Below are positions 1 through 41,312 of a stretch of 41,312 nt of DNA, in pieces. Under the pieces are notes generated by a model. That model worked only from the letters and a program-made list of their open reading frames with translations. It did no database searches and was not told the origin of the DNA. Source of the stretch: a bacterium (GTDB lineage Bacteria; UBP6; JAFGXH01); NCBI GenBank assembly GCA_027064085.1, contig JAMOQH010000103.1:1-41312 (forward strand), written 5' to 3'. Numbering within the stretch: the stretch's first letter is position 1; each line of letters begins with the position of its first letter. The position numbers and the translations under genes were made by a program.

Positions 1-127
1 CTCCAATTGAATTAGATAGTGTAGATGATTTACTTGGTGAAATGGAAGAAGAAGAAATAGATGAAACTGTTCTTGAAAAAACAGAATCTCCAATTGAATT
101 AGATAGTGTAGATGATTTACTTGGTGA
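1..127 (+). repeat. 87-bp-period direct repeat inside the acidic protein gene
   Basis: Bases 1-40 and 88-127 are identical over 40 bp, with a period of 87 bp (29 codons). Exact nucleotide identity, not only protein similarity, indicates a recent tandem duplication. The array probably continues upstream of the window. Confidence 0.85.
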
Positions 128-824
128 GGAAGATTATGATAATCAAGTTCAAGTTGAAAAGCTAGATGATGCTTTGGAGTCTAAAAATAATAAAATCAAT
201 AAACTGCCAGATGAATTAGTAGATGAACCTATTGAAGTAGGAAATATTGAAGATTTATTAAATGATAGTTTAGAAACAGAAGAATTAAATAGTGATTTGG
301 CATCTGTTGAATCTTTAATTAATGACAGTCAAAGAGCTGACGACTTAATTCTTGATAATATTGAAAATGATACTGAAATTGATACTGTAGAATCTTTAAT
401 GTCTAAAGATATAAAAGAAGAATTTACCGAAAAGGAAACTTTTATTGAAAATAAAATAAAAGTTGATGAATTTAAAGAAGAAACTATTACAAATGGTTAT
501 TCTCATGATAATTTTAAACTTGATTCTATAACAGATGTTCATTCTCTTGAGAATACCGAAAATAATATTCAGCCAGATGCTTTTATAGATGATGAACCTA
601 CAAGTGATTTTATAAAATATCAAAACTTAGAAAAAGAAAAAGAAATCGTAGAAGAAACTATAAAGGTTAAATTAGATAATACTCAAGTTCAAGCAGTAAT
701 AAAAGAAATAGTAAAAAGAATCTCAAAAGAGGTTATTGAAGAAATTGTTTGGCAAGTTGTACCTGACTTAGCTGAAACAATTATTAAAGAAGAGCTTGAT
801 AAAATATTAAATAATAAATTATAA
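1..824 (+). CDS. Acidic repeat protein, C-terminal part (5' end outside window)
   Basis: The reading frame is open from base 3 with no start, so the gene is cut by the window edge; about 273 residues are visible. The protein is very acidic and low in complexity. A 29-residue unit (SPIELDSVDDLLGE plus spacer) is repeated, and looser copies of 'xVExLLND' continue to about 370 bp. The last 50 residues change character to a predicted helical block (ISKEVIEEIVWQVVPDLAE, then IIKEEL). From memory, this kind of C-terminal block occurs in response-regulator-like and zinc-ribbon proteins of the former Deltaproteobacteria. The N-terminal domain that would fix the function is not in the window. It is followed 12 nt later by a small partner gene with a clear ribosome site, which suggests an operon. 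Function unknown. Confidence 0.75.
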   Translation, partial: PIELDSVDDLLGEMEEEEIDETVLEKTESPIELDSVDDLLGEEDYDNQVQVEKLDDALESKNNKINKLPDELVDEPIEVGNIEDLLNDSLETEELNSDLASVESLINDSQRADDLILDNIENDTEIDTVESLMSKDIKEEFTEKETFIENKIKVDEFKEETITNGYSHDNFKLDSITDVHSLENTENNIQPDAFIDDEPTSDFIKYQNLEKEKEIVEETIKVKLDNTQVQAVIKEIVKRISKEVIEEIVWQVVPDLAETIIKEELDKILNNKL

Positions 825-836
825 GGAGTTATATTT

Positions 837-1109
837 ATGGAAGGAAAAAAACTTAGTGATCCTAAGAAAATTTTTAGAATAGCTAAAGCAATGGCTTCAG
901 ATATACAAATGTATAATAAGGATAAAATAGAAAAAGCAATAAAAGAAGATAATTTTTGGGAATCTATTGAAAATGAGTATCAAGAATGTAAGGAATTATT
1001 AGAACAAAGAGTAGATCCTGAAATATTAGCAAAAGATAACTATTTGGATAGAGCCATTGTTGATATTATTCTAAAATATAGTAGTAATATTGAATCTAAA
1101 ATTTGGTAG
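837..1109 (+). CDS. Small conserved helical protein (90 aa), partner of upstream acidic protein
   Basis: This 90-residue soluble protein is predicted to be mostly helical (KKIFRIAKAMASDIQMYNKD, then AIKEDNFWESIENEYQECKE). There is no signal peptide and no metal motif. The start is supported by AAGGAG about 8 nt upstream of ATG. It lies 12 nt after the acidic repeat protein, and its TAG overlaps the likely start of the pseudouridine synthase (TAGTG), so the three genes look co-translated. From memory, proteins of this shape accompany repeat or response-regulator-like proteins in delta-type genomes, but I cannot assign a function. Confidence 0.7.
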   Translation: MEGKKLSDPKKIFRIAKAMASDIQMYNKDKIEKAIKEDNFWESIENEYQECKELLEQRVDPEILAKDNYLDRAIVDIILKYSSNIESKIW

Positions 1110-2059
1110 TGAAAAAAATAGAAATTAAATTTACTAGAGATAATTCAATAAGAATTGATAAGTTTTTATCAGAAGAGTTGCCTAATTTTACTCGTTCTGA
1201 AATTTCAAGAATAATAGATAATAAAAATTTGAAGGTAAATGGAAGTTTAGCTAAAAAATCGTTAAAATTAAATAAAAATGATTTTATTGAAATATTAATT
1301 CCCGAGCCTAGAACAAGTGAAATTATTCCACAAAAAATGGATCTTAGGATAGTATATGAAGATAATGATATTATTGTAATTGATAAAGAACAAGGAGTTG
1401 TTGTTCATCCTGGAGCAGGAAATTGGGATAATACTCTTGTAAATGGACTTCTTTATTACTGTAATGATTTAAAGGGAATTGGTGGAGTGTTAAGGCCTGG
1501 AGTAGTGCATAGAATAGATAAAGATACAACAGGTATAATTGTTTTTGCAAAAAATCAAAACTCTTTAAATAGTATTGCAGAACAATTTAAATTGCATACT
1601 AATAAAAGAAAATATTTAGCTCTTGTTAGAGGACGCTTTGAGCTTAATGAAGGAAGAATTGAAACTTATATTACTAGGGACCCAAATAATAGGCTTAAAT
1701 TTACTTCTAAATTAAATAAAGGAAAGATTGCAATAACTAATTACAAGGTAATTGAAGTATTTAATCATTTTTCATTAATTGAAGCAGTTTTAGAAACAGG
1801 CAGAACTCATCAGATAAGAGTACATTTTTCAGATATGAATCATCCAATAATTGGAGACCCTTTGTATGGTTATGGTATAAAAAATTATAATTTTTTAGCT
1901 AAAGAAGTATACTCTAAAATGAAACAATTAAAAGGACAATTGCTACATGCAGAATATTTAGAAATTAAACACCCAAGTAAAAATAAAAATATTATTTTTA
2001 AAGCAGAATTACATAAAAATTTCATAGATTTTTTAAATATAATAAAAAAAAATGATTAA
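1109..2059 (+). CDS. rluD: RluA/RluD-family 23S rRNA pseudouridine synthase
   Basis: This family isomerises specific uridines of 23S rRNA (RluD: helix 69) or tRNA to pseudouridine in the cytoplasm. An N-terminal S4 RNA-binding domain spans about residues 8-75 (RIDKFLSEELPNFTRSEISR). The catalytic motif HRIDKDTTG carries the nucleophile Asp near residue 137, followed later by the conserved GRTHQIRVH segment. The length of about 316 aa is typical. The start is uncertain: GTG at 1109 overlaps the preceding stop (TAGTG) and TTG at 1103 is also in frame; neither has a clear Shine-Dalgarno, so translational coupling is likely. The family is certain. The RluD assignment rests on the S4 domain and overall layout and is less sure than the family. 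Confidence 0.9.
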   Translation: MKKIEIKFTRDNSIRIDKFLSEELPNFTRSEISRIIDNKNLKVNGSLAKKSLKLNKNDFIEILIPEPRTSEIIPQKMDLRIVYEDNDIIVIDKEQGVVVHPGAGNWDNTLVNGLLYYCNDLKGIGGVLRPGVVHRIDKDTTGIIVFAKNQNSLNSIAEQFKLHTNKRKYLALVRGRFELNEGRIETYITRDPNNRLKFTSKLNKGKIAITNYKVIEVFNHFSLIEAVLETGRTHQIRVHFSDMNHPIIGDPLYGYGIKNYNFLAKEVYSKMKQLKGQLLHAEYLEIKHPSKNKNIIFKAELHKNFIDFLNIIKKND

Positions 2060-2122
2060 AACTTGTAATTTTGAGAGATTTTATCTATCATGCTTTTTGA
2101 TATATGTATTTAAGGAGAATAA

Positions 2123-2692
2123 ATGAAGGATTATGATGTTAATTTTAATAACAAGACGATTCTACTTGAAGGAGAATGGTTTAATGTTAAAGAGTTAGGT
2201 GAAAAGATTAAATATAATATTAACAAGGGAAATTATAAGATTAAGCATCTTTCTGTTGCTCTTGAAAATCTACAAGAAGTTTTAGAGTCCGCTCAAGAAA
2301 TTAAAGTTTCTGTACTTGGAACAACTTATGAGAAAATAGAAAAGCTCTCTAAAAAGTATAATAAAAATATTGAGATTATTATTAGAGATGCCATTGATAG
2401 ATATTTAGGGGCTAATGCTAATATCTCTGCTGAAAATAATTTAAATTCTAAGGCTCCAAAACCAGAATCTAAGAATGAAGCAAGTATTGAAATTGAAATT
2501 GAAACTCCAATAGAATCAAATAAAAAACCAGTAATTAAACCTAAACCTAAAGTTGTTAATAATATTGATAAATCTTCAAAAAATAAACCTGGAATAATCG
2601 AAAATAAAATAATAAAGTCAGATAAAGAAATAAAAAAGCAACCATCTATTATTGTTGAAAAGGATAATGATGATGATTGGTTTAAACAATAA
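2123..2692 (+). CDS. Ribbon-helix-helix-like protein with basic low-complexity tail
   Basis: This 189-residue cytoplasmic protein is not recognised with certainty. Residues about 60-95 (IKVSVLGTTYEKIEKLSKKY and the following helix ending DAIDRYL) match the strand-helix-turn-helix pattern of ribbon-helix-helix DNA-binding domains. Before it is a small mixed domain (residues 1-55). After residue 100 the chain becomes low complexity, rich in Lys, Pro, Glu and Asn, and ends in an acidic DNDDDWF. The start has AAGGAG 6-7 nt upstream. It is separated by about 63 nt from rluD and followed immediately by a strong hairpin. Inference: a DNA-binding or scaffold protein. The RHH match is by eye and could be only a helical hairpin. 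Confidence 0.6.
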   Translation: MKDYDVNFNNKTILLEGEWFNVKELGEKIKYNINKGNYKIKHLSVALENLQEVLESAQEIKVSVLGTTYEKIEKLSKKYNKNIEIIIRDAIDRYLGANANISAENNLNSKAPKPESKNEASIEIEIETPIESNKKPVIKPKPKVVNNIDKSSKNKPGIIENKIIKSDKEIKKQPSIIVEKDNDDDWFKQ

Positions 2693-2726
2693 ATAGATAA
2701 AGCACTCACTGAGTGCTTTATCTATT
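2692..2726 (+). terminator. Hairpin between convergent genes, probably bidirectional terminator
   Basis: Arms 2692-2708 and 2710-2726 are perfectly complementary (realistically 15 bp with a CACTG-type loop). The hairpin starts on the stop codon of the upstream plus-strand gene and lies before the end of the minus-strand phasin-like gene at 2763. Only a short T-rich tail follows. Confidence 0.7.
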
Positions 2727-2762
2727 AGTTAATCATATATGACTAACGAGGGGGTCTTTATA

Positions 2763-3248
2763 TTACTTTTTAGTTTTAGTTGATTTTTTAGTAGTTTTCT
2801 TTTCTTCTTTTTTTGCATTAGTCTTTTTAGTTTCTTTTTTAGCTTTTTTAACTTCCTTTTCTAGCTTTTCTAATTTTTCAGTCAATTCTTTAATATCAAG
2901 AGTAGAAGCAATATTAAAAGCATTTAAAATTTGATCAATACTTACATTAAATTTATTTTCTAATTCAGATTTGATACCTGTTGCTAATTCTTTATAGTCA
3001 TTGCTTTTTAATTTATCAAGTAAGTCTTTAAAAGGAACAAGTGTTAACACGGAGTCTACATATTTCTTACCCATTTCTTGAGTATTTTGGGATAAGCCCT
3101 TAATTTTATCAATATTTTCATTTACATTTTTTTGAATCATTTCTTTTAATTCATCAAATTTACCTACAACAGTAGTTACAGAAGTTTGGATATCTTCAAG
3201 AGTCTTTTCTAGAGTTTTGCTAATTGCATTTTTCTTTTTGTGAGTCAT
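2763..3248 (-). CDS. Phasin-like protein with lysine-rich C-terminal tail
   Basis: This 161-residue protein is almost entirely helical and coiled-coil, with amphipathic heptads (ISKTLEKTLEDIQTSVTTVV) through about residue 125. A Lys-rich tail follows (KKAKKETKKTNAKKEEKK). Phasins coat polyhydroxyalkanoate granules, and PhaF/PhaI types carry a similar basic tail that binds DNA and segregates granules. The match here is by architecture only. No PHA synthase or depolymerase is in the window. AGGAGG lies 6 nt before ATG, behind a near-consensus promoter with two dyad operators, so the gene is probably expressed alone and tightly controlled. It could instead be a histone-H1-like or structural coiled-coil protein. 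Confidence 0.6.
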   Translation of the reverse strand: MTHKKKNAISKTLEKTLEDIQTSVTTVVGKFDELKEMIQKNVNENIDKIKGLSQNTQEMGKKYVDSVLTLVPFKDLLDKLKSNDYKELATGIKSELENKFNVSIDQILNAFNIASTLDIKELTEKLEKLEKEVKKAKKETKKTNAKKEEKKTTKKSTKTKK

Positions 3249-3277
3249 TTTTTCCTCCTAAGTAACATGACATTTTG

Positions 3278-3306
3278 AATATAACACCATGCGTCATAAA
3301 TGTCAA
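3278..3306 (-). promoter_or_regulatory. Sigma-70 promoter of the phasin-like gene
   Basis: Read on the minus strand, -35 TTGACA (3301-3306) and -10 TATATT (3278-3283) are separated by exactly 17 nt, about 30 nt upstream of the start codon. The spacer is occupied by a dyad operator. Confidence 0.75.
3281..3297. promoter_or_regulatory. Operator 1, dyad ATRAC-N7-GTYAT
   Basis: On the minus strand this 17-mer reads ATGACGCATGGTGTTAT, a dyad with half-sites ATGAC and GTTAT. It fills the -10/-35 spacer, so a bound dimer would block RNA polymerase. It matches operator 2 at 14 of 17 positions. Confidence 0.6.
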
Positions 3307-3313
3307 GAAAAAA

Positions 3314-3330
3314 ATGACACAATGCGTTAT
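3314..3330. promoter_or_regulatory. Operator 2, dyad ATRAC-N7-GTYAT
   Basis: On the minus strand this reads ATAACGCATTGTGTCAT. It lies just upstream of the -35 box. Its centre is 33 bp from operator 1, close to three helical turns, so both would face the same side of the DNA. Confidence 0.6.
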
Positions 3331-3397
3331 TTTTTTTCTGTTTCACGAAAAAAACACAAATAATCCTTTTAAAATAGATATTTATAACATGAAATTA

Positions 3398-3414
3398 ATG
3401 ACGCAGTAAATTAT
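3398..3414. promoter_or_regulatory. Possible third, weaker operator copy
   Basis: The plus-strand sequence ATGACGCAGTAAATTAT matches 13 of 17 positions of the operator consensus, in inverted orientation, 84 bp upstream of operator 2. It overlaps the stop codon of the uracil-DNA glycosylase gene. It may be chance. Confidence 0.3.
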
Positions 3415-4163
3415 ATATCTAACCATTTAATTTTTTTTTCATTTAAATTTATTAAAATTTTATCAATTTCTTTAAAAGAATTTTTATTATGAAATGATTC
3501 TAACATAGGATGACAATTACTAACAAAATGATAATTACTAAATTCTAAAGTTTGTATATACTTTTGGAGTTTTAAGGATTTACTACCCCAAAAAACAAAA
3601 ATAATATTCTTACTATTTTCTAATAATGTATTTATTATTTCTTCAATTATTGGTTTCCAGAATTTTAGATGTGCATTCAAGTCTGTTTGTGATTTTGATT
3701 CAAAAGTTAAAGATGCATTTAACCAAACAACTCCATTTTCAATACTATTTTTAAAAAAATCATCTGGAGAAAATATCTTGTTATCTTTAAGTATTCTTCT
3801 TAAATCTTTTATTTTATTTTCTTTAGTTGCCAAGTTTTCATTAATTAATATTGATTTTATTATGTTTCTAAATGATGGAGATAATGGATTCTCCCAAGAT
3901 TTAATTTTACCATCCCAAAAGGCATATCCCCTCGCACTTTCTTTTCTTGGATACGGATCTTGCCCAAAAACAACTATTTTTGTGTTATTATCGCTTGTAT
4001 TGATATTATTTATTGCATTAAACCTATCTTCTAGATTTGGAAAAAACTTATTATTATCAAAAAAGAAATAATCTTTATTATTGTTTTCAATAATAACAGG
4101 ATAAAGTTTTTTAAACCAAAAGGGTGTTAATATATTCTCTAATATCTTTTTAATATCTCTCAT
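3411..4163 (-). CDS. Uracil-DNA glycosylase (family 1-like)
   Basis: This base-excision repair enzyme removes uracil from DNA. The water-activating motif GQDPYP lies at residues 67-72 (catalytic Asp69 by analogy), followed by ARGYAFWD. GVVWLNASLTFE carries the uracil-binding Asn region, and SNCHPMLES stands where classical Ung has HPSPLS. These differences place it in the variant group of family 1-like enzymes rather than canonical Ung. The length of 250 aa is normal. Its ATG overlaps the stop of the upstream transglutaminase-like gene by 4 nt (ATGA), so it is the last gene of the xerC operon and translationally coupled. Confidence 0.88.
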   Translation of the reverse strand: MRDIKKILENILTPFWFKKLYPVIIENNNKDYFFFDNNKFFPNLEDRFNAINNINTSDNNTKIVVFGQDPYPRKESARGYAFWDGKIKSWENPLSPSFRNIIKSILINENLATKENKIKDLRRILKDNKIFSPDDFFKNSIENGVVWLNASLTFESKSQTDLNAHLKFWKPIIEEIINTLLENSKNIIFVFWGSKSLKLQKYIQTLEFSNYHFVSNCHPMLESFHNKNSFKEIDKILINLNEKKIKWLDI

Positions 4164-6982
4164 TTAAACTCCAAATAGTACTTTTTTTGTAATAAATTAT
4201 CTAATTCTTTTAATTTTTTCTTAAAACTTTTATTTTCTTCTGCTGGAATATATTTAACTTTCATCTTGAATTTAAATTTTATTATATTTTTATCTATTTT
4301 AAAGCTTGATTTAAAAAAAGTATTTTCTATTATTTTATTTTCAAAAGAGTAAATATTCTTTAAATTATTAAATTTAAAGTTGTATTCATAATTTATATTT
4401 GTATTGAAGTAGAAACTGTTTACTCTATTAAAACTTGGAGTAAATTTGTTTTCAAATAAATCATTGTCTTGAAATAATTTTATTATTGTAACTTTATCCT
4501 TTATTTTATTTGTTATAGTATAAGTAAACTCAGCTTTTTGATATTTAGGCCTTTTTTTATTTTTAATAATATTTGAAATTAGTTTAACAATATCATTATA
4601 GTATTGGTTTATATATCTTTCATATATAAAATTATTTAATTCGTTAAAATCTATGCTCAAATTATAGTTTACAGAACTACCATAATAAGATTCAGTATGT
4701 TTAATTTCTAAATCATTATTTTTATTATTATATATAAAAATTTTTTTTATAAGATTATTTTCTTTAATTTTTAATGTTTTTATTTCCTTTTTAGAGTTTA
4801 AGATTAAAATTTTACTATTTATATCGGCTTTAGGTAAATAAGAATATGGAGTTGTTTTATTTGTTAAATCTAAAAACTTATTAAGTTTGGGAATATATAC
4901 TATTGCATGATTAAAATAACTATAAGATGGGATATCAAAATTATATATTCCAAAATCATTTGTTGAAACAAGAACAAGTTTTACATCAATATTAAAGATT
5001 TTTAATATGTTTAAAAACAATAAAGCTCTATCTTTACAGTCTCCATATTTATTTTCAAAAACAGCATTGGGGCTATATGGTTTATAGGAATGTATTCCTA
5101 ATTCTATTCCAACATAATGAATATTATCTAGTATGTAAGCATAGAAGAATTTTATAATCTCTTCTTTATCATTTAATTGTTTCTTTTTTACTAATTTTTT
5201 AAAATATTTAATGTTTTTTAGGCTTAATTTGTAGCTTTTATCAAAAATTATATTCTGAAACCATGATTTTACTTCATCCCAATTTGAAAAATTAGAAACT
5301 GAAATATAAGCCTCTTCTTTATATGAAAAATAGTAATATGGCTCATTGATAAACTGCTTTAAGTTTTCTCCCCAAAAAGTAATTATCTTATAATAGTTTT
5401 TTTTAGACTTAGTTACTGTTTTTTTTAGATAATTTTTATTAAAAGCTATGTTTAATTTTATGTTTTTAGGATATTTGATTGAATATTTATAGGAAACTAT
5501 ATCTGATTTAGGTTTTATATTTTCAAGAATAGAAATCTTATTTTTAAAGTAATTTCTTTTTTTAGTACTTTTAATTTTATAATGAATATAAAAAATATCC
5601 CCTTTTTGCAAATATTGCTTTAGGTTAAATTTAAGTATTTTCATATCTGAATAGAGGCCGTCATACTCATAAGGAATAACTAAGTCATAATCATTTATTT
5701 TAATTATTTCTCCATCATTTCTATAAATATAACTATCATTTATATCAAGGATTTCTTCATCTTCAATATAGAGTATTTCATAAAATAAGTTTTTTATATC
5801 TGTATTTGCAAAATATATAGCTTCTTTTTGTTCTATTGTATAGCCCATTTTTTTATTTAAAATTATATTTTTAGTTGTTTTTAATATTTTATTTTCGTTA
5901 TTTAATTCTTTTTGAGATAAACTATTTAATTCTTTTTTAAAAAAGTTATCGCTATATGTTTTTTCTTTGTTAGATAATAACTTGTATAGATTTTGAGCTT
6001 CAGAGATTTTAATATTTAATAAAATTGCAGGATTTTTTAATAACTCTCCAATTGATAATTTAGTTATTTGATATAATAAATATGGATTCTTTTTAGTGAA
6101 AGGATATAATTTGATAATGTCAATAAATCCTTTTGTATTTCTAAAGAATTCATTCCATGTTATTATTTGAGAAAATATTCTTACTGATTTAGGATGTAAA
6201 TTAACTAGTTTTAATATTTTTTTTATTGCTGTTTTATATTCTAGTTTTTTAAATTTTTCTATTAATCTATCAATATGAAATTTATTGTTTAAAAAATAGT
6301 TGTCAATTAAATCTGTATTTAAATTATTTTCTATAAAATCATCTTCATAATATAATAATACACCAAGATTATTTTTATTTTTATTATAAACTTCTTTAAT
6401 TAATTTTTGATATTTTAAATAATCATTAGTTTTAAGTTCTTCTATCAAAAAAGGTAAAGTTAAAAAAATATCAAATTTATTTAATGATTTTAATTTTTTT
6501 TTAAATTCAATTTGATTATCAATTCTTTGGTAGTATTTTAGCTCAAAGTAATCTTTTATAATAGCTTGTTTTATATTCATAATAAAATTATATCTTTCTT
6601 TATTTCTTTTTATTTTATTATATTGATATAATAAATTTAATAAGGGGTAATTAAGAGCTTTTTGTAGTTTTATTTTTTTATTATTTTTAACTTTAATTTT
6701 AAGCTTATTAAATAATAAAAAATCTTTATTAAAATAATATAATTTATTAATCACATAAATATCTTCCTTAGAGTAATATTTTGCCGTTTTCACAGGATAA
6801 GACATCGCCGTTTTCACAGGATAAGGCATCGCCGTTTTCACAGGATAAGGCATCGCCTTATCCTTACGGCTATATGCCTTTATGAGGTAGTTTTGGTATA
6901 TATTGGATGAATAATCATAATTTTTTCCAAAAATAATAATATTTTGGAGTAAAAATACAATAATAATAAATTTTCTAATCAT
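4160..6982 (-). CDS. Exported DUF3857/transglutaminase-like protein (940 aa)
   Basis: An N-terminal signal peptide (IRKFIIIVFLLQNIIIFG, cleavage near residue 19-20) is followed by an octapeptide array AMPYPVKT x3 (residues 43-66). A long Lys/Asn-rich helical region that could be repeat-like spans about 70-370. A DUF3857-type beta domain spans about 380-580, and a transglutaminase-like fold about 605-715 with a complete triad: Cys649 (YGDCKDRA), His692 (FNHAIVYI) and Asp705 (FLDLTNKT). A C-terminal beta region follows. Proteins with this domain order are periplasmic or surface proteins of Bacteroidota and delta-type bacteria; substrates are unknown. It starts 6 nt after xerC and overlaps the glycosylase gene. 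Composition is extremely AT-rich except for the repeat array. Confidence 0.85.
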   Translation of the reverse strand: MIRKFIIIVFLLQNIIIFGKNYDYSSNIYQNYLIKAYSRKDKAMPYPVKTAMPYPVKTAMSYPVKTAKYYSKEDIYVINKLYYFNKDFLLFNKLKIKVKNNKKIKLQKALNYPLLNLLYQYNKIKRNKERYNFIMNIKQAIIKDYFELKYYQRIDNQIEFKKKLKSLNKFDIFLTLPFLIEELKTNDYLKYQKLIKEVYNKNKNNLGVLLYYEDDFIENNLNTDLIDNYFLNNKFHIDRLIEKFKKLEYKTAIKKILKLVNLHPKSVRIFSQIITWNEFFRNTKGFIDIIKLYPFTKKNPYLLYQITKLSIGELLKNPAILLNIKISEAQNLYKLLSNKEKTYSDNFFKKELNSLSQKELNNENKILKTTKNIILNKKMGYTIEQKEAIYFANTDIKNLFYEILYIEDEEILDINDSYIYRNDGEIIKINDYDLVIPYEYDGLYSDMKILKFNLKQYLQKGDIFYIHYKIKSTKKRNYFKNKISILENIKPKSDIVSYKYSIKYPKNIKLNIAFNKNYLKKTVTKSKKNYYKIITFWGENLKQFINEPYYYFSYKEEAYISVSNFSNWDEVKSWFQNIIFDKSYKLSLKNIKYFKKLVKKKQLNDKEEIIKFFYAYILDNIHYVGIELGIHSYKPYSPNAVFENKYGDCKDRALLFLNILKIFNIDVKLVLVSTNDFGIYNFDIPSYSYFNHAIVYIPKLNKFLDLTNKTTPYSYLPKADINSKILILNSKKEIKTLKIKENNLIKKIFIYNNKNNDLEIKHTESYYGSSVNYNLSIDFNELNNFIYERYINQYYNDIVKLISNIIKNKKRPKYQKAEFTYTITNKIKDKVTIIKLFQDNDLFENKFTPSFNRVNSFYFNTNINYEYNFKFNNLKNIYSFENKIIENTFFKSSFKIDKNIIKFKFKMKVKYIPAEENKSFKKKLKELDNLLQKKYYLEFK
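6783..6854. repeat. 24-bp tandem repeat (3 copies) in the transglutaminase-like gene
   Basis: Three consecutive 24-bp units begin at 6783, 6807 and 6831; the first differs by one base, which gives Ser instead of Pro. They encode AMPYPVKT. The unit is distinctly GC-richer than its surroundings. Its end forms a perfect inverted repeat with the adjoining bases (GGATAAGGC ATC GCCTTATCC, 6843-6863). Confidence 0.9.
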
Positions 6983-6988
6983 TTTTTC

Positions 6989-7897
6989 CTAACTATGTGG
7001 GTGGAATTTATCATAATTCTCAAGCATATCCTGTACTGAAACATGAGTATATCTTTGAGTTGTGGAAAGCGAAGCATGACCTAATAATTCTTGAATATCT
7101 CTTAAATCTGCCCCATTATTTAACATATGAGTTGCAAAGCTATGCCTTAAAGCATGTGGCGAAATTTTTAATTTTAAATCTGATTCATCAATATATTTAT
7201 CAACGACCCTTCTCACACTTCTAGCAGTTAATCTAGTTCCTCTAAAGTTTAAAAATAAAGCATTTTCTTCTTCATTTATGGCTAAAGAAGACCTCTCTTT
7301 TAGATATAGTTCTAAAGCATTGCTTGCATAAGAGCCAAATAAAACCATTCTTTCTTTTTTACCTTTTCCTTCAACAATAATTGCTCTATTATTTAAATCT
7401 ATTTGTTCAATATTTAAAGATTCTAGTTCACTAACTCTTAAACCTGTTGCATATAGCAATTCTAAAATAGCTTTATCTCGTGCTCCTAAAACAGTTGATG
7501 TATCCGGTAACTCAAGAAACATTGCCATTTCCTCTTCTTTTAAGTACTTAGGAAGTTTGGTATCAAATTTGGGATTAGGAACTGAAGCTGCATAATTCTT
7601 TTGAATAACTTTTTCCATTAGTAAGTATTTAAAAAATGATTTTATTGCTGATAAATGCCTACTTACAGAAATATTATCTAGTTTTTTGTTAAATAGTTCA
7701 TGCATAAAAGATCTGATATGCAAATCTGTAATATTGGCAATTGTTATTTTATTATATCCTTTTTTTAAAAAATTTATAAATTGTTCTAAATCTGTAGAGT
7801 AAGCTCGTAAAGTATGTTTACTAAATCTTCTTTGAGTTTTTAAATATTCCAAAAACTTATCTTGATGTTGCTCTATTATTAAAAAATTATTATTCAT
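6989..7897 (-). CDS. xerC: Tyrosine recombinase XerC
   Basis: Site-specific recombinase of 302 aa that with XerD resolves chromosome dimers at dif. A SAM-like N-terminal domain spans residues 10-100. The catalytic core has Arg154 (TGLR), Lys near 178, His248 and Arg251 (HALRH), His274 (LGH) and the nucleophile Tyr283 (QRYTH). The segment FRGTRLTARSVRR and the FHPH ending favour XerC over XerD. The start has AGGAG 6 nt upstream. It is the first gene of a tight operon with the transglutaminase-like and glycosylase genes. No integrase-type context (attachment site or phage genes) is seen, so a housekeeping role is likely. Confidence 0.88.
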   Translation of the reverse strand: MNNNFLIIEQHQDKFLEYLKTQRRFSKHTLRAYSTDLEQFINFLKKGYNKITIANITDLHIRSFMHELFNKKLDNISVSRHLSAIKSFFKYLLMEKVIQKNYAASVPNPKFDTKLPKYLKEEEMAMFLELPDTSTVLGARDKAILELLYATGLRVSELESLNIEQIDLNNRAIIVEGKGKKERMVLFGSYASNALELYLKERSSLAINEEENALFLNFRGTRLTARSVRRVVDKYIDESDLKLKISPHALRHSFATHMLNNGADLRDIQELLGHASLSTTQRYTHVSVQDMLENYDKFHPHS

Positions 7898-8017
7898 TGT
7901 AAACTCCTAATACTCCCTTTATATTTTAACATATTAAATTTTTAAATGCCATTTTAAAAGAAGCTTTTATTTTTATAGTGTTATGAAAGTTTTATTCGTT
8001 AATATTAAAATTTAAGC

Positions 8018-8049
8018 AAAAAAAAAGGACTTAGTAAAACTAAGTCCTT
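8018..8049 (-). terminator. Rho-independent terminator of the tRNA transcript
   Basis: On the minus strand a 10-bp stem (AAGGACTTAG / CTAAGTCCTT) with a 5-nt loop is followed by an uninterrupted T run. It begins 2 nt after the CCA end of tRNA-Asp. Confidence 0.9.
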
Positions 8050-8050
8050 A

Positions 8051-8128
8051 TGGCGGAGTAGACGGGGATCGAACCCGCGACCCTCGGCGTGACAGGCCGA
8101 TACTCTAACCAAGCTGAGCTACTACTCC
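8051..8128 (-). tRNA. tRNA-Asp (GTC), CCA encoded
   Basis: The 78-nt minus-strand cloverleaf has acceptor stem GGAGTAG/CTACTCC, discriminator G and encoded CCA. The anticodon stem TCGGC/GCCGA holds loop CTGTCAC (anticodon GTC). The T arm is GCGGG TTCGATC CCCGT. Confidence 0.95.
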
Positions 8129-8135
8129 AAGTAGA

Positions 8136-8211
8136 TGGTGGGCGCTATAGGGATCGAACCTATGACCGCCGGCTTGTAAGGCCGGAGCTCTCCCAGCTGA
8201 GCTAAACGCCC
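8136..8211 (-). tRNA. tRNA-Val (TAC), CCA encoded
   Basis: The 76-nt minus-strand cloverleaf has acceptor GGGCGTT/AGCGCCC, discriminator A and encoded CCA. The anticodon stem CCGGC/GCCGG holds loop CTTACAA (anticodon TAC, valine). It precedes tRNA-Asp by 7 nt in the same transcript. Confidence 0.95.
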
Positions 8212-8225
8212 TCAGCTATGGATGG

Positions 8226-8254
8226 AATATATCATTAAAATTTTAATATGTCAA
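8226..8254 (-). promoter_or_regulatory. Promoter of the tRNA-Val/tRNA-Asp operon
   Basis: On the minus strand, TTGACA (8249-8254) and TATATT (8226-8231) are spaced by exactly 17 nt, ending about 15 nt before tRNA-Val. Confidence 0.85.
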
Positions 8255-8357
8255 CTATTTTTTTTAGTTTTTTTTAAATTATTTATAGCCCATTGATTTT
8301 ACTTTATTTTAAGAAATAGATGAATTTATTTAAAAAAGATATAAAATTTTTGATTAC

Positions 8358-8423
8358 TTGAAACTTTTGTAGTAAACTAACTAAGAATATGGTCTACAAA
8401 AGTTTAAAAACTCTAAGTTTCAA
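8358..8423. repeat. Nested inverted repeats upstream of the zinc-ribbon membrane protein
   Basis: A 12-bp perfect inverted repeat (8361-8372 with 8394-8405) overlaps a second 9-bp pair (8358-8366 with 8415-8423). The two pairings exclude each other. This is the only structure I see in the gap of about 330 bp between the tRNAs and the gene at 8539; the rest is plain AT-rich sequence. Confidence 0.55.
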
Positions 8424-8538
8424 ATAGTTCCATTTATTAAAAATTTAATAGTTTAAAAAATATATTGAATGATTTTTAAATTTAAACTATAATTATTTGA
8501 ATATCTTAATTTAAGGTATATGGAAAAATAGGAGAAAA

Positions 8539-9666
8539 ATGAAATTAAATGAAAAATATGAGTTGATAGAAAAAGTAAAGTCAAATAAAAAAAAATTATA
8601 TAGAGCTAAAGACCTTTTTAATGATATTGAGATTTTTATAGAACCATATCAAGAAATAAGTGCCTCTGATTGGACTATGGGTGGGAAAATAAACGAAGAA
8701 TTAAGAAAATTAAAGTTGTCAACTGCAATAGATGATTATTTCTATACAGATAATAAAGAAAAGAAAACAAAAATATTTTATAAAGTATATCTTGATAATC
8801 CGTTAACTATAAAGAAACAAGAAAAGGCGGTTATAACATCTCACACAAGAAAAAGAAGGAAAAAAACACTTACTAAAGATAACTTTGATGAAGAAAGTAC
8901 TGCAATAAGTAATGATGTTAATACTGAAATCCCTAAGCCGGTAAACCCAAGTAAACTTGAAAGAATTATGGTTTGTGAAAACTGTAAAACAGAAATTAAT
9001 TTAAGAAATTACAATAATTCAACAAATACTGTATATTGTGAAACTTGTCACAAAAAACATAAAGTCATTTTTCAAGAAATTGCTAATAAAAAAGAAAGAG
9101 CAAAACTGTCAAAATATGTAAAAATAAGTAAAGGTAAAAACAAGCTTTTAATAGAAATAAGTAAGGATAAAATAGAAACCATTTTTATATTTGCAGCTAT
9201 TTTAATTTGGTCAATATTTAGATTAGCTGAAGTAGAATATATTTTTCAAACTTTAGAGATTTATTTGTATATAGGTTTTGCTCTTATATTATTTTTGATG
9301 GTTTTAGATAAAAATTATATTGAAGTAACAAAAGGAGTTTTAAAAATATATTCAAAGCCACTTTCTATATCTGCAGCTAAAAAGTTTAAAGCTAAAGATA
9401 TTGAGCAATTATATGTGAAAAAAGGAATTACTGAGGGTGCTGGAGTTAAGTCTTTTGTTAGATTTGCAAATGGACGAAGGTATGAAAGTGAAGAGTATGT
9501 TGAGGCCGAACTAGATGTTTATAATCTAATAGTCATATTAAAAGATGGAAAGGGTGAATTTAGTATTTTAGAAACACACAATTCTGCAGATGCTCTTTAT
9601 CTTGAAAAATTAATAGAAAAGTTTCTTAAAATAAAAGATGTTGGTGTTGCAAAAGAGATAGTATAA
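8539..9666 (+). CDS. Membrane protein with zinc ribbon and two TM helices
   Basis: This 375-residue protein has no assigned function. The N-terminus (KYELIEKVKSNKKKLYRAKD) resembles the first strands of a Hanks-type kinase N-lobe (KYxLxxxxxxGxxxxVYxAxD) but lacks the glycine loop and stops after about 40 residues. A Lys/Arg-rich linker leads to a four-Cys zinc ribbon (Cys146, 149, 167, 170). Two adjacent TM helices follow at about 213-231 and 238-256. The C-terminal domain (about 258-365) is alternating strands ending in a helix, PH-like by eye. The start has AGGAG 5-6 nt upstream. The gene is transcribed alone and converges with fadL. It could be a membrane-anchored sensor or an envelope protein. 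Confidence 0.65.
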   Translation: MKLNEKYELIEKVKSNKKKLYRAKDLFNDIEIFIEPYQEISASDWTMGGKINEELRKLKLSTAIDDYFYTDNKEKKTKIFYKVYLDNPLTIKKQEKAVITSHTRKRRKKTLTKDNFDEESTAISNDVNTEIPKPVNPSKLERIMVCENCKTEINLRNYNNSTNTVYCETCHKKHKVIFQEIANKKERAKLSKYVKISKGKNKLLIEISKDKIETIFIFAAILIWSIFRLAEVEYIFQTLEIYLYIGFALILFLMVLDKNYIEVTKGVLKIYSKPLSISAAKKFKAKDIEQLYVKKGITEGAGVKSFVRFANGRRYESEEYVEAELDVYNLIVILKDGKGEFSILETHNSADALYLEKLIEKFLKIKDVGVAKEIV

Positions 9667-9711
9667 AGTTTGTTATTGAATTGTGGGTTTTATAGGGTTT
9701 GAATTCTTAAA

Positions 9712-10935
9712 TTAGAAATTAAATCCAGCAGTAAATGAAACAATATTTACATGAGTATTATATGTACCTAGTAATTCTTCATTAGATGATTTTCTTTCAG
9801 TAAATACAACATAGCTGTATGCTAAGTCTAACTGTATCATATTCTTAATGTTATATCCTACTCCTAGGCCTACAATATGCCTGTCATTATCTGGAAGAGA
9901 AGGATCTAGTGTTTCATCAGGGACAGGGTTAAAATCATAAGTATAACCTGCTCTTAGTGATAATTCTGGCATGACTTTATATTCTAAACCAAATCGAAGA
10001 GCTAAAACATCCTTCCAGTCTTTTTTAATAATGGATTCTTTAGATGGAGCACCATTTTCATCGGTAAATTCTTCTTTAGTAAATTTAAATCTTAATTCAT
10101 CATAAGAAGACCACATAGTATATTGAGCATCAAAAGATAATAGTAATTCAGGAAGAACTTTATAAGAAATACCCCAAATCAATTCCATTGGTAATGTTAA
10201 ATTAACACTCATTTTTTGGTCTGATGGTTTAGAAGGGTTAAAAATAGGATTTGATACATCAAAATCTGCATTTCCTTCAAAATGATAAGATTTACCATAT
10301 TTAAATACAAGACCTGTTCTTAGATCATTCCATTTATAAAATAAAGATGCCTTAAAACCATGTCCAAGAGTTTGGCCATCTGATCCCATCTGTACTAACA
10401 TATAATCACTAGAGCTTAATTTAACTCTTTTTCTTAACTCAACGGCGGCAATACCTAAGTCGTAAGTTAAAGCAAAAGTTAATCCTTTTACTACTTCATA
10501 AGCAATAGTAGGAGAAATATCAACAGATTGAAAATTCATTATTTCAATAAGTTCAGAACCTGCCCAACCGTCGGCCCATTCAATTTTAGCAGCAAAAGGA
10601 GCTGAAACACCTAAACCAAATGCTAATTTGGGCATTACTTTATATACAAAGTTAAATTGAGGTGAAACAGGATAGCTATCTTTAGATTCAGCAGAATCAG
10701 AATTATGCTTCCAAGTACTTTTAGGCATTAATAAAGTTGCACCTAGATTAAAATTTATACCATCTAATTGAGTAATACCTGCGGGGTTATAAAATAATGC
10801 ACTAGCATCATCAGCAACAGCAGTAAAAGCGTTACTCATAGAAATAGCTTTAGCTCCTTGTTCTGGAAGTGCGAAACCTGATGCATAAATTACAGAAGTA
10901 ACTATAGTAAATAATAATATTAAAAATTTTCTCAT
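9712..10935 (-). CDS. fadL: FadL/OmpP1/TodX-family outer-membrane transporter
   Basis: This 14-strand barrel family takes long-chain fatty acids or other hydrophobic compounds across the outer membrane. It is a 407-aa protein with a signal peptide (residues 1-20, ending YASG). The hallmark N-terminal plug region is SMSNAFTAVADDASALFYNP, with NPAG at 50-53. Alternating beta strands run to a C-terminal aromatic residue (GFNF). Its ATG overlaps the stop of the lipase lipoprotein gene by one base (TAATG), so the two are translated together. The same pairing (volA-fadL) is known in Vibrio cholerae, where the lipase releases fatty acids and FadL imports them. The family is certain; the substrate is inferred from the neighbour. 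Confidence 0.9.
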   Translation of the reverse strand: MRKFLILLFTIVTSVIYASGFALPEQGAKAISMSNAFTAVADDASALFYNPAGITQLDGINFNLGATLLMPKSTWKHNSDSAESKDSYPVSPQFNFVYKVMPKLAFGLGVSAPFAAKIEWADGWAGSELIEIMNFQSVDISPTIAYEVVKGLTFALTYDLGIAAVELRKRVKLSSSDYMLVQMGSDGQTLGHGFKASLFYKWNDLRTGLVFKYGKSYHFEGNADFDVSNPIFNPSKPSDQKMSVNLTLPMELIWGISYKVLPELLLSFDAQYTMWSSYDELRFKFTKEEFTDENGAPSKESIIKKDWKDVLALRFGLEYKVMPELSLRAGYTYDFNPVPDETLDPSLPDNDRHIVGLGVGYNIKNMIQLDLAYSYVVFTERKSSNEELLGTYNTHVNIVSFTAGFNF

Positions 10936-13457
10936 TAGTTACCTCCTTGTGCAGGATTAAATACGCTAGAATAAAAACTTATAAAATCATTTTTGGCTTT
11001 TTTAGATTCTTCTTCATTGTAAGCTGTAAAAGCATGTTTTGAGCCATAGGTTCCTAATGGAGCATAAGTTTTAAAGCTATCTGTATTTGTTTCAGAAAAG
11101 ATATTCATAGTTTTGGCTAAATGGTTTGTTGTATAGTTAGGAATAACTTCATCTCCTGTTGATTTTTGCATTAAAATAGTTTTAGTTGGATAAGTAAATG
11201 TGTCTGTTGCTAAAGGCTCTGTAATTGTATGATGAGCATAAGCAATAGGGTCACCTTGGTCTAAAATTAATTGACCTAAAAATAAAAATTGTGCAAATTC
11301 TGGTGTATTAGGTTCTATACCCATGTTGTGTAAAGCATTAATAATAGGCATTTTTATTGAATCTGATTGTGTCATCATTAAAATATCAATTAATCCTCCA
11401 CCAGGGACATTTAACACTCCACTTGCTACATCAGGAGAAACAGTCATAAACATTGTTCCGAGTATTCCACCTAATGAAATACCAAAATATGACACTTTTG
11501 AATTATCTAATCTTACACCACTTGGTAAATCTGTAAATTGGGAAAAATCAGCCATAGTTTTAACCGCTTGTCTTAATTGAACTAAATCTAATACAGATTG
11601 TCTTAAATGGTCTCTTGAAGCAAATAAATTTGCAGAAAAGAAATTTTCTCCACTTTGAGCTCCCCCTGTTACTCTATCTCCATGTTCAACAGCATCAATA
11701 CCAATTGCAACATAACAATTTTCTGCAAGTTTATTTGCAAAACCAAAAATTTGTTCTTTACTACCACCTAAACCATGTTGAACAATAATAACAGGAAAGC
11801 CATCTGTTGGCATTTCACAAAAAGTGGGGTTTTCATCTGATTTTACCATAGGTATAGTCATGAAGAATTTCACTTCTTCTTTTGTAGGAGTTGTGGGGAT
11901 TTTTGTAGGGTCCCATGCTCCAGTTGTATCACTTAGGTAATTTGCTAAATCAATGTTTCCAATAAAAATAAAAGCAATATTTCTGTATAAATCAATTGCG
12001 CTTGAATAACCTAAACCTTGAGCATACGCGTCGGGGTCGGTAATTCCTGCTTGTTGTAAAGCCATAGGAACACCAGCATGTGGAACTTCAGCAAGTTTTA
12101 CAGGGTTTACATTCATAGGAGTAGCATCTGAGCTTAATAGTAAAGATAGATTCATTAGGCCATCAGTAACAGTTTGGGTTGTTACAGTATAAGCCATAGA
12201 AACATTCTTTCTGTCTATTCCACTTGCTTCTAAACCTTGAAATAATGGAGCCATAGATTTTCTTAAATCTTCTAGTTGATTTGCTTTTGCATCATCTAGG
12301 CCTTCATATAATGATTTGCCATTTTCATCTATTAAAGCATCTTTTGATGCCGCAATGGATAATACTTGGGGTTTAATTAAAGAATGACCTTCTGTATTTT
12401 TTAATTTATCTGTTAAAACTACTACATAGGTTGATTTTTGTCTCCATATATCACCATTAGCAGGAGAAAGAGATAATGTTCTTGTCATAGTATCCCACTT
12501 AGCTTCAGTAGGAACAGGAACACCTCCTTGTGCTGTTAGCTTTAAAACCATTACAGATACTGTTGCCATATCAGTTAAATCTGTTTTAAGTGTTGATTCA
12601 TCAATGTTTTGGCTTAAATTAACCATAAATGGGCTTGTAACTCCCCAGCCATCAAGTTTATTTATTTCTGTAAGCATAGCCTTAGTTGAATCATCTGCAT
12701 CATCTGCAATAGGTAAATTTAAATGATTATCTAGCATTACGAAATCAGAAGGAACTGGAGCATCGTTAAATTGTTCACAACCTTCAATTTCTTTTGATAA
12801 AAAACAAGCTAAAAAATTATCTTTTATTGTTACATTCCATAACATTAAAAAATTACTTCTATTTAATCCACTAGCTTCTAAGCCTTCTAAGCCTGGCTTA
12901 TATGATAATCTCGCTGCTTCTAATTGAGTGGCTGTTGTATCATCAATAACAGAGAGAGTTGAATGACCTTCATTATCAACTAAAGGTTCTGTATTTTTAG
13001 AATAATAAAAAGCTTGTGATTCTACAAATTCTTTACCATCTGTTGTTTTTATTCCTTTTAATAATAGTACTGAATAAGTTCCTGCTGGCCATGCAGTTTT
13101 AGGAGATATCAGTAAAACATTTGCAGAAGCTGGATGAAGAGCAACTGTAATATCTGCGTATGGAGTTCCATCTTTAAAAACCATAATACGGTTTTCCAGA
13201 GTTGTCGCATCTATATCATTGGTAAAACTCATTGTAAAAGGTATTTTATTTGATAAATTTAACTCTGTTCCTGCAGGAACAGCCTGATACATAAAGTCGG
13301 ATGGCATTGGTATTACTGTTGTACCACATGTTTCATTTTTAACTTGAAAACAAGGGCTAGGTGAAGCCTCCTTTGTTTCATTTTCATCTAATTTAACTTC
13401 CTCTACACAACTCCAAAACATTAAAGTCATTAAGAGAAAAACTAAGTACTTTTTCAT
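10935..13457 (-). CDS. VolA-like surface lipoprotein lipase/lysophospholipase
   Basis: A lipoprotein signal ends at Cys17 (FWSC). Two related Ig-like units share the tail (E/Q)GLEASG(L/I)(N/D)R and occupy about residues 45-205 and 235-420, indicating internal duplication. The C-terminal alpha/beta hydrolase (about 550-835) has the oxyanion segment HGLGG at 561-565, nucleophile Ser661 in GISLGG, and probable acid and base Asp769 and His808 (SKHAF). This matches the bacterial virulence-factor lipase family that includes V. cholerae VolA, a surface lysophospholipase. AGGAGG lies 5 nt before ATG. It is the first gene of an operon with fadL. Hydrolysis of exogenous lysophospholipid is inferred from family and context; lipid specificity cannot be read. 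Confidence 0.85.
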   Translation of the reverse strand: MKKYLVFLLMTLMFWSCVEEVKLDENETKEASPSPCFQVKNETCGTTVIPMPSDFMYQAVPAGTELNLSNKIPFTMSFTNDIDATTLENRIMVFKDGTPYADITVALHPASANVLLISPKTAWPAGTYSVLLLKGIKTTDGKEFVESQAFYYSKNTEPLVDNEGHSTLSVIDDTTATQLEAARLSYKPGLEGLEASGLNRSNFLMLWNVTIKDNFLACFLSKEIEGCEQFNDAPVPSDFVMLDNHLNLPIADDADDSTKAMLTEINKLDGWGVTSPFMVNLSQNIDESTLKTDLTDMATVSVMVLKLTAQGGVPVPTEAKWDTMTRTLSLSPANGDIWRQKSTYVVVLTDKLKNTEGHSLIKPQVLSIAASKDALIDENGKSLYEGLDDAKANQLEDLRKSMAPLFQGLEASGIDRKNVSMAYTVTTQTVTDGLMNLSLLLSSDATPMNVNPVKLAEVPHAGVPMALQQAGITDPDAYAQGLGYSSAIDLYRNIAFIFIGNIDLANYLSDTTGAWDPTKIPTTPTKEEVKFFMTIPMVKSDENPTFCEMPTDGFPVIIVQHGLGGSKEQIFGFANKLAENCYVAIGIDAVEHGDRVTGGAQSGENFFSANLFASRDHLRQSVLDLVQLRQAVKTMADFSQFTDLPSGVRLDNSKVSYFGISLGGILGTMFMTVSPDVASGVLNVPGGGLIDILMMTQSDSIKMPIINALHNMGIEPNTPEFAQFLFLGQLILDQGDPIAYAHHTITEPLATDTFTYPTKTILMQKSTGDEVIPNYTTNHLAKTMNIFSETNTDSFKTYAPLGTYGSKHAFTAYNEEESKKAKNDFISFYSSVFNPAQGGN

Positions 13458-13599
13458 TTTTCCTCCTCGTTATTAAATAAAACTAATACTTAGTAAAGTT
13501 TTTATCATAAAAATGACATTTTTTCAAAGTTTTTATTGAAATCAAGGTGTTTTAATTAGATTAATTTATAATTAGTATAAAATTGTTAGGCAAGTTCTG

Positions 13600-14472
13600 T
13601 TATTTACTGATTTCAAGAATTCTATAATTGCCGGATAAGTCTTTATGAAAGTTGAAGTTATTTATTTTATTCTGTTTACATATTTTTATTAAATCTTCTT
13701 TTTGGTTATATCCTATTTCAAAGAAAGATTTTTTTATATCTCTCTCCATTATTGAGTTTATTAATTTATTATAAAAATATAAACCATCTTTATTATCAGT
13801 AATTGCATTTTGTGGTTCAAAAAAGAGTTCTTTTTTTAAGTTATTATATTCTGACAACGATACATAAGGAGGGTTTGATATCAATATATCTATATTATTT
13901 TCCAATTCACATAATAAATCTGACTTAATAAAATTAATATCATCAATATTATTTAACTTTGCATTTTCTATAGCTACATTTAAAGCTTTTTCTGATATAT
14001 CAACAGCTGTAAAATTAAGCTTTTTAAAATCATCATTATTCAATTTCTTTTTTAGCTCTAAGTACAATGAAATAATTATGGCTCCACTTCCTGTACCCAC
14101 ATCTAAAATATTTAGTTTTTTATTATCTAAAGAGATTAAATACTCTATAACTTTTTCAACTAATTCTTCTGTTTCTCTTCTAGGGATTAGAACATTTTTA
14201 TTGACAATAAAATCATAACCATAAAACTCCCATTTCCCTAAAATGTACTGTATAGGTTCATTTTTGATTAGCCTATTTAGTAACTCTTTAAAACTATCTC
14301 TTTCTTGTTTAAATAGTGGCCTATCAAAATTTAAATATAAATCAAACCTTTTTAGCTTTAAAACATGAGATAATAATAATTCTGTTTTATATTTTGATTC
14401 TTCTATATTTTTTTTGTCTAAATAGTTGATAGTCCAATTTAGTATATCTAATACAGTCCAAGTTTTTTCCAT
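13600..14472 (-). CDS. prmC: PrmC (HemK) release-factor glutamine methyltransferase
   Basis: This SAM-dependent enzyme methylates the Gln of the GGQ motif in release factors. It is 290 aa, with an N-terminal helical domain (1-90), the SAM-binding DVGTGSG at 124-130 and the catalytic NPPY at 200-203. It follows prfA, its substrate, by 20 nt, the usual gene pairing. It is the last gene of rpmE-prfA-prmC. Confidence 0.95.
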   Translation of the reverse strand: MEKTWTVLDILNWTINYLDKKNIEESKYKTELLLSHVLKLKRFDLYLNFDRPLFKQERDSFKELLNRLIKNEPIQYILGKWEFYGYDFIVNKNVLIPRRETEELVEKVIEYLISLDNKKLNILDVGTGSGAIIISLYLELKKKLNNDDFKKLNFTAVDISEKALNVAIENAKLNNIDDINFIKSDLLCELENNIDILISNPPYVSLSEYNNLKKELFFEPQNAITDNKDGLYFYNKLINSIMERDIKKSFFEIGYNQKEDLIKICKQNKINNFNFHKDLSGNYRILEISK

Positions 14473-14492
14473 TTTACCTTTTTATTAAGACT

Positions 14493-15560
14493 TTATTCTT
14501 CTGTATTACTCATTGCAAGAGTTTCATAGTGAGTTCTTAGTGCAACAACAATATCCTCTAAATCACCAGCCATAATATAGTCTAGTTTATAGAGAGTTAG
14601 ACCTATTCGGTGGTCTGTGAATCTACCTTGAGGATAGTTATAAGTTCTAATTCTTTCAGATCTATCACCTGTTCCTACTTGCGATTTTCTTGCTGCTGCA
14701 ATTTTAGCATTTTGTTCATCAAGCTTTTTTTGATACAGTCTCGTTTTTAAAACTCTTAATGCCTTTTGCTTATTTTTTAATTGAGATTTTTCATCTTGGC
14801 ATATTACTACAGTATTAGTAGGTAAGTGAGTAACTCTGATTGCTGAATCTGTTGTATTAACTGATTGCCCACCAGGCCCTGAAGAACGATAAACATCAAT
14901 TTTTAGTTCTTTATCTTCAAGAACGATGTCTACATCTTCTGCTTCAGGCATAATTGCTACAGTACAAGCAGAAGTATGAACTCTACCTTGTGATTCTGTT
15001 TCTGGAACTCTTTGAACTCTATGAACTCCAGCTTCATATTTTAAGTAACTATAAACTTTATCACCTTTTATGTTAGCAATAATCTCTTTATATCCACCCA
15101 TATCTGAAGAGGAAGAAGATACTATATCTATTTTCCAGTTATGCTTTTCTGCAAAATAACTGTACATTTTAAATAAATCACCAGCAAAAATAGCTGATTC
15201 ATCACCACCTGTACCTGCTCTAATTTCAAGAAGAACATTTTTCTCGTCATTAGGATCTTTAGGAATTAAAAGGATTTTTAATCGTTCTTCTAATTTAAAC
15301 TTTTCCTTTTCGAGGTCTTTAACTTCTTCTTTAGCCATTTCTCTGATTTCTTCATCTTCATCTTCAATAAGAATTTTATTTTCTTCCAGTTCTTCATTTA
15401 CCTTTTTATATTTAATGTAGGTTTCAGAAATATCTTTTATTGAAGAAAATTCTTTTGTTATTTCAGTATATAATGACTTATTACTGTAAATAGCATTATC
15501 ACTCAAAATTTCATTGATTTCATGATATCTTTTAAGGACTTTATTTAATTTATTAAACAT
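14493..15560 (-). CDS. prfA: Peptide chain release factor 1
   Basis: RF1 reads UAA and UAG and triggers peptide release. The 355-aa sequence contains VQRVPETESQGRVHTS (stop-codon recognition tripeptide PET at 186-188, the PxT type of RF1, not the SPF of RF2) and the catalytic GGQ at 230-232 in RSSGPGGQSVN. It is downstream of rpmE by 8 nt and upstream of prmC. Confidence 0.97.
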   Translation of the reverse strand: MFNKLNKVLKRYHEINEILSDNAIYSNKSLYTEITKEFSSIKDISETYIKYKKVNEELEENKILIEDEDEEIREMAKEEVKDLEKEKFKLEERLKILLIPKDPNDEKNVLLEIRAGTGGDESAIFAGDLFKMYSYFAEKHNWKIDIVSSSSSDMGGYKEIIANIKGDKVYSYLKYEAGVHRVQRVPETESQGRVHTSACTVAIMPEAEDVDIVLEDKELKIDVYRSSGPGGQSVNTTDSAIRVTHLPTNTVVICQDEKSQLKNKQKALRVLKTRLYQKKLDEQNAKIAAARKSQVGTGDRSERIRTYNYPQGRFTDHRIGLTLYKLDYIMAGDLEDIVVALRTHYETLAMSNTEE

Positions 15561-15568
15561 ATCGTTTA

Positions 15569-15787
15569 TTATTTCTTTTTATTATAGCCACTATTTGCAT
15601 AACGACGCTTAAATTTCTCAACTCTACCAGCTGTATCAACAATTTTTTGTTTTCCAGTAAAGAATGGATGACATTTTGCACAGATATCTAAACGAAGACT
15701 CTCTTTTGAAGTTTCTATTTCATATTCTGCACCACAAGCGCATTTAGCTATAACTTTAAATGTTTTAGGATGAATACCTTTTCTCAT
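15569..15787 (-). CDS. rpmE: 50S ribosomal protein L31, zinc type
   Basis: This 72-aa protein starts MRKGIHPKTF. Cys16, Cys18, Cys36 and Cys39 form the zinc-binding (C+) form of L31, followed by HPFFTGKQK. It is the first gene of rpmE-prfA-prmC, with GGAGG 5-6 nt before ATG and a near-consensus promoter about 40 nt upstream. Confidence 0.96.
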   Translation of the reverse strand: MRKGIHPKTFKVIAKCACGAEYEIETSKESLRLDICAKCHPFFTGKQKIVDTAGRVEKFKRRYANSGYNKKK

Positions 15788-15825
15788 TATTTCCTCCGAT
15801 TACCAACACAAACATTGAACATAGA

Positions 15826-15854
15826 TTAATACAATAATTTAAGAGGATTGTCAA
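15826..15854 (-). promoter_or_regulatory. Promoter of rpmE-prfA-prmC
   Basis: On the minus strand, TTGACA (15849-15854) and TATTAA (15826-15831) are separated by exactly 17 nt, about 40 nt before the rpmE start. Confidence 0.7.
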
Positions 15855-15879
15855 GATTAATAATTTAATATTTTTTAAA

Positions 15880-16647
15880 TTATTGTTGCCTATTTAATAT
15901 ATATGGATTCCTTTGAACTGTTGGCATGATAAGTGCATGTTGTATTGAAACATGGGCTGGAGCCTTTAAAACATAAATTATTAAATCTGCAATATCTTCT
16001 GCTGAAAGAGGAGTGTAGCCTTCATATACCTTTTTAGCTTTTTCTGTATCTCCATGATATCTAACAATAGAAAATTCCGTTTCTATTGCTCCTGGAGCGA
16101 TATTACTTACTCTTACCATTGTTCCCTGTAAATCAATATTCATGCCTTCTGAAATACTATGAACTGCTGATTTTGTAGCACAGTAAACATTGCCATTTGG
16201 GTAAGTCATTATTCCTGCAATACTTCCAAGGTTTATAATATCTCCAGTATTTCTTTTTTTCATTTGTTCAATAATAGGCTTACTTATATATAAAAGTCCC
16301 TTAATATTCGTGTCTATCATTTTATCCCAATCATCATAGCTTCCTGCATAAATTGGGTCAACTCCTGATGCTAAACCTGCACTGTTTATAAGTATATCAA
16401 CATCTTTATTTTTCAAGTATTCACTTATTGTAGAAAATGTTTTATCTCTATTTCTGATATCAAGTAAAATAATATCAATTTTTACATTAAATTTTTCAAG
16501 CTCTTTTTTTAGTTCATTTAATTTATTTTCTCTTCTTGCAACTAAAGTAAGATTTACCCCTTCTTGAGCTAGTTGCAAAGCTGTTGCCCTACCTATTCCT
16601 GCACTCGCACCTGTCACAAGAGCTTGTTTTCCTTTTAATGATTGCAT
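15880..16647 (-). CDS. Classical short-chain dehydrogenase/reductase (YdfG-like)
   Basis: This 255-aa NAD(P)-dependent oxidoreductase has TGASAGIG at 12-19 (nucleotide binding; the Arg-Arg after the second strand, VARRE, suggests NADP), NSAG at 88-91 and Asn114. Ser142 and YCATK (Tyr155, Lys159) complete the catalytic tetrad. Sequence character is closest to the YdfG group that oxidises serine or 3-hydroxy acids; the substrate cannot be fixed from sequence. It has its own promoter and AGGAGG site. A rearranged miniature of this gene with the same promoter lies at 21124-21346. Confidence 0.88.
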   Translation of the reverse strand: MQSLKGKQALVTGASAGIGRATALQLAQEGVNLTLVARRENKLNELKKELEKFNVKIDIILLDIRNRDKTFSTISEYLKNKDVDILINSAGLASGVDPIYAGSYDDWDKMIDTNIKGLLYISKPIIEQMKKRNTGDIINLGSIAGIMTYPNGNVYCATKSAVHSISEGMNIDLQGTMVRVSNIAPGAIETEFSIVRYHGDTEKAKKVYEGYTPLSAEDIADLIIYVLKAPAHVSIQHALIMPTVQRNPYILNRQQ

Positions 16648-16765
16648 AAAAGTTCCTCCTAAAGTTTAAAATATAATAGATATTTCTTTACTTTAAGTCA
16701 AATTAGATGTAGATTTATGCTATATATAGATTTTCAGAGGCTTTATCATGAAGGAAAATAAAGAA
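16613..16765. repeat. Left 153-bp direct repeat flanking the secreted-protein cassette
   Basis: It matches 21194-21346 with 7 mismatches in 153 positions and no gaps. It holds the first 12 codons of the SDR gene, the whole divergent promoter region and the first six codons of the membrane-protein gene that is intact only on the right side. Confidence 0.95.
16673..16701 (-). promoter_or_regulatory. Promoter of the SDR gene
   Basis: On the minus strand, TTGACT (16696-16701) and TATTAT (16673-16678) have a 17-nt spacer, about 25 nt upstream of the SDR start. The repeat copy at 21254-21282 keeps both boxes. Confidence 0.7.
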
Positions 16766-16804
16766 GGAGTAGGAGATGTGTCAGGTTTTAAACTTTTCCT
16801 ATAG
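16748..16804 (+). pseudogene. Six-codon 5' stub of the 21329 membrane-protein gene
   Basis: It begins ATG AAG GAA AAT AAA GAA, identical to the start of the gene at 21329, then runs into unrelated sequence and stops after 18 codons. The promoter and AGAGG ribosome site are intact. This marks the left breakpoint of the insertion at 16765/16766. Confidence 0.8.
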
Positions 16805-16853
16805 ACAAAGCAAAAAACTTATGTATAATAAAATATTTTTAGGAATTAATATA

Positions 16854-17042
16854 TTGAAAAAGATATTATTATGTTTATTTGTTTTTCTATTTTTATTAGT
16901 TTTTTCTTCAAATTTATTGTTTGCTTCTCAAGATGCTAATCTTCAAAAACGAAGAGATTCTTTAACGAAATATATTTTAAAAAACAAATGTGCTAGAGTT
17001 TACAAGTTTACAAGTTTACAAGTTTACAAGTTGCATACTTAG
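16854..17042 (+). other. Short ORF with signal peptide, probably remnant of a secreted protein
   Basis: An in-frame TTG (AGGAA about 8 nt upstream) opens a strong signal peptide (LLCLFVFLFLLVFSSNLLFA), then about 25 residues (SQDANLQKRRDSLTKYILKN) and an octanucleotide repeat, ending after 62 codons. The frame extends upstream to 16776 without a ribosome site. It looks like the 5' end of a degraded exported-protein gene. Between its stop and the gene at 17184 I see only AT-rich sequence. Confidence 0.4.
16998..17029. repeat. Octanucleotide tandem repeat (GTTTACAA x4)
   Basis: Four perfect 8-bp units lie inside the short ORF. The unit length is not a multiple of three, so slippage would change the reading frame. 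Confidence 0.9.
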
Positions 17043-17183
17043 ATTTATTTTTCGTAAAAAAAGATCTCCAGATTATTAAAAAATTATAAAACTTTGTTGT
17101 TTATTTTTGTGTTTTGATATTTAAAATCAGAACATATTTTTTATAAGATAAGTCTTTGAAAGGCTTTTAATGGAGAAAAATAT

Positions 17184-18002
17184 ATGAAAAATTTTTTTAT
17201 TTATTTCCTATTAATGTTTCAAGTAAATATATTTTCAGATGAAACATTGGTATTTGATTATGATTCAGATAGAGATATTGTTTTAAATGCATCTGAAACA
17301 TCTGAATTAATTATTGAAGGAGTTATTACAAATATTAAAACTTATACTTACTATAAAAAGAGGAGAGACTTAATTAACTTATCTGATATAATAGTTGACA
17401 ATTTAGCTGATGTGAGGGTTATTACTGAATTAATGGTGAAAGTTTTAGATGTTTTTAAAGGAGAACCTAAAGGTGAAAATATAAAAATTTACGTAATTGG
17501 AGGATGTATACTTTTAAATGGTGAAAAGTTATGTCAAGAGGTGACTCATACTGCCTATCCATTTTTGGATATTGGGGACCAAATGATTATGGGATTAAAA
17601 CATACAGAAGATGGACATATTCTTAGCAAACTGATAGATGAATATTCTATGTGGTATAATTTTTTCCATGCTGCAATATTGCAAATACCTTCATCAAAAG
17701 ATATGATTTATACAGTAGAGGAAGCAAGGCTAAATAGAGTATTTTTGCATTTAACAAGAGAAGCCTTAAGAATACTTGAGGAAGAATTAGAATATAGTGA
17801 ACCTCCAAATAACAATAATCCTGAAGATAAAATAGATGCCGTAGATTTAGTTGATGAAGAATATGATTTACATGAAGAAGTAAGTATTGCAGATTTAATT
17901 GAAAATTATGAAACAGCATTGTTAGAGGTAGAAAGAGTTGTGGGGGAAAGAATTGACTTCGTTAATTATTTAAAAGCTAAGCTAAGGAGTATGTATGAAT
18001 AA
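17184..18002 (+). CDS. Exported accessory protein of the matrixin metalloprotease
   Basis: This 272-aa protein has a signal peptide (residues 1-18). The core (about 40-150) follows a pattern I know from proteins placed next to matrixins in myxobacteria: a strand 'EGVITNIKT', then a Thr/Val-rich strand, VLDVFKGEP, a GG-containing strand and a final FLDIGDQMIMGL. The C-terminal third is helical and acidic (EEARLNRVFLHLTREALRI). GGAG lies 8 nt before ATG. The gene overlaps the metalloprotease gene by 8 nt, so the two are translationally coupled and probably act together. Function is unknown; chaperone, inhibitor or substrate-binding partner are all possible. Confidence 0.65.
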   Translation: MKNFFIYFLLMFQVNIFSDETLVFDYDSDRDIVLNASETSELIIEGVITNIKTYTYYKKRRDLINLSDIIVDNLADVRVITELMVKVLDVFKGEPKGENIKIYVIGGCILLNGEKLCQEVTHTAYPFLDIGDQMIMGLKHTEDGHILSKLIDEYSMWYNFFHAAILQIPSSKDMIYTVEEARLNRVFLHLTREALRILEEELEYSEPPNNNNPEDKIDAVDLVDEEYDLHEEVSIADLIENYETALLEVERVVGERIDFVNYLKAKLRSMYE

Positions 18003-19524
18003 AGTAATTATATTTTTAATATTTTTAATGTTTTCCTCAACTATTTATTCCTATCAAACTTTTTGGACAAATGGTATGTGTGGCGGATATGCTGATTTTC
18101 AGATTTCTGATGAAGATGATGAACCATGGGGAGATTATTGGGAAGCAATAATTGTTGAAGCTTCAAAAAATGCTGCAAATTATTGGAATGAAGCAGGGAG
18201 TGAACATAGTTTATATTATGATGGAAGAGGGTGTGATAATCCAGAAATTGAGTACGATGATTTTTGGGTTTTAACAAGTGATATGGCATACACATATAAT
18301 TGGTTTTGGGTTTTATCTAATTGTGCACCAACAAGTTTTGCTACAATTGAAGTAAATAGAAAGGCTTTCAGTAAAGATAAAAATCAAAGATCAAGACAAA
18401 TGCAGGATACTATAACTCATGAATTTGGTCATTTATTGGGTATTGCACATTCAAATGGGAGCAATTTATTTGTAGATCATACCCTTGAAGATCGATATAA
18501 ATCTATTTTAATGAGAAATGATGGTTATAAAACGCATAGGCATCTAACAGAGGATGATAAATTTGCGGCAAGAGATTTATATGGTAGGGATGATCAAGTC
18601 TTAAAAACTAATTTATCTATGTACAAGAAAACTATTGTTGATGTTAAGGGTCAAACATATTGGAATAGTAAAAATTATAAATCTTATTCAAAGCCTCAAA
18701 TTGCTTATCAACCAAACAGTAAGAAAAGGTATACTTATATCATGACTTGGGTAAAATCATCAACACATCAAATTAATTATAAATTTATGGATGATTATTC
18801 TAAAGATATGTATGATTTAGGAAAAGCAAAGGATGGAACTGATGAAAATAATTTAGGAGTTAGACATTGGATTAATGATAGTTACACATTGTCAACTCCA
18901 TCTATTGCAGTTAGTGATGATGGAGAGAATGCTGTAATCGCATGGAAGCAAGAAAGAGCAAATAAAGAACCATATTTAGCTGATGATATATATTATGCAA
19001 TAATACCAACATCTTCACATCCTAGTAGTGATAGAGATAATCCAACTGGCAGTATAATATTTGATAATAGCGGTTTGTCTTTAGGTAGTTTTATGGCTAA
19101 AACAATGACTCCTCCTAAGGTTGTATGGATAGAAAAATGGAAGAGGTTTGTCATATTTTATACGGAATTAAATGATAGTGCTCTCTGGGATTGGAGAATA
19201 AGATATATCGTTTCTGATGATGAAAAAGGTAGTTTTTCAGCTTCTTCAAATGATAGGGTCCTGGGTAAAACAAGTTTATTTTCTAATTGGAATCCTCTTG
19301 ATGTAAATTGTCATCAAAAAAAATGGGATGGCAAAATTTTGGAAGATGCATGCTTATTGGTCTTTAATCCTATAAAGCATAGTAAAAATCTTGTTGCACC
19401 TGATTCTTTAGCAAAAATGTCTTTTAAAGTTCTTGAAATTGAAAATTTAGCTTCTACTAATTATATTGATGAAAGTCTTTATGTTATAGATCCTGTTTTG
19501 GATCCAAACCTGATCCTTTGTTAA
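17995..19524 (+). CDS. Secreted matrixin-like zinc metalloprotease (frameshifted near 3' end)
   Basis: A signal peptide covers residues 1-19. The zinc-binding site HEFGHLLGIAH is at 142-152 (ligands His142, His146, His152; base Glu143), with a plausible Met-turn Met173 in SILM; this is the metzincin/matrixin signature. After the catalytic domain (to about 200) come repeated strand units with the pattern 'PxIAxxxxxxxxxxxWxxxx' and 'KVVWIEKWKRFVIFYTE', propeller-like by eye. The frame ends at 19524 with an atypical NLILC tail. The neighbouring frame continues the same protein character from 19509 to 19784. Insertion of one C in AAACCTGATCC would give DPNPDP and restore about 597 residues. Either a real frameshift or a base error. 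Confidence 0.8.
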   Translation: MNKVIIFLIFLMFSSTIYSYQTFWTNGMCGGYADFQISDEDDEPWGDYWEAIIVEASKNAANYWNEAGSEHSLYYDGRGCDNPEIEYDDFWVLTSDMAYTYNWFWVLSNCAPTSFATIEVNRKAFSKDKNQRSRQMQDTITHEFGHLLGIAHSNGSNLFVDHTLEDRYKSILMRNDGYKTHRHLTEDDKFAARDLYGRDDQVLKTNLSMYKKTIVDVKGQTYWNSKNYKSYSKPQIAYQPNSKKRYTYIMTWVKSSTHQINYKFMDDYSKDMYDLGKAKDGTDENNLGVRHWINDSYTLSTPSIAVSDDGENAVIAWKQERANKEPYLADDIYYAIIPTSSHPSSDRDNPTGSIIFDNSGLSLGSFMAKTMTPPKVVWIEKWKRFVIFYTELNDSALWDWRIRYIVSDDEKGSFSASSNDRVLGKTSLFSNWNPLDVNCHQKKWDGKILEDACLLVFNPIKHSKNLVAPDSLAKMSFKVLEIENLASTNYIDESLYVIDPVLDPNLILC

Positions 19525-19784
19525 AGATTATTAATGATGGTGCAGGAAATAAAATTCCAGCAAATATTAATACTTTGAATAGAATAAAGAAGGCTGCTAA
19601 ACAAAGTGTTCAAAATTTGAAATTTTTTCTATACTATGATATATATAATAATGAATGGAAATTATCAAACCTAGAAGAGGAAAACTTTGATTATAATGGG
19701 TTCAATATGAAGTCAAGAACTGGTTTTTCAATGACCTTAAATAAAGATAAGAACAGATACAGATATCTTTGGATTGAGGAATAA
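19518..19784 (+). pseudogene. Out-of-frame 3' end of the metalloprotease gene
   Basis: This 88-codon segment has no ribosome site and no convincing start codon (TTG only). Its content (KFFLYYDIYNNEWKLSNLEE, then MTLNKDKNRYRYLWIEE) continues the strand repeats of the metalloprotease C-terminus. It is best read as part of that protein, shifted by one base near 19509-19512. Confidence 0.7.
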
Positions 19785-19794
19785 TGGAGTATTT

Positions 19795-20499
19795 ATGAAT
19801 AATTATAAAATTCTTATTGTTTTTATATTTTTAGGATTATTTTTATTTAATTCTTGCAAGCCTGAACTGCCTCCTAGTCAGTGGGCATGCGAGTCTCTGA
19901 ATAGAGGGCTCAGAGATGCTTTAAAGGGTAGTGGTCATCCTGTTTGCAGTGAAACAAATTTATGTGAATGGGATAGTAAAAATAATTACTGTCAGGTTAG
20001 ATATCCAGAAGCTTATATTGGACTAGTAGATAGTGGCTATTGTGAAGATGAAATTTTTGGATATTTAGATATTATTACCCCTAAAAATATATCATATTGT
20101 TCTGCGAAAGAGAGATTTGAATCTAAAGATGACTGCCCTCCTTTAAAAGATAGGGATTATAAAACAATACTTGAAACAAATACACTAGAACTTGTAACTC
20201 CTGTTTGTGCTTCTTCTTTTGCAAAAAATAAAAGGGATGCCTGCATTTACATAAATGAATTTTTTATTGAAGAATTGACTAGAAAAGATCCTGTTAATGC
20301 ACCTGCTGCAATAGAAAAGCACAAGGCTGTTTATACTGATAAAGAAAATAATTATTGCATAAATAAATATTCAAAAACTAATAATATTTATATTCAACCA
20401 TCTAATGCTTATAACTGTGTATTTAAGTATTCAAAGATTGATTTTGAAACGTTGAGCAGTCTTGCTGGTAAAGAATTAAGCTATAGCTATTGTGATTAG
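19795..20499 (+). CDS. Cysteine-rich lipoprotein
   Basis: The ATG at 19795 is chosen because GGAG lies 5-6 nt upstream; a longer TTG-initiated form would start at 19774. The signal peptide ends in lipobox LFNSC at about residue 20, so it is a predicted lipoprotein of 234 aa. The mature part contains more than ten cysteines in short motifs (CEW, YCQ, YCED, DDCPP, YCIN, NCVF, YCD), which suggests disulfides outside the cytoplasm. There is no recognised domain. It follows the metalloprotease segment by 10 nt and precedes the EGF-like lipoprotein by 13 nt, as part of one secreted cassette. Confidence 0.7.
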   Translation: MNNYKILIVFIFLGLFLFNSCKPELPPSQWACESLNRGLRDALKGSGHPVCSETNLCEWDSKNNYCQVRYPEAYIGLVDSGYCEDEIFGYLDIITPKNISYCSAKERFESKDDCPPLKDRDYKTILETNTLELVTPVCASSFAKNKRDACIYINEFFIEELTRKDPVNAPAAIEKHKAVYTDKENNYCINKYSKTNNIYIQPSNAYNCVFKYSKIDFETLSSLAGKELSYSYCD

Positions 20500-20512
20500 G
20501 AAAAGGAGGAAA

Positions 20513-21034
20513 ATGAAAAAGTTTATTTTATTACTGATTTTATCTTTTTCGATTATGCTTTCATGTGGAGGCGAAAACGACAAGAATACTTGCAAAGATA
20601 GTTCAGAATGTGAAGAGAATTACTATTGTAATGAAAATCAAGTGTGCAGTAACACTTGTGAAAATAATGAAGATTGTCTATCAAATTATTGTAATTTAGA
20701 TGGAGTTTGTGCAGAGAATCCTTGTGATAGTATTACTTGTAGTATTCATTTAAAAAAAGAATGTGTTATTGATACAGACGGAGAGGCTGAATGTAATTGC
20801 ATCTCTGGTTATCATATGGAAAATAACTCATGTGTTGATACTGATGAATGCATGGTGATGAGTAGAGCATGCCCTGAAAATACTGAATATTCTCTTTGTA
20901 TTAATTATGAAGGTACACATGAATGTGTTGATAAAGATGAGTGTGAATATAATAATGGAAATTGTGGAGATTTAAATTTATATGAGTGTATAAATAATGA
21001 ATTTGCACCTGTAACATGTATTGAAAAGCAATAA
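20513..21034 (+). CDS. EGF-like cysteine-rich lipoprotein
   Basis: The ATG at 20513 follows AAGGAGG by 4-5 nt. The lipobox IMLSC is at residues 14-18. The mature part begins with two short Cys motifs (CKDSSECEENYYCNENQVC and a second NEDCLSNYCNLDGVC unit), then EGF-like modules with the calcium-binding signature DTDEC and DKDEC. This architecture is frequent in Myxococcota surface lipoproteins and suggests calcium-dependent protein or carbohydrate contact. It is the last gene of the cassette. No terminator is evident. Confidence 0.75.
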   Translation: MKKFILLLILSFSIMLSCGGENDKNTCKDSSECEENYYCNENQVCSNTCENNEDCLSNYCNLDGVCAENPCDSITCSIHLKKECVIDTDGEAECNCISGYHMENNSCVDTDECMVMSRACPENTEYSLCINYEGTHECVDKDECEYNNGNCGDLNLYECINNEFAPVTCIEKQ

Positions 21035-21123
21035 TCTTTTAAAACTTAATAAAAACAGAAGATAATAAAAAATAATATAGAGCTAAACTACAACTTACAA
21101 CTTATTTAACGTATTGGTCTTGC

Positions 21124-21228
21124 TTATGATTTTGAATCTTTTAATTTACGAGTGGACTCCTCTAATATATATGTATTTCTCTGAACTGTAGGCGTTACAA
21201 GAGCTCGTTTTCCTTTTAGTGATTGCAT
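21124..21228 (-). pseudogene. In-frame miniature of the SDR gene (34 codons)
   Basis: The intact promoter (21254-21282), CCTCC ribosome site and ATG lead into MQSLKGKRALVT (SDR residues 1-12) fused directly to PTVQRNTYIL (SDR residues 242-251, one change), then a new 12-residue tail and stop. About 229 internal codons are missing but the frame is kept. It is the remnant of a second full SDR copy. It could still be transcribed and translated; no enzymatic function is possible. Confidence 0.8.
21163..21193. repeat. Copy of the SDR 3' end next to the right repeat
   Basis: It matches 15895-15925 (the last codons of the intact SDR gene) with 4 mismatches in 31. It proves that the duplicated block originally spanned nearly the whole SDR gene. 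Confidence 0.8.
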
Positions 21229-21346
21229 GAAAGTACCTCCTAAAGTTTAAAATATAATAAATATTTCTTTACTTTAAGTCAAATTAGATGTAGATTTACG
21301 CTATATATAGATTTTCAGAGGCTTTATCATGAAGGAAAATAAAGAA
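21194..21346. repeat. Right 153-bp direct repeat flanking the secreted-protein cassette
   Basis: Partner of 16613-16765 (146 of 153 identical). The 294-bp gap between the EGF lipoprotein and the next gene holds this repeat, the SDR miniature and about 90 bp of AT-rich sequence with nothing recognisable. Confidence 0.95.
21254..21282 (-). promoter_or_regulatory. Duplicated SDR promoter, still intact
   Basis: On the minus strand, TTGACT (21277-21282) and TATTAT (21254-21259) with a 17-nt spacer are both unchanged relative to the copy at 16673-16701. Confidence 0.65.
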
Positions 21347-22624
21347 TTTTCAGAAAAATTGTACAAACAGCAAATCATTCCTATTATTAAAGAAAATAAT
21401 GGTTTAGTTACTCCTGCTGATATTGCTTTAAAGTTAGGTTATCCTATTATACATATTAAATATGTTTTAAATAAGCTTGCTACTCAATATCTTGCTGATA
21501 TTCAACCTACTGAAAACGGAGGGTTATTATATAGATTTAATCCTACTTTAAAAGAAATAGGTAAATATAAAAAAATTATTAAAAAAATATTATCTTTAGT
21601 CTTAGCTTTTTTTACTTTTCTTTTTAAATTTTTAATTATGATAACTTTAATTGGTTATATGATTTTTTATATTTTAGTTATTGTAGGGGTAATGGTAGCT
21701 ATCACTGCAAAGGGAGATAGTGATAATAATAGTGATTTTGGTGGAGATTTTGTACTAGGGTTATTGAGAGTGATGTTTGAATTAATAGTTAATTCATTTT
21801 TCTTTTTTGGTTCAGACCCTTATGAAAAATACATGTATGCTAAAAAGAGGCCATTTTATATAAGAGTATTTTCATTTGTTTTTGGAGATGATAAAAGAGA
21901 AAGGCCATTTAATCATGATAATAATATTTTTAAGTTTTTAAAAAAATCAAAACAAATAACATTAGCACAAGCAGTTAATTTAACAGGCTTATCTGAAGAA
22001 GAAACTAGGAAGCTATTAGTTAATATGGTTGTTAAGTATAATGGAGATATAGAGGTAAATGATAATGCTGTAATTGTTTATAAGTTTGACAGTTTAGAAT
22101 TTGCAAGTGATGATAATGATAAGTTTTCTTATTCTTGGAATAGGTTAAAAAATATACCTAAACTAAACTATAACTCAAAAAAGGAAAATGTATGGATAAT
22201 TGCATTTAATATTTTTAACTTAGTAATGAGTTCTACATTTATGTATCTTTATATAAATAATGGTGGAAATTTTAATTTTAATAATATATTTGATAGTGAA
22301 ATTTTCTTTTTATATTTATATCCATTTGTGTTTTCGGGATTATTTTTTATGATTCCAATTATTAGGTTTGTAAGACTAAAATATGTGATACCTCAAGTTG
22401 AACGATATAACAATACTTTAAAAGCCTTAAAACTAATATTTTTATCAAAACACAATAATAGTTATGTTGAAACGAAGTTAATAAAATCTGGTATTGAAGA
22501 AGATTTATTTGTAAATTATCCTTCTTTATTTGTTCATGATTTTATTGATGATAAAGATGTTATAAATACAAGTAATTATGTTAATGAATTAATATCTTCT
22601 AAAGCTAAAGCTATTGATGCTTAA
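21329..22624 (+). CDS. Membrane protein with two winged-helix-like domains
   Basis: This 431-aa protein has a winged-helix-like domain at 8-70 (IIPIIKENNGLVTPADIALK and a wing GGLLYRF), then a hydrophobic TM region at about 85-125. A segment ending FSFVFGD leads to a second winged-helix-like domain at about 198-255 (ITLAQAVNLTGLSEEETRKL, wing NAVIVYKF), followed by two more TM helices at about 287-307 and 328-348. From memory this order, with the FGD motif, occurs in uncharacterised cyanobacterial and myxobacterial proteins. AGAGG lies about 7 nt before ATG. The six-codon stub at 16748 shows that this gene once neighboured the SDR gene directly. It converges with the amidohydrolase gene, 2 nt apart. 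Confidence 0.65.
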   Translation: MKENKEFSEKLYKQQIIPIIKENNGLVTPADIALKLGYPIIHIKYVLNKLATQYLADIQPTENGGLLYRFNPTLKEIGKYKKIIKKILSLVLAFFTFLFKFLIMITLIGYMIFYILVIVGVMVAITAKGDSDNNSDFGGDFVLGLLRVMFELIVNSFFFFGSDPYEKYMYAKKRPFYIRVFSFVFGDDKRERPFNHDNNIFKFLKKSKQITLAQAVNLTGLSEEETRKLLVNMVVKYNGDIEVNDNAVIVYKFDSLEFASDDNDKFSYSWNRLKNIPKLNYNSKKENVWIIAFNIFNLVMSSTFMYLYINNGGNFNFNNIFDSEIFFLYLYPFVFSGLFFMIPIIRFVRLKYVIPQVERYNNTLKALKLIFLSKHNNSYVETKLIKSGIEEDLFVNYPSLFVHDFIDDKDVINTSNYVNELISSKAKAIDA

Positions 22625-22626
22625 CT

Positions 22627-23976
22627 CTACTCAGATTTAATAAAACTACCATATCCGTAATTTGTTTTTATTTTATTTTTAGCATCAAAAATTATTTCTC
22701 CTCTTAAAATTGTTTTATTTACTTGATATGAAAATTTTTTTCCATTAAAAGGGGAGTATTTTCCTTTTGATTTTAGATTTTGTTCATTTACAACAAATCC
22801 TTTTTTATCCATAATTGTAAAGTCGGCATCTTTACCTATTTCAAGAGAGCCTTTTTGCGAGAATAGTCCATAAAGTTTTGCGGGATTTTGAGATGTAATT
22901 TCAATAATTCTTTTTAAAGTGATAAGTTTTTTATCATAAAAAGAAGTAAATAGGTAAGGTAACATAAACTGAGTTCCTGGGATACCGTTGTATACTTTTG
23001 AAAAATCTTCATAAAGTTTATTTTTTTCAAAATCAGTTCCTGCATGGTCTGTTGTTATAAAGTTTATTTTTCCATTCATTACAGATTCTCTTAAGTATTC
23101 TTTATCATCTAGTTTTTTTACCACTGGTGCTGTTTTTAATCTGCCTTTTAAAGTATAAAGGTCATCTTCTGTAAATTCTAAATAGTGAGGGCAAGTTTCT
23201 GCCGTAGAATTTTTATAACTCTCAACTAATTTTAATCCTTCTTTTGTGCTAATGTGAACAATATGGATTTTAGTATTATATTTTTTAGCAATTTTTATTA
23301 TATTTTTTATTGCAATTACTTCGGCCTCTATTGGTCTAGACAGTAAATATCCTTTTATTGTTTTTTTCTCTCCGTTTGAAAGTTTATTTATTGAACTTTC
23401 TATAATATTTAAGTCTTCGGCATGAAAGGCAAATATAAAATTTTCATTTTGTGCTAATTCAAAAAGTTTGTCTATTTGTTCATAGGTCAATGATTTATAT
23501 GTTGGCATACCTGATATTGTATATATTTTAAATGCGGTTACCCCTTTTTTCTTTAATTTTTTTAATTTTTCTACTATTTTACTGTTAATTTGCTCCGCTC
23601 CATTTATTCCTCCCCAAAAGGCAAAATCAACAACAGATTTTTCTTTTACTATGTTAAGTTTGTTTTCAAGGTTTTTAACAGATGTAACTGGCGGTAAAGA
23701 TGTACAAGGCATATCTATAATTGTTGTAATTCCTCCATAAGCTGCTGATAAAGTTCCTGTTTTAAAGTCTTCTTGAGCTGTGAAACCGGGGTCATTGAAA
23801 TGAACATGTGAGTCTATTCCCCCCGGTATAAGTATTTTACCTTTTATATCTATTATGTTTTCAGCTGATTTATCATTATCTTTATGTGCAGGAATAATTT
23901 TTTCTATCCTATCAGTATAATATATGTTAAATAGAATATCACTATCATCTGTTTTTGCATTTAATATTAAATTCAT
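22627..23976 (-). CDS. Dihydroorotase/allantoinase-like cyclic amidohydrolase
   Basis: This 449-aa enzyme of the amidohydrolase superfamily opens cyclic amide rings in the cytoplasm. The dinuclear metal site is complete: His57-x-His59 (DSHVHFNDPG), carboxylated Lys150 (TAFKIYT), His185 (FAFHAED), His241 (IHIVHIST) and Asp310 (TTDH). EDFKTGT resembles class I dihydroorotase, while the FWGGI segment resembles allantoinase, so substrate choice is open; dihydroorotase (pyrimidine synthesis) is the simpler guess. It follows the 5'-nucleotidase gene by 29 nt in one operon, consistent with nucleotide metabolism. Confidence 0.85.
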   Translation of the reverse strand: MNLILNAKTDDSDILFNIYYTDRIEKIIPAHKDNDKSAENIIDIKGKILIPGGIDSHVHFNDPGFTAQEDFKTGTLSAAYGGITTIIDMPCTSLPPVTSVKNLENKLNIVKEKSVVDFAFWGGINGAEQINSKIVEKLKKLKKKGVTAFKIYTISGMPTYKSLTYEQIDKLFELAQNENFIFAFHAEDLNIIESSINKLSNGEKKTIKGYLLSRPIEAEVIAIKNIIKIAKKYNTKIHIVHISTKEGLKLVESYKNSTAETCPHYLEFTEDDLYTLKGRLKTAPVVKKLDDKEYLRESVMNGKINFITTDHAGTDFEKNKLYEDFSKVYNGIPGTQFMLPYLFTSFYDKKLITLKRIIEITSQNPAKLYGLFSQKGSLEIGKDADFTIMDKKGFVVNEQNLKSKGKYSPFNGKKFSYQVNKTILRGEIIFDAKNKIKTNYGYGSFIKSE

Positions 23977-24005
23977 AAATTAACCTCGCAATATTGTTAG
24001 TTTTT

Positions 24006-25505
24006 TTATAATTCGTGAGCCATAACCTCCATAGGAGACCTGAAATATTGCTTTGGAGAGTAAAATAAAAAATTAGTAACTCTACTTGTATAAAGACATG
24101 CAAAACTTTCTAATTGATCGGAAAATTTTGTTTTTTCTCTATCTTCTTTGAATGTCATTCCCCAATATTTATTATATCTTTTATTGAGAGTATTATTTAG
24201 AATATGATATTCTCTAGTGTTTTCAATAAGAAGTCTTTTTATATTTGCAATATTATTTTCAGATTTTTCTATTAATTCAGTTAAAACCTTTTTTTCAAGT
24301 GAAGAACGGGTAATATTTTCCATAGATAGGCTTTTTTGTAGGGATTTTGCCATCATTTTTTGGTAATTAAGTGCTGAATCAAGAATGTTTATTTTTTGGT
24401 CATAACGCATCAACGATTTAAACATATCTTTGTTTTCTTCATTTATTTCAATTTCCTCTTCTAAATCTTCAACAATAAGGCATGTTCTCCAAAGAGATGT
24501 TTTTTTAACTTTTAAAATATCTCCATAAATATGGTCGCCCACATATAATATGTTTTCTCCCTTTAGCTGAGTAAAACTCTCTAGATGCTCTAAGTTTCCG
24601 CCTTGAAAAATTTTGGTTTCAAACTCTTCATCTTTTATTTTATTTCCTTTAGTATCTAGTTTAAATAATTCAGCTCCTTTACTGAAAAATAATGGTTTTT
24701 TTGAGCCTACAATAATTAAATCAAAATAATCTCTCCACGAGTCATATTCATTTAATGCACCATCTAGTAAGTAACTCATTACTTTATCTGTATATTCAAA
24801 ATATGAATTTGTTAATATAAACAGCTTTTTCCCAGCACTTTTAAAATTATGTAAAGTTAAGGGAAGGTCTATTGATTTTTTTATATATCTAGGGATATTT
24901 GATATTATTTCTTTTTTTAAAGAGCCATCTCTATGGATTTTATCAGTCATCTTTCTTATATTTTCATATAAACCTTTAAAATCTTCATAAAAAGTTCCTG
25001 GAACAAAGTCGTTTACTATTTGAGAAAATAAAGATGTTTCTGGCAGGGAAAACAAAGTGTCTATTCTTACAAAGTTATCGTGTAAATTTAATGGAGTATT
25101 GTTTTTTCTATAAGTTTTAGATAAGTCATCATCTGATATTTTATTTAACCCATGGTAACCTTTTATTACAAAGTTATATCTATCTATCTTTAATAAGTTG
25201 CCAGTTGTTAAATCAAGAAATAATCCCAGTACGACAAAATTATTTAAATACTTATATTTTAAAATTTCTTTAGGGAAATTTAAAACATCTACCAATCTTT
25301 CTTGAACCATTCTATATTGTAAAGACTCAATTGCTAATTTTTCATAAGGAGCAAGAGTATAGTCCATATCAAAACCTATCATTTTTATTTTCTTCATTTT
25401 TAAATTTCTATTTACAAAAATTTTCCTGGCCTTTTCTTGTATATTAAAATCAATATCAATATCTCTTTTTAATTCTTTGAAGATGTCTTGCATAAATTCA
25501 TTCAT
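24006..25505 (-). CDS. HAD-superfamily IMP/GMP-type 5'-nucleotidase
   Basis: This 499-aa member of the cytosolic purine 5'-nucleotidase family (Pfam 5_nucleotid) dephosphorylates IMP and GMP in characterised members. HAD motif I is GFDMDYTLA at 44-52 (nucleophile Asp46, acid/base Asp48). Motif II Thr is in FILTNS, and motif III/IV includes ILYVGDHIYGDI. A long helical cap and C-terminal coiled region fit the family. It has a clear AGGAGG 5-6 nt before ATG and a promoter 40-70 nt upstream; the amidohydrolase gene follows. Confidence 0.88.
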   Translation of the reverse strand: MNEFMQDIFKELKRDIDIDFNIQEKARKIFVNRNLKMKKIKMIGFDMDYTLAPYEKLAIESLQYRMVQERLVDVLNFPKEILKYKYLNNFVVLGLFLDLTTGNLLKIDRYNFVIKGYHGLNKISDDDLSKTYRKNNTPLNLHDNFVRIDTLFSLPETSLFSQIVNDFVPGTFYEDFKGLYENIRKMTDKIHRDGSLKKEIISNIPRYIKKSIDLPLTLHNFKSAGKKLFILTNSYFEYTDKVMSYLLDGALNEYDSWRDYFDLIIVGSKKPLFFSKGAELFKLDTKGNKIKDEEFETKIFQGGNLEHLESFTQLKGENILYVGDHIYGDILKVKKTSLWRTCLIVEDLEEEIEINEENKDMFKSLMRYDQKINILDSALNYQKMMAKSLQKSLSMENITRSSLEKKVLTELIEKSENNIANIKRLLIENTREYHILNNTLNKRYNKYWGMTFKEDREKTKFSDQLESFACLYTSRVTNFLFYSPKQYFRSPMEVMAHEL

Positions 25506-25544
25506 AAACCTCCTGTCTTTGGATTAAACAAAATGCCAAGTCTT

Positions 25545-25573
25545 ATTTTAGCTTAAAGGAAAGTTATAAGCAA
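25545..25573 (-). promoter_or_regulatory. Promoter of the nucleotidase-amidohydrolase operon
   Basis: On the minus strand, TTGCTT (25568-25573) and TAAAAT (25545-25550) are separated by 17 nt, about 40 nt before the start codon. Confidence 0.5.
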
Positions 25574-25651
25574 ATTTTTTATTTAATTGCATGATGAGTA
25601 CAAAGAAAAGAAGAGGTCTCATTAAAAATTACTGAAAAATATAAAAAAAGA

Positions 25652-25680
25652 TTGAATCATTCATGCTGTTATGCTATATT
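25652..25680 (+). promoter_or_regulatory. Promoter of the rpsF ribosomal operon
   Basis: TTGAAT (25652-25657) and TATATT (25675-25680) are separated by 17 nt. Transcription would start near 25687, leaving a leader of about 70 nt. Confidence 0.75.
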
Positions 25681-25686
25681 ACTTCG

Positions 25687-25757
25687 CCGCGACTATGTTA
25701 GTTTCTTGTTTCCTTGCTCGTTACGCGGAAAACGAGCTAAATCCGTAAGGAGGCTTA
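25687..25757 (+). promoter_or_regulatory. Structured rpsF leader, candidate S6:S18 autoregulatory RNA
   Basis: A perfect 7-bp hairpin GCTCGTT/AACGAGC (25716-25722 with 25731-25737) carries the loop ACGCGGAA. The loop CGGA can pair with TCCG (25742-25745) just before the Shine-Dalgarno AAGGAGG. The loop CGCGG can alternatively pair with CCGCG in the 5' part (25687-25691). The segment is far GC-richer than the surroundings. S6:S18 leaders with conserved CCG and GGA elements are known in many bacteria; membership here is inferred from position and these pairings. Confidence 0.45.
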
Positions 25758-26204
25758 ATGGTATTTAAGTTAGAAAGAATTGAAAGGATTCGTGAGTATG
25801 AAATAATCTACATCATGAAACCAGACCTCACAGATGATGAGCAAAAAAATCTTGTAAAGAAAATTGAAGATATTATTGCTGAAAACAAAGGTGAAGTGTT
25901 AAAAACTACCTCAATGGGTAAAAGAAAGTTATTCCACGAAACAAAAGGGCAATTAAGAGGTTCTTTTGTTCATTCTATTTTCCTAGGTAATAATAAATTA
26001 GTACCTGAATTAGAAAGAAAACTTCGTATTGATGAAAATGTTATTAGATATCAAACAATTAAATTGGTTGATTTAGTAGCAGATGTTGAAGCTAGAAAAG
26101 AATTTTATAATTCTCCTAAATTTGAAGAAACTGCTGCAGTAATTGCTAAACCTATCAAAGAAGTTAAAGACGATTATGATAAGTTCAGACCAAGAGGAGT
26201 TTAA
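25758..26204 (+). CDS. rpsF: 30S ribosomal protein S6
   Basis: S6 binds 16S rRNA in the platform as a heterodimer with S18. It is 148 aa, longer than typical because about 11 residues precede the usual [12 protein letters not shown] start; the ATG is supported by AAGGAGG 4 nt upstream. The conserved block [20 protein letters not shown] is present. The C-terminal tail is low complexity. It is the first gene of an eight-gene operon and is followed by rpsR after 2 nt. Confidence 0.96.
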
Positions 26205-26206
26205 AG

Positions 26207-26476
26207 ATGGGAAAAAGAGATAATAAATCAAAAGGCGATAAGAAATATCGTTTTAGTCAACCAAGAAGAAAATTTTGTAGATTTTGTGCTGATTCTGCTT
26301 ATGAAATAGATTACAAAGATCCACAAGTTCTTAAATATTTCTTAACTGAGGGTGGTAAAATCACTCCTCGTAGATTATCTGGTAACTGTGCTATGCATCA
26401 AAGAAAATTAGCTAAGGCAGTTAAAAGAGCTAGAATGATAGGAATTCTTCCTTTTACTATTAATAATAAAAGATAG
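26207..26476 (+). CDS. rpsR: 30S ribosomal protein S18
   Basis: This 89-aa protein has the conserved [20 protein letters not shown] segment for 16S rRNA and S6 contact. It keeps FCRFC plus NC...H, the cysteine-rich (zinc-ribbon-like, C+) form of S18. It lies between rpsF and rplI as in most bacteria. Confidence 0.97.
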
Positions 26477-26485
26477 GGGGCTAAG

Positions 26486-27049
26486 GTGACTGTTGTAATT
26501 TTAAAAAAAGATATGGCAAAGCTTGGTTCATTAGGAGATCAAGTAAAAGTTAAAGGTGGTTACGCTAGAAACTTCTTGCTTCCTTATGGTTTTGCTGTAG
26601 AAGCTACAAGAAAGAATGTTAAGCAAATTGAACATGAAAAAAGAATGCTTGAAAAAGAAATCAGAACTTTAGAAGCAGCTGCTCAAGTAAAAAAAGGTAA
26701 AATTGAAAAGATGACTTTAGAGTTTACCAAAAAATCATCTGAATCAGGTAAACTTTTTGGTTCTGTTACTAATAGAGATATTGAAATTGCTCTTACTGAA
26801 AGAGGAGTTAGCATTGACCGTAGAAATGTAACACCTGCTCATGTTAAACTTGTTGGTAAATCTACTGTTGAAGTTAAGCTTTTTAAAGCAATTAAAGCTA
26901 CAATTAATGTAAATATTATTCCTGAATATATTGTAGAAGAAAAAACTGAAGAAGTTGCTCAAGAAGCTACAAATGAAGAAACTGTAAATGAAGAAATTGT
27001 AAATGAAGAAGTGGTTGAAGAAACAACTACTGAAACAGAAGGGGAGTAA
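26486..27049 (+). CDS. rplI: 50S ribosomal protein L9 with acidic C-terminal extension
   Basis: L9 spans the L1 stalk base. The N-terminal domain [20 protein letters not shown] with [14 protein letters not shown] is canonical, followed by the long connecting helix. Start is GTG with a G-rich site upstream. At 187 aa it exceeds the usual length of about 148: after residue about 150 an acidic repeat tail ([17 protein letters not shown]) is added. The tail is probably unstructured and outside the rRNA-binding fold. Confidence 0.96.
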
Positions 27050-27051
27050 AT

Positions 27052-27285
27052 ATGGTTGTTATAAGACTTACAAGAAAAGGTAGAAAAAAAGTTCCTTTCT
27101 ATAGAATAGTTGCTGCTGATTCTAGAATGCCTAGAGATGGTAGATTTTTGGAAAACTTAGGAACTTATGATCCTATTAAAAAAGAAGTTAAAATGAATCT
27201 TGAAAGAATAGAACATTGGGTAAAAGTAGGGGCTAAAATGTCTGATACTGTTGCTAAACTTCATGGAAAAGAAGTTGCAAAATAA
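27052..27285 (+). CDS. rpsP: 30S ribosomal protein S16
   Basis: This 77-aa protein contains [20 protein letters not shown] and the [12 protein letters not shown] block, which are diagnostic. The ribosome site (AGGGGAG) lies inside the end of rplI, 2 nt before the start, so the S16 module is joined to the rpsF-rpsR-rplI module. Confidence 0.97.
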
Positions 27286-27333
27286 CAAATAACTTATTGG
27301 TTGTATTTATATATAAAATATAGAGGTTAAAAT

Positions 27334-27564
27334 ATGAAAGATTTAGTAAAAACAATGGCACAAGCACTAGTTGATAATCCTGAAGAAGTTGTTGTTAATG
27401 AAATAATCGGAGAGCAAACTTCAATAATTGAATTAAAAGTATCTGAAAACGACCGTGGTAAAGTTATTGGTAGACAAGGTAAAACTGCTAGAGCAATGAG
27501 AACAATTCTTATTGCTGCATCCAATAAACAAGCTAAAAGAGTTATGCTTGAGATAATCGAGTAG
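27334..27564 (+). CDS. khpA: KH-domain RNA-binding protein KhpA
   Basis: This 76-aa type II KH protein has the RNA-binding GxxG loop at 46-49 (GKVIGRQGKTARAMR). KhpA proteins bind RNA, often with KhpB/Jag, and usually sit between rpsP and rimM, as here. It starts at ATG with AGAGG upstream and ends 5 nt before rimM. Confidence 0.93.
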   Translation: MKDLVKTMAQALVDNPEEVVVNEIIGEQTSIIELKVSENDRGKVIGRQGKTARAMRTILIAASNKQAKRVMLEIIE

Positions 27565-27569
27565 AATAT

Positions 27570-28070
27570 ATGGCGGAGTTAGAGTTAATTCCAGTTGGTA
27601 GATTAACAAAAACACATGCACTTAAAGGGGCGCTTAAAATGCGTCCCTTTAACGTTAATACTGAATTTTTTAAATACACAGATGTTATTTACCTTGAAAA
27701 TGGAAAAGAATATAAAATAGAGAAAATACAAGCCCAAAAAGGAATGTTTATTTTAACTTTAAGTGGTGTAAATTCAATAGATGATGCTATTAAAATAAAA
27801 GGAAGTGAGGTTTTTGTTGAAAAATCAATAATACCTATAGCTGATGACGAAATTTTTCTTTCTGATATGATAGGATTTAAGGCTATTTTTAATAATAAAA
27901 TAATTGGTGAAATTTTTGATTTTGCAGATTATAATGCTGGCTTTATATACATAATAAAAACTGAAAATAACGAAAAATATTATCTTCCTGATAGAGATGA
28001 GTTTATAGAAAGAGTTGACTATGACGAGGCTAAAATTTTTTTTAAAAATATAGAAGAGCTTTTAGAGTGA
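27570..28070 (+). CDS. rimM: Ribosome maturation factor RimM
   Basis: RimM helps mature the 30S head and binds S19. The 166-aa sequence starts with the hallmark LIPVGRLTKTHALKGALKMR, has an N-terminal beta barrel, and ends in a PRC-barrel domain (about 90-165, LPDRDEFIERVDYDEAKIFF). Its stop overlaps the GTG start of trmD by 4 nt (GTGA). Confidence 0.95.
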   Translation: MAELELIPVGRLTKTHALKGALKMRPFNVNTEFFKYTDVIYLENGKEYKIEKIQAQKGMFILTLSGVNSIDDAIKIKGSEVFVEKSIIPIADDEIFLSDMIGFKAIFNNKIIGEIFDFADYNAGFIYIIKTENNEKYYLPDRDEFIERVDYDEAKIFFKNIEELLE

Positions 28071-28768
28071 TACATTTTATAACTTTATCAATATTTCCAC
28101 AAATTTTTGAATCTCCTTTAAATTATTCTATAATAAAAAGAGCTAAAGATAAGGGATTAGTTAAATTTTCTCATTATAATATAAGAGATTTTACAACAAA
28201 TAAACATAAAAATGTAGATGATGCTATTTATGGAGGTGGAGCAGGGCAACTAATGACTCCTCAGCCTATTTTTGATGCTGTTAAATACATAAAACAAGAA
28301 TATGGAGATATAAAACTTATATTTTTTACTCCAAAAGGAAGGCGATTAACTACAAATTTAGTTAAAGAATTTGCGTATTTACCTGATAATAACATCACAA
28401 AGCGATTTATACTTCTTTCTGGGCGTTATGAAGGTATAGATAATAGGATAAGGGAATATTTAGTTGATGAAGAAGTTTCTATAGGTGATTATATTTTGAG
28501 TGGTGGAGAATTTGCATCTTTAATTTTTATTGATACTGTGACAAGATATATAGAGGGAGCTTTAGGAAACAAAGAATCTTTAAAAGATGAAAGTTTTAAT
28601 GATAGCTTATTAGAATATCCCCAATATACAAGGCCTGCTAATTTTAGGGGTATGAAAGTTCCTGAAATATTATTAAATGGTAATCATAAAAAAATAAAGG
28701 AATGGCAAATTCAAAAACAAATAGAAATAACAAAAAAAGTTAGAAGAGATTTGCTGGGGGAAATATGA
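28067..28768 (+). CDS. trmD: tRNA (guanine-37-N1)-methyltransferase TrmD
   Basis: This SPOUT-family enzyme makes m1G37 in tRNA and prevents frameshifting. It is 233 aa, with the trefoil-knot SAM site LLSGRYEGIDNRIREYLVDE and SIGDYILSGGE. The N-terminal DDAIYGGGAGQLM matches the family, with Ala-Gln where Pro-Gly is usual. Start is GTG overlapping rimM. Its stop overlaps the next gene's ATG (ATGA). Confidence 0.95.
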   Translation: MIHFITLSIFPQIFESPLNYSIIKRAKDKGLVKFSHYNIRDFTTNKHKNVDDAIYGGGAGQLMTPQPIFDAVKYIKQEYGDIKLIFFTPKGRRLTTNLVKEFAYLPDNNITKRFILLSGRYEGIDNRIREYLVDEEVSIGDYILSGGEFASLIFIDTVTRYIEGALGNKESLKDESFNDSLLEYPQYTRPANFRGMKVPEILLNGNHKKIKEWQIQKQIEITKKVRRDLLGEI

Positions 28769-29331
28769 GAAAATTATATCTGGGGTTATTACATTTTCCT
28801 GTTTATAATAAAAATAACTTAATAATAACATCTGCTGTTACTAATTTTGATATACATGATATTTCAAGAGCAAGTAAAACTTTTGGTGTTGAAAATTATT
28901 TTATTATTACTCCAAATAAAGGGCAACATAAAGTAGTTAGTCAGATTATTGCACATTGGCAACAAGGATTTGGAGCAACTTATAATAGTGATAGAAAAGA
29001 TGCCTTAGATTCTACATTTTTAATAGATAGCATAGATGATGCAATTAATTTTATTATTGAAAAGGAGGGTATTGAGCCACTAGTCGTTGCTACTTCTGCA
29101 AATAAAGATGATGATTATAATCATTTTACTGTAAAAGAGTTAAGAGAAACTCTTAAAACAGATGGAGAGCCTATCTTTTTAGTATTTGGAACAGGATATG
29201 GAATGGTTTTAGAACAGTTACCTCAAATAAGATATATGCTTGAACCTATTTATGGGCCAACTGAATATAATCATTTATCCGTTAGGTCTGCTGTTTCTAT
29301 ATATCTGTATGCACTAAAAGCCAAGATTTAA
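28765..29331 (+). CDS. SPOUT-type RNA methyltransferase (TM1570-like)
   Basis: This 188-aa protein starts RKLYLGLLHFPVYNKNN, and the knot region VFGTGYGMVLEQLPQIRYML and the NHLSVRSA segment fit the TM1570-like family (Pfam Methyltrn_RNA_4). Members adjoin or are fused to TrmD in several phyla; the target RNA is unknown. Translation is coupled to trmD by a 4-nt overlap. It ends the operon in the position where rplS usually stands; rplS is not in the window. Confidence 0.85.
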   Translation: MRKLYLGLLHFPVYNKNNLIITSAVTNFDIHDISRASKTFGVENYFIITPNKGQHKVVSQIIAHWQQGFGATYNSDRKDALDSTFLIDSIDDAINFIIEKEGIEPLVVATSANKDDDYNHFTVKELRETLKTDGEPIFLVFGTGYGMVLEQLPQIRYMLEPIYGPTEYNHLSVRSAVSIYLYALKAKI

Positions 29332-29348
29332 GCTTGGCTTTAATTTTT
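29317..29348 (+). terminator. Terminator of the rpsF-trmD operon
   Basis: A 9-bp stem AAAGCCAAG / CTTGGCTTT with a 7-nt loop is followed by AATTTTT. The left arm and loop lie within the end of the methyltransferase gene. Confidence 0.85.
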
Positions 29349-29403
29349 AGATTTTAAGCTAAAAATTGCTTGTAAAACACAATTTATTGTGATTGAAAGC
29401 TTA

Positions 29404-30414
29404 CTAATTAATATTTTTACCAAAAAATGGAGCTAAAGTTTTTAATTCATCGTAAAGTTTATCAAATTGCTTTAATGTTAAGGATTGAGGGCCATCACAA
29501 ATTGCACAATCAGGGCTAGAGTGAACTTCAACCAATAAACCATCTGCACCAACTGCTAAACTTGCCTTTGATAAATCAGGAACTAAATTTCTATCTCCTG
29601 CGGCATGAGATGGGTCTACAAAAATTGGCAAGTGGCTTTCTTGTTTGATTACTGAAACAGCTGTTAAGTCTAGAGTTGATCTATATTTTGTTTCATAAGT
29701 TTTGATACCTCTTTCACATAAAATAACATTTTCATTTCCACCCATCAATATGTAATCAGAGGCGAGTAATAACTCATTAATACTTGCACTCATACCCCTT
29801 TTTAGTAAAATAGGTTTATTGATTTTACCTAATTCTTTTAGCAAAGGATAATTTTGCATATTTCTTGCACCAATTTGTATTATATCAGCATATTTTAGTA
29901 TATTATCTAAGTCTCTTATATCCATTAACTCAGTAACAACATTCATTTTATTGCTTCTTGCCGTTGTATATATTAAATCAAGCCCTTTTTTACCAAGCCC
30001 CTGAAACTCATAAGGAGAAGTTCTAGGTTTATATGCGCCACCTCTTAAAAAATTAACTCCTTTATTATTTAAAAATTCGGCAGTTTTTTCTAAGCTTCCA
30101 TCATCTTCTATAGTGCAAGGACCTGCTATTATAGAAAAATGTTTTTTATCTATAGTTGCATTTGGAAATTCTATAGCTTTATTATTAAAGAGAGCAGAGT
30201 TAGACAATTTATATTTTCTTTTTAATGATAAAATTTTAATTTTATTTGATATTTTTGTTATTTTTTCAAGAATTTGTTCACTTAAAACTGCATTTATTAC
30301 AAAAATTGCTTTATTTCTTAATTTTATATATGTAAATTTAATTTGATTTATGGTGAATATATTTTCAATTTTATTAATACTGTTTTCATTTTTTAAATCG
30401 CAAATCACTATCAT
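29404..30414 (-). CDS. aroF: DAHP synthase (AroF, type I beta, with N-terminal ferredoxin-like domain)
   Basis: This enzyme condenses PEP and erythrose-4-phosphate to DAHP, the first step of the shikimate pathway. The core contains IAGPCTIED, FLRGGAYKPRTSPYEFQGLG, PILLKRGMSA, DPSHAAGDR and GLLVEVH. The first 70-80 residues (MIVICDLKNENSINKIENIF) match the regulatory ferredoxin-like domain of TM0343-type enzymes, usually the site of aromatic amino-acid feedback. The start is taken at ATG 30414 because the domain begins there; a TTG at 30450 would add 12 residues. Neither has a good ribosome site. It appears to be transcribed alone. Confidence 0.92.
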   Translation of the reverse strand: MIVICDLKNENSINKIENIFTINQIKFTYIKLRNKAIFVINAVLSEQILEKITKISNKIKILSLKRKYKLSNSALFNNKAIEFPNATIDKKHFSIIAGPCTIEDDGSLEKTAEFLNNKGVNFLRGGAYKPRTSPYEFQGLGKKGLDLIYTTARSNKMNVVTELMDIRDLDNILKYADIIQIGARNMQNYPLLKELGKINKPILLKRGMSASINELLLASDYILMGGNENVILCERGIKTYETKYRSTLDLTAVSVIKQESHLPIFVDPSHAAGDRNLVPDLSKASLAVGADGLLVEVHSSPDCAICDGPQSLTLKQFDKLYDELKTLAPFFGKNIN

Positions 30415-30479
30415 ACTATAGTTATTATTATATATGCTGGTAAAATGCAAGAGTTTTTATTTCCAATAACATTTATTTC

Positions 30480-30509
30480 TTGATAAATTAATAATTATTA
30501 TTGTAGAAT
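30480..30509 (+). promoter_or_regulatory. Possible promoter of the WbqC-wecE operon
   Basis: TTGATA (30480-30485) and TAGAAT (30504-30509) are separated by 18 nt. It overlaps the first possible ATG (30508), which favours the ATG at 30532 as the real start. Confidence 0.45.
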
Positions 30510-30531
30510 GCTAGATATTTATGGGAGATTC

Positions 30532-31224
30532 ATGAATAATAAAATAGTTGCAATTAGCCAATCTAATTATATCCCATGGAAGGGGTACTTTGATATGATA
30601 AATATGGTCGATGATTTTGTTTTATATGATAGTGTTCAGTATACCAAGAATGATTGGAGAAATAGAAATAAAATTAAAACTAAAAATGGAATTCAATGGA
30701 TTACTATTCCTGTAAGGCAAAAAAGTTTAGCTCAAAAAATTAATGAAACACAAATAAGTAATTCAAATTGGAATAAAAAACATTGGAAAACACTCGTTAC
30801 CAATTATTCAAAATCAAAGTATTTTAAAGAGTATAGAGATATTTTTGAAGATTTATATTTAAATTGTGAAAGTAATTTTTTAAGCGAAATAAATTATAAG
30901 TTTATTATTACGATAAATAAAATATTAAATATTAAAACCAATATTATTAAATCTGATAAATTTAATTTACCTAAAGAGAAAAATGATAAATTAATTTTTA
31001 TTTGTAAAAAATTAGGTGCAACTACTTATTTATCTGGTCCTGCCGCAAAATCATACATTGATAAAAGCCGGTTTAAAGAAAAAAAGATTAATATTACTTG
31101 GATGAATTATGAAGGATACAAAAAATATAATCAATTGTTTCATCCTTTTGAACACAATGTAAGTATACTTGATTTGATTTTTAACGAAGGAAGTAATGCA
31201 ACAAAATTTATGAGGAGTTTTTAA
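30532..31224 (+). CDS. WbqC-family protein
   Basis: WbqC-like proteins (Pfam PF08889) occur in O-antigen and surface-sugar clusters, often next to amino-sugar genes; their reaction is not established. This 230-aa protein opens with KIVAISQSNYIPWKGYFDMI, then DDFVLYDSVQYTKNDWRNRN, the family signature, and ends with HPFEHNVSILDLIFNEG. The ATG at 30532 has GGGAG upstream; an earlier ATG at 30508 lies inside the promoter. First gene of five coupled genes (1-nt overlap with the next). Confidence 0.85.
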   Translation: MNNKIVAISQSNYIPWKGYFDMINMVDDFVLYDSVQYTKNDWRNRNKIKTKNGIQWITIPVRQKSLAQKINETQISNSNWNKKHWKTLVTNYSKSKYFKEYRDIFEDLYLNCESNFLSEINYKFIITINKILNIKTNIIKSDKFNLPKEKNDKLIFICKKLGATTYLSGPAAKSYIDKSRFKEKKINITWMNYEGYKKYNQLFHPFEHNVSILDLIFNEGSNATKFMRSF

Positions 31225-32234
31225 TGATTATTATAGTTGGTGCAACAGGGTTTATTGGAACTTATTTGATAGATGAACTATTAAAACAAGGAAAAGATAT
31301 TTTAGGGACTTATTATAATAATAGTTCAATAAATAACTATTACTTCAACAACCCTAAAATAAAAATGATAAAACTAGATATTTCTAGAAAAGAAGATTTT
31401 AAAAAATTACAACCTCAAAATGTAGAAGCCGTTATATTGTTAAGCTCTTTGCTACCAGCAAATATAAAAGGAACTGAAAATAAAGAAAAATATATAAGAA
31501 TTAACATACTTGGAACATTAAATGTTTTAAACTTTTGTAAAGAGAATAATATAAAAAAAATAATTTCAACAACAACATATGCTGATGTAAAAAATTTATG
31601 GAGCTCCAATAATGCAATTAATGAAAACCAGCTAAGAAGTTATTCATTAATTGGTGATCATGCTGTTTATACAATAACGAAAAATGCTGCATCAGACTTA
31701 ATAGAGCACTATAATCAAGAATTTCAACTTCAAGGTTCTATATTTAGGCTTCCGCCTGTTTATGGGGCAGGTCCTCACTCTGATATATATGTTAATGGAA
31801 TATTAAGATCTAGTGCTGTAAATACTTTTATTAATAATGCAATAAATGGCAAGGATATTGAAATTTGGGGCAATAGAAATTTAAAAAGAGATATCGTCTA
31901 TATAAAAGATGTTGTGCAAGCTTTCATTAAAGCTATTGGAACCAATAAGTCAATAGGAATGTACAATATCTCATCTGGCAAAACAGTAACACTAGAAGAT
32001 CAAGCAAGTATAATAATTAAGACCTTTTCAACCACAAGAAACACCTCAAAAATAATATATAAACCTCAATACCCAAATAATACAAAATCCTTTCTTTTTG
32101 ATATTACTAAGGCAAAAAATGATTTTAATTATGAGCCAGAATATACTAATTTTAAAGATATGATGATTGATTATAAAAAAGAACTTGAAACAGATAAAAT
32201 TAAATACTTGATCAAAACAAGGATTAAACAATGA
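31224..32234 (+). CDS. NAD-dependent epimerase/dehydratase (extended SDR)
   Basis: This 336-aa protein has the Rossmann motif GATGFIG at 6-12 and the catalytic YTITK (Tyr149, Lys153). A C-terminal sugar-nucleotide-binding part (RDIVYIKDVVQAF, then MYNISSG) is typical of nucleotide-sugar epimerases, dehydratases and reductases. In this cluster it probably modifies the 4-keto or 4-amino deoxysugar, but the exact reaction cannot be read. Its start overlaps the WbqC stop (TAATG) and its stop overlaps the GT2 start (ATGA). Confidence 0.85.
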   Translation: MIIIVGATGFIGTYLIDELLKQGKDILGTYYNNSSINNYYFNNPKIKMIKLDISRKEDFKKLQPQNVEAVILLSSLLPANIKGTENKEKYIRINILGTLNVLNFCKENNIKKIISTTTYADVKNLWSSNNAINENQLRSYSLIGDHAVYTITKNAASDLIEHYNQEFQLQGSIFRLPPVYGAGPHSDIYVNGILRSSAVNTFINNAINGKDIEIWGNRNLKRDIVYIKDVVQAFIKAIGTNKSIGMYNISSGKTVTLEDQASIIIKTFSTTRNTSKIIYKPQYPNNTKSFLFDITKAKNDFNYEPEYTNFKDMMIDYKKELETDKIKYLIKTRIKQ

Positions 32235-33172
32235 ATGACCAACTACATATAAGTGTTATCACTCCAGTATATAAATGTAAAAATAGTCTAGATGAACTTT
32301 ATGAACGCTTAAATACAACTTTATATAAAATCAATCATAATTTTGAAATAATTATGATTGATGATAGTAGTCCTGATGATGCATGGGAAAAAATATTACA
32401 TTTATCTCAAAAAGATAAAAAAGTTAAGGGAATAAAGCTTTCCAAAAATTTTGGGCAACACAGTGCAATAACAGCAGGATTAAATTATGCAAAAGGGAAA
32501 TGGATTGTAGTAATGGATTGTGATTTGCAAGATAAACCAGAAGAAATTTCTAAATTATATAATAAAGCAATAGAAGGGTATGATATTGTTTTAGGGAAAA
32601 GACATCAAAGAAAAGATAATCTTATGACACGATTCTTATCCAAACTTTTCTATAAAACTCTTAGTTATTTTACATCTAATGATTTTGATGAAAGAATTGC
32701 ACAATTTGGAATATTTTCAAATAAAGTTCTTGAAACACTAAAACAATTTGAAGAACAGAATAGAGCTTTCGCACTTATAATGTTTTTAAATATTGTTGGA
32801 TTTAAAAAAACTGAAATAGATATTGAACATTTAGAACGTAAAGAAGGAAAAAGTTCTTATTCATTATCTAAAAAAGTAAATATGGCAATTAATTTAATAG
32901 TCTCTCACTCTAATAAGCCCCTTATTTTATCTATAAAAATCGGATTTTTAATTTCATTATTTTCTTTTACATATGGTTTTTGGTTAATTATTAAATATTT
33001 TATTTGGGGTATTAATATTCAAGGGTGGACTAGTGTTATGGTTTCTGTATATTTTATAGGGGGGTTACTTTTTGCTAATATTGGTCTTGTAGGTTTTTAC
33101 ATAAGTAAAGTATTTGATGAAACTAAGAAAAGACCTATATATATAATAGAAGAAACCACTTTTAAGCTTTAA
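32231..33172 (+). CDS. GT2 polyprenyl-phosphate glycosyltransferase (DPM/ArnC/GtrB type)
   Basis: Enzymes of this type move a sugar from its nucleotide carrier to undecaprenyl phosphate on the cytoplasmic face. The GT-A domain contains ISVITPVYKCKNSLDELYER, IDDSSPD (about 44-50) and the metal motif MDCDLQD at 95-101. Two C-terminal TM helices (about 236-262 and 270-296) are the DPM/ArnC/GtrB arrangement. At 313 aa the length is typical. It lies 2 nt before an ArnE/F-like small membrane protein, as expected for a lipid-linked sugar pathway. Confidence 0.9.
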   Translation: MNDQLHISVITPVYKCKNSLDELYERLNTTLYKINHNFEIIMIDDSSPDDAWEKILHLSQKDKKVKGIKLSKNFGQHSAITAGLNYAKGKWIVVMDCDLQDKPEEISKLYNKAIEGYDIVLGKRHQRKDNLMTRFLSKLFYKTLSYFTSNDFDERIAQFGIFSNKVLETLKQFEEQNRAFALIMFLNIVGFKKTEIDIEHLERKEGKSSYSLSKKVNMAINLIVSHSNKPLILSIKIGFLISLFSFTYGFWLIIKYFIWGINIQGWTSVMVSVYFIGGLLFANIGLVGFYISKVFDETKKRPIYIIEETTFKL

Positions 33173-33174
33173 TA

Positions 33175-33555
33175 ATGAACTTTATAACAAATCACTTTTA
33201 TATATTTTTATCAATATTTTTTTCTGTATCAAGCCAATTAATTATAAAATGGAAAATGTCTAATATATCTTTAGAAAACCACATAGGAATATTCCAAAAG
33301 TTTATTTTTGCATTTACAATGTTATTTAATCCATTTATTATTTTATCAATAATATTAACCTTACTAAGTGGATTATCATGGATGATAGCAATGACGAAAT
33401 TTGATATAAATTATGCCTACCCATTTACAACACTAGGCTTTGTGCTTATTTTCATATTCTCAATACTCATATTTAATGAATCTTATGATTGGTATAAAAT
33501 CATAGGAGGGATTTTTATAGTTGTGGGTATAATTATTACTTCAAGGAGCTTCTAA
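33175..33555 (+). CDS. Four-helix SMR/EamA-like protein, ArnE/F-like flippase candidate
   Basis: This 126-aa protein has four predicted TM helices (about 8-24, 44-68, 80-98, 105-123). The segment NYAYPFTTLGFVLIFIFSIL followed by NESYDWYKIIGG matches the AYPF...E...G pattern of ArnE/ArnF and related EamA/SMR proteins. ArnE/F flip undecaprenyl-phosphate-aminoarabinose across the inner membrane. Its place directly after the DPM-like GT2 supports a flippase role for the same lipid-linked sugar. Drug efflux is a less likely alternative. Its stop overlaps the aminotransferase start. Confidence 0.7.
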   Translation: MNFITNHFYIFLSIFFSVSSQLIIKWKMSNISLENHIGIFQKFIFAFTMLFNPFIILSIILTLLSGLSWMIAMTKFDINYAYPFTTLGFVLIFIFSILIFNESYDWYKIIGGIFIVVGIIITSRSF

Positions 33556-34691
33556 TGATATCCTTCAATAAACCATGCAACACAAATAACGAAGAGCAAT
33601 ATGTATTAAAAACCTTAAAATCATCTAAAATGTCTGGTGACGGTCATTATTCTAAGAAATGTGAAACATGGTTTAAGAATTATTTAAAAACAAAAAAAAC
33701 ATTGTTAACTCCATCTTGTACTGCTGCTTTGGAAATGTCTGCAATGTTAATTAATATAAAAGAGGGTGACGAAGTAATCATGTCATCTTATACCTTTGTT
33801 TCAACTGCAAATGCTTTTGTTTTGAGGGGTGCAAAAATAGTTTTTATTGATATTAATCCTAAAACAATGAATATTGATGAAGATTTGATAGAAAAGGCTA
33901 TTACCTCTAAGACAAAAGCTATTGTTTTAGTTCATTATGCTGGAGTTTCTTGTGATATAGATAAAGTTGTAGAAATTACCAAACGGAGAAAAATATATTT
34001 AATAGAAGATGCGGCTCAGGCAATGGAGGGATATTATAAAAATAAAGCTCTTGGAACTTTTGGAGATATAGGCACATTTAGTTTTCATGAAACTAAAAAT
34101 TATACAAGTGGTGGAGAGGGTGGATTATTAATAATAAATAATAATAAACTAGTTAAAAGAGCCGAAATAATTAGAGAAAAAGGTACAAATAGAACACAGT
34201 TTTTTAGAGGAGAAATTGATAAATACTCTTGGGTTGATTTAGGAAGTAGTTATTTGCCCTCTGAATTACAATCAGCTTATTTATGGGGACAACTTGAAAA
34301 TGTTGAACTTATAAGAAAAAATAGACTTGATTCCTGGAATTTATATTATGAATTGTTAAAGCCACTTTCCAATAAAAACCTATTTGAACTTCCTTTTATC
34401 CCTGATTATTCAAATCATAACGCCCATATTTTTTATTTAAAACTTAAAAATATTAAACAAAGGACAAAATTTATAAATTATTTAAGAGAAAACGATGTTT
34501 ATTCCGTTTTTCACTATATTCCACTTCATTCATCTATTGCTGGATTGAAATTTGGTAAATTTCATGGAAACGATAATTTTACAACTATAGAAAGTGAAAA
34601 ATTAGTAAGATTACCAATGTATTATGGATTGAAAGAAGAAGAAATTAGGTATATTGTTGAGGTAATAAAAAAATTCTTCACTCAGTTATAA
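33555..34691 (+). CDS. wecE: WecE-like dTDP-4-amino-4,6-dideoxygalactose transaminase
   Basis: This PLP-dependent DegT/DnrJ/EryC1 aminotransferase has 378 aa, close to E. coli WecE. The PLP lysine is Lys181 in the strongly WecE-like segment FSFHETKNYTSGGEGG; EDAAQ (Asp152) contacts the pyridine nitrogen. WecE converts dTDP-4-keto-6-deoxyglucose, the RmlB product, to dTDP-4-amino-4,6-dideoxygalactose with glutamate as donor. RmlA and RmlB are encoded next door on the other strand. Its 3' end overlaps the 3' end of rmlB by 10 bp. Confidence 0.88.
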   Translation: MISFNKPCNTNNEEQYVLKTLKSSKMSGDGHYSKKCETWFKNYLKTKKTLLTPSCTAALEMSAMLINIKEGDEVIMSSYTFVSTANAFVLRGAKIVFIDINPKTMNIDEDLIEKAITSKTKAIVLVHYAGVSCDIDKVVEITKRRKIYLIEDAAQAMEGYYKNKALGTFGDIGTFSFHETKNYTSGGEGGLLIINNNKLVKRAEIIREKGTNRTQFFRGEIDKYSWVDLGSSYLPSELQSAYLWGQLENVELIRKNRLDSWNLYYELLKPLSNKNLFELPFIPDYSNHNAHIFYLKLKNIKQRTKFINYLRENDVYSVFHYIPLHSSIAGLKFGKFHGNDNFTTIESEKLVRLPMYYGLKEEEIRYIVEVIKKFFTQL

Positions 34692-35755
34692 TTCTTCTCA
34701 ATCCACTTCTTATACTCACCAGTTTTAATATTCTCAATCCAACTAGTATTACTTAGATACCAATCTACAGTAATATCAAGACCCTCGTCGAAGGTAACTG
34801 ATTGTTTCCAATTAAGTTCTGATTTTATTTTATCACAATTAATAGCATATCTTCTATCATGACCTGCTCTATCCCTTACATAAGTAATAAGCTTTTTATA
34901 ATAATCTTTTTCTTTATCTCTCTTTTCAGCAACAATTTCACATAGATGGTTTAATAAATCTATATTGGTCCATTCATTTTCTCCACCAAGATTATATGTT
35001 TCACCAATAGTTCCATTATTTACGATTTTCCATATCCCAGAACAGTGATCTTCAACATAAAGCCAGTCCCTAATATTTAATCCATCTCCATAAACAGGAA
35101 GTGCCTTTTCTTCAAGCATGTTATTAATCATTATTGGAATCAATTTTTCAGGAAACTGCAAAGGCCCATAATTATTACTACAATTTGACATTGTAATAGG
35201 TAATCCATAAGTATGAAAGTATGAGTTTACTATATGGTCAGCTGATGCTTTAGAGGCAGAATAAGGATTTCTTGGATCGTAAGGAGTATTTTCATAAAAA
35301 AATCCAGTTTCGTCAAGGCTTCCATACACTTCATCAGTAGAAATATGATGAAATAACACATCTTTTCTATCTCCCCAAAGCTTTCTTACAACTTCAAGAA
35401 GATTAAAAGTCCCTATTATATTAGTTTCCATAAATTCTTTAGGACCATGAATAGATCTATCAACATGAGATTCAGCTGCAAAATGAATTACAGTATCAAT
35501 ATCATATTTAGAAAATACTTTACTTAAACTTTCATAATCTACTATATCCGTTTTTTCAAAAAAATATCTATTTTCTCCACTTGGGCCATATTTTTTATTA
35601 ATGTGTTCTAAATTCTCCATATTACCAGCATAAGTAAGCTTATCTACATTAACAACTTTCCCTTTGATACTAACTTTATTAAACAAATAATCAATAAAAT
35701 TACTTCCAATAAATCCCGCTCCACCTGTAACCAATATATTATTTAATTTTCTCAT
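34682..35755 (-). CDS. rmlB: dTDP-glucose 4,6-dehydratase
   Basis: It makes dTDP-4-keto-6-deoxyglucose. The start is ATG 35755 (GGAG 6 nt upstream), giving 357 aa beginning MRKLNNILVTGGAGFIGSN; the frame is open to 35914 but that extension overlaps rmlA and has no family match. Rossmann TGGAGFIG, HFAAESHVDRSI, HISTDEVYGSL and the catalytic YSASKAS are all present. It follows rmlA by about 120 nt containing a hairpin, and converges on wecE with overlapping 3' ends. Confidence 0.95.
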   Translation of the reverse strand: MRKLNNILVTGGAGFIGSNFIDYLFNKVSIKGKVVNVDKLTYAGNMENLEHINKKYGPSGENRYFFEKTDIVDYESLSKVFSKYDIDTVIHFAAESHVDRSIHGPKEFMETNIIGTFNLLEVVRKLWGDRKDVLFHHISTDEVYGSLDETGFFYENTPYDPRNPYSASKASADHIVNSYFHTYGLPITMSNCSNNYGPLQFPEKLIPIMINNMLEEKALPVYGDGLNIRDWLYVEDHCSGIWKIVNNGTIGETYNLGGENEWTNIDLLNHLCEIVAEKRDKEKDYYKKLITYVRDRAGHDRRYAINCDKIKSELNWKQSVTFDEGLDITVDWYLSNTSWIENIKTGEYKKWIEKNYN

Positions 35756-35817
35756 TATATTCTCCATCACTTGAATCATAATTTCAAATGTACGGGAGAG
35801 GCGGTACCTCACCCACC

Positions 35818-35843
35818 AAAAATAAGACCTAAGGCTTATTTTT
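35818..35843 (-). terminator. Hairpin between rmlA and rmlB (attenuator-like)
   Basis: A 9-bp stem (AAAAATAAG / CTTATTTTT) with an internally pairing loop lies about 60 nt before the rmlB start; on the minus strand the right arm ends in five Ts. It may lower rmlB expression relative to rmlA, or be part of a dispersed repeat. Confidence 0.4.
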
Positions 35844-35876
35844 CCACACAAAAGACCAAAGGGCTTTGAAGTGGCA

Positions 35877-36746
35877 TTAAAAAACTTCTGCAATTCTTCT
35901 AAGATAAATTCCATATCCAGAATTATCTAATGGTCTAGCCAATTCTAATAACTGCTCTTTACTAATAAATCTCTTTCTATACGCAATTTCTTCAATTGAT
36001 GCAATTTTTAAGCCCTGCCTTTTCTCTATTGTTCTTACAAAGTTAGCCGCATCAAGTAAAGCATCATGGGTACCTGTATCAAGCCATGCAAATCCACGAC
36101 CAAACACCTTTACACTTAACTCTTTCTTTTCTAAATATATTTTATTAACATCTGTAATTTCAAGCTCTCCTCTTGCAGAAGGTTTCATTGTTTTTGCAAT
36201 ATCAACCACTGAATTATCATAAAAATATAGCCCAACAACCGCATAATTTGATTTTGGCTCTTTAGGCTTTTCTTCTATGCTTATGGCATTCATATTTTTA
36301 TCAAACTCAACAACACCAAAACGCTCGGGGTCTGCAACATAATAACCAAAAACAGTTGCACCTTTATTATTTTTTATACCACTTTCAAGAAGGTTAACCA
36401 TTTTATCACCATAAAATATATTATCCCCTAATATTAAGCAAACACTATCACCAGCAATAAATTCTTCTCCAATAACAAATGCCTCTGCTATACCTTTTGG
36501 AGCATATTGAACTTTATAAGATAATTTTATACCTAATTGATTTCCATTTCCGAGTAATTTTCTGAATAATGGTATATCATACTCAGTAGAAATTATTAAT
36601 ATATCTTTAATCCCAGCAAGCATTAAAGTTGATAATGGATAATAAACCATAGGCTTATCATAAATAGGCAAAAGTTGCTTTGTTATTATCTTTGTTGCAG
36701 GGTATAAGCGACTTCCTGCTCCACCTGCTAGAACTATTCCTTTCAT
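35877..36746 (-). CDS. rmlA: Glucose-1-phosphate thymidylyltransferase
   Basis: It forms dTDP-glucose from glucose-1-phosphate and dTTP. The 289-aa sequence begins [19 protein letters not shown], followed by [49 protein letters not shown] and [12 protein letters not shown], which are diagnostic. A GGGGGGA ribosome site and a near-perfect promoter lie upstream. First gene of rmlA-rmlB. Confidence 0.97.
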
Positions 36747-36773
36747 GATTTATTCCCCCCTAAATTAAAAGTC

Positions 36774-36802
36774 ATTATATAAGTATTATATTTGTATTTC
36801 AA
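36774..36802 (-). promoter_or_regulatory. Promoter of rmlA-rmlB
   Basis: On the minus strand, TTGAAA (36797-36802) and a perfect TATAAT (36774-36779) are separated by 17 nt, about 28 nt before the rmlA start. Confidence 0.8.
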
Positions 36803-36914
36803 GATTTATATATAAATTTCTTTTTATTTTACATCTCATTGATATACTAACAAAAAATCATAGAATTTATTAATTTAATATGTTAAAATAGCTTACTTAA
36901 TGGAAGGGGGATGT

Positions 36915-37802
36915 TTGAAAATTAAATTAATTATAATATTAATCTTTAGTTTTTTTATATTTTCAAGAGTTGTTATACTAGATAATGATTTGCCTCCAAG
37001 AACAGTTACTGATATTTATGCAATTGATGAATTATATTATAATATCTCTGCATTTAATTTATATAAATATAATAAATTAACATATCAAGAACAGCTACCA
37101 TTTAAAACTAAAAATGATGCAGGAGCAGGTAATATTTTCACATTTTTACTAGGTGGATTATTTTCTATATTGCTATTTAATTTTTTCATAAAATATTCTT
37201 ACAGCATAAATCTTTTGGATTATTTTAATGAATTTAAGGTTTACTCCAAAAGGTTGTCTTTTGATTCAAATGATACTTTTTTACTAGCTTCTGCAAAGAA
37301 TATGCTTAACTTCTTTACAACAAATATTTTCAGACTAAATATTTCATTTTTATTTATTTCATTATTACTGTTTCCAAGTTTTGTTTATAAAGTATTTAAG
37401 GATAAAAAGTTTATAGATATTTTTATTTTACAATTACTTTTAATGCAGTTTGGACAAAGTATTTTTGAGAATTCATATTCACTAAGAAGATTAACTTATA
37501 TTTACTTAGCTTTATTAATTCCTAGTTTGTATCTATCCCTAAGATATATTACTCCACAATTTAATTACAAAGATGCAATGATTCACTTTTCTAGTAATTT
37601 AGAAGATAATCAAATAACGATAGGACAAGCATCATTTTTATTTAGATTATATAATAACTCACAACCTGTACTGAATTGGTATAATTATAGAGGAATAGAT
37701 GATAATGCTTATAAAAAGAACTTCCAAAATGCTTTTAAAGAAAAAGATGTAAAGTATACAATAGACTTCTATAATAAAGAACAACCATCGTTACTTTACT
37801 AA
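36915..37802 (+). CDS. Internally deleted paralogue of the GT-C glycosyltransferase
   Basis: About 295 aa; TTG 36915 is favoured because GGAAGGGGG precedes it, though ATG 36900 is in frame without a ribosome site. It aligns with the next gene: N-terminal helix and acidic loop (IDELYYNISAFNLY, keeping the catalytic-type DE), then NDAGAGNIF, which jumps directly to LLGGLFSILLF, equivalent to residue 246 of the full paralogue (about 158 residues missing). TTNIFRLN and FGQSIFENSYSLRRL are shared, and a second gap of about 100 residues precedes the C-terminal FRLYNNSQPVLNWYNY. The frame is open throughout. It may be a decaying duplicate or a functional short form. Confidence 0.7.
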   Translation: MKIKLIIILIFSFFIFSRVVILDNDLPPRTVTDIYAIDELYYNISAFNLYKYNKLTYQEQLPFKTKNDAGAGNIFTFLLGGLFSILLFNFFIKYSYSINLLDYFNEFKVYSKRLSFDSNDTFLLASAKNMLNFFTTNIFRLNISFLFISLLLFPSFVYKVFKDKKFIDIFILQLLLMQFGQSIFENSYSLRRLTYIYLALLIPSLYLSLRYITPQFNYKDAMIHFSSNLEDNQITIGQASFLFRLYNNSQPVLNWYNYRGIDDNAYKKNFQNAFKEKDVKYTIDFYNKEQPSLLY

Positions 37803-37825
37803 AAAAAATAGAGGAGGAGTAATAA

Positions 37826-39622
37826 TTGAAAGAAGTATTAAATATGAGAAATAAAATAAATTATAAAAAAATAGCTTTCTATAGTATTTTTATTTTTTTA
37901 ATAATTCTGGGGAGAGTAATCTTTTTAGATTCAGATCTACCTGCTAATATAGATCTATTAAACCTCTATCCATTTGATGAGGGGTTTTATACACAATCAG
38001 CCTTTAATCTATATAATTACGGAACCTTTACCCACAATATTGTTCCTTATATTACCAATGATGCAGGAGTAGCAAATCTATTTCAAACAATATTAACCTA
38101 TATGTCACTTTTAATATTTGGAAATAATTACTACGGTGTAAGAATGCCATCAATATTTATTTCATTAATTACAATATGGCTTTTTTACTTAACTTTGAAA
38201 AACATTAAAGAAGATAATAGTAAATTTACAAATTATTCCATCTTTTCTATGGTATTGTACTTTGTAACAGATTTTGAATATCTATCAATAAGTAGAATTT
38301 ATGTTCCTACTGTATTCAGAATATTTTTTATCACTTTAATGATTTATATTTTCTCAAAATACTATAAAGAAAGTTATAAGGAAATTTTTACTCACAAACA
38401 TATATTTATTTTCAGTTTCCTCTCAATGTCTTCAATATTCTTTATTTATATTTACAATATATTTATTTATTCAGCAATAGTATTTACTATTTTTACAGTG
38501 TCTCTATTTAATAACTGGAAAAAGAATAAAAAACAAATAGCAAAAGATTCTTTTTTTATTATTCTTGGTACTCTATTTTCTCTAATATTGTTTATCATAT
38601 ATTTAAAGGTTATATATAGTATAAATATAATAGATTATTTTGAAATTACTCTAAGAACAGGACAGGCAAAACAAATATTAAAGAATACAAATTTTTATTC
38701 TTTAATATTATTACCATTCAAAACAATTTATGATACATTATCTACAAATATTTTTAGATTTAATATTATTTTATTATTAATATTTCTATTATCATTACCA
38801 ATTTTTACAAAAAAAATTATAAAAAATAAAAATATATTTAATATATTTTTATTAAACATATTATTCTTCAAATACACACAATCTTTATTTGAAAATACAT
38901 TCTTTTATAAAAGGCTTACTGTACTGTTACCAGTAATATTAATTATAATATTTCTTACTAAAAATCACTTATTTCAAGATGAATTTAAAATAAACTATAA
39001 ATATCTTTTATATGTGATATTAAGTTTTGTGCTCACTATTAGTGTATTATATTTTAGGGTTATAAATGACTATAAGTTTGGTGGTCTAAAAACGGCACTT
39101 AGACATGGTTATGACGGAAATCTAAAATTAAGTTTTGTAATATTTTCTACAATAATATTATTCTCTTTTATTTTTTTACATATTAAATCTTTAAAAAATA
39201 AAAAATATATTAAATATATTTTTATTACTCTAGTAATATCAAATTTATTCCTGATAAGTAATTATACTTACAATTTTCCAACTTATTATTCTAAAAACAC
39301 CATGATTAAATTAAAAAAAATAAATGGTAAAAAAATTACAGGAAAAGTAGCTTTTGGTTATAGGTTTTATAACAACTCTATACCAATTTTAAATGTATAT
39401 AAATATATGGATAATCCTGAAAAATATAATGAATACGGAAAATTATTATATCGTTTAGTTGACGAAGAAATTGTAAAATATGCTTTGCAACCAGCATATA
39501 ATGATGGAAGATTAAACTTGGTTAACAAAAAAAATTCAAACTTTAAAATAGGATTAGATAAAGTTTATTACTCAGGAAATGGAATTTATTTGAAGTTATT
39601 AAATTTAAAGATAGATAAATAG
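37826..39622 (+). CDS. GT-C (PMT/GT39/ArnT-like) membrane glycosyltransferase
   Basis: This 598-aa protein has about 10-12 TM helices. The first periplasmic loop carries Asp51-Glu52 in YPFDEGFYTQSAFNLYNYG, the acidic pair of GT-C enzymes that use polyprenyl-phosphate sugars. The soluble C-terminal part is short. Start is TTG with GGAGGAG 6-7 nt upstream; an ATG six codons later is possible. It follows its shortened paralogue by 23 nt and precedes a small membrane protein by 9 nt. A role in transferring the lipid-linked sugar to an extracytoplasmic acceptor, possibly the adjacent pilins, is inferred from family and position. Confidence 0.75.
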   Translation: MKEVLNMRNKINYKKIAFYSIFIFLIILGRVIFLDSDLPANIDLLNLYPFDEGFYTQSAFNLYNYGTFTHNIVPYITNDAGVANLFQTILTYMSLLIFGNNYYGVRMPSIFISLITIWLFYLTLKNIKEDNSKFTNYSIFSMVLYFVTDFEYLSISRIYVPTVFRIFFITLMIYIFSKYYKESYKEIFTHKHIFIFSFLSMSSIFFIYIYNIFIYSAIVFTIFTVSLFNNWKKNKKQIAKDSFFIILGTLFSLILFIIYLKVIYSINIIDYFEITLRTGQAKQILKNTNFYSLILLPFKTIYDTLSTNIFRFNIILLLIFLLSLPIFTKKIIKNKNIFNIFLLNILFFKYTQSLFENTFFYKRLTVLLPVILIIIFLTKNHLFQDEFKINYKYLLYVILSFVLTISVLYFRVINDYKFGGLKTALRHGYDGNLKLSFVIFSTIILFSFIFLHIKSLKNKKYIKYIFITLVISNLFLISNYTYNFPTYYSKNTMIKLKKINGKKITGKVAFGYRFYNNSIPILNVYKYMDNPEKYNEYGKLLYRLVDEEIVKYALQPAYNDGRLNLVNKKNSNFKIGLDKVYYSGNGIYLKLLNLKIDK

Positions 39623-39631
39623 GAGTTAATC

Positions 39632-40255
39632 ATGTTATTCAATAAAAAAATATTAAATTTTTTTGTAATCATTTTATTATTTTCAATAATACCAGCCTCC
39701 TTATATATAAATTTTTTTATATTCAAATTAACGATTTGGAGTTATGAAACTAAAGCATTGCTTATATATTCGTCACTTATTATAGTAGCTGAATTTCTAG
39801 TCCTATTGTTAGCTAGAAAATTATTGTATTTTTTCATTACTAAATATAATATATTTAATAATGAAAAAACTATGAGTTTTCTTAATTCAACTTCAGTTGC
39901 TTTCTTATTAGGTAATATTTTTCTATCACTAGCAATCTATAGAACAATTATGTGGTTTACCCTGCCTTTATTCCAAGGGTTAATAATTTTTTTAGTAGGA
40001 GTAATATTCCTAAAGAAACAATTTATAAATAACAATAATTTACCTTTTTTAAAACAGTTTTTCACAATTAAAAAATCAAAAAACAAATCAAAAACAAGCT
40101 TAAATAAAGTTTATTTACTCTTATTCACAACAGTATTATTGTATCTACTTGTAAGTATTTTTGCTCAATATATAATAAAAAGCAATTATGACCCTTTGAA
40201 AAAATCAATGATTTATTATATGGATGGCAGTAAATTTAAACCCGTTTTTAAATAA
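39632..40255 (+). CDS. Small multi-pass membrane protein, unrecognised
   Basis: This 207-aa protein has five predicted TM helices (about 7-28, 38-60, 88-108, 110-127, 160-182) and a short C-terminal extracytoplasmic part (KSNYDPLKKSMIYYMDGSKF). GGAG lies about 8 nt before ATG. It is the last gene of the GT-C operon and ends 2 nt from the 3' end of the second pilin gene. No family recognised; GtrA-like or a subunit of the GT-C enzyme would fit its size. Confidence 0.6.
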   Translation: MLFNKKILNFFVIILLFSIIPASLYINFFIFKLTIWSYETKALLIYSSLIIVAEFLVLLLARKLLYFFITKYNIFNNEKTMSFLNSTSVAFLLGNIFLSLAIYRTIMWFTLPLFQGLIIFLVGVIFLKKQFINNNNLPFLKQFFTIKKSKNKSKTSLNKVYLLLFTTVLLYLLVSIFAQYIIKSNYDPLKKSMIYYMDGSKFKPVFK

Positions 40256-40257
40256 TA

Positions 40258-40728
40258 TTATTCTTTTATGTATGTAACAGAACAATCTCCCATAACACCT
40301 GCAGAACCACACCAACTACTAGGATCCACTCCTGTAGGAACATTATCTAAATTAACAGTAACAGACTCACCCGTATTAACAGTTCTCATGTTATCAGGAT
40401 TAATTCCAATCTGACCAATAGAACCAGAGGAAGTACCTGCAACAAACGATGGCTTACTATTGTCAAAAGAGGCTGTTTTCCCACCCTGATTAAGAGTAGT
40501 TGAGGCACTATCTGTAAGAACAGTGCTGTTTGTTTTAGCTTTCATCAATTCATTCCTAATAAATCTTTTAGCCGTTTCAAAATTCTCTCTTGCAGTGTTA
40601 ATTTTTGACTTTTTGATATAACCCTGATATGCTGGAATCGCAATAGCGGCTAAAACACCAATAATAGCAACAACTATCATTAACTCAATAAGGGTAAACG
40701 CTTTACTTTTAAACTTATAATTAAACAT
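40258..40728 (-). CDS. pilA: Type IV major pilin paralogue 2, altered leader
   Basis: This 156-aa prepilin has the N-terminal helix [20 protein letters not shown] with Glu at mature position 5. The leader is [10 protein letters not shown], so the residue before the cleavage site is Ala, not the usual Gly. The mature helix is identical to pilin 1 for about 40 residues; the C-terminal disulfide loop [11 protein letters not shown] is also conserved, and the middle diverges. An AGAGG ribosome site precedes ATG. It lies downstream of pilin 1 but behind a terminator. Confidence 0.88.
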
Positions 40729-40740
40729 CTTACCTCTAAT

Positions 40741-40766
40741 AAAAAAAGGGGCATTGCCCCTTTTTT
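40741..40766. terminator. Terminator between the two pilin genes
   Basis: GGGGC ATT GCCCC is flanked by A7 on one side and T6 on the other, so it is a strong rho-independent signal in both directions. On the minus strand it ends the pilin 1 transcript 13 nt before the pilin 2 start. Confidence 0.9.
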
Positions 40767-40794
40767 AGAAAACTTAAAAACAGTGTGTCGTAAA

Positions 40795-41250
40795 TTATTC
40801 TTTTACATAAGTAACAGTACAATCTCCCATAACACCTGCAGAACCACACCAATCACTAGCTTCAACACCTGTTGGAGCTCCATCTAAATTAACGCTAACA
40901 GTTCCACCGGTTGCAACAGTTTGAATATTAGTTGTAGTGATACCAACTTGTCCCATTGAACCACTTGCAGTAGAAGAAACAAACGCAGGGTTACTGTTAT
41001 CAAAAGGAGCTTTTTTACCACCACCATTAAGTTCTGCAACTGCATCTGTGGTTATAGTTTTATCGTTAGTTTCACCTTTGGATAACTCATTTTTAACAAA
41101 TCTTTTAGCTGATTCAAAATTTTCTCTAGCTGTGTTAATCTTTGATTTCTTGATATATCCCTGATAAGCAGGAATAGCGATAGCTGCTAAAACACCAATA
41201 ATAGCAACAACAATCATCAATTCGATAAGTGTAAAACCTTTTCTTTTCAT
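40795..41250 (-). CDS. pilA: Type IV major pilin paralogue 1
   Basis: This 151-aa prepilin has the short canonical leader MKRKG cleaved before [10 protein letters not shown] (Glu at mature +5) by the PilD peptidase; the hydrophobic helix assembles into the pilus core. The C-terminus has the disulfide-bonded loop [11 protein letters not shown], as in PilA pilins. AAGGAG lies about 7 nt before ATG. The upstream promoter is at or beyond the window edge. Two tandem pilins suggest alternative or mixed pili. Confidence 0.93.
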
Positions 41251-41312
41251 AATAATCTCCTTTAAAAGATAAAAAAACTTTCTGCTTCCGAAATGGGTAA
41301 CAGATATAAACA

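Follow-up and report, generated by a model that had tools for sequence, protein, structure and literature searches.

The locus and its genomic setting

The window, by which we mean the whole stretch of DNA that was analysed, is 41,312 bp long and represents an entire contig of a 3.65-Mb draft genome in 195 contigs (G+C 26.9%, completeness 94.7%, contamination 0.6%). Two genomes of the same family, both of another genus, served for comparison. Within the window an insert of about 4.4 kb, whose four main genes all read on the plus strand, lies between an SDR gene and a gene for a membrane protein that we refer to as X. The features that matter here are as follows.

15880-16647, minus strand: intact SDR gene, left copy, 255 aa (Pfam adh_short, 9.4e-49)
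15895-16765, no strand: left copy of a duplicated 871-bp block, with the limits set by homology with 21163-21346
16613-16765, no strand: left 153-bp repeat, holding the SDR 5' end, the intergenic promoter region and codons 1-6 of X
16748-16765, plus strand: truncated X, codons 1-6; the insert junction follows 16765
16776-17042, plus strand: short ORF with a signal-peptide-like segment that enters an 8-bp tandem repeat (16997-17032); probable gene fragment
17184-18002, plus strand: cargo 1, putative secreted protein, no family match
17995-19524, plus strand: cargo 2, putative secreted metzincin-like protease with the motif HEFGHLLGIAH, its frame ending early (Pfam Peptidase_M10 (matrixin), 1.7e-4, below the cut-off)
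19518-19784, plus strand: 88-codon ORF that overlaps cargo 2 in a different frame and, judged from position and overlap, probably encodes its C-terminal part
19774-20499, plus strand: cargo 3, putative Cys-rich lipoprotein with an LFNSC lipobox, no family match
20492-21034, plus strand: cargo 4, putative EGF-like Cys-rich lipoprotein with an IMLSC lipobox, read from the sequence
21163-21228, minus strand: remnant of a second SDR gene, codons 241-250 fused in frame to codons 1-12, from sequence comparison
21194-21346, no strand: right 153-bp repeat, holding the same SDR 5' end, promoter region and codons 1-6 of X
21329-22624, plus strand: X, intact membrane protein, 431 aa (no significant Pfam or NCBIfam match; 46-47% relatives in the two same-family genomes)

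X seems to contain two winged-helix-like segments around transmembrane helices. A paralogue is present on G000:C69, other relatives were seen only within the same bacterial family, and scans of named genomes with X returned just two relatives, both of them metagenome bins. Elsewhere in the window, a large gene contains near its 5' end a 24-bp tandem repeat at 6783-6857 (3.1 copies, 98% matches), which appears in the protein as a repeated AMPYPVKT, and two tandem type IV pilin-like genes with 75-82% DNA identity occupy the contig end (40258-41250). The genome also has a ComEC gene along with type IV pilin-like genes; ComEC is widespread, and this combination is compatible with DNA uptake but does not prove competence.

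The repeats and the duplicated block

The preliminary description had proposed that the insert is flanked by two direct repeats, 146/153 identical and each carrying the SDR 5' end, the promoter region and the first six codons of X. Direct comparison of 16613-16765 with 21194-21346 reproduced the coordinates, the contents and the identity exactly, with no gaps and with the seven mismatches at left-copy positions 16615, 16625, 16638, 16648, 16654, 16679 and 16718. The best match elsewhere for 190 random 153-mers from the contig was 90/153 and the best in shuffled DNA was 71/153, so that a chance origin of the match is excluded. A dispersed repeat, which the preliminary description had named as a finding that would refute it, is ruled out by a whole-genome search that found only two full-length copies and, as the third match, just 49 nt at 80% (E 8.8e-4).

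As had been noted earlier, the SDR gene is whole only on the left, the right repeat retaining just its first 12 codons, and X is whole only on the right; on either side of the insert stands a direct repeat of a resident block, and the truncations of the two copies complement each other. The further claim that a patch beside the right repeat copies the SDR 3' end was borne out by a match of 27/31 between 21163-21193 and 15895-15925, the highest value in 2000 shuffles being 21. Because of this match, the block before deletion can be set at 15895-16765, or 871 bp, where about 870 bp had been estimated. Since the SDR-X junction occurs in both copies, the sequence shows that SDR and X already stood next to each other, divergently oriented, when the duplication took place.

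The differences between the two repeats thin out toward X and number 0 in the final 47 bp, a weak trend with a p of about 0.04-0.07; the identity adjoining X may also stem from promoter constraint. The same 47 bp are the longest exact word common to both copies, which bears on the suspicion that the layout is an assembly chimera of two strains. A draft of 195 contigs with a repeat at the joins invites that suspicion, but repeat-mediated joining would be hard at the usual final word lengths with no longer exact word in common, the junctions lie outside the shared words and contamination is 0.6%, so we regard a chimera as quite improbable.

Decay of the second SDR gene

Translated in frame, the right-hand remnant reads MQSLKGKRALVT-PTVQRNTYIL, that is, the two ends of an SDR with the frame kept. 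Because the patch at 21163-21193 corresponds to SDR codons 241-250, sequence comparison shows that the right SDR was formerly whole and has lost its middle in frame. The join VT-PTVQRN agrees with the LVTPTAQRN found near the C terminus of the relatives, and the SDR 5' end encodes ALVTGAS, so that LVT is common to both regions. A slip between two such LVT-coding stretches would yield exactly ALVT-PTVQRN, and the middle was probably lost in this way.

Between the two copies, 7 of the 21 shared SDR codons differ, five of them synonymously. Codons present in the right remnant include CTA4, CGA8, CCT, CAG, AGA and ACA. Judged by the codons of the relatives, TTA>CTA and CCA>CCT are changes on the right and AGA>AGG is a change on the left. 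The pattern would be expected if both SDR genes were still functional and under selection while they diverged, for instance in separate strains, and the right copy broke only afterwards, although an excess of synonymous changes based on 7 codons is a hint at most.

The left SDR ends in YILNRQQ, a tail of the same length as in the relatives (YITHKEL, YVIYKD), whereas the right remnant continues through 12 unrelated codons to its stop, which suggests that the right end is a breakpoint. The contrast weighs against a history in which the cargo is ancestral (rpmE-cargo-SDR-X) and a copy of the 871-bp SDR-X' block arose on the left of it, with subsequent decay of the old SDR. Such a history needs only a small copied block and would suit the native composition of the cargo described below, but we consider it unlikely.

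The inserted genes

The products of the genes starting at 17184, 17995, 19774 and 20492 begin, as read by eye, with signal peptides or lipoboxes, and all four look secreted or lipid-anchored. This agrees with the preliminary description of four secreted or lipoprotein genes without a recombinase, and no recombinase was found among the cargo. No relative of cargo 1, 2 or 3 was found in the two same-family genomes; for cargo 4, a search of its own genome gave nothing beyond weak matches. The strand pattern of cargo 1 is reminiscent of TIMP/netrin-like OB domains; its single-sequence structure model is poor (pLDDT 41), and a sequence search against solved structures gave no match.

The frame of the protease gene stops at 19524. 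Its C-terminal part is probably encoded by the overlapping frame at 19518-19784, which makes a break in the gene or a mis-assembly near that stop likely. Mutation, assembly error or frameshifting may account for the split. The split, near 19500-19520, coincides with a short hairpin-like sequence. The 8-bp repeat AGTTTACA (16997-17032) was considered as a dispersed integration site and rejected, its 21-bp pattern occurring nowhere else in three genomes.

In G+C, GC3, codon usage and dinucleotide distance the main cargo genes lie within the values spanned by the contig or near them; a foreign composition was looked for, and the values proved native-like. A close donor is thereby suggested, and a distant one is improbable unless the insertion happened long ago. 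The insert contains no replication gene, the cargo proteins match no phage families and the cargo DNA has no match in plasmid, phage and viral collections, where the donor plasmid that had been envisaged earlier was not encountered. Neither the replication, mobility or phage genes nor the matching plasmid or phage that would mark a Campbell integration of such an element was found. A transposon or insertion sequence was rejected on the grounds that there is no recombinase and that the repeat, 153-871 bp of resident genes, is too long for a target-site duplication. There is no sign that the cargo can move by itself, and nothing indicates a new mobile element.

A possible course of events

The anatomy of the locus gives good support to its interpretation as a scar in which homologous recombination within the SDR-X block preceded an internal deletion. 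The recombination at this block had been part of the preliminary description and stands; the integration of a circle by a single crossover, which was the other part, fares less well. A circle carrying the cargo and the 871-bp SDR-X' block and integrated by a single (Campbell) crossover predicts precisely the layout seen, but it requires two illegitimate block ends on the circle, should leave differences to either side of the crossover, whereas the last 47 bp have none, and finds no counterpart in a plasmid or phage match or in replication or recombinase genes of the insert; we think it unlikely. A linear fragment, homologous at one end and joined illegitimately at X codon 6 by the other, explains the layout equally well and is slightly favoured because of the missing differences in those 47 bp next to X. 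The pattern of differences would fit an intergenic crossover with resident DNA beyond it on both copies, although promoter constraint could produce it too.

We therefore give a probability of roughly one half to the following reading, in which DNA from a related strain entered through one-sided SDR-X homology with an illegitimate join on the left. The starting order would have been rpmE-SDR-X, with SDR and X divergent, and the donor a related strain that carried an SDR-X pair with the cargo genes downstream. The right side of the incoming DNA would have recombined homologously within the SDR-X block, and its left end would have been joined illegitimately to the chromosome after codon 6 of X, by homology-facilitated illegitimate recombination or an equivalent additive insertion. 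The outcome would be a gain of the cargo and a second SDR, with a truncated X left behind on the left; the spare SDR would then have lost its middle in frame, and the protease gene might have begun to decay as well. The two copies, their truncations, the in-frame deletion, the breakpoints, the native-like composition and the recombinase-free insert are features of the locus, from which the donor, the direction of insertion and the one-sided homology are reconstructed. Neither the empty site nor the donor has been seen.

The resident order rpmE-SDR-X is itself an assumption, which the two relatives from another genus do not confirm as ancestral. Each of them has SDR and X in different neighbourhoods on separate contigs, X adjoining a TtcA-like gene, SDR lying in other contexts and prfA-rpmE elsewhere; in neither genome is SDR or X next to any of the further genes from the present locus that were tested.

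Relation to known systems and significance

Illegitimate recombination aided by homology has been described in three species with natural competence and in E. coli conjugation (PMC3240628). There too, foreign DNA is added beside a single homologous anchor while its second join is illegitimate; the present case differs in being deduced from a scar only, in the additive duplication of the anchor and in its later decay. The effector-immunity arrays of Vibrio T6SS loci, for which displacement with orphan remnants has been proposed (PMC5361080), similarly show new genes beside a homologous anchor and orphan remnants of resident genes, but our locus has no effector-immunity genes, would reflect a single event and has an SDR as its remnant. 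In pneumococcus, repeat-bordered duplications arise after transformation by a different route (PMC3784515). Campbell integration and merodiploid insertion-duplication also leave direct repeats of a resident block around an insert, with one copy truncated at each end, but here the insert lacks a vector, an origin and a recombinase, and one copy is internally deleted.

The locus is a decayed insertion-duplication of an ordinary and already known kind. That the SDR-X block might be a recurrent entry site, at which strains of this lineage swap secreted protease and lipoprotein cassettes by homologous recombination alone, strikes us as highly improbable. Neither the scar nor the cargo changes the known picture of bacterial gene gain. 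The insert would contribute putative secreted proteins for which the collections searched contained no clear relatives, and the locus offers a readable case, from a low-GC lineage that has been little studied, of genes acquired with no mobile element.
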